The notes beneath the pieces are model-generated. The model saw only the letters and a list, made by a program, of their open reading frames with translations. It was not told the DNA's origin and did not search any database. 64,000 bases of DNA from Chaetoceros tenuissimus (Eukaryota; Bacillariophyta; Thalassiosirophyceae; Chaetocerotales; Chaetocerotaceae): the NCBI GenBank assembly GCA_021927905.1, contig BLLK01000045.1:2356001-2420000 (forward strand), given 5' to 3'. This document shows positions 1 to 64,000 of this stretch, one piece after another (the first letter of the stretch is position 1; every line of letters starts with the position of its first letter). The position numbers were made by a program, and so were the translations under genes.

Positions 1-94
1 CGTTTACGTTAAGAGCAGTGGAGGTCTTGGTTGATGGAGCTGGTGCGAAAGCAGCAGCGGAAGCACAAAGGAGAGCAGCGATAGCGAGTTTCAT
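1..94 (-). CDS. 5' end of a plastid-targeted protein, FCP/light-harvesting-like presequence (truncated by window edge)
   Basis: Only the first 31 codons are inside the window, starting at the ATG at 94. The peptide begins MKLAIAALLCASAAAFAPAP, a short hydrophobic signal followed by ASAAAFAP. That is the signal-peptide/transit-peptide junction (ASAFAP motif, Phe at +1) of diatom proteins that enter the four-membrane plastid. The Ser/Thr-rich continuation fits a transit peptide. Very similar starts are typical of fucoxanthin chlorophyll a/c proteins, but the mature protein is not visible, so the family is inferred. The plastid motif is clear; the FCP identity is a guess. Confidence 0.75.
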   Translation of the reverse strand, partial: MKLAIAALLCASAAAFAPAPSTKTSTALNVN

Positions 95-480
95 TTTGAA
101 GTTTGTTTATTTGGAATATGAATGGAAGGTTTGTTGTTGTTGACATGGTTGGAAGAAAAGATCGCAGAGCAAAGCGACGGAACAAGGCAATTTTACGCAC
201 GTATCTTCGTCAATCTTAGTTCAACAATAACAACACAGAAAAGGAAAGAAAGGAGAAAGAGATAGACAGGATCATGAAATTTCCAACGGTAACTATACCG
301 GTAATTTAGTTGTGGCTAGCTAGTAGCTGTCTAAAAGTGTAGTCTAAAACAACCCACGCCTTCGATTCTTCTGGAAAGAGATGATGATTTATCTTTTAAA
401 ATAATCCGCTACTCATACTAGATTCTAGAAAGTTCGATTTACAGTTAAGATTGTGCAATAACATAAATACCAAACACAAT
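95..480. other. Intergenic, 5' flank of the plastid gene and 3' flank of RCL1
   Basis: No supported gene. The stretch should hold the promoter of the leftward plastid gene and the 3' end of the RCL1 transcript. No clear motif or repeat was seen. Confidence 0.5.
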
Positions 481-1626
481 CTAACTGCTAGCTCTTGCCA
501 TGTTTCTGTAACCACTTCCAAGACAGCTCAAAACAACGGTTTTACTGTCGTCATCAGTTCGCACCTTGAACTCAACATCAAAGGCTGTTTTGAACAATCT
601 CAGGCTTACAATAGAATACTGACTCAAAGTACCGACCCGTATCCGGGATACATCCTCAGGACCAAGACACATTAACAAGAATGCGATACTTTGTGCTCCA
701 GTATCAATGCATCCACCCTTTCGAACTTCTTCCAACAACATCGCCGCCGCTCTTATCCCTAAATCCTCGGGTAACAATGCACCCCTTCCATCTTTCTTTG
801 CATCCATACAAGTTTCTGCTGCTAAAATAATACCAGTATTACTTTCAGTTGCCAAGCAAACTGACAGGCCTGGACTTGGTCCGCATCCACCACTTTTGCC
901 TTTTTTTGAAGAATGGGTATCAGTGTGGATCCACACATCAGGAAGAAGCCTATGTAAAAGCCCTTTTGATGAATGTGCGACTCTGGCTGCACTGCTTGGA
1001 GGAATCTTGCAACTAACAACAGTTCCTCTCACTCTTTTTATTTTCCCAGAATCTGTTAAATCAATTGGTTGTGGAATCTCCCTCACTATTGGACATGTAA
1101 AAACAACTTGGCCTCCCCCCAGAGGAGCAGCACCTCGTTTGGTAACTTTGATGGAAGGTGGAGGTCCTTCATCTGTATCTGCACCAATTCCAAATTTGAT
1201 AAAAAGTGGAAGAATGCTTGTTGCTATGTAATCTGGAGATGGGTCTAAGTGTGAAAGCGAATCTGTTGTGCCATTCAAAGTTAGTTGTAGGGACTCCTTT
1301 CCAAAAGCTGCCAACGCCATAATTCCTTCTAAAAACCATCCAACACTCTTTATATCAGGGCATGTATGTTCTATTTCCCCTCCAACCAATACACCTGGTT
1401 TAAATCGTAGTTGGGTACCAGTAGAATTGATTTCTACCGATGTACCATTGGTCATTCTATCCAAGAGTCTTAGAAAACTCGCCTCATACTCTCGCAATCC
1501 AGGCATCTCGATATCATCTGCACGAATATTTCGAATTAAAACTGGTCGATGTGAAAGTATTGAAACAACAAGGCGTTGGCGGAATTGGACAGCTCCATCC
1601 TCAAACTTCATTGTTTTAGTAGACAT
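481..1626 (-). CDS. RCL1: RNA 3'-terminal phosphate cyclase-like protein, 18S rRNA processing factor
   Basis: A single-exon gene of 381 aa, the family's usual size. It follows eukaryotic RCL1 along its whole length: FRQRLVVSILSHRPV near the N-terminus, then GLREYEASFLRLLDRMTNG, the GGGQVVFTCP segment, LTDSGKIKRVRG, and ALLPEDLG...LLEEVRKGGCID near the C-terminus. Rcl1 associates with the U3 snoRNP and the GTPase Bms1 in the nucleolus and is needed for early pre-rRNA cleavage. It keeps the RNA-cyclase fold but lacks cyclase activity. The start is the ATG at 1626 (MSTKTMKFEDG); the frame extends 11 codons further but without an ATG. It is divergent from ATG13 across about 0.4 kb. Confidence 0.95.
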   Translation of the reverse strand: MSTKTMKFEDGAVQFRQRLVVSILSHRPVLIRNIRADDIEMPGLREYEASFLRLLDRMTNGTSVEINSTGTQLRFKPGVLVGGEIEHTCPDIKSVGWFLEGIMALAAFGKESLQLTLNGTTDSLSHLDPSPDYIATSILPLFIKFGIGADTDEGPPPSIKVTKRGAAPLGGGQVVFTCPIVREIPQPIDLTDSGKIKRVRGTVVSCKIPPSSAARVAHSSKGLLHRLLPDVWIHTDTHSSKKGKSGGCGPSPGLSVCLATESNTGIILAAETCMDAKKDGRGALLPEDLGIRAAAMLLEEVRKGGCIDTGAQSIAFLLMCLGPEDVSRIRVGTLSQYSIVSLRLFKTAFDVEFKVRTDDDSKTVVLSCLGSGYRNMARASS

Positions 1627-2020
1627 TTTCGCAAAGCTTAGATTAATTAGTACTGGCACAATGAAAAACTTAAAAGCTGGTATGCAATACTAAGAAATAA
1701 AGTAACAGCAGTGGAACTGTCAAGCTTCAAATAGTACGGTAATGTTATTGTTATCGTATTTTAGAATTAGTCTGCTTTGTTTTGTTCTGCAAATTTCTTC
1801 AAAAAAGAAAAATGGTTGGCTCTGATGAGCTCTGAGTTGAGTTCCATCAACAAAGGGCAAAAATCCTAAATAGCTAGTTTCTAGCCAAACATTCCTAAAT
1901 GACGCCACTTAAAACATGAAAATTCTTTTTTTGGAACATGTAGAATTAAAATAAACAGTAGTGTTGACTAATGTTGATCAGAAAACATAAATATACCCCA
2001 CTTGATTAAGATACATAACG
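1627..2020. promoter_or_regulatory. Divergent intergenic region between RCL1 and ATG13
   Basis: This 394-bp AT-rich stretch has genes leaving in both directions and presumably holds both promoters. No reading frame with a plausible start and no repeat was found. Confidence 0.4.
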
Positions 2021-4339
2021 ATGAATGGTTCTGAATATACAAGCGGGACGCGCGGGCCGAGAGAGAAATGTGATCAGGTTATTTACGAAGCCATTGCCAA
2101 GGCAGCCGAAATAATTGTCCATGGTAGATGTCAGAATGAAAATAAGGGCGAGTCACAGGGAAACAACAATTCTACAAGTAGATTCCATTTAGAAATTGAA
2201 GAGGTTGCAAATGTTCGATCGATTTTGAAACTCTGGAAGTCGAGTCTTCACGTCCCTTTACGGCTTGATGTTTTCTACCAGTATTCTAGCGACCCAAACA
2301 ATCCTGAGAATTCTATTAGGAAAGAATTACTCGAGCGTTGGTGCATAGATTATATTCATACTTCAAATAGCATGGACAATAGCTACGGTGGAGACGAAAC
2401 TATTGCTCAGCTAAGGCATGTTGTAAAAAGAGCTGTGATTCAGCTACGTGTATTGCATTCTTTAACTCGTATTATGCCTGCTTACAAATTGCATCACGCA
2501 CTCTCAAGTGAGGAAAACCACATGACTGGAGGAGCTCACGTAGGGGGATATTATAATATGGGTCATCAACAAATAAATCATGTTTCAAAGAGTATACAGG
2601 ATTTAGTTGGGGGTTCAATCAATTATTCTTTTTATGTATCAGACACAGTCGCTCCAAATCAACGTCGACACACAGATACAACTCTATTCTCATCTAGCAC
2701 TAATAGACCATTTTCTAAACATGAGCTCAGCCCAATCCCAACTCCATTTGGAATTCTTTATTTATCTGTCCAATATGATGAATACCTCAACGTGAATAGT
2801 GTGCTACATCAAAGAACACAAAGGATGTTGGAATGTTGCAAAAGTCAGTCCGGGCCAATGCAAATTCCCAACAATAGAATAGATGATAGAAGGAACAACG
2901 ATTCAAGACATACTCAACATTCACAATCTATACCTATCAAAATTCATTCCTACAATCCAAAAGGTACAAATGATTCTAGATCAATGCACAGGCAACAATT
3001 TCATGATAGGCCACAGTTCTCAAAGCAAATGAGTATGCCAAACCAAAATTTGAATGCACTAAATCTTTCTCCAAATGTAAAGACTGATTACATGTCTTCA
3101 ACTCAGTTTGGACAAATAGAAAGACCGAAAAGTGCCGAACCGGAAAAAATAAATATTACAGAACGCTTAAGAAGTAACTCAGTTACTCATCCTGTGCAGA
3201 AAAGCAAGAAAAATCTCAGTGGTCTTTCTCTTGCTCTAATGGATGAAGAAGCTAACAAAGATGACGACTTCAACGCATGTAATCTAGCCTCTATAAAAGA
3301 TAGCTCAGAGCGAGAAGAAGATATCATTTCCAGGAGACAACGTATGGCATTTCATCACCCACCACCATCTTTTGACGAGATAAGTGACCAAATACCTGGT
3401 CATTTATCGAAAGGAAGTTATGGATATGGTTATAACACAGGTAATGTCCACCAAGAATCGCTATCTAATATTCATATCAACAATATACGAAAAAGCCCAA
3501 ACACTGTTCCGATCACGAACACACCTCCTCAACCTATGTTTCTTTCATCAACTCCTCGCGTGGTGAAAGGCGTTTCAAGTCCTTTAGAAAGAGAACCTAC
3601 TACAGATGGCAATAATGGTGTACCTTTCACGAATCCAACGTCTTTGCAAACATCTAATAGCGTCCACAACAAAAACTCCATTGGATCCATCACTTTTCAG
3701 GAAAATTTAGACAAGAACTCCTCATACAATCGGCAAATTGAACACACAAACAAAATAACGAAAGATTCTATTCTTCCTCCACTACACACTGAAGATGCTT
3801 TGGCATCGAGTCCTTTCAAACTTGGTATATCTCAAAATATTGAACCGGGTAAAAAGTCACTCTCGAAACTTTCGCACTCTCCAAACGTATCAATATTTTC
3901 GTCTCTCATTGGAAAAGGTTCTACTGGATATGCAGAAGTCTTTCCAATTGCTCTAGGTAACAGCGCAGTTTACACCTCAAACCTTTCAAACCGAACTCGT
4001 GCATTTAGTGGTCGTCTCACAAAACAATTGCAAACTAACGATACTGAAGATATGCCATTCGCAGTCGATATGGACGATTCAAATAATTCAACTTCGACTC
4101 TTACTGCCAAGACATCAAGGCAAAATAGTGGAATGGAATTCGGAAACTCTTTTGGAAATACGTCTTCTCTAGTTGTCTCATCCTTAGCACATAAATGTTC
4201 TACAGGAGCTGAAAGGTTGAAATTATTTAACAGCACTCAAAGTATGCAGAAGCAAGAATGTTCATTTGTCGACGATCAATTGAAAGATTTTCGTTCATTT
4301 GGAGATTCAATCGCAACTATCCATTCCACGAACAAGTAA
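2021..4339 (+). CDS. ATG13: Autophagy-related protein 13 (HORMA domain, disordered tail)
   Basis: A single exon encoding 772 aa. Residues about 15-265 match the ATG13 HORMA domain: ELLERWCIDYI, the block VVKRAVIQLRVLHSLTRIMP, then IPTPFGILYLSVQYDEY, which is the family's TPFG-SV-YD signature. The remaining 500 residues are Ser/Asn/Gln-rich and low in complexity, as in other ATG13 proteins, where this region binds the ATG1 kinase and is phosphorylated. ATG13 is the regulatory subunit of the ATG1 initiation complex that starts autophagosome formation under starvation. The ATG at 2021 gives the complete domain. The gene is tail-to-tail with the importin-like gene, with a 109-bp gap. Confidence 0.9.
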   Translation: MNGSEYTSGTRGPREKCDQVIYEAIAKAAEIIVHGRCQNENKGESQGNNNSTSRFHLEIEEVANVRSILKLWKSSLHVPLRLDVFYQYSSDPNNPENSIRKELLERWCIDYIHTSNSMDNSYGGDETIAQLRHVVKRAVIQLRVLHSLTRIMPAYKLHHALSSEENHMTGGAHVGGYYNMGHQQINHVSKSIQDLVGGSINYSFYVSDTVAPNQRRHTDTTLFSSSTNRPFSKHELSPIPTPFGILYLSVQYDEYLNVNSVLHQRTQRMLECCKSQSGPMQIPNNRIDDRRNNDSRHTQHSQSIPIKIHSYNPKGTNDSRSMHRQQFHDRPQFSKQMSMPNQNLNALNLSPNVKTDYMSSTQFGQIERPKSAEPEKINITERLRSNSVTHPVQKSKKNLSGLSLALMDEEANKDDDFNACNLASIKDSSEREEDIISRRQRMAFHHPPPSFDEISDQIPGHLSKGSYGYGYNTGNVHQESLSNIHINNIRKSPNTVPITNTPPQPMFLSSTPRVVKGVSSPLEREPTTDGNNGVPFTNPTSLQTSNSVHNKNSIGSITFQENLDKNSSYNRQIEHTNKITKDSILPPLHTEDALASSPFKLGISQNIEPGKKSLSKLSHSPNVSIFSSLIGKGSTGYAEVFPIALGNSAVYTSNLSNRTRAFSGRLTKQLQTNDTEDMPFAVDMDDSNNSTSTLTAKTSRQNSGMEFGNSFGNTSSLVVSSLAHKCSTGAERLKLFNSTQSMQKQECSFVDDQLKDFRSFGDSIATIHSTNK

Positions 4340-4448
4340 AAGTTATCTTCTGTGGCCGGTTTCGTTTGTTGCAGCTTGCTTAGGTGCAGTAAATCTAGTA
4401 CATCCAATTGAAAAAAATATATTAAGGATTATTAGTTTGTGTAATAAC

Positions 4449-7378
4449 TTATTGTGCTTTCTGGTCTGGAACTGTTTTTTTCATATCATGTAATTGATCT
4501 AGAGCATCCATAAGCCTTGATACAGCTATGATGCTTCTCGTTTCTTGAAGATACAAGTTGAAATCGATTGACTGCACATTTGAGGTCGTAGCATTGGATT
4601 CCGTTTGGACAATATCTTTGGATTCCTCCTCTTCATGACCTGTATCAGGTTTTAAAACTTTTGCTGTTTCTTTTTCAAGCTTTTCATTTTCTTTCTGTTT
4701 ATTCTTCTCTTTCCGTTTTTCCTTTTTCTTTTTGTTTTTACTCTTTTTGGATTTGGAGCCTTTCTTTTCATCAGGAGTTGCCCAGAGCTCCTCCTGATAC
4801 GACAAATGATAAACTTCACAATTACATTTGTGGCAGACGTGGCACTTGCATTCTTCGCAAAATTTTGCTTCTGCAACTCTATGTTTGGAATACGATTCAT
4901 TACATAAAGCGCATGCGACAAAATGGTCATTCCAAATCTTCTTTGCTCGTTTTATAACATTGGTTTTGTGATTTCCTTTAACCGCTTTCTCTATCAGTGC
5001 TGCCGTTACAAAAGGTTTCGGAGGTTCAACATTCCTACCATCCTTGAAATTCTTTTGTCTCTGTCTCCACTCCAATTCATTCGCTTCCTCAACTTGTAGA
5101 ACTCTTTCCAAACCTTCGAGGGCCATTGTAACCATATTAGTCTCCTCGAGTAGTAACCCAAGAACAGAAACGCATCCCAACGATACCAGATTTTCTTTCT
5201 TTTCACTGTAGATTTGCTGATCAGACCCGCAGCTTGTTGCGTTCAGGACTACCCAGCAAGCTTCACTTTTCACCTCCTATAAATTTTAGAAGCATCAAAA
5301 TTAGAGTTTTTCATCTTTTGGTATCTATATAATATCGCGCACACATACCTGATCTACATTTTTGTTGTTGACCAAATCAACAAGTAAGGGAATTGCACCA
5401 GAGTCAATCACAGACTGGATTTGTTCAACGGTTCCTGCTGCAATGTTTGATAATGTCCAGCATGCTTCTTTCTGTATTTCTCGATTTTTATGATTAATGA
5501 GTGACTTCAATTTCGGTACAGCATCACAATCCAAAATCACTTCTGTGAAATCTGCCAGCAATGGCCTTTCATCAACCGCGAGAGAATCTTCGTCATACTC
5601 TGCACAAACAATATTACCAATAGTGCGCAGTGCAGGTTTTGTAACTTTCCAATTAGAATGATGAAGTAATTCAACAAGTCGAGGGACAAGGCCTCCTGGA
5701 GGATCATCTGAGTTCTTCGTCGTAACTACAGCTGAAATATTTGATGCTGGACCATCGCATAGATGAGATAGCGACCAACACGTATAACTCAAGATATCAT
5801 CATCATCAATTTGCAGCAATCGCTTTAATGTTGGCAACAGTTCTTCCAAATCGATTTCTTCTAGCCTGATACTTTCACTGTTTGGGTTAGCCTTCTTACC
5901 TGGAGAAACTTTTGTCTCTACAAATGTTGATATGACCCAACTGCCAATTCTTTGCAAAGAAATTTCATCTGCGAAGCGCTCCATACATCTTAACAAAGGC
6001 CCCATTGCCCCAGCTGCTAAAACAATATCTTTCACAGTTACGTTTGGAGCCTTCTCGTTAACATCATTAAGACTTGGTGTACTAGAAGGGTTTGACCCAG
6101 TGCCTGGGATCCCTGAACCTTCTCCTGTTGCAATGTTTCCCAATATCCACATAGAATTTTCACAAACATCTTTGTCTGGACTAGAAAGTAATGAAATGAA
6201 ACTAGGTATTGCTTCAGGATGTCTCACCAACAAATTGTTGGATGTGACTGATAAAGGTTGGGTATATTTTCCCACAAGCGGTATTTGGCTGTTTTTATCC
6301 GACTTTTTGAGTGCTGAGAGCATCGATGGTGTTAAAGATGATTGCTGGTTCATTCTTTTCTTTATCATATCAACAAAATCATCACTACCATTTTTCAGTA
6401 ATGATTCCAAGACATCGTCATTCTGACTATCTGAATCAGATTCCATATCCACTTCAATATCATCTGATTCATCAGCATTGTCAGCACTTTTGCCTACGAC
6501 TTTCATAAGTTCTTCCTTTTCATGACGTGATCCGCTGAACTTAAGAGCTTCTTTCTTCAACAATTCATTGATACTTGAGTTGACATCACTGGAAGTTTGA
6601 GATATAGCCTCTTTCAAAATACTGTTCACATCCGAAGATGATCCTTTCTTTGTAAAATTACCATTAGCGAGTGATTTTCTTAATTTTTCTTGAAGAAGAA
6701 ATGAGTCTTTTTTATCAACATCATTTGAGTCTTGCACCTTTTTTGGCTTCAATTTTTGGATCTTTGTTTCATTTTGTTTCATGGAAGCTTTGGGTGTTGG
6801 TTTTCTAGCAGAGGAAAATGGTTTATTCATTGCATCAAGACCAACATTTGGAAATGGAGTAAGTTCTACTCCTGAAGAATTTTGATAGAATTGTTGTTGA
6901 TACAAATCTGTAATGGTTGTTAAAGTGAGCATTGCTTCTACTTGCACCGAAGGTCTATCATATTGTTTCATCCATGACAAAAGTAATGCCATCCAATTCT
7001 TTTCTTTCACGAGATGTAAAAGCTCTGTATTTCCAGGAAATATCTAAACAGAAAAAGTCGTGGATCCCAATTTATTAGATGTTCCATGAAAGGCTTTAAT
7101 AAAATACATGTTTCAAACATAGCTCCATTACCTACCTGCCTAAACATTCGCGCAATTTGTATTTGTAATTCAGTTGCAGCCTCAATAGACGGTGCTCCTT
7201 CTTCTCCCTTCTCTGTTGCCAAAATACCTTTCATCCCCCTGTCAACAAATTCCTCTAGGTCTCGAGCTAACCTCTTTGAACGTTCGCTTTGAGTATCATT
7301 TGATTTGGAATTTGAAGTTTCCATGTCAATGCTCTGACCCCAAGAGGCCGATTTGAGCTGATGTCTATTCATATTCAT
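4449..7378 (-). CDS. Importin-alpha-like armadillo-repeat protein with a C-terminal Cys cluster and Lys-rich tail
   Basis: Three exons: 7378-7136, 7043-5349 and 5276-4449, with introns of 92 and 72 bp (donors GTAGGT and GTATGT; acceptors TTTAG and TATAG). The product is 921 aa. Armadillo repeats of importin-alpha type are clear: ENSMWILGNIATGEG, SYTCWSLSHLCDG, VTKPALRTIGNIVC, KEACWTLSNIAAG, EACWVVLNATSCG and LEGLERVL. Importin-alpha normally carries classical NLS cargo through the pore with importin-beta. Oddities: no obvious Arg/Lys-rich IBB at the N-terminus, an acidic/serine insert of about 200 residues before the repeats, and a C-terminal extension. The extension holds eight Cys in 32 residues (about 768-799) and then a run of Lys/Glu (KKSKNKKKKEKRKEKNKQ). 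It may be an ARM adaptor rather than a canonical importin-alpha. Confidence 0.85.
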
Positions 7379-8221
7379 ATTTTGGTATCCTCAATTTTCA
7401 GGCTTTGGAATAACTTGCGCAACTGATAATTCCTATCTATCTAGCCGCTTGATGTGGATAGTCGATTTTAGAATGCAAGGTAATCTTCCTCAACTTATTA
7501 CAGCTTCGAAAAGAACAATTGAAATTCAACCTGATTTTTCAATATGATGGACCTCGAGTTAAGTGTGGTGAAAGCAAATACTCTCTCCTCGTACTTTGAA
7601 TGTCGAATGTCGAGAGTCGAGTTGTATATGATATGATTGAGATGGTAGTAGGGAGAGTGAGTCAGCCAGTCGTCCGCCCTGTCGTTCTACGTTCTACAAC
7701 TCTGCGTAAAGACTTCCTACGTGGAAGTATTGTACGTACACTGTACATACGACTGTTTTGTACCACAACATCAACAAATTATAATAAGATAGTATGAAGT
7801 AATGCCGTTTGCTTTTGAATGTACTACTTTTAGTTTTTAGTACTTGAACTTATGTAAAATTACAGTACCTGTGGAGGTGTCACCATTTTTCTTTTGTTTT
7901 TGACCGTATTGCCAAGTATTGCGTTCCTTTAGCTCGTACACTGGTAGACCTATACCTCTAATCTCTAATTGAAATTATTCTTGAATCTATTCACTATACT
8001 CCCTCCCCACTGAACATTCCACATACTTACGTTGAACGTAGAGAGTATAGGCTTAGTTTAACATCGATACTTCGAGGATCGTGTTTACAATTTTTCCATA
8101 CGAACGTTGCTATCGTAGATCTTCATCAAAGATTCTTTGTCAGCCACAATTTTATTCCAGAAGGGTGTCAAAGAGATTCCTAAATTGAATTGTTACGTCC
8201 TTCTCTAGGTCTGCTTTTATA
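7379..8221. promoter_or_regulatory. Divergent intergenic region (843 bp)
   Basis: This lies between the leftward importin-like gene and a rightward unknown gene. It holds only short open frames without coding character. The stretch 7600-7800 is rich in TAC/GTA steps but shows no clean repeat. Presumed promoters for both genes. Confidence 0.4.
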
Positions 8222-9026
8222 ATGGAAACTAGAAACATTGCATCTTATGATGACGGAGACGATTGTGTCAGTGTATCTTCAAATGCCTCAAGTATTCATG
8301 ATTCAATTACGTCCGAAACCACAAGAAAGAAAAACAGAATACGAAAAATAAGAGAGCGATTAGGTAAAAACAGAACCATATCAAACTCCAAAATATTACA
8401 GGAAGGTGACAACAAAATGCATCATTTCCCAAATTATTCGGATTCCCCCACTGATAATGAGACCAATACAACAAGCATCATGACAGTTAAAACTTTAGAT
8501 GAAAGCCTTCACAGTGATCAAAGAATACCTGACATGCGAAAGTTACGTAGAAAGGTTACAATCAAATTCAAGAGTGAGAAGGGTTCAAATAATAATTCAT
8601 ATGAAGCAGCAGACACATTTAATGAGGACGATTCATCAAGTTTAACATACCAGGCTTCAGTGGATTCATCTCTACAGGATGATTCATTGGCACTCGGTTT
8701 CAAAAATGTAATGATCCGTGAGTACGAAGTTGTTCCAGTAAGTACCTATTTATCTTTCCATTCTTCCCTTTTATGTTGAAAAATCTGAACTTTATGTCCA
8801 GGGTTGTAACCCAAGTGTATCAAATGGCGCTCCAGTTGAATTAGGTTGGGCACATGCAATTGAAAAACATATTGAAATTGACATGTATGAGGATGCAAGA
8901 CACGGTAGACGAAGATTTAAAGGTCAAATGAGGATGCCTAAGGAAGTTCGGAGGAATGTGTTGTTACATCATGGGCATACCAAGAAAGACATTAAACGAG
9001 CAGCAAAGGATGCAAAAAAACGGTGA
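8222..9026 (+). CDS. Conserved-looking hypothetical protein, two exons
   Basis: Exons 8222-8737 and 8802-9026, joined across a 64-bp intron (donor GTAAGT, acceptor TCCAG) in phase 0. The product is 246 aa. The N-terminal 170 residues are Ser/Thr/Asp-rich and probably disordered. The second exon encodes a compact, basic, helical segment containing GWAHAIEKHIEIDMYEDARH, then MRMPKEVRRNVLLHHGHT, ending in Lys/Arg. The change in composition at the splice junction suggests that exon 2 is the functional part. I do not recognise the family. It is convergent with the MFS gene, with only 54 bp between stops. Confidence 0.75.
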
Positions 9027-9080
9027 AATAATACCATGATTTCTATGTCCATTGAAATTTAAAATTTTTTTACCACTAAA

Positions 9081-10642
9081 TTAAGCAAGTCTGCCATAAG
9101 GTGCAGATGGTTCGCCTTCTTCATTCTCTTCAGCGATTTCATTCATTCCATTTGACGCAGAAGTGCTAGATTCTGCGTCGCTTAAAGTCTCTGGCATGAA
9201 AATGAGGTATAGAACAGCAGGTATCAAAGACATACCACCAAGAATCATAAACGCCTGACGATATCCGATATCCTCAGCAAGAGCCTGACCCAAGTAGCCA
9301 GACACAGTACCTCCAATACTCATGGCAGCAGTGGTCAATCCCAAAGTTAAACTGAATCTTCCTGTTCCACCACCAATATCAGATGTTACAAGAACATACA
9401 TTGTACCAAAGATTCCTGCTCCAACACCATCTAGAACCTGTGTTGATAGAATGATCATATCGAGTATAGTGCTCTCTCCAACAGAATCCTTGATTCTCAA
9501 AAGCGCTGTAAGGATTGCGCAACGAATTGGTACACTCATTAGTCCAAGCAAAAATAACCCTTTGCGCCCATAAATTCCAGAATACTTTCCACATATGTGT
9601 GCACTCAAGACCATGAATGTTTGTGCAATTATAATACAAAATCCACTCATTAAAATACCTGTCCCTCCATTTGCAATAGCAAGGGTTTGCATAACCAATG
9701 GTAAAACAGTACCATTTGAAAGATGGAAAGTGAAGCAAATCAAAATAAAGAGCAAAAGGATTGGATCCTTCAACACCTGTAATGGGGTTTCTGCTCTGGA
9801 TGAGTTATTGTCATTGCTTGGCTCTTCGGAGCCAAATCCAAAGTTGAAACTTGGTTGTCCCTGGATAGCATTGTTTGATGAATCCACAACTCTTTCAGAT
9901 TGTTTCGAAGTATCAAGACCTCGTGCGGCATTATGGTCGATATCACCAGGTTGGATTTGTCTCAAGTAGTACAGCATCCCAGCACAAGCGATTGGACTAA
10001 CAACAAACAATAGCCCAATATTTGGATACAATGCATATGCCAACAAGCTTCCAATAAGAACAATGATTGCTGTACCAAGATGGTTCATTTTCTCATTCAT
10101 TGAAACTTGGGAAGTCATACCGGTACTTCCGACAATTCCTTGAGTAATACTATTTAAACCAGTAGGAATAAGAGCTGTCACTGCTCCTTGTACTGCCTTC
10201 AAAAATACCATAAAAATCAAATTTCCACCATAGTCCTGAGCAAAAACAGCAGTAGCGACAGTGAGTAGAGTGGTCGAAATTGCAGCTGCTGATAATAGTT
10301 CCACTTTCTTCTCGGAATAATCCATCAAGTATCCAGCTGGCGTCTGAGCTAAAAACTGTGCTAAACCAAACACGAAAAACATGATACCAGCCTGTTTCTC
10401 AGTGTAGTTCTTCGAGGTGATAAGAAATGCACTTTGCATATTGATCTTTTGAGTAGATGAAAATCATTGTTGGTGGTGAATTTAGTTAGTTTCGGCCATG
10501 ATTTCAAGGAAAAACATTAAATAATACGAGTACATACCATGGTCAAACCATCTCGCAATTCCCCAAGAAAGAGAGCCACACGAGTTAGCACACCTTTTGC
10601 CCTTGCATTTCTCAAGACTGGATCTTCACTGTTTGAAGACAT
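9081..10642 (-). CDS. Major facilitator superfamily transporter
   Basis: Exons 10642-10538 and 10445-9081, with a 92-bp intron (donor GTATGT). The product is 489 aa and starts MSSNSEDPVLRNARAKG. About twelve hydrophobic spans are visible, in two halves of six separated by a hydrophilic loop of about 70 residues (GDIDHNAARG to SSRAETPLQV). The loop-2 type motif appears as GYLMDYSEKK in the first half and GKYSGIYGRKG in the second, the MFS signature positions. The tail is acidic. Substrate is unknown; the arrangement resembles a drug/organic-solute family rather than a sugar porter. The short first exon supplies the amphipathic start and part of the first helix. Confidence 0.85.
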
Positions 10643-10883
10643 TGCTGTGTAAAATGGAAAATATTATTTGCTCAGTAATCCCTGGAGATTCTTGAAGAAT
10701 AAGTACAATCCATACCAAGGTTAAAGTTTCAGAAAGACGACGGTTGAGATGTGGAAAAGGTTTCGCATTAAGTAAAGAAGTTCGCATGCCGACCATTTCA
10801 GCAAAATTAGCACGAATGAGCAAATTTTAAGACCTCTCTTTTTTCATTTTTGTTTGGTTATTTTATATCAATAATGAATCGAA
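10643..10883. other. Intergenic, upstream of the MFS gene
   Basis: An open frame runs leftward here (about 10823-10626) and contains a donor-like GTATGG, followed by TTTTACACAG just before the MFS ATG. It has no ATG, and splicing would shift the frame. It may be a 5'-UTR intron of the MFS gene. Confidence 0.3.
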
Positions 10884-12143
10884 TCATCTCTTCATTCTTT
10901 TCCTCTTTCTTCTTTGCATATTCTTTGCCAAAAGTTCTTTCCCGCCACCATAGTCCTCCCAATATCTGAAAATTGTTCTTCCACGAACTTCCCCGCTCCG
11001 ACAATCCCATATGAGCTGAAAATCAACATCGTTTGGAATCATGTTCATTTCTCTTTCAACTGGCTTCCCTACAGGATTATGAATATATCTAATATTTTCA
11101 TGAACAAAGTCTTTTGGACGATGTGAATGACCAAACACGTGTAAGTGTTTGATGTCCTTGTCTTTCTCTTGTTTGTTTATAATAGACCTAATTTGAAAGT
11201 CAATCAGATCACTGCCAGCCACCTTTGCAAATTTTGCGCTTATATCTGGTACAGGATGATCTAACCATTCATCTCTCCGAAAGTCTGAAGATGATGGAAC
11301 TTTCCAATCAGGCAATGTTTTCTGGTTAGGAAGAAAGTGCGTCATTGTTATTAAACCTAATTCGCCCTCACTATGTTCAAACTGACTTCTAACTTTTGCT
11401 AAATCTTTCTCATTCTGGTAATGAAACCATTCTGTTAACCCTATTGGAATTTTTCCAAGATTTTCGTGTCGTTTTCGCGAGGGAAGTATTTCTGTGTCTT
11501 TCATTAACTCAGTCTCACTCGGCCAATGGCATCGGATAAAGTCTACCCACGGCCAGTTCTGAAAATTATCACACAAATCTTCGCATTCTGGCAGGGATAG
11601 ACTTCCATCATACCAAGATTCTATTGGAACTACTACAACAGGATTGCTATGATCTGTGCCTACAAGTTGAAAGTCAGTATGCACCTTTGGGTATTTTTGA
11701 CAGATCTTTTTCACAGACGAAATCTTTTCCAATGACGAAGTCATGTTCTTTCCACACCAAGCCTCATGATTGCCCCATACGAATATCACATGGCAAGATA
11801 AAGATTCTGTTATAATTGACAAAGTTTTTTCCAGGATTTTATAATCATGCGAGATATCCCCAGCGATAAGAAGGCAGTCTTTTTCTTTTGGAGCATGAGG
11901 AGAGTTACAACTTTCTGTCAACCATTGTAAATTTTGTACATTATCCGTATGAAGATCAGATATACAGTAGATGCGTTCGACTTCTGAAATATCACATTCA
12001 TTCAATCTCAAAGTACTCCTATTGTAATACCTTCTCGATGTTTGTGCAATTTTGTGCTGGAAAATAGGATGGACAAAAAATGCAAAGGAGAATTGTGTCG
12101 TGAAAAGCGAAAATAAGATTGCAACAACTTTCCACATTTTCAT
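10884..12143 (-). CDS. Calcineurin-like metallophosphoesterase with N-terminal targeting signal
   Basis: A single exon of 419 aa. All metallophosphoesterase motifs are present in order: SDLHTDN (metal ligands D-x-H), AGDISHD, WGNHEAW (GNHE), THFLPN and FGHSHRP (GHxH). This predicts a dinuclear-metal phosphoesterase; its substrate cannot be read from the sequence. The first 25 residues are hydrophobic and end SFAFFVHP. Phe at the likely +1 site followed by Ser/Arg-rich sequence resembles the diatom plastid junction, so plastid import is possible but less certain than for ASAFAP proteins. The C-terminus is strongly basic. It shares a divergent 424-bp region with the next gene. Confidence 0.9.
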   Translation of the reverse strand: MKMWKVVAILFSLFTTQFSFAFFVHPIFQHKIAQTSRRYYNRSTLRLNECDISEVERIYCISDLHTDNVQNLQWLTESCNSPHAPKEKDCLLIAGDISHDYKILEKTLSIITESLSCHVIFVWGNHEAWCGKNMTSSLEKISSVKKICQKYPKVHTDFQLVGTDHSNPVVVVPIESWYDGSLSLPECEDLCDNFQNWPWVDFIRCHWPSETELMKDTEILPSRKRHENLGKIPIGLTEWFHYQNEKDLAKVRSQFEHSEGELGLITMTHFLPNQKTLPDWKVPSSSDFRRDEWLDHPVPDISAKFAKVAGSDLIDFQIRSIINKQEKDKDIKHLHVFGHSHRPKDFVHENIRYIHNPVGKPVEREMNMIPNDVDFQLIWDCRSGEVRGRTIFRYWEDYGGGKELLAKNMQRRKRKRMKR

Positions 12144-12567
12144 GATTGTCAGCTCTCACAACGCACCAACTTCGATTCTTTTTGGGTATATGATGAAAGG
12201 TGGACGTATGGATGATGTATACCGTATTATTTCATTACAATACTATGTTACAAGTTTGGATACACTTGAGACTACTTCTTCTTTTTCACCATGTGAGTCG
12301 TCTCGAATGTTTTGTAAGTACGTCTGTACGTATGTCTCATAGTACTACGGTTTAAGTGGCATTGTATTCTAGCTACGTATGATATGTGTATCCGTTGACT
12401 CCGTCGATGGTGATAGTGGCGAATTTCAATTACTCTAATTTCAATTGGAAAGCAATGAATATGGCACACATACATAACATACTCTTCTTTTACAGTGTAG
12501 TTTATCATATTACAGAGGTGTTGCAGTACACAGTGAAAGGAACTCATGTTTATGATTTGAAAAACTA
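12144..12567. promoter_or_regulatory. Divergent intergenic region
   Basis: A 424-bp stretch between head-to-head genes; no coding frame supported. Presumed bidirectional promoter. Confidence 0.4.
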
Positions 12568-14271
12568 ATGTGTCAAAGAAATCATCAGTTCGAAAACATC
12601 AATAGGAAAACTGGCGATTCCGAAATGAAGTCTGATACAATGAAGAAGATGAAGCACAGGGTATCATTGAAAAGTCACAAGATCCCATTCGTCGGCTTTC
12701 TCTCCGAACAATTTCAAGACTTGAACCCATTCTTGAAGTCTATGATTATCTTCACAGTAGTTCTTTGGAAAGTTTACATTGGATATATTATATTTTATGG
12801 AGTTAGTCCACTGCAGAATTTCAGTAATTCCCCAGAGATTCCTACGGTTCAAAATATTGCACTGAATGCAATCCATGCTCCTCATACTTCTCTCGACAAA
12901 GTTTCCAAACCAATACAAACTGCTGGACTTGTTCCAGTTCACACTCCAGAGAACCCAATTCGTGTCTTACATATTGTCACTGCACTTGCAGAATACAACA
13001 ATGGTTCCAGAGGGACAGAAAGAGGAGAAGATAGACTTCAAAAAGTGTTTATTCCTGTTCTAAAAAATTCTGTAGAAAGCATGATTGCTCCTCCATACAA
13101 CTATGAAGTTGATGTATATCTTGTCCTGGGATGGGACTTAAAACCTGAACGAAGAAAGTTAATTGAAGATGCACTTCCAGAAGGAGTTGGACTTCAAGTA
13201 TGGTCCAATGCTACTCCGCTCGGCTATGATAAACCAATGACAGATGTAAAGTTGAAACCAGTCACAAGAGGTCTTGCTCGCCAACATCGTTATGTTATCA
13301 AGGATAAGCTCATGTATTATGACTTGTTCAGTGTATTTGAAGATGACATGAGAATCACAGGAGGTCATATTCACCATTTTCTCGAAGTTTCAAGGGAATT
13401 GGAAAGGTTAACGGAAGAAGCTCCTGACGAGTTGCCACCTGAACATGATTACCCAAAAGATAAAGGGAGTATTTCTAGACAGCTATCCAAAAAACAGCTT
13501 AAAAGGATGATGCCTGGACTCATTCGCACTGAAATCTTATTAGATGAATCAAAGTATCCTTCACAGAGAGAACTTGATCCAATTCCGATTGATCTTGAGT
13601 TTGATATGGAAGACGGTTCGACAAGAGAGCTCATGTTTGACACGAAGCCTTGCTGTCATGTTCCACCTGGACTCGGAAAAATGCCTCCAAATCCAAGTGG
13701 CGACAAAGCGATGATTTGGGAAACTGCAGTGAAAGGGACCGTTGTAAAGAAAATTCCGAAAGGTGGAACAAACTTTTTGGACTGGGTCATGCTACAACCA
13801 GGACCTAAGAATGTCAAACCAACTAGTAATGTAGCAGGATTCTGGTCTGGTAATCTTGGGCTATATGGGGATATGGAGAAGCCAGGTGGAGGAGATCCAC
13901 GTCTAATTGCACAGCAAGGTGGCTGGCTTGCAACAAGAGAACAACTTATCGAAATGCATCTCCATCAATGTCCAGGAGGATTCTTCCCGCCATTTGAAAA
14001 CCCCCTTTACAACCAGGATGGACTAACATTAAATAATGTAGAGTTCTGGAGTGGAGGTTTTAGTATTTTCTCTGGAACCAAAGCAGGATGCAATATGCAA
14101 AGAGTAATCAGCTTGAAACCAGAACACTTTTCTTATCATTTTATCTACCACACCGCAAATAATAAGCAAAAAAGTCTTCCCAACTTTCGATTGCTAAAAA
14201 CAAATAACTTTATGGGACAAATCAATTCTATTGTAAAAGCGGCCAAGAAAGCTTTGGCAGATCAAAGTTAA
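12568..14271 (+). CDS. Type II membrane protein, putative Golgi glycosyltransferase-like enzyme
   Basis: A single exon of 567 aa. A short basic cytosolic tail is followed by one membrane span (residues about 56-80, MIIFTVVLWKVYIGYIIFYG) and a large lumenal domain, the topology of Golgi glycosyltransferases. The domain has RVLHIVTALAEYNNG, then VDVYLVLGWDLKPERRK, then YYDLFSVFEDDMRITGGHI. The EDDM acidic cluster sits where GT-A enzymes carry their DxD metal site. Later conserved-looking blocks are GFWSGNLGLYGD, GGWLATREQL and NVEFWSGGFSIFSG. I infer a glycosyltransferase; no known family is assigned. ATGs at codons 1 and 20 are both possible starts. The last codon overlaps the RUS gene's stop by 4 nt. 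Confidence 0.75.
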   Translation: MCQRNHQFENINRKTGDSEMKSDTMKKMKHRVSLKSHKIPFVGFLSEQFQDLNPFLKSMIIFTVVLWKVYIGYIIFYGVSPLQNFSNSPEIPTVQNIALNAIHAPHTSLDKVSKPIQTAGLVPVHTPENPIRVLHIVTALAEYNNGSRGTERGEDRLQKVFIPVLKNSVESMIAPPYNYEVDVYLVLGWDLKPERRKLIEDALPEGVGLQVWSNATPLGYDKPMTDVKLKPVTRGLARQHRYVIKDKLMYYDLFSVFEDDMRITGGHIHHFLEVSRELERLTEEAPDELPPEHDYPKDKGSISRQLSKKQLKRMMPGLIRTEILLDESKYPSQRELDPIPIDLEFDMEDGSTRELMFDTKPCCHVPPGLGKMPPNPSGDKAMIWETAVKGTVVKKIPKGGTNFLDWVMLQPGPKNVKPTSNVAGFWSGNLGLYGDMEKPGGGDPRLIAQQGGWLATREQLIEMHLHQCPGGFFPPFENPLYNQDGLTLNNVEFWSGGFSIFSGTKAGCNMQRVISLKPEHFSYHFIYHTANNKQKSLPNFRLLKTNNFMGQINSIVKAAKKALADQS

Positions 14272-15677
14272 TTTAATAATGTACAATTCACTAAATTTTC
14301 AATGCGAATTTCATAGCCATACGTAGCGAGTTCTGTTTCCTCAATTTTCCATCCCGACTTCACAATACTCCGTTCAAGATATGGCCATAGATGCTCGACA
14401 ATCTTTGTAACTGTATCATTCAGCACCATTTTGCCTTCCAATGCTTCGTCTGTTTCTACCAATTTCTGTAAAAGTAAAGCATGGAAGTATGCCTTAACTT
14501 TTTGCCATGATTTTGCATCTTGTGCTATGACTATTCCAATGCGTTCTCCGCATGATTCAGCGGCATATCCATTTTGCTGTAACGATGTTACTACTTTTGA
14601 GATCTGACTTTCTTTGAGCTTGCATTTAATTACTAGATCATGGAACGAAATACCCATCTTGATCTTCTCAAACTTTGGCTTGAAGAAAAGACATTCTGTA
14701 GACGAAATTGCTTTTGGAGTCTCAACTAAAATATTTCCCAACGATTCTCCCAATTTAATCCGTTCCAAAAATCCCTCGCATACTGCATTTAATCGATCAG
14801 TGTTGAGATAATCAAAGGATACTAATCTCATACATCTTATATTTGCATACACATGAATTGTTGTCAGTAAAATATAGAGTATCAACAAAGAGCTCGATCG
14901 AATAGATGAGACATACTTCGCAAATATGGCTGCAAAAACGAGTCCTAGACTTCCAGTCACTGTGTGCTGTGCTCCGAACTTAGCATTGATGTCCGAAATA
15001 TCCGAGCCCTTGGACCAATGTAAACTAATTTTCGCATTACATGCTCCAGCAGCAACACCACAAATAGCTTTAAACATGTTTCCAACGCAGATCATCGGCA
15101 GAAATAGTTCTCGTCGAAAGAGTGTTGCAACAACTTCCAGAGTGATTCCAACATCATTCATTATATCTGCGAAAAGCCTCCATTTCTTTACATCAACACG
15201 AAATTTTTCGGCCTTGAGAGCTGTAAAAAGTAATGTACTAGCGCTGCCACAACCATCCCTAAGAATAAAATTTAGTGTCGCGCTCAAGGCCGTGGCACCA
15301 TCTCTGCCTACACCAACTCCTTCAAGAACCTTTTGAGTAGCAAGGATTGCTCGGAGTTGGGTCGATATGTCTTGAATCCAAGACCAAATCGAAAAAGAAA
15401 GATACCCAGATGGTGTTTTCGAGGGATAGCCAACCGGCAAAAATGTAGAACGAATGACAGACTTCAAGTGGGACAATTTCATGAATTCAAGTTTGTTTCT
15501 TCTTTGTCCTACATCCGTACGGGTTTTTGCTGTTTTCTCTTTTGGATCAATCATCACAGATTCTTTGAAAACTGTAGATACTCCATTCTTTGTTGAAATG
15601 ATTGCTATGCTTCCGGACTGAGCTAATGATAGACAACTTCCGACTTCTAGTAAAATGATGAAAATACAACCTTTCAT
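14268..15677 (-). CDS. RUS (root UVB sensitive)/DUF647 family protein
   Basis: A single exon of 469 aa. The DUF647 core is recognisable: FLPVGYPSKTPSGYLSFSIW, then QLRAILATQKVLEGVGVG, LNFILRDGCG, KKWRLFADIMNDVGITLE and ICVGNMFKAICGVAAGA. Two or three hydrophobic spans follow (GSLGLVFAAIFAKY, SLLILYILLTTIHVYA), matching the membrane-associated RUS proteins. Plant RUS1/RUS2 act in early-seedling UV-B signalling and vitamin B6 homeostasis; the diatom role is unknown. The N-terminus (MKGCIFIILLEVGSCLSLA) is a likely signal peptide, compatible with secretory or plastid routing, but no clear ASAFAP is seen. Confidence 0.9.
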   Translation of the reverse strand: MKGCIFIILLEVGSCLSLAQSGSIAIISTKNGVSTVFKESVMIDPKEKTAKTRTDVGQRRNKLEFMKLSHLKSVIRSTFLPVGYPSKTPSGYLSFSIWSWIQDISTQLRAILATQKVLEGVGVGRDGATALSATLNFILRDGCGSASTLLFTALKAEKFRVDVKKWRLFADIMNDVGITLEVVATLFRRELFLPMICVGNMFKAICGVAAGACNAKISLHWSKGSDISDINAKFGAQHTVTGSLGLVFAAIFAKYVSSIRSSSLLILYILLTTIHVYANIRCMRLVSFDYLNTDRLNAVCEGFLERIKLGESLGNILVETPKAISSTECLFFKPKFEKIKMGISFHDLVIKCKLKESQISKVVTSLQQNGYAAESCGERIGIVIAQDAKSWQKVKAYFHALLLQKLVETDEALEGKMVLNDTVTKIVEHLWPYLERSIVKSGWKIEETELATYGYEIRIENLVNCTLLN

Positions 15678-16085
15678 TCTTTCGTCTTTAACCTAAGTCA
15701 ATAGAAAATGATTCAGTGCTACTCTTTGTGAGTTACGTATACCTTTCGAAATCTTTATGGAATGAAGGAATGCTCTAGTTTTTACTTAAAAAAGATCAAG
15801 ATTATGGATGTTTCACTACGAAGAAGGTGTCACTTTGAGTCCCATCTTTGCACAAAACATATTGTCATATCAATAATGGGTTTTGAGCACCAATATCGAA
15901 GCGCAAACCACCGCCACACATCTATTGAGAGTGTGAGTTTGACAGTGACAGTTGTATGCTGTTGTAAGTATGTATGGTACACACTACCGCTATCTGCTAC
16001 CAATTACAAATACTTCTCCTGTTGTTCCTATTACGACTGGTAATCATTTAGATAGGTCACAAAACCATAAGATTTTCATTATAAA
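15678..16085. promoter_or_regulatory. Divergent intergenic region between RUS and small Tim genes
   Basis: A 408-bp stretch. It contains a TGACAGTGACAG duplication near 15939, but nothing else stands out. Confidence 0.35.
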
Positions 16086-16466
16086 ATGCCATTTTGGTCA
16101 CGAGGAAGTAACGGGGAGTCTCCTGCAGCGAAAGATTTCTCTGATGGTTCGGCAGACTTTGGTGAAACTGTAGAGCTTTCGGCTCCTTCTGGAGGTGCAA
16201 TGTCAGCATCTGGGGGAGGTGGAATGGCTGAGATGCAACAATTTGCTGCAGCTATCCAGCAGCAGGCTCTTGTTCAAGCAACAATCACAAATTTAGCAGA
16301 CAAAGCGTTCGAAGCCTGTATTACCAAACCTTCTGATTCGTTAAGTGGGAGAGAAGCAGCTTGTGTTCAAGCGGTAACTATGAAATGGCTAGATACAAAT
16401 CAGTTTCTTGTGAAGAGAATGGAAAAGAAAATGTCTGCAGGACAATCATCAGAAACTAGTTTCTAA
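16086..16466 (+). CDS. Small Tim-like mitochondrial intermembrane-space chaperone (Tim13/Tim8 type) with reduced cysteine motif
   Basis: 126 aa. A Gly/Ser-rich leader of about 45 residues precedes a helical hairpin that aligns with Tim13: QQALVQATITNLADKAFEAC, then ITKPSDSLSGREAAC, then VQAVTMKWLDTNQFLVKRM. The 14-residue spacing between Cys78 and Cys93 and the KP..SL...E...C pattern are those of Tim13. Small Tims form hexamers that escort hydrophobic precursors across the intermembrane space. The odd point is that each CX3C motif has lost one Cys: position 74 is Ala and 97 is Val. Only the inner disulfide pair remains. Confidence 0.8.
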   Translation: MPFWSRGSNGESPAAKDFSDGSADFGETVELSAPSGGAMSASGGGGMAEMQQFAAAIQQQALVQATITNLADKAFEACITKPSDSLSGREAACVQAVTMKWLDTNQFLVKRMEKKMSAGQSSETSF

Positions 16467-16702
16467 TTTTTAAATCTTTGAAAGTCTTCAAAGAATCATG
16501 AAAGAAAAGTCATCTTTGTGAATCCTAACTTCTACACTGATTCACTTTTTCTTTTTATAATGTATGAAGTATCACATGAATGGTTCGGAAAAGTACTACA
16601 TAAGAACGAACCGAATCACAAATCCACTGCATATTTATGAGTGTAGCGGTGCTTGTAAAATTCAAATTGTTAACTGAGAAGAACTTATATTATAGAATTT
16701 CG
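16467..16702. other. Convergent 3' intergenic
   Basis: AT-rich spacer between two converging genes, presumed 3' UTRs and polyadenylation sites. Confidence 0.35.
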
Positions 16703-17567
16703 TTATAAAAATATAACCGTTTCTTCACCATCATTTCTTTTTTGTAAAAGAGAGGCGATGAGATCATTTTTCAGTTGTGTCGTTATTTCTGGAAAAGAAT
16801 TTTGGCTCCACAGAAAGTCAACAAAAGTTGCAAGAAATGGAGAATCTTCTTTCAGATTCTTTGTGAACCCTATCATCAAACATTTATCTAAACCTTTCAT
16901 TTCATGCAAGTCATGGAAAAAGTCTGAGCCCATGATTGAGCCTTCTTGAAGTCGATGATTTGATATTATGATATCAAATGAAAGAGGCTTACCCCGACGT
17001 TCAATTGTAGCCAAAGCCTCTTCTGCGCTTCTTACTTGTTCGACTTTTGCATGCTTAAATGCAACTTGGAAGGTTTGACGAATCGCATATGAAACACTAC
17101 TATTGTGTTCTACAATAAGAATGTTTTTGACGTTTTCCTCAAGTAGAGTCTTATACTCTGGACTGCCACTGAAAACAATGCGATCTTCAGGTGTCAATCT
17201 GAGGAGAGGACTAGTAAAGTTTTCACATGAATGCTGAGTTTGCATTTTAATAAAGGATATCCCTAAACTTTGAATTGATGAAGCAAAGATTTTCTTCAGT
17301 TTTTCCTTGTCCTTCTTATCTCTACTATAATTATTTATTTCAGATGATGAATACTCTATTTCAACAATTTTTACATCACAGTTGAATTTGACCAACTTTC
17401 TTCGTGTAGATTTTTGCTTCTCAAAGTATCGACTGAACAACGAGCGCCTAGGATTAAATTCCTCTTTAATTTTCACTGATTTCAAAGTATTGAAGTTAGT
17501 AAGTCATCAATATACATCGCAAATTTCTCCCATTCTCATGTGTTGAGGTGCTGTCTAGGAGGAACAT
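16703..17567 (-). CDS. Response-regulator-like protein with degenerate receiver domain
   Basis: The main exon runs 17475-16703. It lacks an ATG at its 5' end, so I propose a first exon 17567-17516 joined across a 40-bp intron (donor GTATAT, TACTAAC branch-like site, acceptor TCAG). This gives 274 aa starting MFLLDSTSTHENG. Residues about 135-225 look like a CheY-type receiver: NILIVEHNSS, QVRSAEEALATIE, FDIIISNHRL, DLHEMKGLDKCLMIGFTKN. The usual acidic pair is Glu-His, and the phosphoacceptor Asp is replaced by Asn (about residue 190), so it probably cannot be phosphorylated. The N-terminus is basic. The receiver resemblance is good; the first exon is tentative. Confidence 0.65.
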
Positions 17568-17936
17568 ATCTTCAAATGTTCACTAGTTGCAACTACTTAT
17601 TCCAGCACGTAGCACTTACTATTGTATAAAATATCTGATATTACGTAACAATTGGGATATAGAATGAAGCAATATAAAGAAAATCAATATAAAGAAAATC
17701 TATGATATGAAAGGATATGTATCACTATGATTGCTCAAAATCCAATTTTTCAATTTCAATCGAAATTGACATCCAAGATGACACTGCTGATGTCAAGTAG
17801 AGAAACCTACTTCAACTTGAGCTTTTGTGGCTATTTACATAGCCACACAGGTGGTAGTACCCGACGACGACGACTTGTTCATTGATTGCATACATAGCAT
17901 ACCTTACCATAATACGAGCGAGATGCTTTTTTAAAT
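17568..17936. other. Intergenic with short tandem repeat and hairpin
   Basis: No gene. It contains a perfect 15-bp tandem duplication at 17671-17700 (aatataaagaaaatc twice), a palindrome near 17753 (CAATTTC/GAAATTG) and a 7-bp-stem hairpin near 17826 (GTGGCTA/TAGCCAC). Confidence 0.5.
17671..17700. repeat. 15-bp perfect tandem duplication
   Basis: Two adjacent identical copies of aatataaagaaaatc upstream of the pseudo-receiver gene. Probably replication slippage. Confidence 0.85.
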
Positions 17937-19895
17937 TTACTTCTTATATTCAAGTATCTCATCGGAGTTATTCAAATTAGCCATAGGATCATCTGACCTT
18001 TCCTTTTTCAATCTATATGCCTCCATTTGTTCAGGCGTAACATCAACATCTGAGTGGACAGAGTTGTACTTTCTTTTCTTCAGGGATTCTTCATCTTTTG
18101 TTAATTTCAGATCTTGGTCTGCCAAAGCAAACTTTAATTTTTCTTGGTTCAATTCAACAAACTGATCTGCCTCTCCGTACAATTTTGAATTCGAAGATAC
18201 TGCCTGTTTTTGTGCAGTCTTGCCTTCTGCTTGAGGGATTGCTCTCAGCATTTCACGGGCTCGTGCTAATTCAGCACTACCCGCAGCTCCATTTCCATAT
18301 TTCATTTCATTGGACTCATCATTAGCAATTCTACCATTGATACCAGTACAGTATGAGTTCTTCATTAACGAGTGGTCATCTGCATAACCCCATCTAAATG
18401 CTCCTTTATGAAAGTATGAACCCCATACAGTGTTGTGTCCATTCACGAATATGTCTTCATCATATTTTGACTTCAAATTTATCAATCTTTTTTCTAAAGC
18501 ATTGTCAGTTTTAGATCTTCCATCACGCGAGTAATGTTCTTCTTTTGTTGTCACACCGAAGCGAGCTTTTCTTTCATCAACTTTTTCTTGTGTTGAATCT
18601 ACTCTCCCAGTTGCACTTCCAAGCCCTTCGTTCCCATCTAGGTGCTCACTACCACCGTAACGATCCAAAATAGTTTGCTTCTGCTTCGTTTTAAGATCAA
18701 TGGCTTGTGTAGTGAACTTGCGCTTCATTAATTCTGCCTGAGATGGATTTGCCTGAGGGTGTACAGACGACGAGGCAGGATCGGCCCCTTCTAAACCTCT
18801 ACTTCCAGTTTTATTATTCATATCCCATGCAAAAACTTGAGTCTGTGCCAAACCAACTGCATCACCACTGATTCTAGCAAAATTATCTCCAGCAAATTGT
18901 ACCTCAGATGGATCCATTTCTGGATTCGGATTATCTCTCATACTTCTAGATTTTGGATCATAATATGCAGAGTTTGGATCAAGATTTCTCAAATATTTAG
19001 CTGTATCTTCACGAATTCTCAAGTTTCTTGCAGTGACCTTCATTTGAGCACCACCTACTCCACCTTGACGAGCCAAACGAGAGGTATGAACTTTTGCATC
19101 TGCATCTCTTTGAACAAATTCATCTTCACTGTCAGACCCTGAATCTGAGTCATAGTCTGAATCTGAGTCCGATGCATGATCCCGATGTTCACCATCCTTG
19201 TCATCTTTCTCTTTTTCTTTCTGGTTCTTCACTCGATTTTTTTTTCTGATTGCCTCTCTTTCTGCATGTATTTCTCTCACACGTTCCTGATGCTGTTGAA
19301 CTTCAAATCCATGATATTTATCTCGTTTTGAGTCAAAAGTTTCCTTTCCATGCACAGAAGCATCTATTTGAAATGTTCTATTTCCTGTTTTGGTTATGCG
19401 GATTCTTGGATTTTTGGCAAATCGTTCACTTTTTCTCATTTTGATATCCTTTTCTACGCTTCCGTCTTCATATCGGACATCGAAAAGAGTTCCTTTCTTT
19501 GCAATTTTTATCAGTTGGCAAATGCGATATGGTTTCTTGTTTTTCTTGAGACATTCCACCCACATCCCGACCTTGAATTTACTCTTTTTTCTTGCTTCTT
19601 TTAGTTTCTGTCGTTCAATTTCAACTAGTTGATCGGCTTGTTGTAAACTAAGCTCTAACCTCTCTTCATCATTCTTTTGGGAAGCTTGATGGTCCAGTGA
19701 GGGACCTTCATCATTATTTCCTAAATACCACGGTCTCTTTGTAATGAATTCAGGGTTGTGTGGATTAATCATACTACCAGTTTTCACATCAACTTCGGGA
19801 GGGATTTGTCCAGCTGCTCTGGCTTCTGCATTTTGCCGCGATTTCTGGCGATCTGCAATTGTTTCTGTGTGATGTGTAGGTTGAGATGTAGACAT
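17937..19895 (-). CDS. SLU7: Pre-mRNA splicing factor SLU7, with a Tudor-like segment in place of the zinc knuckle
   Basis: 652 aa from the ATG at 19895. SLU7 hallmarks: GQIPPEVDVKTG...INPHNPEFITKRPWYLG at the N-terminus, FDSKRDKYHGF, NLRIREDTAKYLRNLDPNSA, PSQAELMKRKF, and KYDEDIFVNGHNTVWGSYF...KNSYCTG. SLU7 acts in the second catalytic step of splicing and in 3' splice-site choice. In yeast and animals a CCHC zinc knuckle lies between the PWY and FDSKRD blocks. Here that interval has no CxxC. It has a segment at residues about 107-158 (KFKVGMWVECLKKNKKPYRI, GTLFDVRYEDGSVEKDI) that resembles a Tudor/Agenet-type barrel. A Ser-Asp repeat stretch (SDSDSDYDSDSGSDSEDE) precedes the core. Confidence 0.93.
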   Translation of the reverse strand: MSTSQPTHHTETIADRQKSRQNAEARAAGQIPPEVDVKTGSMINPHNPEFITKRPWYLGNNDEGPSLDHQASQKNDEERLELSLQQADQLVEIERQKLKEARKKSKFKVGMWVECLKKNKKPYRICQLIKIAKKGTLFDVRYEDGSVEKDIKMRKSERFAKNPRIRITKTGNRTFQIDASVHGKETFDSKRDKYHGFEVQQHQERVREIHAEREAIRKKNRVKNQKEKEKDDKDGEHRDHASDSDSDYDSDSGSDSEDEFVQRDADAKVHTSRLARQGGVGGAQMKVTARNLRIREDTAKYLRNLDPNSAYYDPKSRSMRDNPNPEMDPSEVQFAGDNFARISGDAVGLAQTQVFAWDMNNKTGSRGLEGADPASSSVHPQANPSQAELMKRKFTTQAIDLKTKQKQTILDRYGGSEHLDGNEGLGSATGRVDSTQEKVDERKARFGVTTKEEHYSRDGRSKTDNALEKRLINLKSKYDEDIFVNGHNTVWGSYFHKGAFRWGYADDHSLMKNSYCTGINGRIANDESNEMKYGNGAAGSAELARAREMLRAIPQAEGKTAQKQAVSSNSKLYGEADQFVELNQEKLKFALADQDLKLTKDEESLKKRKYNSVHSDVDVTPEQMEAYRLKKERSDDPMANLNNSDEILEYKK

Positions 19896-20469
19896 GTTCA
19901 AAGAGATCTTTTCGAGCAATTTCTGTAGGTTTAATTCGGCCTATTCATATACTACTACTGCTGCTGTATTAAAAAGTAAAACATCAACTCTATTTGCTCA
20001 CTACTTTCACTGCTTGTTGTTTGTGTTGTACGTAGTACTGCTTCACTGCGTTTTTACACAATTTTTACCGGTATGTAGCTAGAAACATAGCTATAAGAAA
20101 CGGGGAGAAGAACATCTATCATCATCTTGTTAAGAAAAAGTGGCATCTCATCGTGGCATCTCATCATCAAAAGCATCATTGTGCGTTGAAATTGTTCAAG
20201 CATTTAGAACTACAAGTTCAACTACTTACAAATATCTGATATATCAAAAAGGATTTTGTTTAGTGAACAACGATAAGACTTCTGTAGAAATTGCCGTGGG
20301 CAGCCTTCAAGCAGAAAACACAAGAACATACACACATTCATTTCTCTTCATACTTTCTTCCTGTAAAAATTTCACCTGGTCTGACCAGAATAGATCGGAA
20401 TCCAAGCAACTTTCAAACTAACATATTCTTCTCCGCGATATCAAAATATTAAAAAAGCAATCACACAAA
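19896..20469. promoter_or_regulatory. Divergent intergenic region
   Basis: A 574-bp stretch between SLU7 and the ubiquitin-like gene. A 93-codon frame at 20140-20421 has no coding character. A 13-bp repeat (gtggcatctcatc) occurs twice near 20140-20165. Confidence 0.4.
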
Positions 20470-23211
20470 ATGGTCTGGTCTATTAACATCAAAGTTGTCG
20501 GCAATCTTCCATCTCCTCCTTTAGAATCGCACTTGTCCCAAGATGATATTGATTCTTTGAGTGATTTCACGATATGTGTGGATCCAACTGACTCATTAGA
20601 AGTGATTCATTCTAAAATTAAAGAGATCACAGGTTTAGATGCAGAGCAGCAGCGTCTCATTTATAAGGGAAGATTGCTAACAGCTTCATCGAGTCCGTCA
20701 TCTCCATCGTCAATAAGAAATCCTTCTGAGCAGATGTCATCTTCAGAACATTTATCTTTGAAAATATGTGATGTTAGTGGCCTGGAAGATGGACATACAA
20801 TTCATCTAATGTCACGTCAACGCGAACTTCCACCCAACAATAATGTTTCTTTGCCGCAAGAAACAGGCAATATAAACATAGACACAGGAAATGAGAATGA
20901 GGAACAAAATGGGGATAATATAGATGGAGGTGATCGGCGAACAATATCAGGAGGAATCACACCAGGCTTTGGAGGTTTGGGATTATTGAGTGCATTGCTT
21001 AGTCTTGATCGCGATCAAGACTCTGATAACGAACCTGATCCTCTTGAAGCATTATTTTCTATGCCGTCACGTAGGCAAAGGAGCAATCGAAGACGTAGAC
21101 CAAATGCTCATCGACGACTGGCTACTGATGAAAGATACCCTGATCCTTGTCCTCTAGAACCTATTCGACAAGGTATGATGACACTGCACACGATGATAGG
21201 TAGCAAAAATAGATCAACAAGTTCCCAGGAAGAAAATGTACAACATTCGCCATTGGATCTGACTAGAAAGTGGTATAAGGGACAATGGCTTGATGTGAGA
21301 GACACTGTTAACCAGTGGCTGGAAGCAACAGTAGTTGAGGTGTTGTACCCAAAAGATTTGCTCATCAGCAATAGTGACAAGCGTGCACCAATTACCTCTA
21401 CCAAGTCGAGAATTCCAGCTAACGATCCAGCTATTGGTGCAAATGACCATAAAGGCAAATTGCGTCTTCTTCTTGAACCTTCTGAGGATGAAAACGACCG
21501 AAACCTTGCTGACTTAAACGACGATGAGAGCCTAGTTGGGCTTATTGAACGAAAGAATAATGCAAATGTACAATTGCTTCTAATTCATTACAATGGATGG
21601 CCAAACCGCTGGGATGAGTGGATACGCAGTGATTCAGAAAGAATACGACCCTTTAGAACACGTTCCAGGCATGAACCTAGCCCCAATCATATCTCTCCAT
21701 CACCTGAATCTACATTTCATGCGTCACCATCGACTTTTATTCAGTCGCAGAATGACGAAATCGATAGAGTTGAACTAATACCTGAACTATTTAGAACTTT
21801 CCACGCTGTTGGTGATGTTTTTGCTAGTGCACTGCAAGTTGACGAAAGTGCAAATCCAGAGATCAACACAGTCCTACATCAACATGCACATACACCGTTA
21901 TCTGATGAGGAGCTGATATTAATTTCTCATGCAATGCAGCAACTGAATTCCGACCTTTTTGATGAAGTTTCGTCAATATTAGGAGACAAAGAAGATGGCA
22001 AAGCCATGGATCCCGCAGATGTAGTGGTCGCAGATTTAGATTGTGAAACCCAGCAGAAACTGAAAAAGTTATTCAATATTGACGATGTAGAAGTTTCAAA
22101 TAAAAATGAAAATGAAAACAAAAATGAAGCATCCAATGTCATTCAGCTCCCTTGGAAAAATGCTAACACAGTCAGAGATATCGACTCAGATGAAGACGAG
22201 AATGATGATGATATTGTGCCATCCGATCAAGAATTGATGCGGAGTTTTCGTAAAAGGGATTTAGAGGCTCTAGCACCACTTCTTGATCGTCTTGGTAGAG
22301 TTTTGATAGATGCTGCTCCACATGTTGCTGCAATGGCGGACTCTATCCCGGAAGAATTACCACAAATTCCTCAGGCTAACGAGGAAATGATCGAAAGTGG
22401 AGAGAATATTCCAGTCAATGAGGAGGATGTATCGTTACGTCCAGCATGGGCACCAACTCCATCCCTTTTTGAATCTGATTCAAATGAAGTTGTTGAAGGC
22501 GACGAGAACGATCCTATCAATAACCCGGATTATGTCGATTTTGTTCATGGCTTTGTTAACCATCGCAATGATGGTCCAAGCAATAGACGCAGAAGGAATA
22601 GAAACTCAAGTGGCAGTTTAGGGACGTCTCTACTGTCCGCAATGCTTTCGAGTGAAGGTGGCCCACGTATTGTAAGAGTTGGGGGAGCTAATGATGGCAA
22701 CACTGGCTCTGGTCTTGATATACATGTACATGCTTTTGTAGGAGGACCTGATGGATTAGAGAGGTCGGGTGCTACATCCAGACAACATGATGGAAATGAT
22801 AGCCAGCCAAACGAAATTATTCAACAGTATGTGCCAGACGATGACGAGTCAGATATTTTCGATGGAATGTATTTAGATCAACGCTCAGAAGATGTAGAAA
22901 TTGAAGATCAAGAATCTGATGATGAATTGGATGATCTGGAATCAATTCCTGCGCTGATAAGTAGGAACAACGACGAGACATCACAAGATTCGTCAAGTAT
23001 TGTTGAGGATACTGAAGAGCAGAAAGTGAAAACAAAGCAATTGGAAAAACAAAGTCATATTGAATTGGAGTCTCGAGAAGAGCAAGGATCAAATGATGAA
23101 GACAGTCCGATTTCCAACAATCATGATGAAGAAAATGAGGAAGTTAGTGTTGCTAGGAATCCATCAATTTTTGCTCGTTTATTCGGGAGATGTTCTGCAA
23201 GACAGCGCTGA
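20470..23211 (+). CDS. Ubiquitin-like-domain protein with Tudor-knot/chromo-barrel-like segment, BAG6/scythe-like architecture
   Basis: A single exon of 913 aa. Residues about 1-118 are a ubiquitin-like fold with a Ser-rich insert: INIKVVGNLP, DSLEVIHSKIKEITGLDAEQ, QRLIYKGRLL, LSLKICDVSGLEDGHTIHLM. This is the layout of BAG6/ubiquilin UBLs. Residues about 266-396 carry WYKGQWLDVRDTVNQWLEATV and, 80 residues on, IHYNGWPNRWDEWI..SERIRPFR, typical of chromo-barrel/Tudor-knot domains. The C-terminal half is acidic and disordered, with a helical stretch (RDLEALAPLLDRLGRVLIDA). BAG6 works in quality control of hydrophobic proteins; that role here is inferred from the UBL alone. Confidence 0.75.
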   Translation: MVWSINIKVVGNLPSPPLESHLSQDDIDSLSDFTICVDPTDSLEVIHSKIKEITGLDAEQQRLIYKGRLLTASSSPSSPSSIRNPSEQMSSSEHLSLKICDVSGLEDGHTIHLMSRQRELPPNNNVSLPQETGNINIDTGNENEEQNGDNIDGGDRRTISGGITPGFGGLGLLSALLSLDRDQDSDNEPDPLEALFSMPSRRQRSNRRRRPNAHRRLATDERYPDPCPLEPIRQGMMTLHTMIGSKNRSTSSQEENVQHSPLDLTRKWYKGQWLDVRDTVNQWLEATVVEVLYPKDLLISNSDKRAPITSTKSRIPANDPAIGANDHKGKLRLLLEPSEDENDRNLADLNDDESLVGLIERKNNANVQLLLIHYNGWPNRWDEWIRSDSERIRPFRTRSRHEPSPNHISPSPESTFHASPSTFIQSQNDEIDRVELIPELFRTFHAVGDVFASALQVDESANPEINTVLHQHAHTPLSDEELILISHAMQQLNSDLFDEVSSILGDKEDGKAMDPADVVVADLDCETQQKLKKLFNIDDVEVSNKNENENKNEASNVIQLPWKNANTVRDIDSDEDENDDDIVPSDQELMRSFRKRDLEALAPLLDRLGRVLIDAAPHVAAMADSIPEELPQIPQANEEMIESGENIPVNEEDVSLRPAWAPTPSLFESDSNEVVEGDENDPINNPDYVDFVHGFVNHRNDGPSNRRRRNRNSSGSLGTSLLSAMLSSEGGPRIVRVGGANDGNTGSGLDIHVHAFVGGPDGLERSGATSRQHDGNDSQPNEIIQQYVPDDDESDIFDGMYLDQRSEDVEIEDQESDDELDDLESIPALISRNNDETSQDSSSIVEDTEEQKVKTKQLEKQSHIELESREEQGSNDEDSPISNNHDEENEEVSVARNPSIFARLFGRCSARQR

Positions 23212-23347
23212 AGGAAAACAATCAGATTATTTGTAGTTAGTGCCTAGGCATTCCATGATTACTGGTCATGCAAAATTAGTAAAAGTCATGCTTTTCCCAG
23301 AAAACACAGGAAAAGCATTTACTTAAAAGTAGAGAACAATGTTATAT
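23212..23347. other. Convergent 3' intergenic
   Basis: A 136-bp AT-rich spacer between converging stops; presumed 3' UTRs. Confidence 0.4.
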
Positions 23348-25315
23348 TTAAAATTCTTGAGCAAGACTATTGGATGAAGGAGTGCGTTTCATCAATTTAC
23401 TCAAGAAACTGAGTACCCTTACTTGTTTGACTTCATCTAGAATTTCGTCAGCCTGTGGAAGCATATTTTTCATCATTGCCTTCATGAAAGCAGCATTGAA
23501 ACCTGCCAAAGATCCATATACGGCATCTTTCCAGTATTTCTTCAAGACATTGCCTTTTGTATCGGGATTAAGTCCGCGTCTGATGAATATATAACTGAAC
23601 CCCCAACAGAAAGATCCTACCAGACACTCGTAAATGACACGCCACAATTTTTTCGGACTATCAAAACCAAAAAGGAGCAACCGCGACTGTGAAATCCATA
23701 AAAATATAGAAGCCACCAGTCCCGAGAAATCACCCTCAGAAATGCATTGAAATAGAGCATCCTTATCATTCGAGCAATTTTGTACAGTCGTGATATTCAT
23801 TGTAATCCTTTCAATCCATCTCGGCGCGCGTTCATGGATTTCTGCAAACAAAGCAATGAGGGACAAAAACAGTAAAAAGTAGTTTGATATTGTGAAAATC
23901 ACTTGCTTCTTTTCTGTCTTCAATATTGTTGGGTCTTCTTTGTCTTCGTTCAACAGAAGGAGTGTATCATTTAATTTTTCTAGGCGTTCCACCAAAATCT
24001 CATTGCTTTCAGTGTGTGGAGTCACTAGATTTTGGTGACTTCTTGGAGACAAGTTTATTTCAGCTTTGTTCGTGCTACTTGATTTGGATATATCGGGAAT
24101 GCCAAGAGATTTAGATGGAGTAGATTGAGACATTTCTGATTTCAAAACATCACTGATTTGTTTCTTCAGTTCATGTTCAAGTTCTGTGGATGGAGAAGGT
24201 GCCGCAGATGGTGATGGGGGAGCCCTTTTGTGTTGCACATGATGGTCCCATTTTTTGGTCAAATCTTTGACTCTAAATGTCAGTAAAAAATTTGCACCGT
24301 CAGGGATATACGGTGAAAGTACAATTTCCTCCCATGGTTCAGTGCTGTCGTCAATAACCTGAAGATTTAGAAGGAGTTTCTTTCGCCCTATCCTCAATTT
24401 GGATTCAACACTCTTTCTAACGTAATCAGAGATCTCTATAGCTGAAGTTCCATCAAACCAACTGATTGAGATTTCCCCATGATCTAGCCCAGATACATTC
24501 TGATGCTGTTCATCAACTACTTCATGTTTATCATATATTTCGAATTCATCGGAGCTACCAATACTAATAGTTCTTCTCGCAAGTCTTTTTAGTAGTGATG
24601 TTTTCACGTTATCCTTACCATTTTCTTCATGAATCTCTTCACGAAGTCTAAGTTTCATCTTTCTTCTCTTTGGTGCGGTAGATTTTTGGTTGTTAGATTG
24701 ATATGGGGACTGCATAAAAGTTTCAGAACTGTGATTTTGTGCAGCCGAGTTCGAATACATTGTCCCATTTCCTGGTGCAATATACCCCATCTGAATCTGC
24801 TGTAATTGCTGCATTTGTTGAACTTGCTGAGGTAGAAGTAAATGTTGACTTGGTACCATCATGATTGGTGTTTCAGTGAATTGGCCACTATTTTGTTGTG
24901 ATTGTGAGTGCAATGTACTTGGTGATGTGTTCGAAGCATGGGAAGGTATGTCACCAATCATTCCATTCTTTGGGTCAATCCCTAGTTTCTCTCGTTTCTG
25001 TTCAACTTTGCGTTTGGCTGATTCGATTGTGAGCAGTAATTCCTCTATAGTAGTAGAATCAGCTGTGTCATTCAAACTTTCTCTTTCTTCTGTAGACTTT
25101 TGTGTAGAAGATTCTGATACATCCATATCACATTGACTATCGATTTCAGAAATAGCAATGGAGTGCGCATGGTGAAGACGAGATGAAGATCCATTGTTCT
25201 CTCCTTTTTCTACAACGCTGCCCTCGTTCAAGTTTGCTACAGGTGCAAAAATTAGGCTTTTTTGTGTAGCATCAGACTTTTCCTTTTTGTTGACTTCAAA
25301 GTCACCCTCCATCAT
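23348..25315 (-). CDS. Hypothetical membrane protein with Gln-rich N-terminus
   Basis: A single exon of 655 aa; family not recognised. In order it shows: an acidic N-terminus; a short coiled coil (IEELLLTIESAKRKVEQKRE); a Gln/Met-rich low-complexity stretch (about 150-205); a basic patch (APKRRKMKLRLREE); a compact domain at about 285-360 containing ISWFDGTSAIEISDYVRKS and PWEEIVLSPYIPDGANFLLT; a disordered Ser/Pro linker; and a C-terminal third with three or four hydrophobic spans (FTISNYFLLFLSLIALFAEI, VASIFLWISQSRLLLFGF, CLVGSFCWGFSYIFI). It looks like an integral membrane protein with a large cytosolic domain. It is read in the same direction as the fibrillin gene upstream. Confidence 0.75.
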   Translation of the reverse strand: MMEGDFEVNKKEKSDATQKSLIFAPVANLNEGSVVEKGENNGSSSRLHHAHSIAISEIDSQCDMDVSESSTQKSTEERESLNDTADSTTIEELLLTIESAKRKVEQKREKLGIDPKNGMIGDIPSHASNTSPSTLHSQSQQNSGQFTETPIMMVPSQHLLLPQQVQQMQQLQQIQMGYIAPGNGTMYSNSAAQNHSSETFMQSPYQSNNQKSTAPKRRKMKLRLREEIHEENGKDNVKTSLLKRLARRTISIGSSDEFEIYDKHEVVDEQHQNVSGLDHGEISISWFDGTSAIEISDYVRKSVESKLRIGRKKLLLNLQVIDDSTEPWEEIVLSPYIPDGANFLLTFRVKDLTKKWDHHVQHKRAPPSPSAAPSPSTELEHELKKQISDVLKSEMSQSTPSKSLGIPDISKSSSTNKAEINLSPRSHQNLVTPHTESNEILVERLEKLNDTLLLLNEDKEDPTILKTEKKQVIFTISNYFLLFLSLIALFAEIHERAPRWIERITMNITTVQNCSNDKDALFQCISEGDFSGLVASIFLWISQSRLLLFGFDSPKKLWRVIYECLVGSFCWGFSYIFIRRGLNPDTKGNVLKKYWKDAVYGSLAGFNAAFMKAMMKNMLPQADEILDEVKQVRVLSFLSKLMKRTPSSNSLAQEF

Positions 25316-25727
25316 TCAATTGCGTAAGCACAGCAATCTTTCAAAAGCACGTGAAGAGTGTTTTTAGATCCACCAATGGTCTATCTATGATTATGTATTC
25401 AAAAGAAACAACAACTCCGGTCTGCATTCTGCATTGTTGTTCCAGTTGTCAATACTCTATTGCATACGTATGTCGGCATCCTTCAGTTTCCGTTGGTAGG
25501 ATATTCCAGAATCCTTTTCGACGAACACTGAACCTGCAATTTTTCAATTTTTCAAAACTTGAAACTGATATACTTACTTTTCTCTTTTATTTTGTTGTTA
25601 TGATATTCAGGCCATATCCAAAAACAGGGAAAAAACAAAATTAAAAAATCATACCTCATTCCTAATTTATAACTTGAAAGAAAATGCCATTAATAAAGAA
25701 TTTCTCGATTGAACCATTAATCTCAGA
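25316..25727. other. Intergenic (412 bp)
   Basis: Spacer between two leftward genes. It should contain the fibrillin 3' UTR and the promoter of the membrane-protein gene. No supported feature. Confidence 0.35.
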
Positions 25728-26729
25728 TTATTCAGAAATTTTCTCTTTGTTTTCTTTAATATCAAAATCTCTTGGTACAACTGGTCGTGTATAGACAAAG
25801 AGCTCCCCATCAATATCCTCTACAATACGAAAGTCATTATCAACATAGACGTGAGATACACTACAAGTAGCTTCTCTGCCCTTATTCCATGGAAGGATTT
25901 TCCAAACCGCTCCTACAGGAACCTTGATTGACCATATCCATTTTCCGAGACCTTGAAGACCAGGAACTTTACGACTGGTAGTATAGTCAACGGCAATTGC
26001 AAGCTTACCATTTTCTTCCATTTGGCATTTCGATGCAGTAATCACACATCCACCAAATGTAGGAAGAAGCTTGAACCAACCCAGAATAGGAATAACTGTG
26101 AGACTAAACAAGGAGGTATCAAATTCTGAGTACAAATAGCTAGTTTCAGGGTCAATACGTTGTGCAACTCTTCCAACTTTACTCACTCCCCAACTGCATG
26201 TTTGAAGTTCGTGAAGTTTGAAAAATAGATTTGCTTTATCTTGTCCAAAAGCTGTTGTGTCCTCAGCATATTGAAATGCCTCCTGAATCGCTAGGAAAAA
26301 AGGGGATGATCTAAAGATTCCATGGGGAACGGAAGTAAATACAAGTTCCCATTCTCCTGCTACTTCATCCAGTGCTTTTGGGATGTTCTCCTCTGTTGCT
26401 CTTGATACCAATTCTTGTACTTTTTTCTTAGCAGCAAGTGCAACACCAGAATAGTAAGCTCCAGATGTTGGATTGTATGCTTGTCCACGATCGAGAGTCG
26501 CCCCTAATTGCAGTATTTGTGCTTTTAGCTGATCTACAGATAAGATACTCTCATCCGATTCACTCTTCTTAGTATCTTGGGCAAACCAGTAAGGGCCCTC
26601 TTTGCTGATGTCTGTATCCAATGCAGTTGATGCAATTTTCGAAGAAGAAGGAATATTAGAGTTTGGTGCGAACGCATCGCAAACCATAAAAGCAGACAGA
26701 GCCAAGACAATACTCTTTTTAAATTGCAT
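25728..26729 (-). CDS. Plastid lipid-associated protein/fibrillin, plastid-targeted
   Basis: A single exon of 333 aa. The N-terminus MQFKKSIVLALSAFMVCDAFAPNS is a signal peptide ending in DAFAP, the diatom plastid junction. Fibrillin (PAP) motifs follow: AGEWELVFTSVPHGIFRSSP, FFLAIQEAFQY, and near the C-terminus FRIVEDIDGELFVYTRP. Fibrillins are lipocalin-like proteins that bind hydrophobic small molecules at thylakoids and plastoglobules and protect photosystems under stress. Length fits the family. A TGACGT element lies at 26886-26891, about 157 nt upstream of the ATG; it resembles the cAMP/CO2-responsive element known in a pennate diatom, but one copy is weak evidence. Confidence 0.92.
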   Translation of the reverse strand: MQFKKSIVLALSAFMVCDAFAPNSNIPSSSKIASTALDTDISKEGPYWFAQDTKKSESDESILSVDQLKAQILQLGATLDRGQAYNPTSGAYYSGVALAAKKKVQELVSRATEENIPKALDEVAGEWELVFTSVPHGIFRSSPFFLAIQEAFQYAEDTTAFGQDKANLFFKLHELQTCSWGVSKVGRVAQRIDPETSYLYSEFDTSLFSLTVIPILGWFKLLPTFGGCVITASKCQMEENGKLAIAVDYTTSRKVPGLQGLGKWIWSIKVPVGAVWKILPWNKGREATCSVSHVYVDNDFRIVEDIDGELFVYTRPVVPRDFDIKENKEKISE

Positions 26730-27200
26730 GATGAGATGATGAGATGATGAGAGAGATAGAAATTAAAATGACCAATTGGAGTGAAGTTGAAAGAAAGTAA
26801 GTTAAATGGAGAAGATGTGTAATATCGAATCCCATCCAAAAGTGCGTCAGGAAAAAGATACTCAGGCCTACGTAGCTAGCGACAGTGACGTCTCACAGGT
26901 ATTCATATTTTGAATTTAGTTTATTTCCAGTAATTTTCCTATTTATTTTCTTATTGAAACAAAATTGATTGAGCGCCTACGAATTAATTAGAGAAGTTGT
27001 TGCTGCTATGGTTTCAAAAGTAAAATGTTTGTGATCCTCTTTCTTTTCTTGCTTTTTTGTCATGTTCGAATGCTGCTGTTTGTATATCCAATTAAAATGA
27101 AATTCAGCATGTTCATTTATGCCTTCTTTACCGTTTCATTTTTGCAATATTTTCATTTCTATGATAGATATATGTAATGGACACATACCGTTTACCTTTC
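26730..27200. promoter_or_regulatory. Upstream region of the fibrillin gene
   Basis: A 471-bp AT-rich stretch without coding frames. Contains a single TGACGT (26886-26891) and a palindromic GCTAGC nearby. Confidence 0.3.
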
Positions 27201-27608
27201 TTAAGAATTCACGTCTCTATCATTAAAGCCAAAATCTTCCTCTTTCATATGCATGATTTCATTGTCTTCCTCACTGCTGCTACTGCTGCTATCACTGTCT
27301 TCACTATCATTCATCAATGCATTTTGAAGGTTTTGCAGTGCATCATTTTCTAATCTGTCCCTCTCTCTTTTGATTTTTTCTACTTCGTTTTCTTTGCATC
27401 GATTTAATCCCTCGCGAAGAACTCGTTCGTCATTTTCAAGTTTCAAGCAAAGTTCATTTAAAAGAATCTCAGCATTGGTCAATTTTTCATATTCAATGTT
27501 TAGAGCACTGATAGATCCTTGTGTCTGTTGTAATTTCCTGTTTCTCTCTTCGAACGAAGAATGAGAATCAAGACAACTTCCCTCATTCCTGCTGGTTTGT
27601 TCTGACAT
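27201..27608 (-). CDS. Small acidic coiled-coil protein
   Basis: 135 aa, ATG at 27608. Residues about 17-95 are almost entirely helical with heptad-like spacing (ERNRKLQQTQGSISALNIEY, LNELCLKLENDERVLREGL), followed by a Ser/Asp/Glu-rich tail (EDSDSSSSSSEED). Length and layout resemble small coiled-coil subunits of trafficking or kinetochore complexes, but nothing specific is recognised. Coding character is reasonable for its size. Confidence 0.6.
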   Translation of the reverse strand: MSEQTSRNEGSCLDSHSSFEERNRKLQQTQGSISALNIEYEKLTNAEILLNELCLKLENDERVLREGLNRCKENEVEKIKRERDRLENDALQNLQNALMNDSEDSDSSSSSSEEDNEIMHMKEEDFGFNDRDVNS

Positions 27609-28057
27609 TTTGCTTTCTTACTATTGCTATGCACATTAACGTCCGCATGAGTTTCTCTTATTTTCTCAGTATATTTTATCGGATATTATTAGGATGAGAT
27701 TGAAGTATATGACTATATTGATTGATTACATACTGTATACCATGTTGCAGGTAAGGTAAGGTACTGTTTCAATTTAGAAAATAATGTTGTCGAAAATCCA
27801 CGCATCCACGCATAGCCACAATGGCACAATCCGATGTTTTAGCTTGAACTTTGACCCCTTACCCCCGCAGAACATGCTTATGAGAACAAACCACGAACAT
27901 GAGGAGATTTTTTTGATAATGCTGTTTTCTTCCTTGTTCATAATGATAGTACCTAGTAAATAGATCAAAGCTAAAAACTTTTAATGAATTGACTGAGATC
28001 GTCTCCGTTCTTTGAGAAATAGATATTGAAAACCTGAAACGAAATCGAGACAAAGAA
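27609..28057. promoter_or_regulatory. Divergent intergenic region
   Basis: A 449-bp stretch between head-to-head genes; only non-coding frames were seen. Confidence 0.35.
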
Positions 28058-29011
28058 ATGAATAGAGAAAGAAAAAAACACAGACAGAATGCAATCCCAC
28101 GACAAAGAATTGTTTCTACCTTCATAGCAGCAATTGTTCTGAAAGCTGTTGAGGTCGCATGTTTTACACCAATGCCTACACATCTCATCTTGAGTTCAAC
28201 AGCACTTTCTTCAAAAATGGTGTGCTTGGATACAGATGTGGCAAACAACGTTGCAGGTGAAAGAAATCGTGAAACATTTCAATATCCACCTCGAAATTCG
28301 GTCTTTGATACAACAAACGTAATCATGAAAACGGTAGATATCCCAATCCCAGAAAAGGATCCTTTCCTCCTCGCGATCACGCCCAAATCTAGTATCTGGC
28401 ACAGGCTTACAGAGGTATCTCGAAGAATGAGCAATGGAAAAATTGGATGTGATGTAACAGTTGAATTCCAAAATGCTGATCAAGGAGCTGCAGATCTTGT
28501 CGATAAATGCCTGATTCAATCAAAAACCAGATTAAGCCAATCATCAAGAATAGTAGCACAATCTTATATCAAATCAGCATTGGATTTTTTTCAACAATAT
28601 GCATCTAGTAGTAGTGAGGAAAACTACTTATTTAAAGCGCGTATAGTTTCTTCTATCGGTAACGTAGGACAAAAGTGCCCACGATTTCATGTTGATCATG
28701 TCCCATTACGGCTTGTATTGAGTCTAAAAGGTCCAGGACCCGTCTATATACCTTTTGAAAATGAAATTGGTGTTGATAGAAAATCTTTAAATGAACTTGA
28801 TGATTTAGACACAGAAAGAGCTAATAGTATGATTATTCCTTTTGGAGAGAAGGGCTATGCTGAATATGCTGGAGAAGGTGAAGCAATGCTGTTGATGGGA
28901 AAGGCCTGGGAAGAAGAAGTTCGTGCAATTCCTCATCGCTCACCTCGATTAAAGAATAACGAGGAAAGAATCTTGCTAGTTTGTGATATTTTACCAAAAC
29001 AAGAAGAATGA
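28058..29011 (+). CDS. DUF1826 family protein with possible plastid presequence
   Basis: A single exon of 317 aa. The core matches the bacterial DUF1826 family: GQKCPRFHVDHVPLRLVLSL followed by KGPGPVYIPFENE, then GEGEAMLLMGKAWEEE and AIPHRSPRLKNNEERILLVC. The HxD pair and the later HRSP block could be metal ligands. Bacterial members are often encoded beside zinc-responsive COG0523 GTPases, so a metal-related role is plausible, but the function is unproven. The N-terminus has basic residues, a hydrophobic run (IVSTFIAAIVLKAVEVA), then CFTPMPTH. This resembles a plastid signal/transit junction with Phe near +1. An organelle location is inferred. Confidence 0.8.
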   Translation: MNRERKKHRQNAIPRQRIVSTFIAAIVLKAVEVACFTPMPTHLILSSTALSSKMVCLDTDVANNVAGERNRETFQYPPRNSVFDTTNVIMKTVDIPIPEKDPFLLAITPKSSIWHRLTEVSRRMSNGKIGCDVTVEFQNADQGAADLVDKCLIQSKTRLSQSSRIVAQSYIKSALDFFQQYASSSSEENYLFKARIVSSIGNVGQKCPRFHVDHVPLRLVLSLKGPGPVYIPFENEIGVDRKSLNELDDLDTERANSMIIPFGEKGYAEYAGEGEAMLLMGKAWEEEVRAIPHRSPRLKNNEERILLVCDILPKQEE

Positions 29012-29104
29012 TCCAACGATTTTAATAAATAAAGATATGAATACAGTGTTTATCTTCTTATCGAAGCAGAATGAAACTGGAGTGCGTGAAAGTTTGAATC
29101 TGCT

Positions 29105-30590
29105 TTACGCATCACCTGCCTCGTCAATGCCGAAAGTAAATTTCTGGGTTGTGTCTGGATGATCATCTGCACTTGGTGCATTGACATAGTCGAGCTGATC
29201 AATTATCTCAGCATTATGGTCAACCCATAAAAGAAACTTGCTCATTTGAGTTGGATTCAAAATGTTTGTGAACTGTTCTGTACATGTTTCTATACCACTA
29301 TTCATCAACCATGTGTTCGACATTAGTGCACTCAGGGAGGCATCGACAACATTGATTGCGTTCATTTCCTCATTGATCCCTTCATTAAGACTTTTTAATT
29401 GAGACTTTTGGTCATTTGTCAAACCTAGGACTTGGTTCAATTCTTGCGCTAACTCCCGTTCATCTGCACTTTCTGATTCCTCATGCTCGGTTTCCGACAG
29501 CCATGTTAGAGCAAGATTTTCAAGTTGACAGTCCATAAGCCCCTGTACTTGTTCTCTTTGTTGAGCCAAGATGCTGTTTATCAAATCTTTCCTCTTCACT
29601 GCATCAATGTTTTGCTGACCTCTATCCATGGAAAGAGCTTCAACTAGAGAATTTGTATCTGTGCCAACACCCCATTTGTGAGCGCGAAGTTTTGACAATG
29701 ATGATTCCAATACATGAACTTCTGATTCATAACTTTCAACCTAATGATTCATGATCAGAGGAAGTCTAAATAAAATTGTATATGCACATTAAATTGTATC
29801 TTACCAGATTTTTCTTTCGTTGTCTTCGGAGTCGTGCACTCGCTCTATTCCTTGCAAGACGTTTCAACCTTTTCGTTTCTTCGTCGTCCTGCTTATGATT
29901 CTGAAGCCTACTCATATCAGGCATTGATGTGCTTCTTGAAGCTGCATTTCCGAACGCAGTTGAGGAAGGAGCTCTTTCTGGAATAATAGCACTAGTTAGT
30001 GGTGCTGTATTCATTAAAGGTTGAGTCCGGGCATTATTCTGATATTGATTAGCTGGAGCTGTCGTAGGAGGTGATAAGTGCTGATTTGGCAAAGAAGTAC
30101 CTAATTTTGTTGTTGGAGTTGCACTGACAAACGGAATGGGTGTTGGAACACCTAAATGTGTTGAATTGGCGTTTTGTGCAACTTGAGATACCTTTGGAGT
30201 CTTTTGCTGCAAAACATTCGCACCTTGAAATGGTGCTGCTTCGTTACTTGGAGGCGTCGTAGTGGACCTTTGTTGAGAAAGGGCAGATGCTGCTTCGGCA
30301 CCTTTACGATATGCTTCCTGTAATGCCTTTGCATAATCGTCGCTCGTGCTTGGGATTTCGAGGTCAGAAGGTGGCAAATTTGCTTTTGGATCAGTTGATG
30401 ACGACGAAGCTATACCAGCAGAGGCTGCAAACAGTTGTCCAACTGGAGGAGTTTGCCATTGTCCTTTCTTCGCATGGCGTTTGGACGGTCCTTCCTCGGT
30501 TTCATTTCCCATGGACAGAGATTGCAAAGATATAGATGCTTCTTTGTTCTCTGTTTTCATGTTAGAATTATTTTCTTGTTGTTCATCCAT
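29105..30590 (-). CDS. bZIP transcription factor
   Basis: Exons 30590-29805 and 29740-29105 around a 64-bp intron (donor GTAAGA, acceptor ATTAG), giving 473 aa. The basic region is KRLKRLARNRASARLRRQRK (N-x7-R pattern), placed just before the splice site. The zipper continues in exon 2 (YESEVHVLESSLSKLRAH), so the intron interrupts the bZIP between DNA-binding and dimerising parts. N-terminal residues 1-235 are Ser/Thr/Pro/Gln-rich and disordered. The C-terminal domain (about 280-473) is helical (INSILAQQREQVQGLMDCQ, LNPTQMSKFLLWVDHNAEII), a layout seen in stramenopile bZIPs. Targets are unknown. It lies beside a MITE in its 5' flank. Confidence 0.92.
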
Positions 30591-31788
30591 GCTATCTTTT
30601 AGATTAATTCCTGTCTAGAAAACAACTCGACTACTCCTTCAAATTTCCACTACCTAGTTTCTTTAAAAATGGAAAGGATTCTAGTTTTCTTTTCGTGCAA
30701 AGTGCAGAAGGTTTCAGATTCTTCTTCCATCAAGGTTGAAGCAAGATGAAGAAATTTTGAGCACAACCTCTACTCGTAAGAGCATTCGTTATGGTGCGGC
30801 CGACCGGCCGGCCTTTACTAAATAAGTGTTATTTTTATATGAATTTAGCTTATGTGCAACCAAAACTCAGTTGGCCGCCTACTTTCCCGGCCAAAAAGAG
30901 GCTCATTTTGGCCGGCAAATCAAGCCACGGCCAACTGTATATACTATATAAGTACGTACATGAGAATATTATCTGTACCATCTCAATACGTACATAAAAT
31001 AAATCATTTGTCAAGTCGCATGTACGTATATCTCCAGTACAAAGACTTACTATTCCGGCCGCCTCATAAAAATTGACCATGGCCGGCCTACTTGAAACAA
31101 AGAAGAGTATTGTTAAAATAGTCAAAAAAAGGGTGTCATTATACGATTTTCATGCTGTTTGGCCAGCCGGTCGGCCGCACCATAACGAATGCTCTAAGTA
31201 CTTGAATACTGTGACGATCGTGGAATGAGCTCCATGCCAATAGATAATAGATAGTACAGTAGATGGCTATCTAAAATTTTTCGTTGTGTCGGTCGTCGTC
31301 GTCCTCCTACGTCCTCGGTCCTCCTCCGTCGCCTTCTCTTCTTCTCCTCTTTTTTTGAATTTAGTCCCGGGAAGGAGGAAGTAACTATGCTTAACTATGT
31401 AATTTTTTTCAAGCACTATGGCCAAAGATTCTGCTGGATGCAACTAAATACTCGTAGTAGTATTTTTAATAAATTTACTGCAATGTAAAACTGCTGTGAA
31501 TTTCATCAAGCATCCTCTTCTCTTCTTTTTCTAGGTGTAGAGAAAAAGGGGGTCTCGTTCCCGCTAAATATATCTAAATATCGCTGAATAGAACATAATT
31601 ATCTTTGACCATGAATATGTTATGTTCTTAGAATCTGAGTCTTTTTAGCTGGAGAAAAGAATCAAATGAGCTCGCCCAACGCTTCCTCACCAAAATTTCA
31701 TTTCTCCATCCTGCCATTGCTTCGTTTTTTTTGGCACCTATTAAAATTCGAACCCTTGTCAGAAGGGATATATTTTATTTAAACAATC
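30591..31788. promoter_or_regulatory. Divergent intergenic region carrying a MITE
   Basis: 1.2 kb between bZIP (-) and the membrane-protein gene (+). Apart from the MITE at 30780-31194, it has a C/T-rich stretch (31290-31350, CGTCCTC-type repeats) and no supported gene. Confidence 0.5.
30777..31197. mobile_element. Non-autonomous MITE, Tourist/PIF-Harbinger-like
   Basis: The element body is 30780-31194 (415 bp). Its two ends form 34-bp terminal inverted repeats (30780-30813 and 31161-31194) with one mismatch. They begin GAGCATTCGTTATGGTGC and continue into a GGCCGACCGGC stretch. It is flanked on both sides by TAA (30777-30779 and 31195-31197), a 3-bp target duplication of the TWA type typical of PIF/Harbinger elements. 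Several extra GGCCGG blocks lie inside, contrasting with the AT-rich host. There is no transposase. The near-perfect ends suggest recent mobility. Confidence 0.9.
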
Positions 31789-33027
31789 ATGAAGATTTTG
31801 CATCTTTTATCAATTCTTGCTTTGGCTGTAACAGTTCCTTTTGTTGCAGCAAAAGAAGAAGAACAGGACGATGATGGGTTCTTTTACTTCCAGGATAACA
31901 TGGATTGGTCCAACAGTGCAATTCTCCCTTTGTCCTGTGTGGAGACGTAAGTCAAAAAAATCAATATATTCTTTTTGTTTAATAATTCTTTTACTCATGA
32001 CGTGTATGCTTTTTAGCAACCAAGGAGAGCATGTTGCATTTACTCTGTACAAAAAGAATCACAACTCTTGTAGAAGAAATGCTATGGGTACCTACAAGAC
32101 TACGATTCCTTATTTTCTGAGATCATACATCAAACAGATGAAAGAAGAATATGCGGCTAAAGGGGCTGATTATGAAGTTGAGGAAGAATCGCTTGAGTTC
32201 CTTGAATGCCAGCAGTATTACTACAATAATCAAATGGTGCGTTCATAAATATTGGATTTGTTATTTGTGTTGATGTCATTGGCAGTGTGCTCATTTTTAA
32301 CATTCAAATCCTATAGTATTACATGAAGATTGGATGTAGAAATACTGGTAGTGGTTTTCAGGTTCATGCATACAGTGATATGTACTGTACACAAAAAGTT
32401 CAATTGGGTGGATACAATAACATGGGTGTTGATATTTCGTCGTTGAAGGTCAATTTCCAAACTTGTAAGGCATGTGTGGCTCAGAATGGATACAACCAAT
32501 ACAATAACAACAACAACGCTTATTACAATAATTACGGCGGCGGAATGAGCAGCCATGATTCTTATCTTTGTGCGGCTACCTATCACTACAAGGAGAACTG
32601 TAACAGAGCTTGTAGAAGAGCTGCAAAGAATGGGTCAAGTGGAAGTTCATCAAGAAATTCTTACAGTGGAGATGGATTCTCGACTGTTGGAAAAGTTTTC
32701 CTTTGGATCCTTTCCTTCTCTGCAATTTTCTTCCTACTTGCTGGGCTCGCTCAGAGAAAGAAAATGTCGAAGCAGGACACTCTCATTGAGGAAGCAGCAA
32801 TTAAGTCTTCTGGAGTTGACAAAAAGTACATCCCAAGAATCTTTATTGGGTTTGTATTGTTCATTATCATTTTGATTATTTTCAAGAAGAAGGTGTTGAC
32901 TTGGTTTTTCCTTGTTGCAATCAATATTGCTCTTTTCGGTTATTGGATGCACCTGAAGAACAAGGCTGAACAGAATGCTGCTGTCAGTGGCTTCCAGTTG
33001 TATGGAGAAGGAGGAACACCAGCATAA
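31789..33027 (+). CDS. Secretory-pathway Cys-rich membrane protein, three exons
   Basis: Exons 31789-31946, 32017-32236 and 32317-33027; introns 70 bp (GTAAGT..TTTAG) and 80 bp (GTGCGT..TATAG). The product is 362 aa. A signal peptide (MKILHLLSILALAVTVPFVA) starts the protein. The lumenal domain of about 220 residues has regularly spaced Cys (LPLSCVET, HNSCRRNAMG, FLECQQYYY, KIGCRNTGSG, DMYCTQKV, TCKACV) and an Asn/Tyr-rich loop (YNQYNNNNNAYYNNYGGG). Then come three hydrophobic spans (VFLWILSFSAIFFLLAGL, IFIGFVLFIIILIIF, WFFLVAINIALFGYW). Short loops and the YGEGGTPA tail complete it. I do not know the family; the regular Cys pattern suggests a disulfide-stabilised ectodomain. Confidence 0.85.
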
Positions 33028-33285
33028 TTTGTACAGCGGGGTAGAGAGTTATTAATGAATCATAGAAGAAGTTTGTAAATGTTCAAAAAGAATTTAGAGA
33101 AGTCTCTATGTTTATACTTTTAATTACACGTAGATTGGTTACCTCAATCGAGTAATGTGCAATTATTTACGATTTTGCAAGAGACTTGTGCAAGTAAGCA
33201 ACGTTGCCATCAGTAAGTATGAAAAGATGGTGTGTCAACCATGAAAAGTAAAATGCAATGAAAATACAACCGTAGAAATCTATTG
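33028..33285. other. Convergent 3' intergenic
   Basis: A 258-bp AT-rich spacer, presumed 3' UTRs; nothing else seen. Confidence 0.35.
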
Positions 33286-33741
33286 CTACTTCCTTATGCT
33301 CTTGATTCCAACTTTTTCGATTACATCATCTAGTGCGTCAAAAATCCTGGACTGTGGTGGTCTGGCTGCTCGGACTTCACCAGGTCTATCGACATACTCA
33401 ATTACTGCCATTTCCGCATTATCCCCTCTCCTATTTTTACTCAACTTGAGAACGCGAGTGTATCCGCCATCACGATCTTGGTATCTAGGTCCCAATACTT
33501 CAAACAGCTTTGTCAACGCTGCAGGTTCTCGAACAATCTTGTCTGCCTGTCTTCTCGAATGAATTGAATTTTGCTTTGCTTGCGTTATGACTTTATCCGC
33601 AACTCTACGTAGTTCTTTTGCTTTCGGGACCGTAGTTACAATTCTCTCATGATTAATGAGAGATGTAACCATATTTCGCAGCATAGCCCATCTGTGCGAT
33701 GAAGTTCTACCAAGTTTCCGAAATCCGATTCTTTTCTTCAT
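33286..33741 (-). CDS. Mitochondrial large-subunit ribosomal protein bL17
   Basis: 151 aa from the ATG at 33741 ([20 protein letters not shown]). The bL17 signature is complete: [46 protein letters not shown], and the later [20 protein letters not shown]. The absence of a plastid presequence, and a start directly at the bacterial-type N-terminus, favour the mitochondrial ribosome. Plastid bL17 is not excluded, but would need a leader. The frame extends 10 codons further upstream without an ATG, so that part is taken as 5' UTR. Confidence 0.9.
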
Positions 33742-34443
33742 GATTTCTGTAAGACGAACACTTTTCTTCAAAGACTAGGATCTAGTGAACTGCTGCTCCT
33801 CCGAAGAGTGAGTTGTGGGTAAAGAGTGTAAGTTACGTAGAATGTGTTTGGTGTTGTTTTTATAATTTTTTTTCTCACTTTTTGCCATTTTACCTTCTTC
33901 TCGACCATCCATTATATAGCTAGAGTACCTCTATAGCTAGTTTTAAAACAAACAACGTACGTACTATATCATACCAAAAAATTTAAAAATAATTTCAGTT
34001 GATTTCAGTTCTATTTTGAATTGCAAGAATACAATGGTATGTACGGTATTGTATGTAATTAACTCATCTTCTAGGATATGAACATATATCGCATCTAATA
34101 AATGGTATCAATCATGACACATGAAACGATTATTCATACGTCAACAAAGGTAGATAGATTGAAGTGCAAGTGAAACAGTGGTAGTATGTCATGTACATTG
34201 TAATTAACTTTCTTCTAGAATATCAACATTTATAGCATCTAATAAATAGTATCGATATGGTATACGAAATAATTATTCATATATCAACTAATTTACGCAT
34301 AATGCTTTTTGTTACGATTTGGAGTAGAAGAGAAATAAATAATATAAAACTTTTATAAAAAACCTGTCAAACCTTGGTCAAACTTTACAAAAGATTTGAA
34401 ATCACCTCTCACCAGCAGATCTTGAGCTGATCATATCTAGTCA
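33742..34443. other. Intergenic with a diverged tandem direct repeat
   Basis: A 702-bp AT-rich stretch. It contains two diverged copies of a 90-bp unit (see repeat entry). No gene. Confidence 0.5.
34054..34288. repeat. Diverged 90-bp direct repeat (two copies)
   Basis: 34054-34145 and 34199-34288 share tgtaattaac, a TTCTAG block, GCATCTAATAAAT and ATTATTCATA...TCAAC, at an offset of about 145 bp. It is an old local duplication with many substitutions. Confidence 0.75.
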
Positions 34444-35042
34444 TCACTCATCAGAACTTTCAATCAATTTAGCCATTTCATCAATCATACTATGACCATG
34501 TTTAACATCTTCGTTCTCCATTAGTTCTTTCTCAAAATGCATATTATTCTTATGGAAACAAGAATACAGGTGAGTTACAATATCCTTATTGTTAGTGTAC
34601 TGTACATGTAGGTTGAATATTTGAACCTCCTTATTACTTACATTGAAACGGTGGTAATCTTCAAAATAATGATTTACTGATTCTTCAGAAAGTATGTTTT
34701 CATGAATGGGCGTGTTTGTCTTTCTGCTGTGAAGTTTCTCTGTCATCTCGTACGCAATCATTACAGACCTAATCTCGCACGAGAACCAGCAATGATGTAA
34801 GAAAAGCATAAATTTAGCATCCATAATCTAGCTAGTCGTAATTGTTCGTCCACCTACCTTTCCATTGCTGCCGATTCAATTCCTGCGTCAGATAGATCAT
34901 GAGCATCAAAGTAAGCAGCTTCTTCTGCATCGAAAATCTCCGAATTTGAAGCTTTATGACTAGAGGCCTCAGTGTTGAACTTGATAACAAATGAATGAGA
35001 CTGGAAAAACAAATTGAGAATGCAGAAGATATGAAGGAGCAT
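34444..35042 (-). CDS. Small secretory or plastid-routed protein, three exons
   Basis: Exons 35042-34858, 34768-34642 and 34548-34444 give 138 aa. Intron 1 is 89 bp (GTAGGT..TTAG). Intron 2 is 93 bp (GTAAGT, CTAAC branch-like site, ATAAG), is a multiple of three and has no in-frame stop. Retention would therefore add 31 residues instead of truncating the protein. The N-terminus MLLHIFCILNLFFQSHSFVI is a signal peptide with Phe at the likely +1, as in plastid precursors. The mature part is acidic and helical (DAEEAAYFDAHDLSDAGIES, AAMERSVMIAYEMTEKL, KHGHSMIDEMAKLIESSDE). Function is unknown. Confidence 0.7.
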
Positions 35043-35260
35043 CTTGTAATTTTAAAGGTGGGCGTTGTAGTTTTCTTATGACTGGTGTAAGGGAAAAATG
35101 GGTACCTTAGGAAAGTAGGTAAAGGTGTTCTCTTCGCCTTGACACTTGACACCAATGACAACTTTTCCTTCACCTTCACAAATGTAGCTAACTTAGTAGA
35201 ATCCAATGACAAAACCTTTTTTCTTTATTATGCATGATAATTATACTACGAGTATCATCC
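35043..35260. other. Intergenic
   Basis: A 218-bp spacer between the small secretory gene and the 3' end of eEF3. No feature supported. Confidence 0.3.
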
Positions 35261-38200
35261 TTAGATGAGATCCTTCTCAATTGCAAATGTTTCCTCGTCG
35301 GTATCAAGATCTTCTCCTGCCTTGATCTTTGCCTTAATCTTCTTCACAAGTTGCTTCTCCTCCTTCTTCGAGAGCTTCTTCTTTGCAGCCTTGAGCTTAG
35401 TAACATTACCAGCAGCATCAGTCATCTCAGTGATTTGTTCTTGAGCCTCAATCTTGGTATCCTGCTTAAGCATCCAGTCTGCATCTCCCTTGGTCTCGAG
35501 ATGTCCTGCATCCATAACCCAAGTCTCTGGACAAAGCTTAGAACAGAACTCGTTGTTGTGGGTAATCATTACAACTCCACCATCGAACTCCTCAATTGCT
35601 CCAGCAAGTGCTCCAAGAGATTCACGATCAAGGTAATTTGTTGGTTCGTCCAAAATAAGAATATGAGGCTGGTTCCACATAGCTGCTGCGAGTACAACCT
35701 TTACTTTCTGTCCTCCAGAAAGAGCAGACATACGGTAATGAGTTCCGAATTCACGAGCAAGACCACAATCCTCAAGATGCTGTTCAACATTCTTGGTAGA
35801 AAGTGGGCGTACGTAAAGTCCTGCACGTTGTGCAATCTTAAGATCGACAGCCTTCATTGCCTTTTCCCATCCCATCTTTTTAAGGGTCTTTGCTGGAAGG
35901 TAGTCTCCAGAGTCTTGGGAAGATCCAGCATACTTAACTTCATATTCGTACTCCTTGGACTTGTTGGTCTTACGTCCTCCAACAAGCTCACTAACAACCT
36001 TCTTTACCTTGGTAATCTTTCCAGACTCCTCATCAGTGAAGGAAATTTCATATGGAGTCTTCTGAAGCTTCTCCTCTTCCTCAGAAAACTGCATGGTTAC
36101 CTTAACAAGAGATTCCTTATCCTCTCCTTGGTTCGCGTAACGCCAACGGATGTACTCATTTGGAGTTTTGTTGAGGTGACTCTCAATGTGATGGAAAGCA
36201 TGCTGTGCTACATAAGCAATACGAGCATTAGGATGCTTCCAAACATCTCCAGTCTGTGGCTCGATTTCTCCAACAAGAAGTTTAATCATGGTGGACTTTC
36301 CTGCTCCGTTTTCTCCAACACAAGCAACACGGGAAGAAAGAGATACCTGTACACTAATATCATATAGAGTTGGCTGTTCATTCTTTGGGTAAGTGAAAGT
36401 ACAACCAGACATCTTCATAAGAGCCTTTCCCTTGGATTTTACTCCCTCAATTGGACCTGGCTGTGGGAACTTGAACTTCATCTTGGAAGCAGTGAAGTTG
36501 AAGTAGGAACGAGCCTGAGGCTTAAGCTTCACAAATTCATCAAGATTTCCCTTGAAAGTATGAAGCTTCAAGTTCTCAATCTGAAGGATGTGGGTACAAC
36601 AGTCGTTAAGAAGTCCAGAATCGTGGGATACAATAATGGAGGTAACGTCGGTCAAAGAGTTCAAGTAGTTCTTAACCCATGCAACATTGATAACATCAAG
36701 ACTGTGAAAACAGTGAAAACAGATAAATTTAGTGTTGGTACAAGTTGAAAAAATATTCAAATGCGATAAACTTACTGGTTTGTTGGTTCATCCAAAAGAA
36801 GAATATCAGCCTTTTGAAGCATCGCACGTGCAAGAGCAAGCTTCATACGCCATCCTCCAGAAAGAGTGGATACAGCGTGATCTGGTTTTGCCTTTCCGTC
36901 TGGAACGAATCCTACGGTAGAAAGAACCTCACGAATCTGTTCCTTAGTACATCCAAGTGCTTGAAGCTTCTCATCAGCATACACATAGTCAATACAAGAC
37001 AAGTGAGATTGTTCTCCTTGAATATCAGCCTCAACGAAAACAGTACGAACTTGAGAAGTATCAGGGAATCCCTCTACCTGGTTGTTAGCGATAGATCTCA
37101 TCAAAGTGGTCTTTCCGGAATCATTTCCTCCAAGAAGACCGTAACGTTTTCCACGCTTCAACTTCATTTTGGTGTTATGAAGAAGAATCTTTGTTCCGTA
37201 CGCAAGAGTGAATTGACAGTTACACAACTCCTCTGCATCATCGTCATCATCATCGTCGTCTGGAATCTCGAGCATGGACTCTGCCTCAGTACGAGCCTTC
37301 TCAACAGCCTCCTCAATCTTTGCGCTATCAAAGTATGACTTGAAAATTGGATTAATAGTCTTTGCCCACTGCAAATCCTCCATGAATTTAAGGTCCATCA
37401 TTGTTGTAGCAACAATAGCAGCATGTTCCAAGATTGTCTTGAGGTTTGCGTTGGAATCATCTGCTCCAAGGGAATTCTTGAACAAAGTGGTAATCTTGGA
37501 GGTATCTCCACGCACAGATGCTTGCTTGTCTGCAAGTCCCTTAAGACGCTGAAGCTGTGCAACAGCACGTCCAGTTACATCACGAGCCTCTGGGTCAGAG
37601 ATAGATTCAGCATTCTGCTCAAGTGCTGGTAGCAACAAAGGAAGGAAAGGAGCAGCATCGAGTGGGTTATCTACAAGCTTACTCATGTTGTCAATGATCA
37701 CAGCAGACTGACGCTTGGTTGCAATCTTCTTCTCACGAAGTCCACGAAGAAGAAGAGGCACAACCATAGCAAGAGCTGGGGATTCTACACTCTGTACAAA
37801 GGTTACTCCAGCCATTTCGTGCATGATCTCTGGTACCTCCTTAGGCTTGGTGATAGCAGTGATAATCTTGTCAGTCATGTGCTCAATATCCTTGTTTCCG
37901 ATAACTTCACACGCGGACTTCATAGCACTGGTTGCTGCTGCCTTAACCTGCTTCTTGGTGTCCCACATACATGCGGTAACCTCTGGCACAATTTCTGGAA
38001 GAGCATTTCCAAGCTGCTTTGGTGCGTTCTTGCCGAAAACAGCGACACATTTCAATGCAAGCTCTCTTACAGGCCACTTCTTCTCTACTGGAAGTTGGGA
38101 GAAAAGTGCTGGAAGAGTAGCCTTCATTGCGAAAGGAGTTACATTTTCACAAATAGAAATAGCAGTTTCTTCAGCTGCCTTTTTAACATCTGCGCTCTTT

Positions 38201-38454
38201 GATTCAGCCTGTGCAACAATTGCTCCAAGGCATTGGATGTTGAAAGCCTCAGCCTCTACAGCTCCCTCAGCAACAGCCTTTACAGTAGCCATAGCTGCAA
38301 TAGCTTCAGTGTCGTCGTTGGAAGCACACTTAGCAATGAGTCCTGCAATGTTTGATGCGAAACCAGACTTCTCAACTCCATCAGCCTTGATAGCATCTAC
38401 GATGGAGGTCTCATCACCAAGTGATAAATTAGCAAGCTTTGATTCGAGAGACAT
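35261..38454 (-). CDS. eEF3: Translation elongation factor 3 (ABCF-type ATPase)
   Basis: Exons 38454-36776 and 36701-35261 around a 74-bp intron (GTAAGT..CACAG) that splits the His of DEPTNHLDV. The product is 1039 aa, close to yeast eEF3 (1044). Order: HEAT repeats (residues 1-390), an acidic linker, ABC domain 1 with Walker A GGNDSGKTT, signature LSGGWRM and Walker B ILLLDEPTN, then ABC domain 2 with GENGAGKST, LSGGQKVK and ILILDEPTN. The second ABC contains the chromodomain-like insert (YEYEVKYAGSSQD) and a Lys-rich C-terminus. eEF3 drives E-site tRNA release; besides fungi it occurs in several algae and oomycetes. Strong codon bias creates long antisense open frames. The start is the ATG at 38454 (MSLESKLANLSLG). 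Confidence 0.96.
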
Positions 38455-39204
38455 ATTAATATTCTTCAAGTAAACGTTGTCTCACAGTCTATTAGTGGAA
38501 AAGTCAAGTGAGAAAAAAGATTCATAAAGTGAGAACAGAATCAAGGCGGAATGTAAGGACACCTTAATTTCTAAACGCCATTCACACACTACGAAGTAAC
38601 AGAACTTTAAACTTGTCCAGCCATACAAATCAACAGTGTTAACATTCATTTCAAACACATCGTCAAGCTTACCTTGATTAGAAGGTGAAGAGTGAGAAGA
38701 AAGGAAATTGCATTCTAACGAGGAGCACAAAGCACCAGAAAGAAGAAGCAATGCCAACCATTGAATGGTTGGTAGAAAATGAGGGGGGCAAGAGTATACC
38801 TCACCCCAAAGGAATAAACATGCACGTCCACAGTAAGTACTTACGTACGCACGACGCATATGTAGTACTAAGCAAGCAAAAAACGTCAGCATTTCGCGCG
38901 TAAATTACTATAGCCATATTGTTCAAGTACGTAGATAGCTTGATGATCTTCTTAACGATCGACCTCCTTCTACTGACATTCAAGTAAAAGAAGAATCAAT
39001 TATTCGATTATTCTGTCATTTTTTTCAAGTTAGCAGATTATATTATAACATCTTAGTGGTCAATTAATGTAAATAATGTGTAGAGTGCTGTGCAAAGTAG
39101 GTTCAATTTCATTATAAAAATAGGGTTCAAATAGGTGTGCTTCGGAAAAAGATTATCTACAAAGGATTCTTTTGAATACCTAGTGAAAATCTCAAACATT
39201 CAAA
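38455..39204. promoter_or_regulatory. Upstream region of eEF3
   Basis: 750 bp between two leftward genes, holding the eEF3 promoter and probable 5' UTR and the Y14 3' end. A highly expressed gene would be expected to have strong elements here, but none was identified by eye. Confidence 0.35.
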
Positions 39205-39927
39205 TTAGATTCGTTTCACTTTTTTCTGTGGGCGCTCATTGAAATTATCTGAAGCAGAACCAACGAAGGCCCAATCAACATGTATCGTTTTACCAAGTAA
39301 TTTTGATCCATGTAAAGCGTTGATAGCATCCTGAGCTTCGGACTTTTTTTCTAGTTCGACCAGTGCGTATCCTTTGCAGAATCCGGTCCTTCTATCCATT
39401 CCTAGACTTATATTTTTCAATCGGCCAAATTCTGAAAACACATCTCGTATATCTAAAGGCTTCATCAGATGTAGTCATGATAGTATGTGCAAACTATATT
39501 CGCAAAACAAAGGCTCACCTTCTTCTTGTGCTTCATCGTGGCATCCTGTGACAATAACAACCCAACCTTCTACGCTTATTTGAGGACCTGATCCTGATGG
39601 GGTATGTATGCATTTCTGAACAGCGCCAAAAGAGTCCTGCCGTATCGGTTTGTGATACCGTCGATGACTATTGGTGTTGTAATTGTTTCCATAACCATCA
39701 TCATGTGAAAAAGTTTCTTCATAGAAATGATCTCCTCTTTTTCTTTGCTCCTTGTAGCTATGTTCTAATCTAATGTTATCGCGAGAGTCTGGATGTTCAT
39801 ATCTACTTTTGCTATCATTCGCAGCACTTGTTGGTTTGCTTGATGCAGACGGCAAGAATTTATTGTTTCCATTACCATCATTGTAAGAACTTCTTTCTCT
39901 CTTGCGAGGATTTCTACCCTTGTCCAT
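39205..39927 (-). CDS. RBM8A: Exon-junction-complex RNA-binding protein Y14/RBM8A
   Basis: Exons 39927-39519 and 39452-39205 around a 66-bp intron (GTGAGC..TTTAG), giving 218 aa. The RRM matches Y14: GWVVIVTGCHDEAQEEDIRD, VFSEFGRLKNISLGMDRRTG, FCKGYALVELEKKSEAQDAI and HVDWAFVG. The LDRRTG/KGYALVE-type RNP motifs are those that Y14 buries against Mago. The intron lies inside the RRM just before alpha-helix 1. The N-terminal 130 residues are Ser/Asn/Arg-rich, longer than in animals. Y14-Mago forms the EJC core that marks spliced mRNA. Confidence 0.93.
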
Positions 39928-40703
39928 AGTTTTAATCGAGTCTCCAAAAGATATTCCTCCTTTGTTTCTTATTGTTTTGAGGTTGAATCTTCGACTTGTG
40001 TTGTTTGATATTATTTGCCTTTCGACTAGATACTGGAAACACTGAAAGCTCTTCTTTGAAACCTAGCTGGATCTCTAATTATACAACTTTGTTCACCAAT
40101 CGTGGGTTTCAATTCCACAAAAACTGTTTTGATCCCCTTCTCCCAGGAAAAATAAAAATATATGGTTAACTCGGAATCAAACTCTATTGTAGGTATGGTT
40201 TGTACCTTTTAGCATACATAGCTTCTTTCATTTTTTGCCAAAAGATCAAAGCATCATCATCATTCCTCCGAGTACATAAATAGCTAGTCACATAGCCATA
40301 TTGACAAATTTCTGTCTTTACTATTGGGGATAATAATGTACGTAAGAGATTACCATTTTGAATAGTTATGGAGTATGGGTCATGTTTTCATCTCGTCGCT
40401 TGTCTCTATCTCTTCATTTCTTGGATCCTCGACAGTCTTGTCTTGGAGATCGCCTTTGATCGCTCCTCAAAAAAAAAAGATGGAGAAAAAACATTTCCTG
40501 CTGCCTAGCTAGATACTAATCCCTACTAAGTCGCGTATCGCGTAAACGTGTAAAACTTTCGAAAGTGACATGATTTACTAAAAATAATAGATTTTTAAAC
40601 TCTATCATCTTCCAAGGAATTTTCGAATTTTGTATTTTCCAGTTTCCAAATAGCTTCCTCGCTTTAAAGTGATATTCAATATGGCAATTGTGGACCAATA
40701 TGA
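39928..40703. other. Intergenic (776 bp)
   Basis: Between the 5' end of Y14 and the 3' end of the Arg-rich protein gene. An A11 run lies near 40469 (ctcaaaaaaaaaaag). No gene or repeat supported. Confidence 0.35.
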
Positions 40704-41846
40704 TCATCTTCTTCGAGGATGTGGGAAGTTTTGGTGACCGTGAGTTGGAGGGCGTCCAGCCCATCTCATTTCATCATGCATTCTTTGGTCCCTAGGAGGA
40801 CCATAATGATCAGGAGGTAGGCCTCTTGTATCAACTCTTGACATTGGGGGTGAATTTCGTCTATCCCTACCGTGCCCAAAATGTTCCATATCCCAATTTC
40901 GATCCCATCCTCCGTCCGCATTCTGTCTATTTGTTTGTTCTGCTCTTTGATGATCATCACGCTTGCTTCCTTTGTGCCCTCTTTCTCTAGAAGATCTTGA
41001 TCGAGAATTTCGTCTACCATCATGTTGATGCAGAAGCTCATCTGAAGGTTTCTGTATTCCCCACCATTTCAATGGCCATTGCCTTTCATCTCTTGAAAAA
41101 TCTTCAGGAAATATTGGAATTTGTCGACGATTCTCTAAATCACTGAAGCTAAGTGCCTCTTCTTTATCTTCCTTCATGAAAGATCCATGCCAATCAAGCA
41201 CATTTGATGTAGTGGATATTGTGTTTGTACTTCCCTCCGATGATTGAAATCTGTCCATTAGTACCTTTGTGATTATGGTATTCAGTTCCAAATGAACAGA
41301 CTTTTCAGATTCATTTCGCCCGGCTGTAAAAGTTTTTTTTGCACCATGCATAACCTGTCGGTTTTCCTCCTTCTTTTCACTCACTGGAGGTTGATTACTA
41401 CTACTTTTGGCAGAAGGCTTTGGTTCTCTTGTTTTAAATGCCCGATAATCTTCATTACTTTTCCAATCCCTAATTGCTGGTTGGCGTTTTTTTGTATCAA
41501 CTGGTGCCATATTGGCAATAAGGGATGAAGGAGGTGGTGATGTTGATTTTGGAGCGTTATTTTTTTCAAGTGAATTGATCCCTTCGTCTTTTTTCTTTCG
41601 CTTTATACTTTCTTTAGGTGGAATCACCTGGGTCGAATCATTACTATCTCTTTTCCGTTTAGGAATGGATTTGACTTCAGTAGTCTCTTTTTCTTTCGAT
41701 TTTTTATTCAGCCACGGCATAGCTTCCTCGCTTTCACTTTCAGAGTCAATAAGCTCATCGTGAATCCCATCATCATCGTCTGCGACAGGTTTGTTGCTGT
41801 CGTTGTTTTTCCTCAACGATCTTTTCGGTCTGTCTCGAGCAGGCAT
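40704..41846 (-). CDS. Low-complexity, Lys/Arg-rich putative nuclear protein
   Basis: A single exon of 380 aa, ATG at 41846. It begins with basic MPARDRPKRSLRK and an acidic block (DDDDGIHDELIDSESESEEA), then carries several NLS-like clusters (PKRKRDSND, KRKKKDE). A short hydrophobic/aromatic segment (EDFSRDERQWPLKWWGIQKP) may be the only folded part. The C-terminus is RS/RG/His/Pro-rich (NSRSRSSRERGHKGSKRDD, ending HPRRR), as in RNA-associated factors. No family recognised; a role in nuclear RNA processing is a guess from composition. Confidence 0.65.
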   Translation of the reverse strand: MPARDRPKRSLRKNNDSNKPVADDDDGIHDELIDSESESEEAMPWLNKKSKEKETTEVKSIPKRKRDSNDSTQVIPPKESIKRKKKDEGINSLEKNNAPKSTSPPPSSLIANMAPVDTKKRQPAIRDWKSNEDYRAFKTREPKPSAKSSSNQPPVSEKKEENRQVMHGAKKTFTAGRNESEKSVHLELNTIITKVLMDRFQSSEGSTNTISTTSNVLDWHGSFMKEDKEEALSFSDLENRRQIPIFPEDFSRDERQWPLKWWGIQKPSDELLHQHDGRRNSRSRSSRERGHKGSKRDDHQRAEQTNRQNADGGWDRNWDMEHFGHGRDRRNSPPMSRVDTRGLPPDHYGPPRDQRMHDEMRWAGRPPTHGHQNFPHPRRR

Positions 41847-42233
41847 TTTTCACGCTTCGCTCTAAATGTTAATTTCTTGAAATAAATAAAGGTCGGAGTC
41901 TTTCCTTGTTGCTTGGGTAATTTATTAGCTTCCTACGAGAATACCATTAGTAATAATGTGTGAACAAAACAGTCAGTCAACCAACAACCAATTTTTTTTA
42001 CCAGGCGGTACTTCGTAGCTAGCTACTGAAACATGTTCTGGCTAGAATTTTTATAGTTGGCGATGAGATGGGGGAGAATGGTAAAGGGAAGAATCACGAG
42101 TGTAACGGTTATTACCGCCGTGTAAAGCCAAATTCAGACAAGCTCTGTTACTGTTCTCCATCATTCCATAGTTCATTTCATTTCACAAGCCAAATTGGGA
42201 CATCATATTCCAACAAGTTTTCCCACAAAAATC
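41847..42233. promoter_or_regulatory. Divergent intergenic region
   Basis: A 387-bp stretch between head-to-head genes, presumed promoters. No repeat seen. Confidence 0.35.
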
Positions 42234-43102
42234 ATGGCGGATCCAAATGCTCAACAAACACCTAGCTCCTCCGGAATGGCTGCGCTTGCTTCTATCGGGG
42301 GCATGATCTCGTCAGCGTAAGTTTCATGTTTTTAATAAAGTCATTTCCTCTAGTGTTCTTGGTCATTCTCTGCTATTCTTTCGGTCACTTGTATTCCATG
42401 TTGTGTTCTAATTTACTATCTCTTCACAAACAATATTTCGTTGTTATCTAAATCTCACTCTCCTTCTCCTTTAGAAAAGAAACTTTCAACAGAAGTGGAG
42501 GAAATGAAATGCTCTCTTCAGTATCTGCTTCTATTCCTCAAGGAACAAAAGACTATATCAGCAATGCTAAATCGAAAATTATCAACAGAGAAGAGATTCG
42601 TCCCGTTTCCGTCTTTTTTGGAATTGGTGAAGAAAATCCTTTTTACATGGAGAAAAATCCGAGCCTCGTGGTCTCCCGAATCAAGCACAATATTTCATTC
42701 TTTTACATGAATTATATTATGATGACGGCAGTTCTTTTTGTTTTAACATTGGTGATCTCTCCGGGAGCTATTATTGGGATTGGTTTGTTGGGATTAGCTT
42801 GGGCATCTGTGCTACGCGCTACATCAGAAGGAAGTACACAGATATATGGTGTTAATATTTCGCAAAAACAAGCTTCTATAGCTATGTCTGTTGTAAGCGT
42901 GTTTGTTCTATTAAATGTTTTGAGTCATGTATTTTGGTGGACATTGGGAAGTAGTGGATGTATCATTGGAGTCCATGCATTTTTGAGGGATGCCAGCATG
43001 CACAAAGATGAAGAAGACAAAATCGAAATGACTGGAGATGTACACATTGATGCTGGTGAAGATGCTTCCTTTTTGAATCCACAGAGTAATAATATTGTTT
43101 AA
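42234..43102 (+). CDS. PRA1 family (prenylated Rab acceptor) protein
   Basis: Exons 42234-42316 and 42475-43102; the 158-bp intron (GTAAGT..TTTAG) is the longest in the window. The product is 236 aa. PRA1 features: REEIRPVSVFFGIGEENPFY, then RIKHNISFFYMNYIMMTAV, the family's R-x-x-x-N-x3-F-x2-NY pattern. Two paired hydrophobic hairpins follow (VLFVLTLVISPGAIIGIGL, ASIAMSVVSVFVLLNVLSH and neighbours). PRA1/Yip3 proteins sit in ER/Golgi membranes and interact with prenylated Rab GTPases. The Asp/Glu-rich C-terminal tail is cytosolic. It is the last intact-looking gene before the degenerate region. Confidence 0.88.
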
Positions 43103-43704
43103 TTGTTTCGACCATGAGGAGAGTTTCTTGCTGTAACAGCGCCCAAAGAGATGTTTCTTGAGTTACACTACCTAAATCACACTTTGATAAAGAAATAAAG
43201 AAGGGGGTTTTGACAATTTCAGGCTCAAATTTCAAAAATTTCGACCCACCACATGCAGGAGGATTATTTCTTCAAACATAAGTGTGTTCTGGGAAGTTGA
43301 ACATGCATGACATACTTATAAATTTAAACCTACTATCATATGGATGTATTCTTTCCACTGCATATCTCAAAATGTGATATTAGTTGGCTCGCTCCTCCAG
43401 CAAATCTTGGAGATGGCTAAGTCACCTAAAACATTTGAGCGTCGTAGTAACCTGACTAAACTTCAAATCTGACTTGCTTGGTCATTGCTTTCCTCGGAAG
43501 TCAGTTCTCAGCCTAATATGCGGAGCTTCAGTGTGTCATAGTATGTTTTCTGGATTTCACGTCAGAAACTGGTCTTCAATATGTCCTATTATCTGGACTA
43601 GGTTGTCAAACCTAACGCAAGAGTGCTTACCGACTTATGCACATGAGTTTCATAATAATAGCACTTGCACCCCCTAAATCATTCTTGAAATAAGGTTGGG
43701 CTGT
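43103..43704. other. Intergenic, transition to degenerate region
   Basis: 600 bp downstream of PRA1 without a supported gene. Short frames only; some may be 3' remnants of the ABC pseudogene. Confidence 0.35.
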
Positions 43705-44850
43705 TCCTACTCTGTATTAGATGTCTGGACAAGTATGTTCCTGTCCAAGCACAACAAGTGCCTGTTGAATACAATTCTCAGTGATTGTATCCAATACAGC
43801 AGAAGCCTAGTCATTCTATCTCCAGTGACTAGGACACGATGCTCTTGTCGAAATCTCTTCAAGAATCTGTTTAATGGAATTCTCAGTGACAATGCCCAGT
43901 ATGGAAGTTGTCTCTCAAATACCACAACTGGTGAATCTTTCAGCAGAAACACGATTCTCCCCTTTTTGGCTCTAGATAATTCTAATCTGCTATCACCAAC
44001 CAATATGTCCCATCCCTCAGGTAATAGGCAAATAATATCAACAATGAATTGAGCAGACAGGACAACTTTGTTCAACTCTGAGTCAACTGTATCTCTCTTT
44101 CCAAATGTAATATTTGTCAAAGGGTGTTGTTCAACAAACTCGTAGCTTTGTGGAACTACCCTGATCATTTCACAGATACTCTTTTGCATAGCCTGTAGAA
44201 CTACTCCGATCATTACACGAAGACTATTTTGGGTTATGGTACTTATATTAGTTCCATCGACCTTAACTGTACCTCCAAGAATCTCATAACGTCTAAACAA
44301 GAATCTGCTATTCGCAGAACCTTCAACTTCCTTCATCTTGGATAATACGACCTCCAATTCTTTGTAATCTCCTTGGCTGCGATATTTAATAATATGATTG
44401 TCACACTCCACTACAATATCACAGGATCACTGATATGGTATCTTTCTTAGTGATTCGATAGCATTACCTGCATCTACAACGTCTATGTCTTCTACAAGAA
44501 GTTCCAAAAGATTTCTCCTTTGAAGATCAACACTCAATGAATTTTGTATTGTAGTCGTAACCATTGTAGATGCAGCAACCAAAACGATTATTAACTCCGC
44601 CTGTAGCAAAAGATAATGCATCAATACCATTTATGTAATATTAAGAGAACTCAAAGATGTCTGTACATCTAAAACTTCTTCGTCCATACGTAGTTTGGTG
44701 TTCCAAGTCATACATAAGAATGCAAACGAAAGTCTCTCAAGTCCAATGGAAGACAGCTCAAGTTACTTCCAAGAATAGTACAAGCCAAAGTGCTTTCAGC
44801 AACAGTAAGCAGCATCCAAAAGAAAGGATATTTCTCACCAACTTGTGAAT
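43705..44850 (-). pseudogene. Decayed ABCB half-transporter (Atm1/ABCB7-like)
   Basis: Read leftward, fragments of an ABCB half-transporter appear in order but in shifting frames with stops. Near 44740 there is a membrane-domain remnant (MTWNTKLRMDE...SLSSLN); at 44630-44430 the linker (RRNLLELLVEDIDVVDAGNA); then the nucleotide-binding domain: RFLFRRYEILGGTVKVDG, SLRVMIGVVLQ, VVPQSYEF, NITFGKRD, LPEGWDILVGDSRLELSRAK. The Walker A region is corrupted to GSANSRF. The Walker B/D-loop region is present twice out of frame (SILGIVTENSIKQIL and SAVLDTITENCIQQAL), an internal duplication. Atm1-type proteins export glutathione-linked compounds from mitochondria and relatives move porphyrins. This copy cannot encode a working pump. 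Confidence 0.8.
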
Positions 44851-45379
44851 ACCAGGTTTCTCTTTCCACGGGACAAATAAATTTGTCTTGTATCTTCTTT
44901 TGAAATGATACTTTAAATGCCTTCCAAATGAAAAGAGCTGATACTAGGCTACATCCTTTTTACTCCAGCAACAAATAGTAATGTGCAGATCTTAATCAGG
45001 ACCAAGAGGTTTCTCCAGTCTAGGTGTGTCTCTTTGTTAGACTTCCTTATATCCTGAACCACCATCATACTAGGATAACTCTCGATTTAGATATGACAGG
45101 GTTCAAGATGAAGTATCTGATCAAACAAGTCTTCAAAGTGTCATAATTAATATTAGTAGAACCAGCGGAAGTGAGGTTGGACTTGATACTAGTAAACTCC
45201 AGGTCTCAAAGTAATACTGACATTTTGGAGTTAGTGAGTCCATGGAATGGTAAAAACCCAGCTCGAAATGTAGACTAGCGAAAATTAATCGAATCGAATT
45301 CTTTTAGACTAGAGTGTTTACAATAATTCTATAACAAGAGTATTTCTCTTGAATAAGTCCACAATTTACTCAAGATAAG

Positions 45380-46182
45380 ATGGGGGTCATTCTAGAAAGT
45401 GTCAAGTTAATTCGACAAAAAATAAAGGAGGAAAAGATTGATACTCCATTGATTGGATTCTCTGGGGCGCCATTTACACTCATGTTTTATATGCACTCAT
45501 ATTTTATATGATTGGGGGATCATTGTGTAAGAATACTGATTCTGGAATGAAGTGGTTGAATAAGTATCCTGAGCAATCGTAGAAATTATTGGATGTTTTG
45601 ACCAAGATTATTACAGAATACATGTCGGCGCAAGTAGAGGCTGGAGCGCATATGCTTCAGCTTTTTTGAAGCTATGGGAATGATATTGGAAGAGAAGGAA
45701 TTCTATGAATTTGCTACGCCATATCTAGAAAAGATTGCTACTGAATTGAAGAGCAGATATCCAGATGTTCCTCTCATGGTATTTACTCGTGGAGCTTGGT
45801 AAGTGTGACTGTAATATTTTCGAAACAGACTTGCTTGTTGTCAATCGCTCACAATGTCTTATTTTAGCTATGCGAACGAGAATCTCTCCAAAATGGGGTT
45901 TGATGTTGTAACAATGGATGGAGATGTTGACAGAAGTACTGCTAGAGCAACCGTTGGAGATAGATGTGGACTTCAAGGAAACTATGATCCAGCTGAATTG
46001 ACCGAAGATAATAGAAAGACACCAGAAACTATGAAGGAGACTGCAAAGGCTTTGATTGATGAATTGGGACTCATTGCAACCTCGGAGAAGGTCTTGGAGG
46101 AATGGAAAGCACCGATTTGGTACAAGTTTTCGTTGACACAATTCATGAGTACAGCGAAGCAAAAAATAAAGAGTCGGCATAA
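45380..46182 (+). pseudogene. hemE/UROD: Uroporphyrinogen decarboxylase pseudogene, copy A
   Basis: UROD is recognisable from [87 protein letters not shown] and, in another frame, NLGEGLGG followed by VDTIHEYSEA near the C-terminus. It is broken by a 17-bp tandem duplication (45477-45510), a nonsense TAG (45580-45582), one extra T in a run (45662-45667) and a 1-bp loss near 46077. A 69-bp intron with good sites survives (45799-45867, GTAAGT..TTTAG). The N-terminal third is missing. UROD makes coproporphyrinogen III in heme and chlorophyll synthesis; an intact gene must exist elsewhere. Confidence 0.9.
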
Positions 46183-46648
46183 ATATTTGACAAGAATATA
46201 TAAAGTCGTTTAAAAATTATTCTTCGTTGGTTCAATGAAATGACTCAATAGTACGCTAGAAGACTTTTTCTTGCTTCAATCAGAATGTAGATGAAGCACA
46301 TATGAACTCATCATTACTCAATTTGATTTTAGTCCCAAAAGCATTGCAAGGTTTCTCAATTGGCACATTCTCAGGGGTTTAAATTCGTCTAACATAAATC
46401 TTTCTTTTCTTTGGCTGCTCTACGCGTTTCCGTAACTAGCGTAGGAGTGAAAGCAAAGGATTTCATTATTTCTATTACGGTATAGTATTCATCATTTGCT
46501 TTTCTTACACGAATACGTGTATCTACGAAAGAATCTCCTATTCCAAAAACAAGATCAAATACTCATATCATCACAACTATTACCTTACAAGAAATTCTCA
46601 AGCCCCCATGCCAAAAGAATTTCTTCATATCTCATTTTGATACCTACT
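46183..46648. other. Spacer within block A
   Basis: Between the converging UROD and MYND remnants. On the minus strand a short frame near 46306-46400 (PENVPIEKPCNAFGTKI, LSNDEF) has a diverged relative at 59467-59560; it may be a remnant exon. Confidence 0.4.
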
Positions 46649-47340
46649 TTACAAGCTAACCTTCTCTAATAGATCGGAAGGAATGCTCTTGACCTCCTGT
46701 TGTAGCTTTTGAAAGTATTTGTCTGTAGCTTTTTTGCATTGGAACTTTGCTACAGCAGTTTTATTTTGGATGATATTCACCCTGCAGTATACAGTGTATT
46801 CAAATGCAAAACATATCTCGCAGTCTACAAACAAAGTCTCGATTGCCATTTCATTACATGAATGTGGTCGCGACTCAATGTCCTCCACATAAGCGATTGG
46901 TGTTTTCTTATTCTCTTCTTTGAATTTTTTAAATTCAGCAATAGATATGATTTCGTATTCATCTAATTATGAAATCTGACCAATCTCTTCTCCCATATTG
47001 ATGTAGACTATGACTCGATGAGTATTTTGTAGAGATTTCTTAGAAAAGAATTGCAATGCATTTTGTACAAATGCAGTACAGGATTGACCAAGGTTTATTT
47101 GCTCCATTTGCTTCTGCAAATTGTTTCTTCGGATGGATTTCCATCCGCGAAACAAATCTGATTTCAGACGGACGTGTGCACATCGCTGGCGAATTTCGTA
47201 AAAATCGACATTAGCAGCAGCAGTTTCTTTCTCTTCTAAAAATTTTCCGACTATCGTCACCTGTCTTTCCAATCTTTCTCCCAACTCTTTAGTAGTGATG
47301 ATGACAGGTTGATAATATTCTTGATCAAGCTCCCCAAATG
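46649..47340 (-). pseudogene. MYND-finger gene remnant, copy A (C-terminal part only)
   Basis: Contains the C-terminal part of the gene described at 57851-59230, in one frame but interrupted by a TAA after GEEIGQIS. It is cut at 47340 by the junction with element E1, so the MYND fingers are absent here. Confidence 0.8.
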
Positions 47341-49490
47341 CTCTAACTATTAAAACTAGTTTCGAAAAAGTTCTACTTTACATCTACTCTACACTATACA
47401 TCAGTATATATCATGTTCCGTTTCGAATTACGCTTAAGTAACTTGCCGCATTGCGACCCACCAACCACACGCCTATATACATATAGGTAAGTATAGCATA
47501 TCCCATGTGTTTTGAGCTCAATTGGAGCCGAAACACACTAGCTTTCTCCAAAGCTAGTTTTTGCTTGAAACACATCCTGTGTCGAAAACGTCCTCGTACA
47601 TATTCATACCACACCTCGTAGAGCAATGCTTTTCATGGTATTTTCATGGATTGTCTCTGCCTTTTCTTAGCCTTCTGGCTACATTGACCTCAATCTCACC
47701 ACCCCAACCATTTGCGTCAAGCAAACTATGGTTGTTTGCAGTTAATCTGCCTCAACCTTACCTACCTTACCTGGAAACACTCCAATTCCACACCACCATA
47801 CCTACCGGCGCCCACCCTAGCTTAGTGCGGCAACAACCTAACTTTTCACTTCTCCGTCTACATGACGTTGAATTGTTTCTTCTTATGACAGTTTTTCCTG
47901 AATACTTCACCCTCTCCGGGTTTTCCAAAAACATGTTCTTTTCACCTTACTGGCTGATGGTTCTAGTGGATACAGGCAAGTACGTACCTCCCACAGTCCT
48001 TCCATTCATGCGGCAGTCAACTTGCTTGCTTTCGAAATGCACTCTATCTGCCCAAAACGATTTCATTTCTACCTATGACAAGAAAATTATTTTTTGCACT
48101 ATTACGTACACTTTCCATCTTCATCTCCGGGTCTTCTTCTAATACCTTGAGAATACGTACATCGTGTTCCTCTCTTCCGTTCATGATGCATTCCTCTTAT
48201 TTTTACTACTTACGTCTTACGTACAACAAAGATGATATTTTACGTAGCAAAAATACAACTCCTTCTTATCGTCTATCGTCGCACCACATCTCAATAGCAA
48301 TGTGCCTCTTTCCTACATGCAAACATCTTTATATCATAAATGTGCCAATCAAAGAATCCTGCATCCACTAGCACTAGAAACGCCTCAACTATCTTCAACA
48401 TGAAATGAACAGCTCAATTGCTTTTTCATCCAAAAATGCCTGCTCACCGTAACGCCCCTTGAAACAATTCCTCCAACTCCTCTGTCACAAATGCAAAGAA
48501 AAATATACAACGCCCCTATTTACACTTCATACTGCTGACAACACTGTACCATATCCTCTGAACCAAATTGGCACCGCTATAAAAGAAGGGAGTAACATAA
48601 CACAGTGAAAATGGGACAGTTCAATAATCCTGACCGTCACAAAAGCACATACATGGGGATCTTATCTCTTATGGTGGTTCATATTACTAGCAATATCACC
48701 GACCAACACAGGATGCTTCATCTACATATATAGTGTCAGAAGACAAGACTTACTATCATGTATTTTTGACGAGAAAAGCAATCTTTCATGATTTCGTCTA
48801 CCAGCTTCTATAAACTGAATTCCGGAAACTACAGTGGTCTATGGTTTGGACACAAGCATTCCTCATCAGAGTGGCAAAACCAACAGCATGCGATACTTAA
48901 ATCCATCCAAATTTGCATTAAAACCATCGTCACTACATTCAACTCATTCGTGAAAATATGTTCTTTGGACATGACCCTGCACGGAGCATAGACTCCGCAC
49001 ACGACCTTGATAGACTACTTCCGAAAATAAATCGAAATGGACAAAGCTATGATTCGATTAAATAAAAACCTAGGCATACGCTTGATCACAAAGTGACAAA
49101 AGTGGTGCAGTATCTCTTACTCCACAAATAAACAAAACTCTATCTAAAAACACAATGAGTATATATCCCAGAATGTAACATCTGTGGCAAAGACAAATAC
49201 CCCCCCTTAATAACTCTTTCGTACACATTAATTTTCTGCCTTTATCCAAGTACGTCTCTCACATCATGGACGAACCAGATAATGACTACCTGCAATTACG
49301 AGGATAAATATTTCATAAGAGGCCCTTTTAGATAGCCCTCTCATATTATAATTATACTTGTCAAATCAATTCCCATAAAATGTCCAAAACTACATCTTGC
49401 GTAATAATCTAGGAGTAAACCAAAATTCCTACGATCTGAAGGGGATTCGATCACAACTTTCAGCTACAATATCTAAACCACGACACAGTC

Positions 49491-49659
49491 TCAAACCTCA
49501 TGCTCACCTCTCCTGACAATCTCAGGCAACACCACAAAGAAAGCATCTATCTTCAGGCCATCCTCCATGATGATTCATACCGCTACGTATGCCCTCAACC
49601 TCGTAACTTGTCCATGGAAACTCTCCTACGCCAAAACAGACTCTGACCATCCCAAATGA
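49491..49659 (+). pseudogene. Fragment of the element protein C-terminus (E1a)
   Basis: Reads ESIYLQAILHDDSY, and after a frameshift CPWKLSY, matching YLHAILHDDSYLDSMQHIASPW near the end of the E2 protein. It stops at TGA 49657-49659. Confidence 0.7.
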
Positions 49660-49670
49660 ACGTATTTACA

Positions 49671-50084
49671 AGACACCAGTCACATTCATCCGTACATTCT
49701 ATCCGCCAATGCCATGCTTTCCACCATTTCAAATACGACTATGCTTCAATCCAAATGACATGGGACGGGACCTGCTATCGAAAGATAACATCCTCACCAC
49801 GGACATAGCCATCAGGGAGCTCGACCGAAACGAAGATCCCACTCTCCACGCGCTCATGATGATATACCTCATTATTACGTTTCATGCTAACTTCTCCAGA
49901 GAACTTAAGGCAACTCCATCAAGAAAGCTCCTACATGCCATCCTCCTGATGAAAACTATAGCCAAGCCCTACACCACATCACTGCCCCATGGAAAATCAC
50001 ATACGAACAACAAGACGAAGACTATTCAGACCATCCCAATGACAGACCAAGACGATACAATCCTGACAACCCCAACCATTGAAT
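49671..50084 (+). pseudogene. Second fragment of the element protein C-terminus (E1b)
   Basis: Reads FIRTFYPPMPCFPPFQIRLC and EDPTLHALMMIYLIITF, then after a frameshift HITAPWKITYEQQ. These match FIITVYPALHPPFQYRMYF, ETPTLHVLAAIYLTATI and HIASPWTLSY in the same order in E2. An open frame of 133 codons (49709-50110) covers most of it. Confidence 0.75.
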
Positions 50085-50486
50085 ACACAACCAACTACAT
50101 CACAGGCTAAGGAATAGCTTAGGTTATAAATAATTTACTGGTACATCAGAGGACCTCTTCCTCCGAAGTACCCCTGTAGGCCATCTGCGGACAGCCTACT
50201 TGTAGCGTGTATGATTGGTATACCATCATGCATGCACCAGGCCTCAAGAGACTCTGTCTCCTGAGGTCATGTTCTCTATACATATAGAGCTCTAGGGTGG
50301 ATGCTGGCGACTCTTAATACAGTACAATGCGCTCATCCTACCTCTACTTGTGAGTTCGTGGTCCCGCAGCGGGCTATTAGTACACGTAATACCATCGCCT
50401 GATATATATATATGTATATATATATATAAATAATGGCATTTCGGATGGGAAAAGTGTTAGCACTGCTGAAGGAAAACTAGAATATT

Positions 50487-50506
50487 AACCTAAACCTAAA
50501 CCTAAA
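50487..50506 (+). repeat. (CCTAAA)n telomere-like tail of E1
   Basis: AACCTAAACCTAAACCTAAA, directly followed by block B. The C-rich strand reads into the block, the orientation of a left chromosome end. Confidence 0.9.
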
Positions 50507-50934
50507 CATCCTTTTTACTCCAGCAACAAATAGTCATGTGCAGATCTTAATCAGGACCAAGAGGTTTCTCCAGTCTAGGTGTGTCTCTTTGTTAGACTTC
50601 CTTATATCCTGAACCACCATCATACTAGGATAACTCTCGATTTAGATATGACAGGGTTCAAGATGAAGTATCTGATCAAACAAGTCTTCAAAGTGTCATC
50701 ATTAATATTAGTAGAACCAGCGGAAGTGAGGTTGGACTTGATACTAGTAAACTCCAGGTCTCAAAGTAATACTGACATTTTGGAGTTAGTGAGTCCATGG
50801 AATGGTAAAAACCCAGCTCGAAATGTAGACTAGCGAAAATTAATCGAATCGAATTCTTTTAGACTAGAGTGTTTACAATAATTCTATAACAAGAGTATTT
50901 CTCTTGAATAAGTTCACAATTTACTCAAGATAAG

Positions 50935-51737
50935 ATGGGGGTCATTCTAGAAAGTGTCAAGTTAATTCGACAAAAAATAAAGGAGGAAAAGATTGATACT
51001 CCATTGATTGGATTCTCTGGGGCGCCATTTACACTCATGTTTTATATGCACTCATATTTTATATGATTGGGGGATCATTGTGTAAGAATACTGATTCTGG
51101 AATGAAGTGGTTGAATAAGTATCCTGAGCAATCGTAGAAATTATTGGATGTTTTGACCAAGATTATTACAGAATACATGTCGGCGCAAGTAGAGGCTGGA
51201 GCGCATATGCTTCAGCTTTTTTGAAGCTATGGGAATGATATTGGAAGAGAAGGAATTCTATGAATTTGCTACGCCATATCTAGAAAAGATTGCTACTGAA
51301 TTGAAGAGCAGATATCCAGATGTTCCTCTCATGGTATTTACTCGTGGAGCTTGGTAAGTGTGACTGTAATATTTTCGAAACAGACTTGCTTGTTGTCAAT
51401 CGCTCACAATGTCTTATTTTAGCTATGCGAACGAGAATCTCTCCAAAATGGGGTTTGATGTTGTAACAATGGATGGAGATGTTGACAGAAGTACTGCTAG
51501 AGCAACCGTTGGAGATAGATGTGGACTTCAAGGAAACTATGATCCAGCTGAATTGACCGAAGATAATAGAAAGACACCAGAAACTATGAAGGAGACTGCA
51601 AAGGCTTTGATTGATGAATTGGGACTCATTGCAACCTCGGAGAAGGTCTTGGAGGAATGGAAAGCACCGATTTGGTACAAGTTTTCGTTGACACAATTCA
51701 TGAGTACAGCGAAGCAAAAAATAAAGAGTCGGCATAA
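50935..51737 (+). pseudogene. hemE/UROD: Uroporphyrinogen decarboxylase pseudogene, copy B
   Basis: Carries the same four lesions and the same intron as copy A at the 5555-bp offset. Broken before the block was duplicated. Confidence 0.9.
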
Positions 51738-52203
51738 ATATTTGACAAGAATATATAAAGTCGTTTAAAAATTATTCTTCGTTGGTTCAATGAAATGACT
51801 CAATAGTACGCTAGAAGACTTTTTCTTGCTTCAATCAGAATGTAGATGAAGCACATATGAACTCATCATTACTCAATTTGATTTTAGTCCCAAAAGCATT
51901 GCAAGGTTTCTCAATTGGCACATTCTCAGGGGTTTAAATTCGTCTAACATAAATCTTTCTTTTCTTTGGCTGCTCTACGCGTTTCCGTAACTAGCGTAGG
52001 AGTGAAAGCAAAGGATTTCATTATTTCTATTACGGTATAGTATTCATCATTTGCTTTTCTTACACGAATACGTGTATCTACGAAAGAATCTCCTATTCCA
52101 AAAACAAGATCAAATACTCATATCATCACAACTATTACCTTACAAGAAATTCTCAAGCCCCCATGCCAAAAGAATTTCTTCATATCTCATTTTGATACCT
52201 ACT

Positions 52204-53279
52204 TTACAAGCTAACCTTCTCTAATAGATCGGAAGGAATGCTCTTGACCTCCTGTTGTAGCTTTTGAAAGTATTTGTCTGTAGCTTTTTTGCATTGGAAC
52301 TTTGCTACAGCAGTTTTATTTTGGATGATATTCACCCTGCAGTATACAGTGTATTCAAATGCAAAACATATCTCGCAGTCTACAAACAAAGTCTCGATTG
52401 CCATTTCATTACATGAATGTGGTCGCGACTCAATGTCCTCCACATAAGCGATTGGTGTTTTCTTATTCTCTTCTTTGAATTTTTTAAATTCAGCAATAGA
52501 TATGATTTCGTATTCATCTAATTATGAAATCTGACCAATCTCTTCTCCCATATTGATGTAGACTATGACTCGATGAGTATTTTGTAGAGATTTCTTAGAA
52601 AAGAATTGCAATGCATTTTGTACAAATGCAGTACAGGATTGACCAAGGTTTATTTGCTCCATTTGCTTCTGCAAATTGTTTCTTCGGATGGATTTCCATC
52701 CGCGAAACAAATCTGATTTCAGACGGACGTGTGCACATCGCTGGCGAATTTCGTAAAAATCGACATTAGCAGCAGCAGTTTCTTTCTCTTCTAAAAATTT
52801 TCCGACTATCGTCACCTGTCTTTCCAATCTTTCTCCCAACTCTTTAGTAGTGATGATGACAGGTTGATAATATTCTTGATCAAGCTCCCCAAATGTCTTT
52901 TTTGGTTGATGATTTCATGATCATTTCATTTCTTTACGCTTTTGACTCAAATCTACGATTGCCACAGCTCTTGGCTCTTCTGCCACAATAAAAGTCTGAA
53001 CATTATAATTGAATTCAACTTCTACAAGGACAACTTTTGCTGGCGGTTGCTGCTCAAAGTCTTTTTCATCGGAGGCATGATATACTGCGGAACCTAATGG
53101 TGCCATTTTGGTTTGTTCTGGTACCCATTTTTGAAGGAGATGATAAATATTAATTCCTGTTGAATCAACAGATCTTTCCAAATGTTTCAATCTTTCACGA
53201 TCAAACTTGCACTGGCTTTTATGTCTTGGCCAATCTTCAACTCGGCACTCGCGGCTGCAATAATAAACTTTTTTACATT
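52204..53279 (-). pseudogene. MYND-finger gene remnant, copy B
   Basis: Longer than copy A: it reaches into the second MYND finger, whose last part reads SRECRVEDWPRHKSQ, and is cut there by the E2 tail. It shares the two TGA codons after QKRKEMK (near 52915) and the TAA (near 52520) with copy C. One substitution pair near 53197 differs from C. Confidence 0.85.
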
Positions 53280-53303
53280 AGGTTTAGGTTTAGGTTTAGG
53301 TTA
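53278..53303 (-). repeat. (CCTAAA)n telomere-like tail of E2 (TTTAGG on + strand)
   Basis: Four TTTAGG units on the + strand, joined to block B's ACATT with a TT microhomology. The orientation is that of a right chromosome end. Confidence 0.9.
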
Positions 53304-56300
53304 TCTTTCTAGTTTACCTTGGACGTACTATCACCATTCACGCTATCACGCCGATGTTTCAGGCAGCGATAAAAGGTGTTAATATAGGACGCTGCGGGAC
53401 CGAGATTACATTAATTAGACTGTGACCCTGATTACAGACGGATTTCTCCTCCCTGTAACCCGGTGGGTCCTAGTGACTTTCGCAGAAAGCCACTAGGGAT
53501 TTTTGACGTACCTAGTCTATTCCTTCGCCTGTGTATTGATACTGTTTTGTAATGGAGTTAAATGATTTCGGTATATTATATGAGAGTGTCCAGGGTGAGG
53601 CGATGTGTTGCATTGAGTCAAGGTAGGAGTCGTCATGTAGGATTGCGTGAAGATATGTCATTTCTCTGTAGATTCTGGTCATACTGCGTGGATTAAGAAT
53701 ACCGTAGTCTTGTATTGTGTCGTAGCTGAGGCATTGTGGCGGAATTGTTGCTGTGAGGTAGATCGCTGCTAGAACATGTAGGGTTGGTGTTTCCTGCGGG
53801 AGCAGGCTGATGTAATGGACAGGGATAGTATTTTGTGGAAAGTGGTACTCAGGCAGTTCATCAATCTTTGATCCTTCATGAAAGTACATGCGATATTGGA
53901 ACGGTGGATGGAGGGCCGGGTATACCGTTATTATGAACGATTCTGGTGTTGGACCAAGTCTTTGGTTGGGGTCCCTGTTAGGATGATCTTGAAAGCTCCA
54001 TGTTATGATAGTTTGATATTCTGTTGTTAGTTGGAGTTGTTTTGTCGGAAGCGGATGATCCTGATTTATGGAGACCTTTCTAATTTGGATGTATGGAAGT
54101 GCTTTTGCAAGATTTGGAAGGTTTGTGTCGATATATGCCTCTGGATAGTGTCCATACTCAGGCTCTCGGATACCATCGAAATATGGGAAGGTTGGGTGAC
54201 TGTAAGTGAGGTACATGGGCCTGAGGGATGGAAATTTGCTAGGATGGAAGGTGTGATGGACTTTGGTAACTATATTGTGTGACCTAGCCTCCACATATTG
54301 ATTAGGGAATTTCATTGGTTTCGGTCGCGGTGGGAATGGTTTGAACTCAGTGAAGGGTACATCTTCCAGGAGTTCCTGATAGTGAAAGTCAGGATCTTCA
54401 GTGAAAGGGTATTGTTCTCGTAGAAGAGGCTCTTGTCTTGGTTGAAATATTTCTTCTGGAGGAATAACTTGATGGTGCACTGTGGATGGTATGATGTGAC
54501 TAATGTAGCTGTAGGGAGTAGTATGTACAACCGTACTCATGTTGGGTGTTGTCCGATACGTGAGCGCATACCATGTTTGTGCTGGATTGTTTTGGATGAT
54601 GATTGCTGTAAGGAAGCAGGATTCACAGGGCATATTGGGATATTTAATATCGTGGATGACTCGATCACAAGAGATACAGGTGGTGTATGTTGCTGTGGAT
54701 ACATTTTTTGGACGATGATTGTTTTTGATTAGGGATGAGCATTGTCGACATATATCGGTGTCATTGTGTACAACTGGAGCGGATTCTGTGCACTTGCAGA
54801 ATGTTGTGGCTCTTGTGAGTAGCCTATGGATGTGATATGGATTGCGTAGAGAGGGGAATTCATGTGTGAGAGATGGTGAAGTAGAGATGAGGGTTGCATA
54901 AGCCACATGTTGGAGAACTAGATCCTGGAGGGATTGATCTGGTTCGCTGTAATGTGCATCATCCGGATGAAGGAAGTTCAGCCTGGGTGATATTTGGTTA
55001 ATGATAGTGGTAGGAATCGAATTGCAGATGATATCTCTGATTTCGTCCAGTGGGACTGGGTTTGCCGCCGTATTATTGGCCAGAGTATGGAGTCGCATTT
55101 GGTGTGGTGCAAGTGGTGTATATTGGGAAAGGAGCGCCATGGCCGACGGTCTTGGGATGAGCTGTGCAATAATTCCAGTAGAGAGCTGCACCGCTTCTTG
55201 CATGAGCACACATTGGCTGCAGTTGGATGCAGTGCTTGTCATTGTATATGGCATGGCCGCGAATTGTCTGAGCGTGCACCATGTTCCTTGGCATGGAACC
55301 TTTGGTCTTTTCTTACTCGGGACTTGCATTGGCTTTGGCGATGGAAGCTCTTCTTCTTTTGGAGGTTGAGCTGTTTTATAGGTCAGGATCTGTTTGTCTT
55401 TGTACTCATTGAGTACACTCTGTATTTTGTGTTGGAGTTTTTCGGCTTTAGTTTGAAGCTGCTGGAGGAGTTGATGATACATCTTGATGCAATATGCTGA
55501 TAGCTTGCTTTGATCTGCAGGCTGAAGAAGGTGGCATAGAGTATCGTGCTCGGCAGATCGAGCACTTGCTGATTGGAGATGTGTATACACTTCCGCTATT
55601 GTGAGAGGCTGCGCATCAAGTCTTTCCTGTGCCGACTGATGAATGCGGATGGCTTGAGTGTATTTAGTGGTTATCATATGAATGTATTCCTCTATTGCAA
55701 GATGGGTATTCGTTGGGAGAAGGCCAAGTAAAGCAATGACGGCAGTGTGTTCATCTGGATAAGTTGGTGTTGTACTCGATGGACCTACAAGATGTGTGTA
55801 ATGAGCAACTGTAGGCTCAAGCGGTGGGTGGAGTGTGGGATTTCCAATCCAATGCGGCTTGCTAGGATATCCGAGCTCCGCAAATGGCGGGTAGATGGTA
55901 GTGTTAATGTATTCCTGTTGTTCCTTTTCCGACAGTGGTGTAACGAGTGTTGCATTTTGTATGGCTGCCCGAAGGAAGAGGGAGAACCTTGGGATAAATC
56001 GTGTAGGCTGTGGATCAGGTTGGATAATGCTAATCATGTATCTGGTGAGGCTGTCAAGAGCACGAAGTACGTCATTGATTGGTTCGAGTAGGGTTCTACG
56101 TCTATTCGAGATCGTGCCATGTGTACATGCAAGATGGAAGTGAGCTGTAGAGGCTGGAATTGTGGAATCTGGGCAGAAGGGACATGATAGCATTGTGGTT
56201 GTGATTTTTGTTGTTGGCATGGTGTCCTCTGGATGACAGGATAGCTGGAAGCATTTTCTGTAGTCTTCAAAGATGTGGATCAGTCGTTGATGGGAATGCG

Positions 56301-56683
56301 CTTTCTCTTGTGCTATATTTCGGAGAATTTTGGAATTTTGAAATGTATTGAGTGGATCAGAGAAATATGGGCAGAATTGAAGGAACCACTGTGCCGGATT
56401 TTCAATGGCAAGCTTGTAGTTATGACTCATAAATTGATTTAGAATATATTGCGTGATGTCAGTGTTGACCAGTCGCGCTCTGTGCTGAAATATGTATTGA
56501 AGAGTTTGCATCGGCGGATGTGATATGTCTGAGAGAATGAAGTGGGGAAGCACGTCAAGTAATGCTTGTGCCATCCTTGATGCTGCTCTATCTGCCAATG
56601 TGTTAGCCAATGCCAGGGCGAGATTGGGGTGCGGTGGAACTTTGATTCGAACTCCGTCGACGGTTTTGGTGCGTATCCGACCA
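53280..56683 (-). mobile_element. Element E2: retroelement-like copy with long open reading frame and (CCTAAA)n 3' tail
   Basis: 3.4 kb on the minus strand between blocks B and C. In element sense it has a long C-rich ORF (stop at 53512), a 13-bp hairpin with 3-nt loop only 15 nt after the stop (53469-53497), the motif GGTCCCGCAGCG (53390-53401), AAACTAGAAAGATAACC and the tail. Its 5' end runs into block C with the ORF still open, so it is 5'-truncated, as retrotransposons commonly are. No reverse transcriptase, endonuclease or transposase motif is recognised in what remains. Confidence 0.75.
53469..53497 (-). other. Hairpin in the E2 3' UTR
   Basis: CCTAGTGACTTTC / GAAAGCCACTAGG with loop GCA; in element-sense RNA the single mismatch becomes a G-U pair. 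E1 has an equivalent hairpin at 50242-50266 with the same 3-nt loop size. Confidence 0.8.
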
Positions 56684-56688
56684 ATGTT
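53512..56688 (-). CDS. Unknown element protein with Cys/His clusters (5'-truncated ORF)
   Basis: The frame is open for 1058 codons, from just after a TAA at 56691 inside block C. The first ATG is at 56574 and the true start is probably lost. The protein is rich in Pro, Thr, His and Gln. Visible features: a C2H2-like motif (CPFCPDS...HFHLACTH) near residue 150; a helical Gln-rich region (LHQLLQQLQTKAEKLQHKI); a Lys/Pro basic stretch; and a Cys-rich double-ribbon-like region (CKCTE, CRQC, CISC, CESC; about 620-690). The C-terminus has aromatic/Pro-rich sequence shared with E1. Composition and codon use differ sharply from the host genes. No known catalytic motif was recognised. Intact length against a decayed background suggests recent arrival. 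Confidence 0.7.
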   Translation of the reverse strand, partial: NIGRIRTKTVDGVRIKVPPHPNLALALANTLADRAASRMAQALLDVLPHFILSDISHPPMQTLQYIFQHRARLVNTDITQYILNQFMSHNYKLAIENPAQWFLQFCPYFSDPLNTFQNSKILRNIAQEKAHSHQRLIHIFEDYRKCFQLSCHPEDTMPTTKITTTMLSCPFCPDSTIPASTAHFHLACTHGTISNRRRTLLEPINDVLRALDSLTRYMISIIQPDPQPTRFIPRFSLFLRAAIQNATLVTPLSEKEQQEYINTTIYPPFAELGYPSKPHWIGNPTLHPPLEPTVAHYTHLVGPSSTTPTYPDEHTAVIALLGLLPTNTHLAIEEYIHMITTKYTQAIRIHQSAQERLDAQPLTIAEVYTHLQSASARSAEHDTLCHLLQPADQSKLSAYCIKMYHQLLQQLQTKAEKLQHKIQSVLNEYKDKQILTYKTAQPPKEEELPSPKPMQVPSKKRPKVPCQGTWCTLRQFAAMPYTMTSTASNCSQCVLMQEAVQLSTGIIAQLIPRPSAMALLSQYTPLAPHQMRLHTLANNTAANPVPLDEIRDIICNSIPTTIINQISPRLNFLHPDDAHYSEPDQSLQDLVLQHVAYATLISTSPSLTHEFPSLRNPYHIHRLLTRATTFCKCTESAPVVHNDTDICRQCSSLIKNNHRPKNVSTATYTTCISCDRVIHDIKYPNMPCESCFLTAIIIQNNPAQTWYALTYRTTPNMSTVVHTTPYSYISHIIPSTVHHQVIPPEEIFQPRQEPLLREQYPFTEDPDFHYQELLEDVPFTEFKPFPPRPKPMKFPNQYVEARSHNIVTKVHHTFHPSKFPSLRPMYLTYSHPTFPYFDGIREPEYGHYPEAYIDTNLPNLAKALPYIQIRKVSINQDHPLPTKQLQLTTEYQTIITWSFQDHPNRDPNQRLGPTPESFIITVYPALHPPFQYRMYFHEGSKIDELPEYHFPQNTIPVHYISLLPQETPTLHVLAAIYLTATIPPQCLSYDTIQDYGILNPRSMTRIYREMTYLHAILHDDSYLDSMQHIASPWTLSYNIPKSFNSITKQYQYTGEGID

Positions 56689-57380
56689 TTATATGCACTC
56701 ATATTTTATATGATTGGGGGATCATTGTGTAAGAATACTGATTCTGGAATGAAGTGGTTGAATAAGTATCCTGAGCAATCGTAGAAATTATTGGATGTTT
56801 TGACCAAGATTATTACAGAATACATGTCGGCGCAAGTAGAGGCTGGAGCGCATATGCTTCAGCTTTTTTGAAGCTATGGGAATGATATTGGAAGAGAAGG
56901 AATTCTATGAATTTGCTACGCCATAGAAAAGATTGCTACTGAATTGAAGAGCAGATATCCAGATGTTCCTCTCATGGTATTTACTCGTGGAGCTTGGTAA
57001 GTGTGACTGTAATATTTTCGAAACAGACTTGCTTGTTGTCAATCGCTCACAATGTCTTATTTTAGCTATGCGAACGAGAATCTCTCCAAAATGGGGTTTG
57101 ATGTTGTAACAATGGATGGAGATGTTGACAGAAGTACTGCTAGAGCAACCGTTGGAGATAGATGTGGACTTCAAGGAAACTATGATCCAGCTGAATTGAC
57201 CGAAGATAATAGAAAGACACCAGAAACTATGAAGGAGACTGCAAAGGCTTTGATTGATGAATTGGGACTCATTGCAACCTCGGAGAAGGTCTTGGAGGAA
57301 TGGAAAGCACCGATTTGGTACAAGTTTTCGTTGACACAATTCATGAGTACAGCGAAGCAAAAAATAAAGAGTCGGCATAA
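56684..57380 (+). pseudogene. hemE/UROD: Uroporphyrinogen decarboxylase pseudogene, copy C (5'-truncated)
   Basis: Begins within the 17-bp duplication and keeps the TAG, the extra T and the 3' frameshift. It has in addition a 4-bp deletion at the PYLEK codons (near 56925). Confidence 0.88.
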
Positions 57381-57850
57381 ATATTTGACAATATATAAAG
57401 TCGTTTAAAAATTATTCTTCGTTGGTTCAATGAAATGACTCAATAGTACGCTAGAAGACTTTTTCTTGCTTCAATCAGAATGTAGATGAAGCACATATGA
57501 ACTCATCATTACTCAATTTGATTTTAGTCCCAAAAGCATTGCAAGGTTTCTCAATTGGCACATTCTCAGGGGTTTAAATTCGTCTAACATAAATCTTTCT
57601 TTTCTTTGGCTGCTCTACGCGTTTCCGTAACTAGCGTAGGAGTGAAAGCAAAGGATTTCATTATTTCTATTACGGTATAGTATTCATCATTTGCTTTTCT
57701 TACACGAATACGTGTATCTACGAAAGAATCTCCTATTCCAAAAACAAGATCAAATACTCATATCATCACAACTATTACCTTACAAGAAATTCTCAAGCCC
57801 CCATGCCAAAAGAATTTCTTCATATCTCATTTTGATACCTACTTTACAAG
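57381..57850. other. Spacer within block C
   Basis: Same content as 46183-46648; includes the short DEF-type remnant at about 57502-57595. Confidence 0.4.
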
Positions 57851-59230
57851 CTAACCTTCTCTAATAGATCGGAAGGAATGCTCTTGACCTCCTGTTGTAG
57901 CTTTTGAAAGTATTTGTCTGTAGCTTTTTTGCATTGGAACTTTGCTACAGCAGTTATTTTGGATGATATTCACCCCGCAGTATACAGTGTATTCAAATGC
58001 AAAACATATCTCGCAGTCTACAAACAAAGTCTCGATTGCCATTTCATTACATGAATGTGGTCGCGACTCAATGTCCTCCACATAAGCGATTGGTGTTTTC
58101 TTATTCTCTTCTTTGAATTTTTTAAATTCAGCAATAGATATGATTTCGTATTCATCTAATTATGAAATCTGACCAATCTCTTCTCCCATATTGATGTAGA
58201 CTATGACTCGATGAGTATTTTGTAGAGATTTCTTAGAAAAGAATTGCAATGCATTTTGTACAAATGCAGTACAGGATTGACCAAGGTTTATTTGCTCCAT
58301 TTGCTTCTGCAAATTGTTTCTTCGGATGGATTTCCATCCGCGAAACAAATCTGATTTCAGACGGACGTGTGCACATCGCTGGCGAATTTCGTAAAAATCG
58401 ACATTAGCAGCAGCAGTTTCTTTCTCTTCTAAAAATTTTCCGACTATCGTCACCTGTCTTTCCAATCTTTCTCCCAACTCTTTAGTAGTGATGATGACAG
58501 GTTGATAATATTCTTGATCAAGCTCCCCAAATGTCTTTTTTGGTTGATGATTTCATGATCATTTCATTTCTTTACGCTTTTGACTCAAATCTACGATTGC
58601 CACAGCTCTTGGCTCTTCTGCCACAATAAAAGTCTGAACATTGTAATTGAATTCAACTTCTACAAGGACAACTTTTGCTGGCGGTTGCTGCTCAAAGTCT
58701 TTTTCATCGGAGGCATGATATACTGCGGAACCTAATGGTGCCATTTTGGTTTGTTCTGGTACCCATTTTTGAAGGAGATGATAAATATTAATTCCTGTTG
58801 AATCAACAGATCTTTCCAAATGTTTCAATCTTTCACATTCAAACTTGCACTGGCTTTTATGTCTTGGCCAATCTTCAACTCGGCACTCGCGGCTGCAATA
58901 ATAAACTTTTTTACATTTTGAGCATACGCTCAATTTAGATCCAATATCAGCACATGTTTTTGGGCAGTTTTCACATATTTCATGGGTGTCTTTGCGGTGT
59001 TGAAGTTCCTTCTTCCCTTCTTGTTTGTCCTCCTTTTTGCTGTTACCATTGCATGTTTTCTTACATGCAGATTTGTGCATCTTCCATTGCTTGACCTGAC
59101 ACTCGCCTTTGCAAAAGAACACATCAACTCCGGCGTCACGACAAGGGGCGCATTGGAGTACTGCTCCTTCCTTGTTACAGGCTGCACATGAGCCTTCGTC
59201 AGGCTTCTTAGTAGTTGTTGTAGAGGGCAT
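57851..59230 (-). pseudogene. Two-MYND-finger protein gene, broken downstream, copy C (most complete)
   Basis: From the ATG at 59230 (MPSTTTTKKPDEG) an intact frame of 223 codons encodes two MYND zinc fingers. These are CAACNKEGAVLQCAPC...CKGECQVKQWKMHKSAC and CENC...CSKCKKVYYCSREC...HKSQC, typical protein-interaction modules. The frame then meets two TGA codons 6 nt apart (near 58556), but the same frame continues for about 230 more codons (TFGELDQEYYQPVIITTKEL onward), broken again by TAA near 58160 and by a 2-bp deletion unique to this copy. The parent gene was about 460 codons. The N-terminal half could still be translated; otherwise it is a pseudogene. Confidence 0.8.
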
Positions 59231-59466
59231 GACTTGATGGACGTTGAATATGACGATGCAATGATGTGGATAGGTATACAGATGCAATGGTGAGTTTAGT
59301 ACGGAGAGTTTAGTGCAGTGCTCTCTTGTTTCTCCCAGTTTCTTAGCCGTGTCATTGTGCATAGTGTCAATATTGTCATTGCGGTCTGTTGTTGCCTGAA
59401 GGTTTTTCCCTGGTTCATTCAAATTGTCATTGCTTCACAATCTGGTCTGCACATGCTGTATGTAAA

Positions 59467-59560
59467 CTCATCATCATTCAAAATGACTTTTGTACCAAAA
59501 GCACTGTAAGATCTTTCGATTGGCGCATTTTCAGGGGTTTTATTCTGTCTGTAAATCTAT
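59467..59560 (-). pseudogene. Diverged paralogous remnant exon
   Basis: Leftward frame TPENAPIERSYSAFGTKVIL then NDDEF resembles the remnant inside blocks A, B and C (PENVPIEKPCNAFGTKIKL). It is an older duplication of part of the same locus. Confidence 0.55.
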
Positions 59561-59626
59561 CTTCCACACATTTCCAGAACTGAGAATATACATATAGATA
59601 TATATCCTCCAATCAAGGTGGAAAAA

Positions 59627-59995
59627 CTATTCCAAACTAATTAATTGATTTTCAGCATTTGCAGGCAGCGCTTGATAAGTTAAACTCCAGCAAGGACGCT
59701 CCATCTTGCAAGGAAACGAGCCATTCTCTTTAGGTCCAACTTGAAGAGTCAAATATTCATTTGGATCCATACCGGATCCAATGGAACCTACACTGAAGTT
59801 TCCACAAGAATCACTTGATCTATACCTATTCACCTGTACAGGTGCGAAATTCCTCGGATATGGATTGTAGTGGACAAGTAGAGGAAAACTTTCTAAAATG
59901 CGGAGTATATAATGGGTTTCAATTCGTTTGAACTTGAAGGATCCAACAAAATCAGGAGTTCTGTCATTGTTTCTGTCACCATTGTATTCATTCAT
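59627..59995 (-). CDS. Small hypothetical open frame
   Basis: 122 codons from an ATG at 59995. The C-terminal half (GSGMDPNEYLTLQVGPKENG, PCKMERPCWSLTYQALP) looks protein-like, with two Cys and no low complexity, but there is no recognised family. It may be an exon remnant rather than a gene. Confidence 0.35.
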   Translation of the reverse strand: MNEYNGDRNNDRTPDFVGSFKFKRIETHYILRILESFPLLVHYNPYPRNFAPVQVNRYRSSDSCGNFSVGSIGSGMDPNEYLTLQVGPKENGSFPCKMERPCWSLTYQALPANAENQLISLE

Positions 59996-60335
59996 GAGAG
60001 CTCCGCTCCTTCAAACAAGATTTGATTTGACCATAACCAAACTTTTATATGCTTGGACGGATGAAGTGTGTAAGTATTATGTTCCATCACAAGATCGAGT
60101 TGGCATTTTACTGAAGCAAAACCATCAACGTATGGTAAAAAAAAGTGAAGAAAGAACCCGATTTGAAGCTCAAAATAGAGATCGTAATCCTTCGTTCTCG
60201 TTTCAAATCCTCTGACTCCATCCTCTTTTTACTTGTGATTGATTGAAAATGAAATTAATTTTACAAAAGTGTTGTTTTTGTCTCTCAGACTCTAGCTCTC
60301 CACTAAAATAAAAATTACACTAGATCCCATGCTAT

Positions 60336-60348
60336 CCCCCCCCCCCCC
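60336..60348 (+). repeat. C13 homopolymer
   Basis: Thirteen consecutive C, unusual in this AT-rich context and a possible sequencing-error site. Confidence 0.9.
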
Positions 60349-62753
60349 ATATGAGTTTGAGTCATACTGTAAAAGCTTTTTTAAAAATAAATCTTGTTTG
60401 CTGTAATTTATCTGAAACCTTGTTTAAGATGACCGTTTTCTTTTTTCATTGTTATATTCATTTTATTTATTCATTTTATTTACTGTCTTTGTATGTTGAC
60501 AGGTTTGGTTGGTGTTATTTTTAATAAGAATTCTGAATGAAAAAAAAGGCATCTGATTTTAATCGATGCATAATGCTAAAAGATGGTTATTTTACTTCTT
60601 TAAATTTGTATCACTGTACAGTTAGTTGCCTAGTTTCAATCGAACGAATCAATGACCAAGCGTTTTCATTTGAAAGTACAAATGCGTGCAGTAATTTCAC
60701 AATTATAGAAAATTAGTATGTAAGGAACAACATCTATTTCAAACATTCCTCCAACCCTAGTTCTCGAAATAACTTTGATCCAACAACAATTTTTCAGTAA
60801 ATCACAGTTTTGGTGAATGAAGAAGATAAATCAAAGTACACGGAAAAATATATCATTCGAAAAAACTATCTTTCTTAGCAGTGTTATAATAAAAAATAAC
60901 GATTATTTCTCCTGTAATCAAGAATAAATCAGAAGAGAAGAAAAAAATAAGGTATGTATGAAAGCAGTTGTCACGTAAGAATACCGATTTTTCCTGCAAA
61001 TAAAAAACTAAATTACAATCTAATCGATCAGCAATATAATGAACAATAACTAAGAGCTCTTTTTACGATTTAAAAAATGCAGTCGAAAACTAGAAATTAG
61101 ATTTTTCACATTTGAAGGAAAATATCACACAAAATCTTACGTGACACCACTACTAAACAAGATAAATACAGGACATGTTTTATCGCTTCGAAATGGTATC
61201 ATGCCAAATCATCTTGAATGTCATCAAATGAAAATAAGGAAAATCAAGAGATTTAATTTTGAAATGTTTTCAAGAAGCACAACAAAAGTTACTAGAGGAT
61301 TCAATACTTTCACCAGAAGAACGTGAAATTGTACTTGGTTTATATCAAGAGAATGATCCATGTTTCATTTATCCATTTGTCTTGCATGAATAAACGAGGG
61401 TTTTGGTGGAGCAAAATACACATTATGTAACCATGTCAATTCATTGAAAGAGGAGGTGAAGGAATGAGAAACCTGCTTGGAAGCATGCAAACCTTCAATG
61501 CAAATAGTGAAGGCTTTGAACTTTTGGTTTACGTGAAGAATAATGGCCGATAACCATTGGGAAGAAATCTTTTTATCACTAACTCGAAATGCAAATGGAA
61601 ACTCATTTCCCAGAATTTCATGGTGATGTGCAGGAAGAAGCCAAGCGGAAAATAACATTTGTACGTGAAAATATGTAAGCGAAAATTGTGAGAGAAGAGA
61701 CAAACACAAACAATTGATACAACTTGATGCTTTAAATTTTATTGCGTGCTTTAAACAGGGCGTATTCATTTCATAAACGTGAATCTGTTTGTGCACAAAA
61801 AAATTATCAGCAATATCATTACATTATCATGAGTGCAAATTCCAAATGAATGTCTACCTCAACTACTTTTTTAGCATCTAGGCAATGTGTACATCACTTT
61901 CAAATTTACCTTCCATCTGTCAAATGAGAAATCTTTCTGAAATGGAAAAATTATGCATTTATACCTTTGAATTTCAACTAAAAAAAGTTATATAAAAGAA
62001 ACAGGTACGTCTTATTAATTTTGCTCGCCAACAACTTACTCCTTTGCAAGCGAAGTTTCGTTTTCGAATTGCACCAGATCATTGCAACGTCGATTTGGAT
62101 GGAGAAGACGATAGAGATATATATCTGATGAGCTTAAAAAAGCAGCAAGAAATAAAGATTCAGAAGTCAATGTAACCATTTGGAAATCTTGAACAAGCTT
62201 TGTTGGCTCACAGAGGAAGAGCAAATAAGCCTTTTCAGAAAACTACCGATGCTACATGATACAAAATAGAGGCAAGATTTACAAATGAAGAGAGATATTG
62301 GAGCTAGCTTTTTCTTTTGGAGATGGAATCTGGTTCATCGCTTACAAACAAGAGACGGAACCAAGTCATTCGTTTATCAAGATAGGTAACCAACGATAAA
62401 GAAGCCATGATGGATGATTAGAGCATCATTTATCTTCTAATTTTTCATAGAATTGCAATACACTGAGATCAAGTTCTTCGATTCTTTCTTGTCTCCTCCT
62501 TTTCCATCCACTCCCACCACTCATTCCTGATCTTTCGAAACACCCACTTGTTTTTTCAGCATTGGTCTTAATAATAATTGGTGTTTCGTTTGTTTGTGCT
62601 TATTCTACGGCTTGTTTATTACGAGAAAATGATTGGAATACTGATAAACAGGAACTTACAATCAAAACTAGCTGATTGTAACTTTCTTTTCATAAAGTGC
62701 GATGTCATATGAATATTGTGCATTGATTATTGACATTGAACTAATAATTATAT

Positions 62754-63597
62754 TTCACCCTCTTCTCCTTCTCAACGAACTTGGTTTCATTTTATTTGGA
62801 AAAGTATTTGTACTTGTAGTAATGACCTCAATAGTAATCAATCTTCCGACTTTGAAAACGTTCATACAGATGTGTTCTATTAGTAAAAATGACAATTTTG
62901 TACTTCGGCCTACAAGAAAATAGTAATTGTAACCGTTGTTAAAAAGATCTAACTGAATTTGGATTTAAATGCAAACATCATTTTCCCCTATGCAGTTTTT
63001 TCTGTGTAGTGAGTGGGAAAGTTAGAAAATCAGTTTATTTTCTGTTGAAGTTGTATCAGACTTTCTTTACTAATATGTTTTTTGTGTCTTGCTTCTTACT
63101 ACTATCACAATTTACTGTTTCATGTTGTTTGTGCCTTATTTGTTTCTGATTTAGGTGATTTTTCTGTAAAGTTACCTAACCTTGCTCATTGATTTGACCT
63201 TTAATTCGACGACATTAAAACATGTACAAGGTATTTTGTAGGATTAGAATTGGGTATTAATAACAAGAGGACCTTGTGTATTTAAAATGAAGAGAACTCG
63301 AATTTTATTGGAGAATTAACAAACACCAACGGAAACAATAAATATATTTCTACTGCGCAATTACGATGTCGGAATAATAGTAATAATAGTCAATACTACT
63401 TTCTCACGAGGTTTTCACCATCTTCTCCTTCTGAACGAACACTTTAATTGTGCTGGGGTAAAAGAAATTGCTGTTTCTAGCCGTAGTCGTGAACTCAACA
63501 ATTAGTTATCAATCAACTGACTTTTAAATTGTTCATATTACATACATATGTGTTTTATTAATAAAAATGAAAATTTTGTACACCGACCTGCAAAGTC
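62754..63597. repeat. Diverged direct duplication, two copies about 660 bp apart
   Basis: 62754-62918 and 63414-63597 both start TTCACC(C/A)TCTTCTCCTTCT and share further on the segment ATGTGTT(C/T)TATTA(G/A)TAAAAATG followed by AATTTTGTAC and C(G/C)(G/A)CCT. The middle has diverged. Confidence 0.7.
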
Positions 63598-64000
63598 ATT
63601 CATTTCCTTGGATGCTCTTCTTTGTCTAGTGAGACTGGATTTCAAATTTTGGATTGAGGAAAAATGTCAGATGACACGGCATTTGAATCCCGTACAGCAG
63701 CATACCACGCGAATTTTTCTGAACATTGTTCAAAAAGCCGCATACAACATACTTTTCTAAAAACAAACTTATTAGAAAGATTATTTTGAAGATTCTAAAA
63801 AGTTAATCATATACATAGATAGACTCCAAAGTACATACTATGAATTTTTGAGACTTAGTTAGTTAACTGCTTGATCCCCCTACTAAACTGAATGACAAAT
63901 GCAATTAATTTGTGACAAATGCAAAATGAGATTTATTCCACTACTTCAAATTTATATTCATTAAGACGAAGCCTCAGATAATGATCATGCAGAGTCATCA

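Follow-up and report, generated by a model that had tools for sequence, protein, structure and literature searches.

How did one segment of the Chaetoceros tenuissimus genome come to be present three times, with an element placed exactly at each junction between its copies? The locus lies in a stretch of 64,000 nucleotides of contig BLLK01000045.1 (hereafter the window) and has the order A-E1-B-E2-C, where A, B and C are copies of the segment and E1 and E2 are the elements. Such an organization may mean that the elements caused the duplications on arrival or that they were captured when the segment was duplicated.

Organization of the locus

Repeats were mapped by comparing the window with itself (E ≤ 1e-10, length at least 60 bp). 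Block A (44951-47344) was 99.83% identical to positions 50506-52898 in block B, with 3 mismatches and 1 gap. Positions 51037-53279 in block B were 99.42% identical to 56684-58917 in block C, and 45482-47344 in block A were 99.41% identical to 56684-58536 in block C. At 99.41-99.83% identity, the three blocks are overlapping copies of one segment, as proposed in a first-pass annotation of this DNA. Beyond these matches, the self-comparison listed just one further pair (135 bp, 78%). The repeat ends directly adjoin the element ends at all four ends of E1 and E2, which agrees with the earlier placement of E1 exactly between A and B and of E2, on the opposite strand, exactly between B and C. The direct repeats given as 2390 bp for E1 and about 2240 bp for E2 were measured at 2.39 kb and 2.24 kb. 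The triplication itself was upheld; its end, previously set at 59230, had to be moved, since the repeated part of block C stops at 58917.

From the self-comparison and the junctions, block A (2394 bp, + strand), which stops at the 5' end of E1, can be read as the upstream copy of the E1 target-site duplication (TSD), and 50506-52898 within block B (+ strand) as the downstream copy. For E2, 51037-53279 within block B (2243 bp, - strand) would be the downstream copy in the orientation of the element and 56684-58917 in block C (- strand) the upstream copy. The duplicated segment contains a URO-D-like fragment (45854-46213, + strand; Pfam URO-D, E=9.8e-7) with copies at 51409-51768 and 57052-57408. 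A MYND-finger ORF is located at 58559-59422 on the - strand (Pfam zf-MYND, E=7.9e-17), and block B carries a second copy of its 3' part (52921-53190). An Rfam scan of the window gave no matches at gathering scores.

E1, E2 and their family

Judged by sequence, E2 belongs to an APE-RT non-LTR retrotransposon (LINE) family in C. tenuissimus, and E1 is related to this family but non-autonomous. E1 (47345-50505, + strand, 3161 bp) has a longest ORF of 193 aa and ends in an (AACCTA)n tail, read from the sequence at 50487-50505 (+ strand). A 99.7% identical copy was detected at C14:1732495-1735547 and a 92% identical copy in C27; the terminal ~1 kb of E1 is related to coding subfamilies in C14 and C34. 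The first 110 bp of E1 (47345-47454, + strand) are unrelated to the 188 bp found at the same place in the 99.7% sister copy, and either a 5' template switch or a transduction is possible.

E2 (53280-56683, - strand, 3404 bp) is a 5'-truncated LINE copy whose (AACCTA)n tail was read, by motif position, at 53280-53302 (- strand). It is 89-90% identical to copies in C14, C58, C48, C21 and C13 and 88% identical to a copy in C40. Five copies align from base 6 of E2, and a complete 3.4-kb element devoid of reverse transcriptase (RT) was considered; it was ruled out by longer copies, those in C48, C58 and C21 reaching further upstream than E2. The E2 ORF (53512-56610, - strand) comprises the C-terminal 1032 aa of the LINE ORF, downstream of the RT. 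A CCHC-like motif was recognized there by eye, and no Pfam family scored above the cut-off in this region. Because the part common to E1 and E2 is limited to the 3' tail and short patches of 62-88% identity near the 3' end, the two belong to two subfamilies. The earlier view that the same element occupies both junctions is therefore correct as to relatedness via the 3' tail, but not as to copies of one element.

The RT domain of the family was detected above the cut-off (Pfam RVT_1, E=1.7e-8, residues 114-355 of P0001). An APE-like endonuclease ORF, separate from the RT ORF, was also above the cut-off (Exo_endo_phos, E=2.2e-6) in one 10.5-kb copy, C32:2218858, the sole copy read so far upstream. 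A telomere-directed element was considered and rejected: the tail reads CCTAAA versus the telomere repeat TTAGGG given in an excerpt of PMC8613185, and most copies are far from contig ends, those in C13 and at C40:4377 being exceptions. There are no LTRs, as self-comparisons showed flanking repeats and no repeat common to both element ends. The 3' end is constant and tailed and the 5' truncation is variable among copies; three copies that are 99.98-100% identical nevertheless differ in their 5' ends (7075, 6013 and 5928 bp). Both the (AACCTA)n tail and a GGTCCCG box were present in all 10 aligned 3' ends, which were chosen from 29. Following the RT, D-E-D-like motifs suggestive of RNase H were found by eye, with no Pfam matches at E ≤ 10.

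A homologue search with the E2 ORF returned none of 2038 candidates at E ≤ 0.001, and a search with the RT returned 7 of 6403 at E ≤ 1e-5. In PDB, the RT had no matches. The APE-containing ORF had 9 weak ones, in which its residues 282-346 matched coiled coils of viral spikes (best E=0.001) and which we take as coiled-coil chance; its first 290 aa gave one match (E=0.52). The consensus 3'-end fold of the family is weak, with 7 pairs.

Flanking repeats across the genome

Direct repeats of 0.58-3.13 kb in TSD register were identified beside 16 of 21 resolvable copies, with a median of 1.76 kb and 98.7-100% identity between repeat copies; 7 of the 16 pairs were 100% identical over the compared length. 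The link between element arrival and kilobase duplication, first suggested for the window, thus holds genome-wide, and further copies do carry kilobase direct repeats. TSDs of LINEs are usually 5-30 bp, a length that is typical rather than required and that these 16 copies do not show; their duplications are roughly a hundredfold longer than usual. Both repeat copies were read at 11 loci (E1, E2, C14:1732488, C21, C58, C40:42389, C48:929114, C34, C44:950309, C27 and C19), and at five loci (C32:2218858, C16:564061, C16:429570, C38 and C14:1115803) the repeat extent was taken partly from search coordinates. Another element splits the C14:1115803 copy, whose flanking repeat sits further upstream.

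Copies with a short duplication or none, anticipated in the first-pass annotation as counter-examples, occur in 5 of the 21, against kilobase repeats in the other 16. They include an 80-bp TSD (C44:1064351), a 284-bp target deletion (C14:1111737) and three cases where none was found: no repeat was present in the 3.1 kb examined at C32:566047, where one longer than ~3 kb is possible; no flanking repeat was found at C48:982266; and the first 706 bases of the flank at C62 had no near-identical match (40 of 81 candidates scored). Three of these five (C44, C48 and C62) are diverged copies (72-86%). The count of 21 leaves out C13 (within satellite), C40:4377 (contig start; none found in the sequence read there), C28, C43, the four 3' ends within the arrays of C33 and C48, the outer, tailless piece in C40, and fragments with RT only (C65, for example).

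As a background check, repeats of at least 300 bp and at least 97% identity were sought in 191 kb, comprising stretches of at least 6 kb around elements and the window. Apart from those flanking the counted copies, the only direct repeats were a 492-bp tandem in C48, the C13 satellite and one that surrounded the tailless element piece in C40.

Junctions and probable integration mechanism

In the 12 tailed copies with junctions inspected, the tail sits exactly where the downstream repeat starts, and the tail was absent from the pre-insertion site in all 11 junction comparisons. Tail/target microhomology over these 11 sites amounted to 14 bases, compared with 4.5 expected, a total reached in 0.12% of 20,000 draws. 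TSD and capture of the element at the breakpoints of a segmental duplication had both been offered for the window; we favor the former and find that the latter fits less well, because in the copies read the downstream repeat begins right at the tailed 3' end.

Given the family, its tail, its truncation and its in-register kilobase repeats, we infer that target-primed reverse transcription (TPRT), with the second strand attached at a site well downstream of the first nick, very probably operated here, and that E1 and E2 represent two independent, oppositely oriented insertions by one LINE family. The first target strand would be nicked, and the RNA tail would pair with 0-3 target bases. Synthesis of cDNA would then often halt early, leaving a 5' truncation. 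The cDNA would be joined by a top-strand 3' end situated 0.6-3.1 kb further downstream than the first nick, unlike in ordinary LINEs, and fill-in on both sides would convert the entire interval into a direct repeat flanking the element. Insertion would therefore duplicate the interval in tandem, the element lying where the two copies meet. A timing model, in which the repeat length (T) is tied to element length, was rejected, as the two showed no correlation (Spearman -0.23, p 0.41, 15 sites).

The distant second-strand site might be a trait of the host, which we consider a possibility with somewhat less than even prospects: if C. tenuissimus lacked or under-used the repair factors responsible for a nearby second nick, any LINE would produce kilobase TSDs. 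Coding and non-autonomous subfamilies alike show kilobase repeats, and human L1 gives long TSDs in NER-deficient cells according to an excerpt of PMC5223499. Two points against it are not decisive. A virus-derived insert in C. tenuissimus, attributed in part of PMC8613185 to a host LINE, has the short TSD TTTTATG, and TSD length is said, in an excerpt of PMC4245944, to vary by LINE species within one host.

It is unlikely, although a reasonable candidate, that the repeats arose at a replication fork, where a nascent strand that has passed the first nick would prime the second strand and its 3' end would return to the cDNA, copying first the element and then the target once more and so generating T-E-T. 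Neither a second endonuclease cut nor long strand separation would be needed. The change at the target is also almost always a duplication (17 of 21 copies, 16 kilobase-scale and one of 80 bp, versus 1 deletion and 3 with none found). However, selection may have removed some of the deletions, and T is not correlated with element length.

It is improbable that end joining or template switching made the segmental tandem duplications and that LINE cDNA was captured at their breakpoints. Such a process would likewise put an element at every junction, and the tailless C40 piece with its 1336-bp repeat fits it, but the exact abutment of the tail and the downstream repeat in the 12 copies and the scarcity of element-free duplications of this kind in the 191 kb argue against it, and the microhomology of the tail points toward priming. 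An assembly artefact or joined haplotypes are very improbable, for although the assembly is a Nanopore/Illumina one with an estimated heterozygosity of 1.56% (excerpt of PMC8613185), the identity of the repeats is mostly higher than joined haplotypes would give, and 16 loci with different truncations would each need a spurious junction at the 5' end of the element.

Implications and comparison with known systems

With TPRT and a distant second-strand site, the family would usually duplicate ~0.6 to 3 kb of host DNA per insertion, a jump being a segmental duplication as well, and retrotransposition would then also generate tandem duplications of gene segments. In the window, the two insertions would have tripled the stretch with the URO-D-like fragment and doubled part of the MYND-finger ORF. 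We tentatively suggest a lineage with built-in second-strand joining at least 1 kb away, in which most jumps duplicate 0.6-3 kb and the repeats expand into T-E-T-E arrays. Tandem element-repeat arrays were observed at two other loci, and long flanking repeats would favor them. The choice of the second-strand site by LINEs ranks with the most poorly understood stages of retrotransposition, and a natural family with a routinely distant site could be compared directly with L1 and ZfL2.

APE-type non-LTR retrotransposons with simple-repeat tails include the I, CR1 and RTE types. The C. tenuissimus family resembles these in having APE and RT, a short tandem-repeat 3' tail and 5' truncation, but differs in its kilobase TSDs and in a C-terminal region of ~1000 aa where no Pfam family exceeded the cut-off.

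The initial claim that no described element has such a signature could not be maintained in that form, as excerpts of PMC5223499, PMC5717806 and PMC2666801 report kilobase TSDs, for human L1 when NER is deficient and, as a rarity, in normal cells. As a rule for a LINE family in a wild genome, they were not reported in the literature searched. In XPA-, XPC- and XPD-deficient human lines, TSDs exceeded 100 bp in 47 of 58 L1 inserts, and 18 of these 47 exceeded 1 kb; in HeLa cells, TSDs above 100 bp were at or below 10% (excerpt of PMC5223499). LINE inserts in the deficient lines likewise carry TSDs from hundreds of bp up to several kb, but these lines are cultured cells with defective repair, whereas the C. 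tenuissimus repeats occur in a natural genome, beside 16 of the 21 resolvable copies. Zebrafish ZfL2-2 in wild-type chicken DT40 cells produced one 1228-bp TSD among 25 inserts, and is similar in that a TSD or a target truncation results depending on the position of the second cut; in the portion of PMC2666801 that describes this system, long alterations are rare in the wild type, whereas in the C. tenuissimus family they are the rule.

Triplicated block and its two elements

In self-comparison of the window, blocks A (44951-47344), B (50506-53279) and C (56684-58917) proved near-identical, with 2394 bp common to A and B at 99.83% identity and 2243 bp common to B and C at 99.42% identity. Element E1 (47345-50505, 3161 bp) precisely fills the interval from A to B, and element E2 (53280-56683, minus strand, 3404 bp) that from B to C. 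The junctions of both elements have the layout of a target-site duplication (TSD), one repeat copy ending at the element 5' end and the second beginning at the 3' end. The first-pass annotation had described this arrangement, with E1 and E2 in opposite orientation and flanked by direct repeats of 2390 bp and about 2240 bp; both self-comparison and junction reading bore it out, the measured repeats being 2394 and 2243 bp. The segment with a URO-D-like fragment was tripled in the window, and the 3' part of a MYND-finger ORF doubled, by two opposite-orientation insertions at nearly the same place. Either element could have been inserted first; the few differences do not settle the order. Apart from these blocks, the only repeat that self-comparison listed across the 64 kb was an adjacent pair of about 130-135 bp (78% identity) at 34016-34288.

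A single LINE family

E1 and E2 share an (AACCTA)n terminus and a 3' box, and the tail and GGTCCCG box were present in all ten copies aligned (E1, E2 and eight others). The 20-base tail occurred 40 times genome-wide versus 6 for a reversed control, with matches at 25 distinct 3' ends. Copies in contigs C48, C58 and C21 were 99.98-100% identical and had different start points (7075, 6013 and 5928 bp). The longest of these (7075 bp) has a single open frame of 2279 aa containing a reverse transcriptase (Pfam RVT_1, E=1.7e-8), and an AP-like endonuclease (Exo_endo_phos, E=2.2e-6) was found in an upstream ORF of a 10.55-kb copy (C32:2208307-2218858). Inspection by eye alone suggested an RNase H domain and a CCHC motif; for RNase H, Pfam gave no match. 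The C-terminal ~1000 aa, the part kept by E2, showed 37-90% identity in seven other, partial copies and matched no Pfam family above the cut-off. The elements belong to one LINE family, in which E1 (longest ORF, 193 aa) is a member of a non-autonomous subfamily; it is matched at 99.7% by a copy in C14 and at 92% by one in C27. E1 and its C14 sister match at 99.7% from E1 base 111 onward and have unrelated 5' ends of 110 bp (47345-47454) and 188 bp (C14:1735548-1735735), as if the reverse transcriptase had switched to another RNA or taken up upstream sequence.

Kilobase repeats across the genome

The assembly searched comprised 41.03 Mb in 68 contigs, and the window occupies C32:2356001-2420000 in it. 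For C. tenuissimus, the published assembly, built from Nanopore and Illumina reads, is reported to total 41 Mb, with 85 scaffolds reaching 4.46 Mb in length (PMC8613185). Scoring of the best candidates put the number of 3' ends at 29 or more: 25 carry the exact tail, and the others are in C28, C43, C62 and at C44:1064351. Flanks were readable for 21 copies, a count that leaves out C13 (satellite), C40:4377 (contig start), C28, C43 and two arrays in C33 and C48. The C13 copy (C13:4500-13254) lies inside a satellite of 330-bp period.

The pattern seen in the window recurs elsewhere: a direct repeat of at least 0.58 kb abuts the element in 16 of the 21 readable copies, E1 and E2 included, with a median length of 1757.5 bp and 98.7-100% identity between repeat copies (lowest in a 307-bp part of C16:564061). 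Besides E1 and E2, repeat and element lengths (bp) were 1868 and 3250 at C14:1732488, 583 and 5928 in C21, 1832 and 6013 in C58, 1710 and 3940 at C40:42389, 1080-1090 and 7075 at C48:929114, 1139 and 4947 in C19, 1678 and 7018 in C34, 1615 and 5663 at C44:950309, and 2681-2693 and 3079 in C27. For five copies the repeat extent came partly from search coordinates: 3131-3134 and 10552 at C32:2218858, about 1805 and 4094 at C16:564061, 1145 and 2697 in C38, about 1163-1173 and 3405 at C16:429570, and 1807 at C14:1115803, where the element is interrupted by another.

Copies with a short or no flanking duplication, the case that the first-pass annotation had set against its reading, also occur, a kilobase repeat being absent or not found in 5/21. 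C44:1064351 has an 80-bp TSD, and C14:1111737 lies within another copy, at a site lacking 284 bp of target; the region C14:1103523-1115806 is thus a family member within a family member, with a target deletion in place of a duplication. The 97-bp copy C32:566047 showed no repeat in the 3.1 kb examined, and one longer than about 3 kb is possible. C48:982266 had no matching flank copy in the genome, and C62 no near-identical match to its first 706 flank bases among the 40 of 81 candidates scored; a dispersed repeat begins beyond base 706. C48:982266, C62 and C44:1064351 are diverged (72-86% to E1 or E2), and an old repeat might therefore have decayed.

Background repeats were checked in 191 kb of stretches of at least 6 kb, which comprised the window and stretches selected because they surround elements. 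Direct repeats of at least 300 bp and 97% identity off tailed-element borders numbered three: a 492-bp tandem in C48, the C13 satellite, and a 1336-bp repeat that flanks a tailless piece of an element in C40. The C48 repeat (C48:923512-924929, 99.8%) is near an element but not at it. In the C40 nested insertion (C40:39342-50743), the outer tailless piece carries its own 1336-bp repeat, and the inner 1710-bp repeat ends at the 3' border of this piece, so that the borders coincide. In the C33 array (C33:896022-907136), 3072 bp of element end and flank recur at 100% after 8043 bp, and in the C48 array (C48:1747929-1758791) 3223 bp recur at 99.69% after 7640 bp, as would be expected if long TSDs had undergone unequal exchange.

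Integration mechanism

Judging from sequence, integration was most likely by target-primed reverse transcription, because copies are 5' truncated, their tailed 3' end is constant, the pre-insertion site lacked the tail at all 11 junctions compared, and tail and target share an excess of bases (14 where 4.5 were expected, a total that 0.12% of 20,000 random draws reached). The standard model, as reported, has a TSD arise when the second strand is cut downstream of the first cut, and a target truncation when it is cut upstream (PMC2666801). On this model, 16 copies would have their second-strand site 0.6-3.1 kb downstream of the first, one would have it 80 bp downstream, and another 284 bp upstream. 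No clear shared motif was seen by eye at either insertion border, and across 15 sites repeat length showed no correlation with element length.

Comparison with known long TSDs

The long TSDs may be due to the element or to the host. Two points lean toward the element: a virus-derived insert in C. tenuissimus is reported to have a short TSD, TTTTATG (PMC8613185), and TSD length reportedly varies with the LINE species (PMC4245944). Neither point is decisive.

The first-pass annotation knew of no described element with this signature, which is not borne out in that form. A natural family with kilobase TSDs as a rule was not found among the matches listed in the open-licence PMC literature, but kilobase TSDs themselves are an outcome already known from L1 and ZfL2-2. 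In NER-deficient human cells, L1 TSDs of >100 bp were reported in 4/7, 21/23 and 22/28 inserts, and 18/47 of these long TSDs exceeded 1 kb; in HeLa, TSDs of >100 bp were never above 10% (PMC5223499). CSA-deficient cells are described with ordinary median TSDs of 12-13 bp and single TSDs of up to 29,902 bp (PMC5717806), and in wild-type DT40 cells one of 25 ZfL2-2 inserts had a 1228-bp TSD (PMC2666801).
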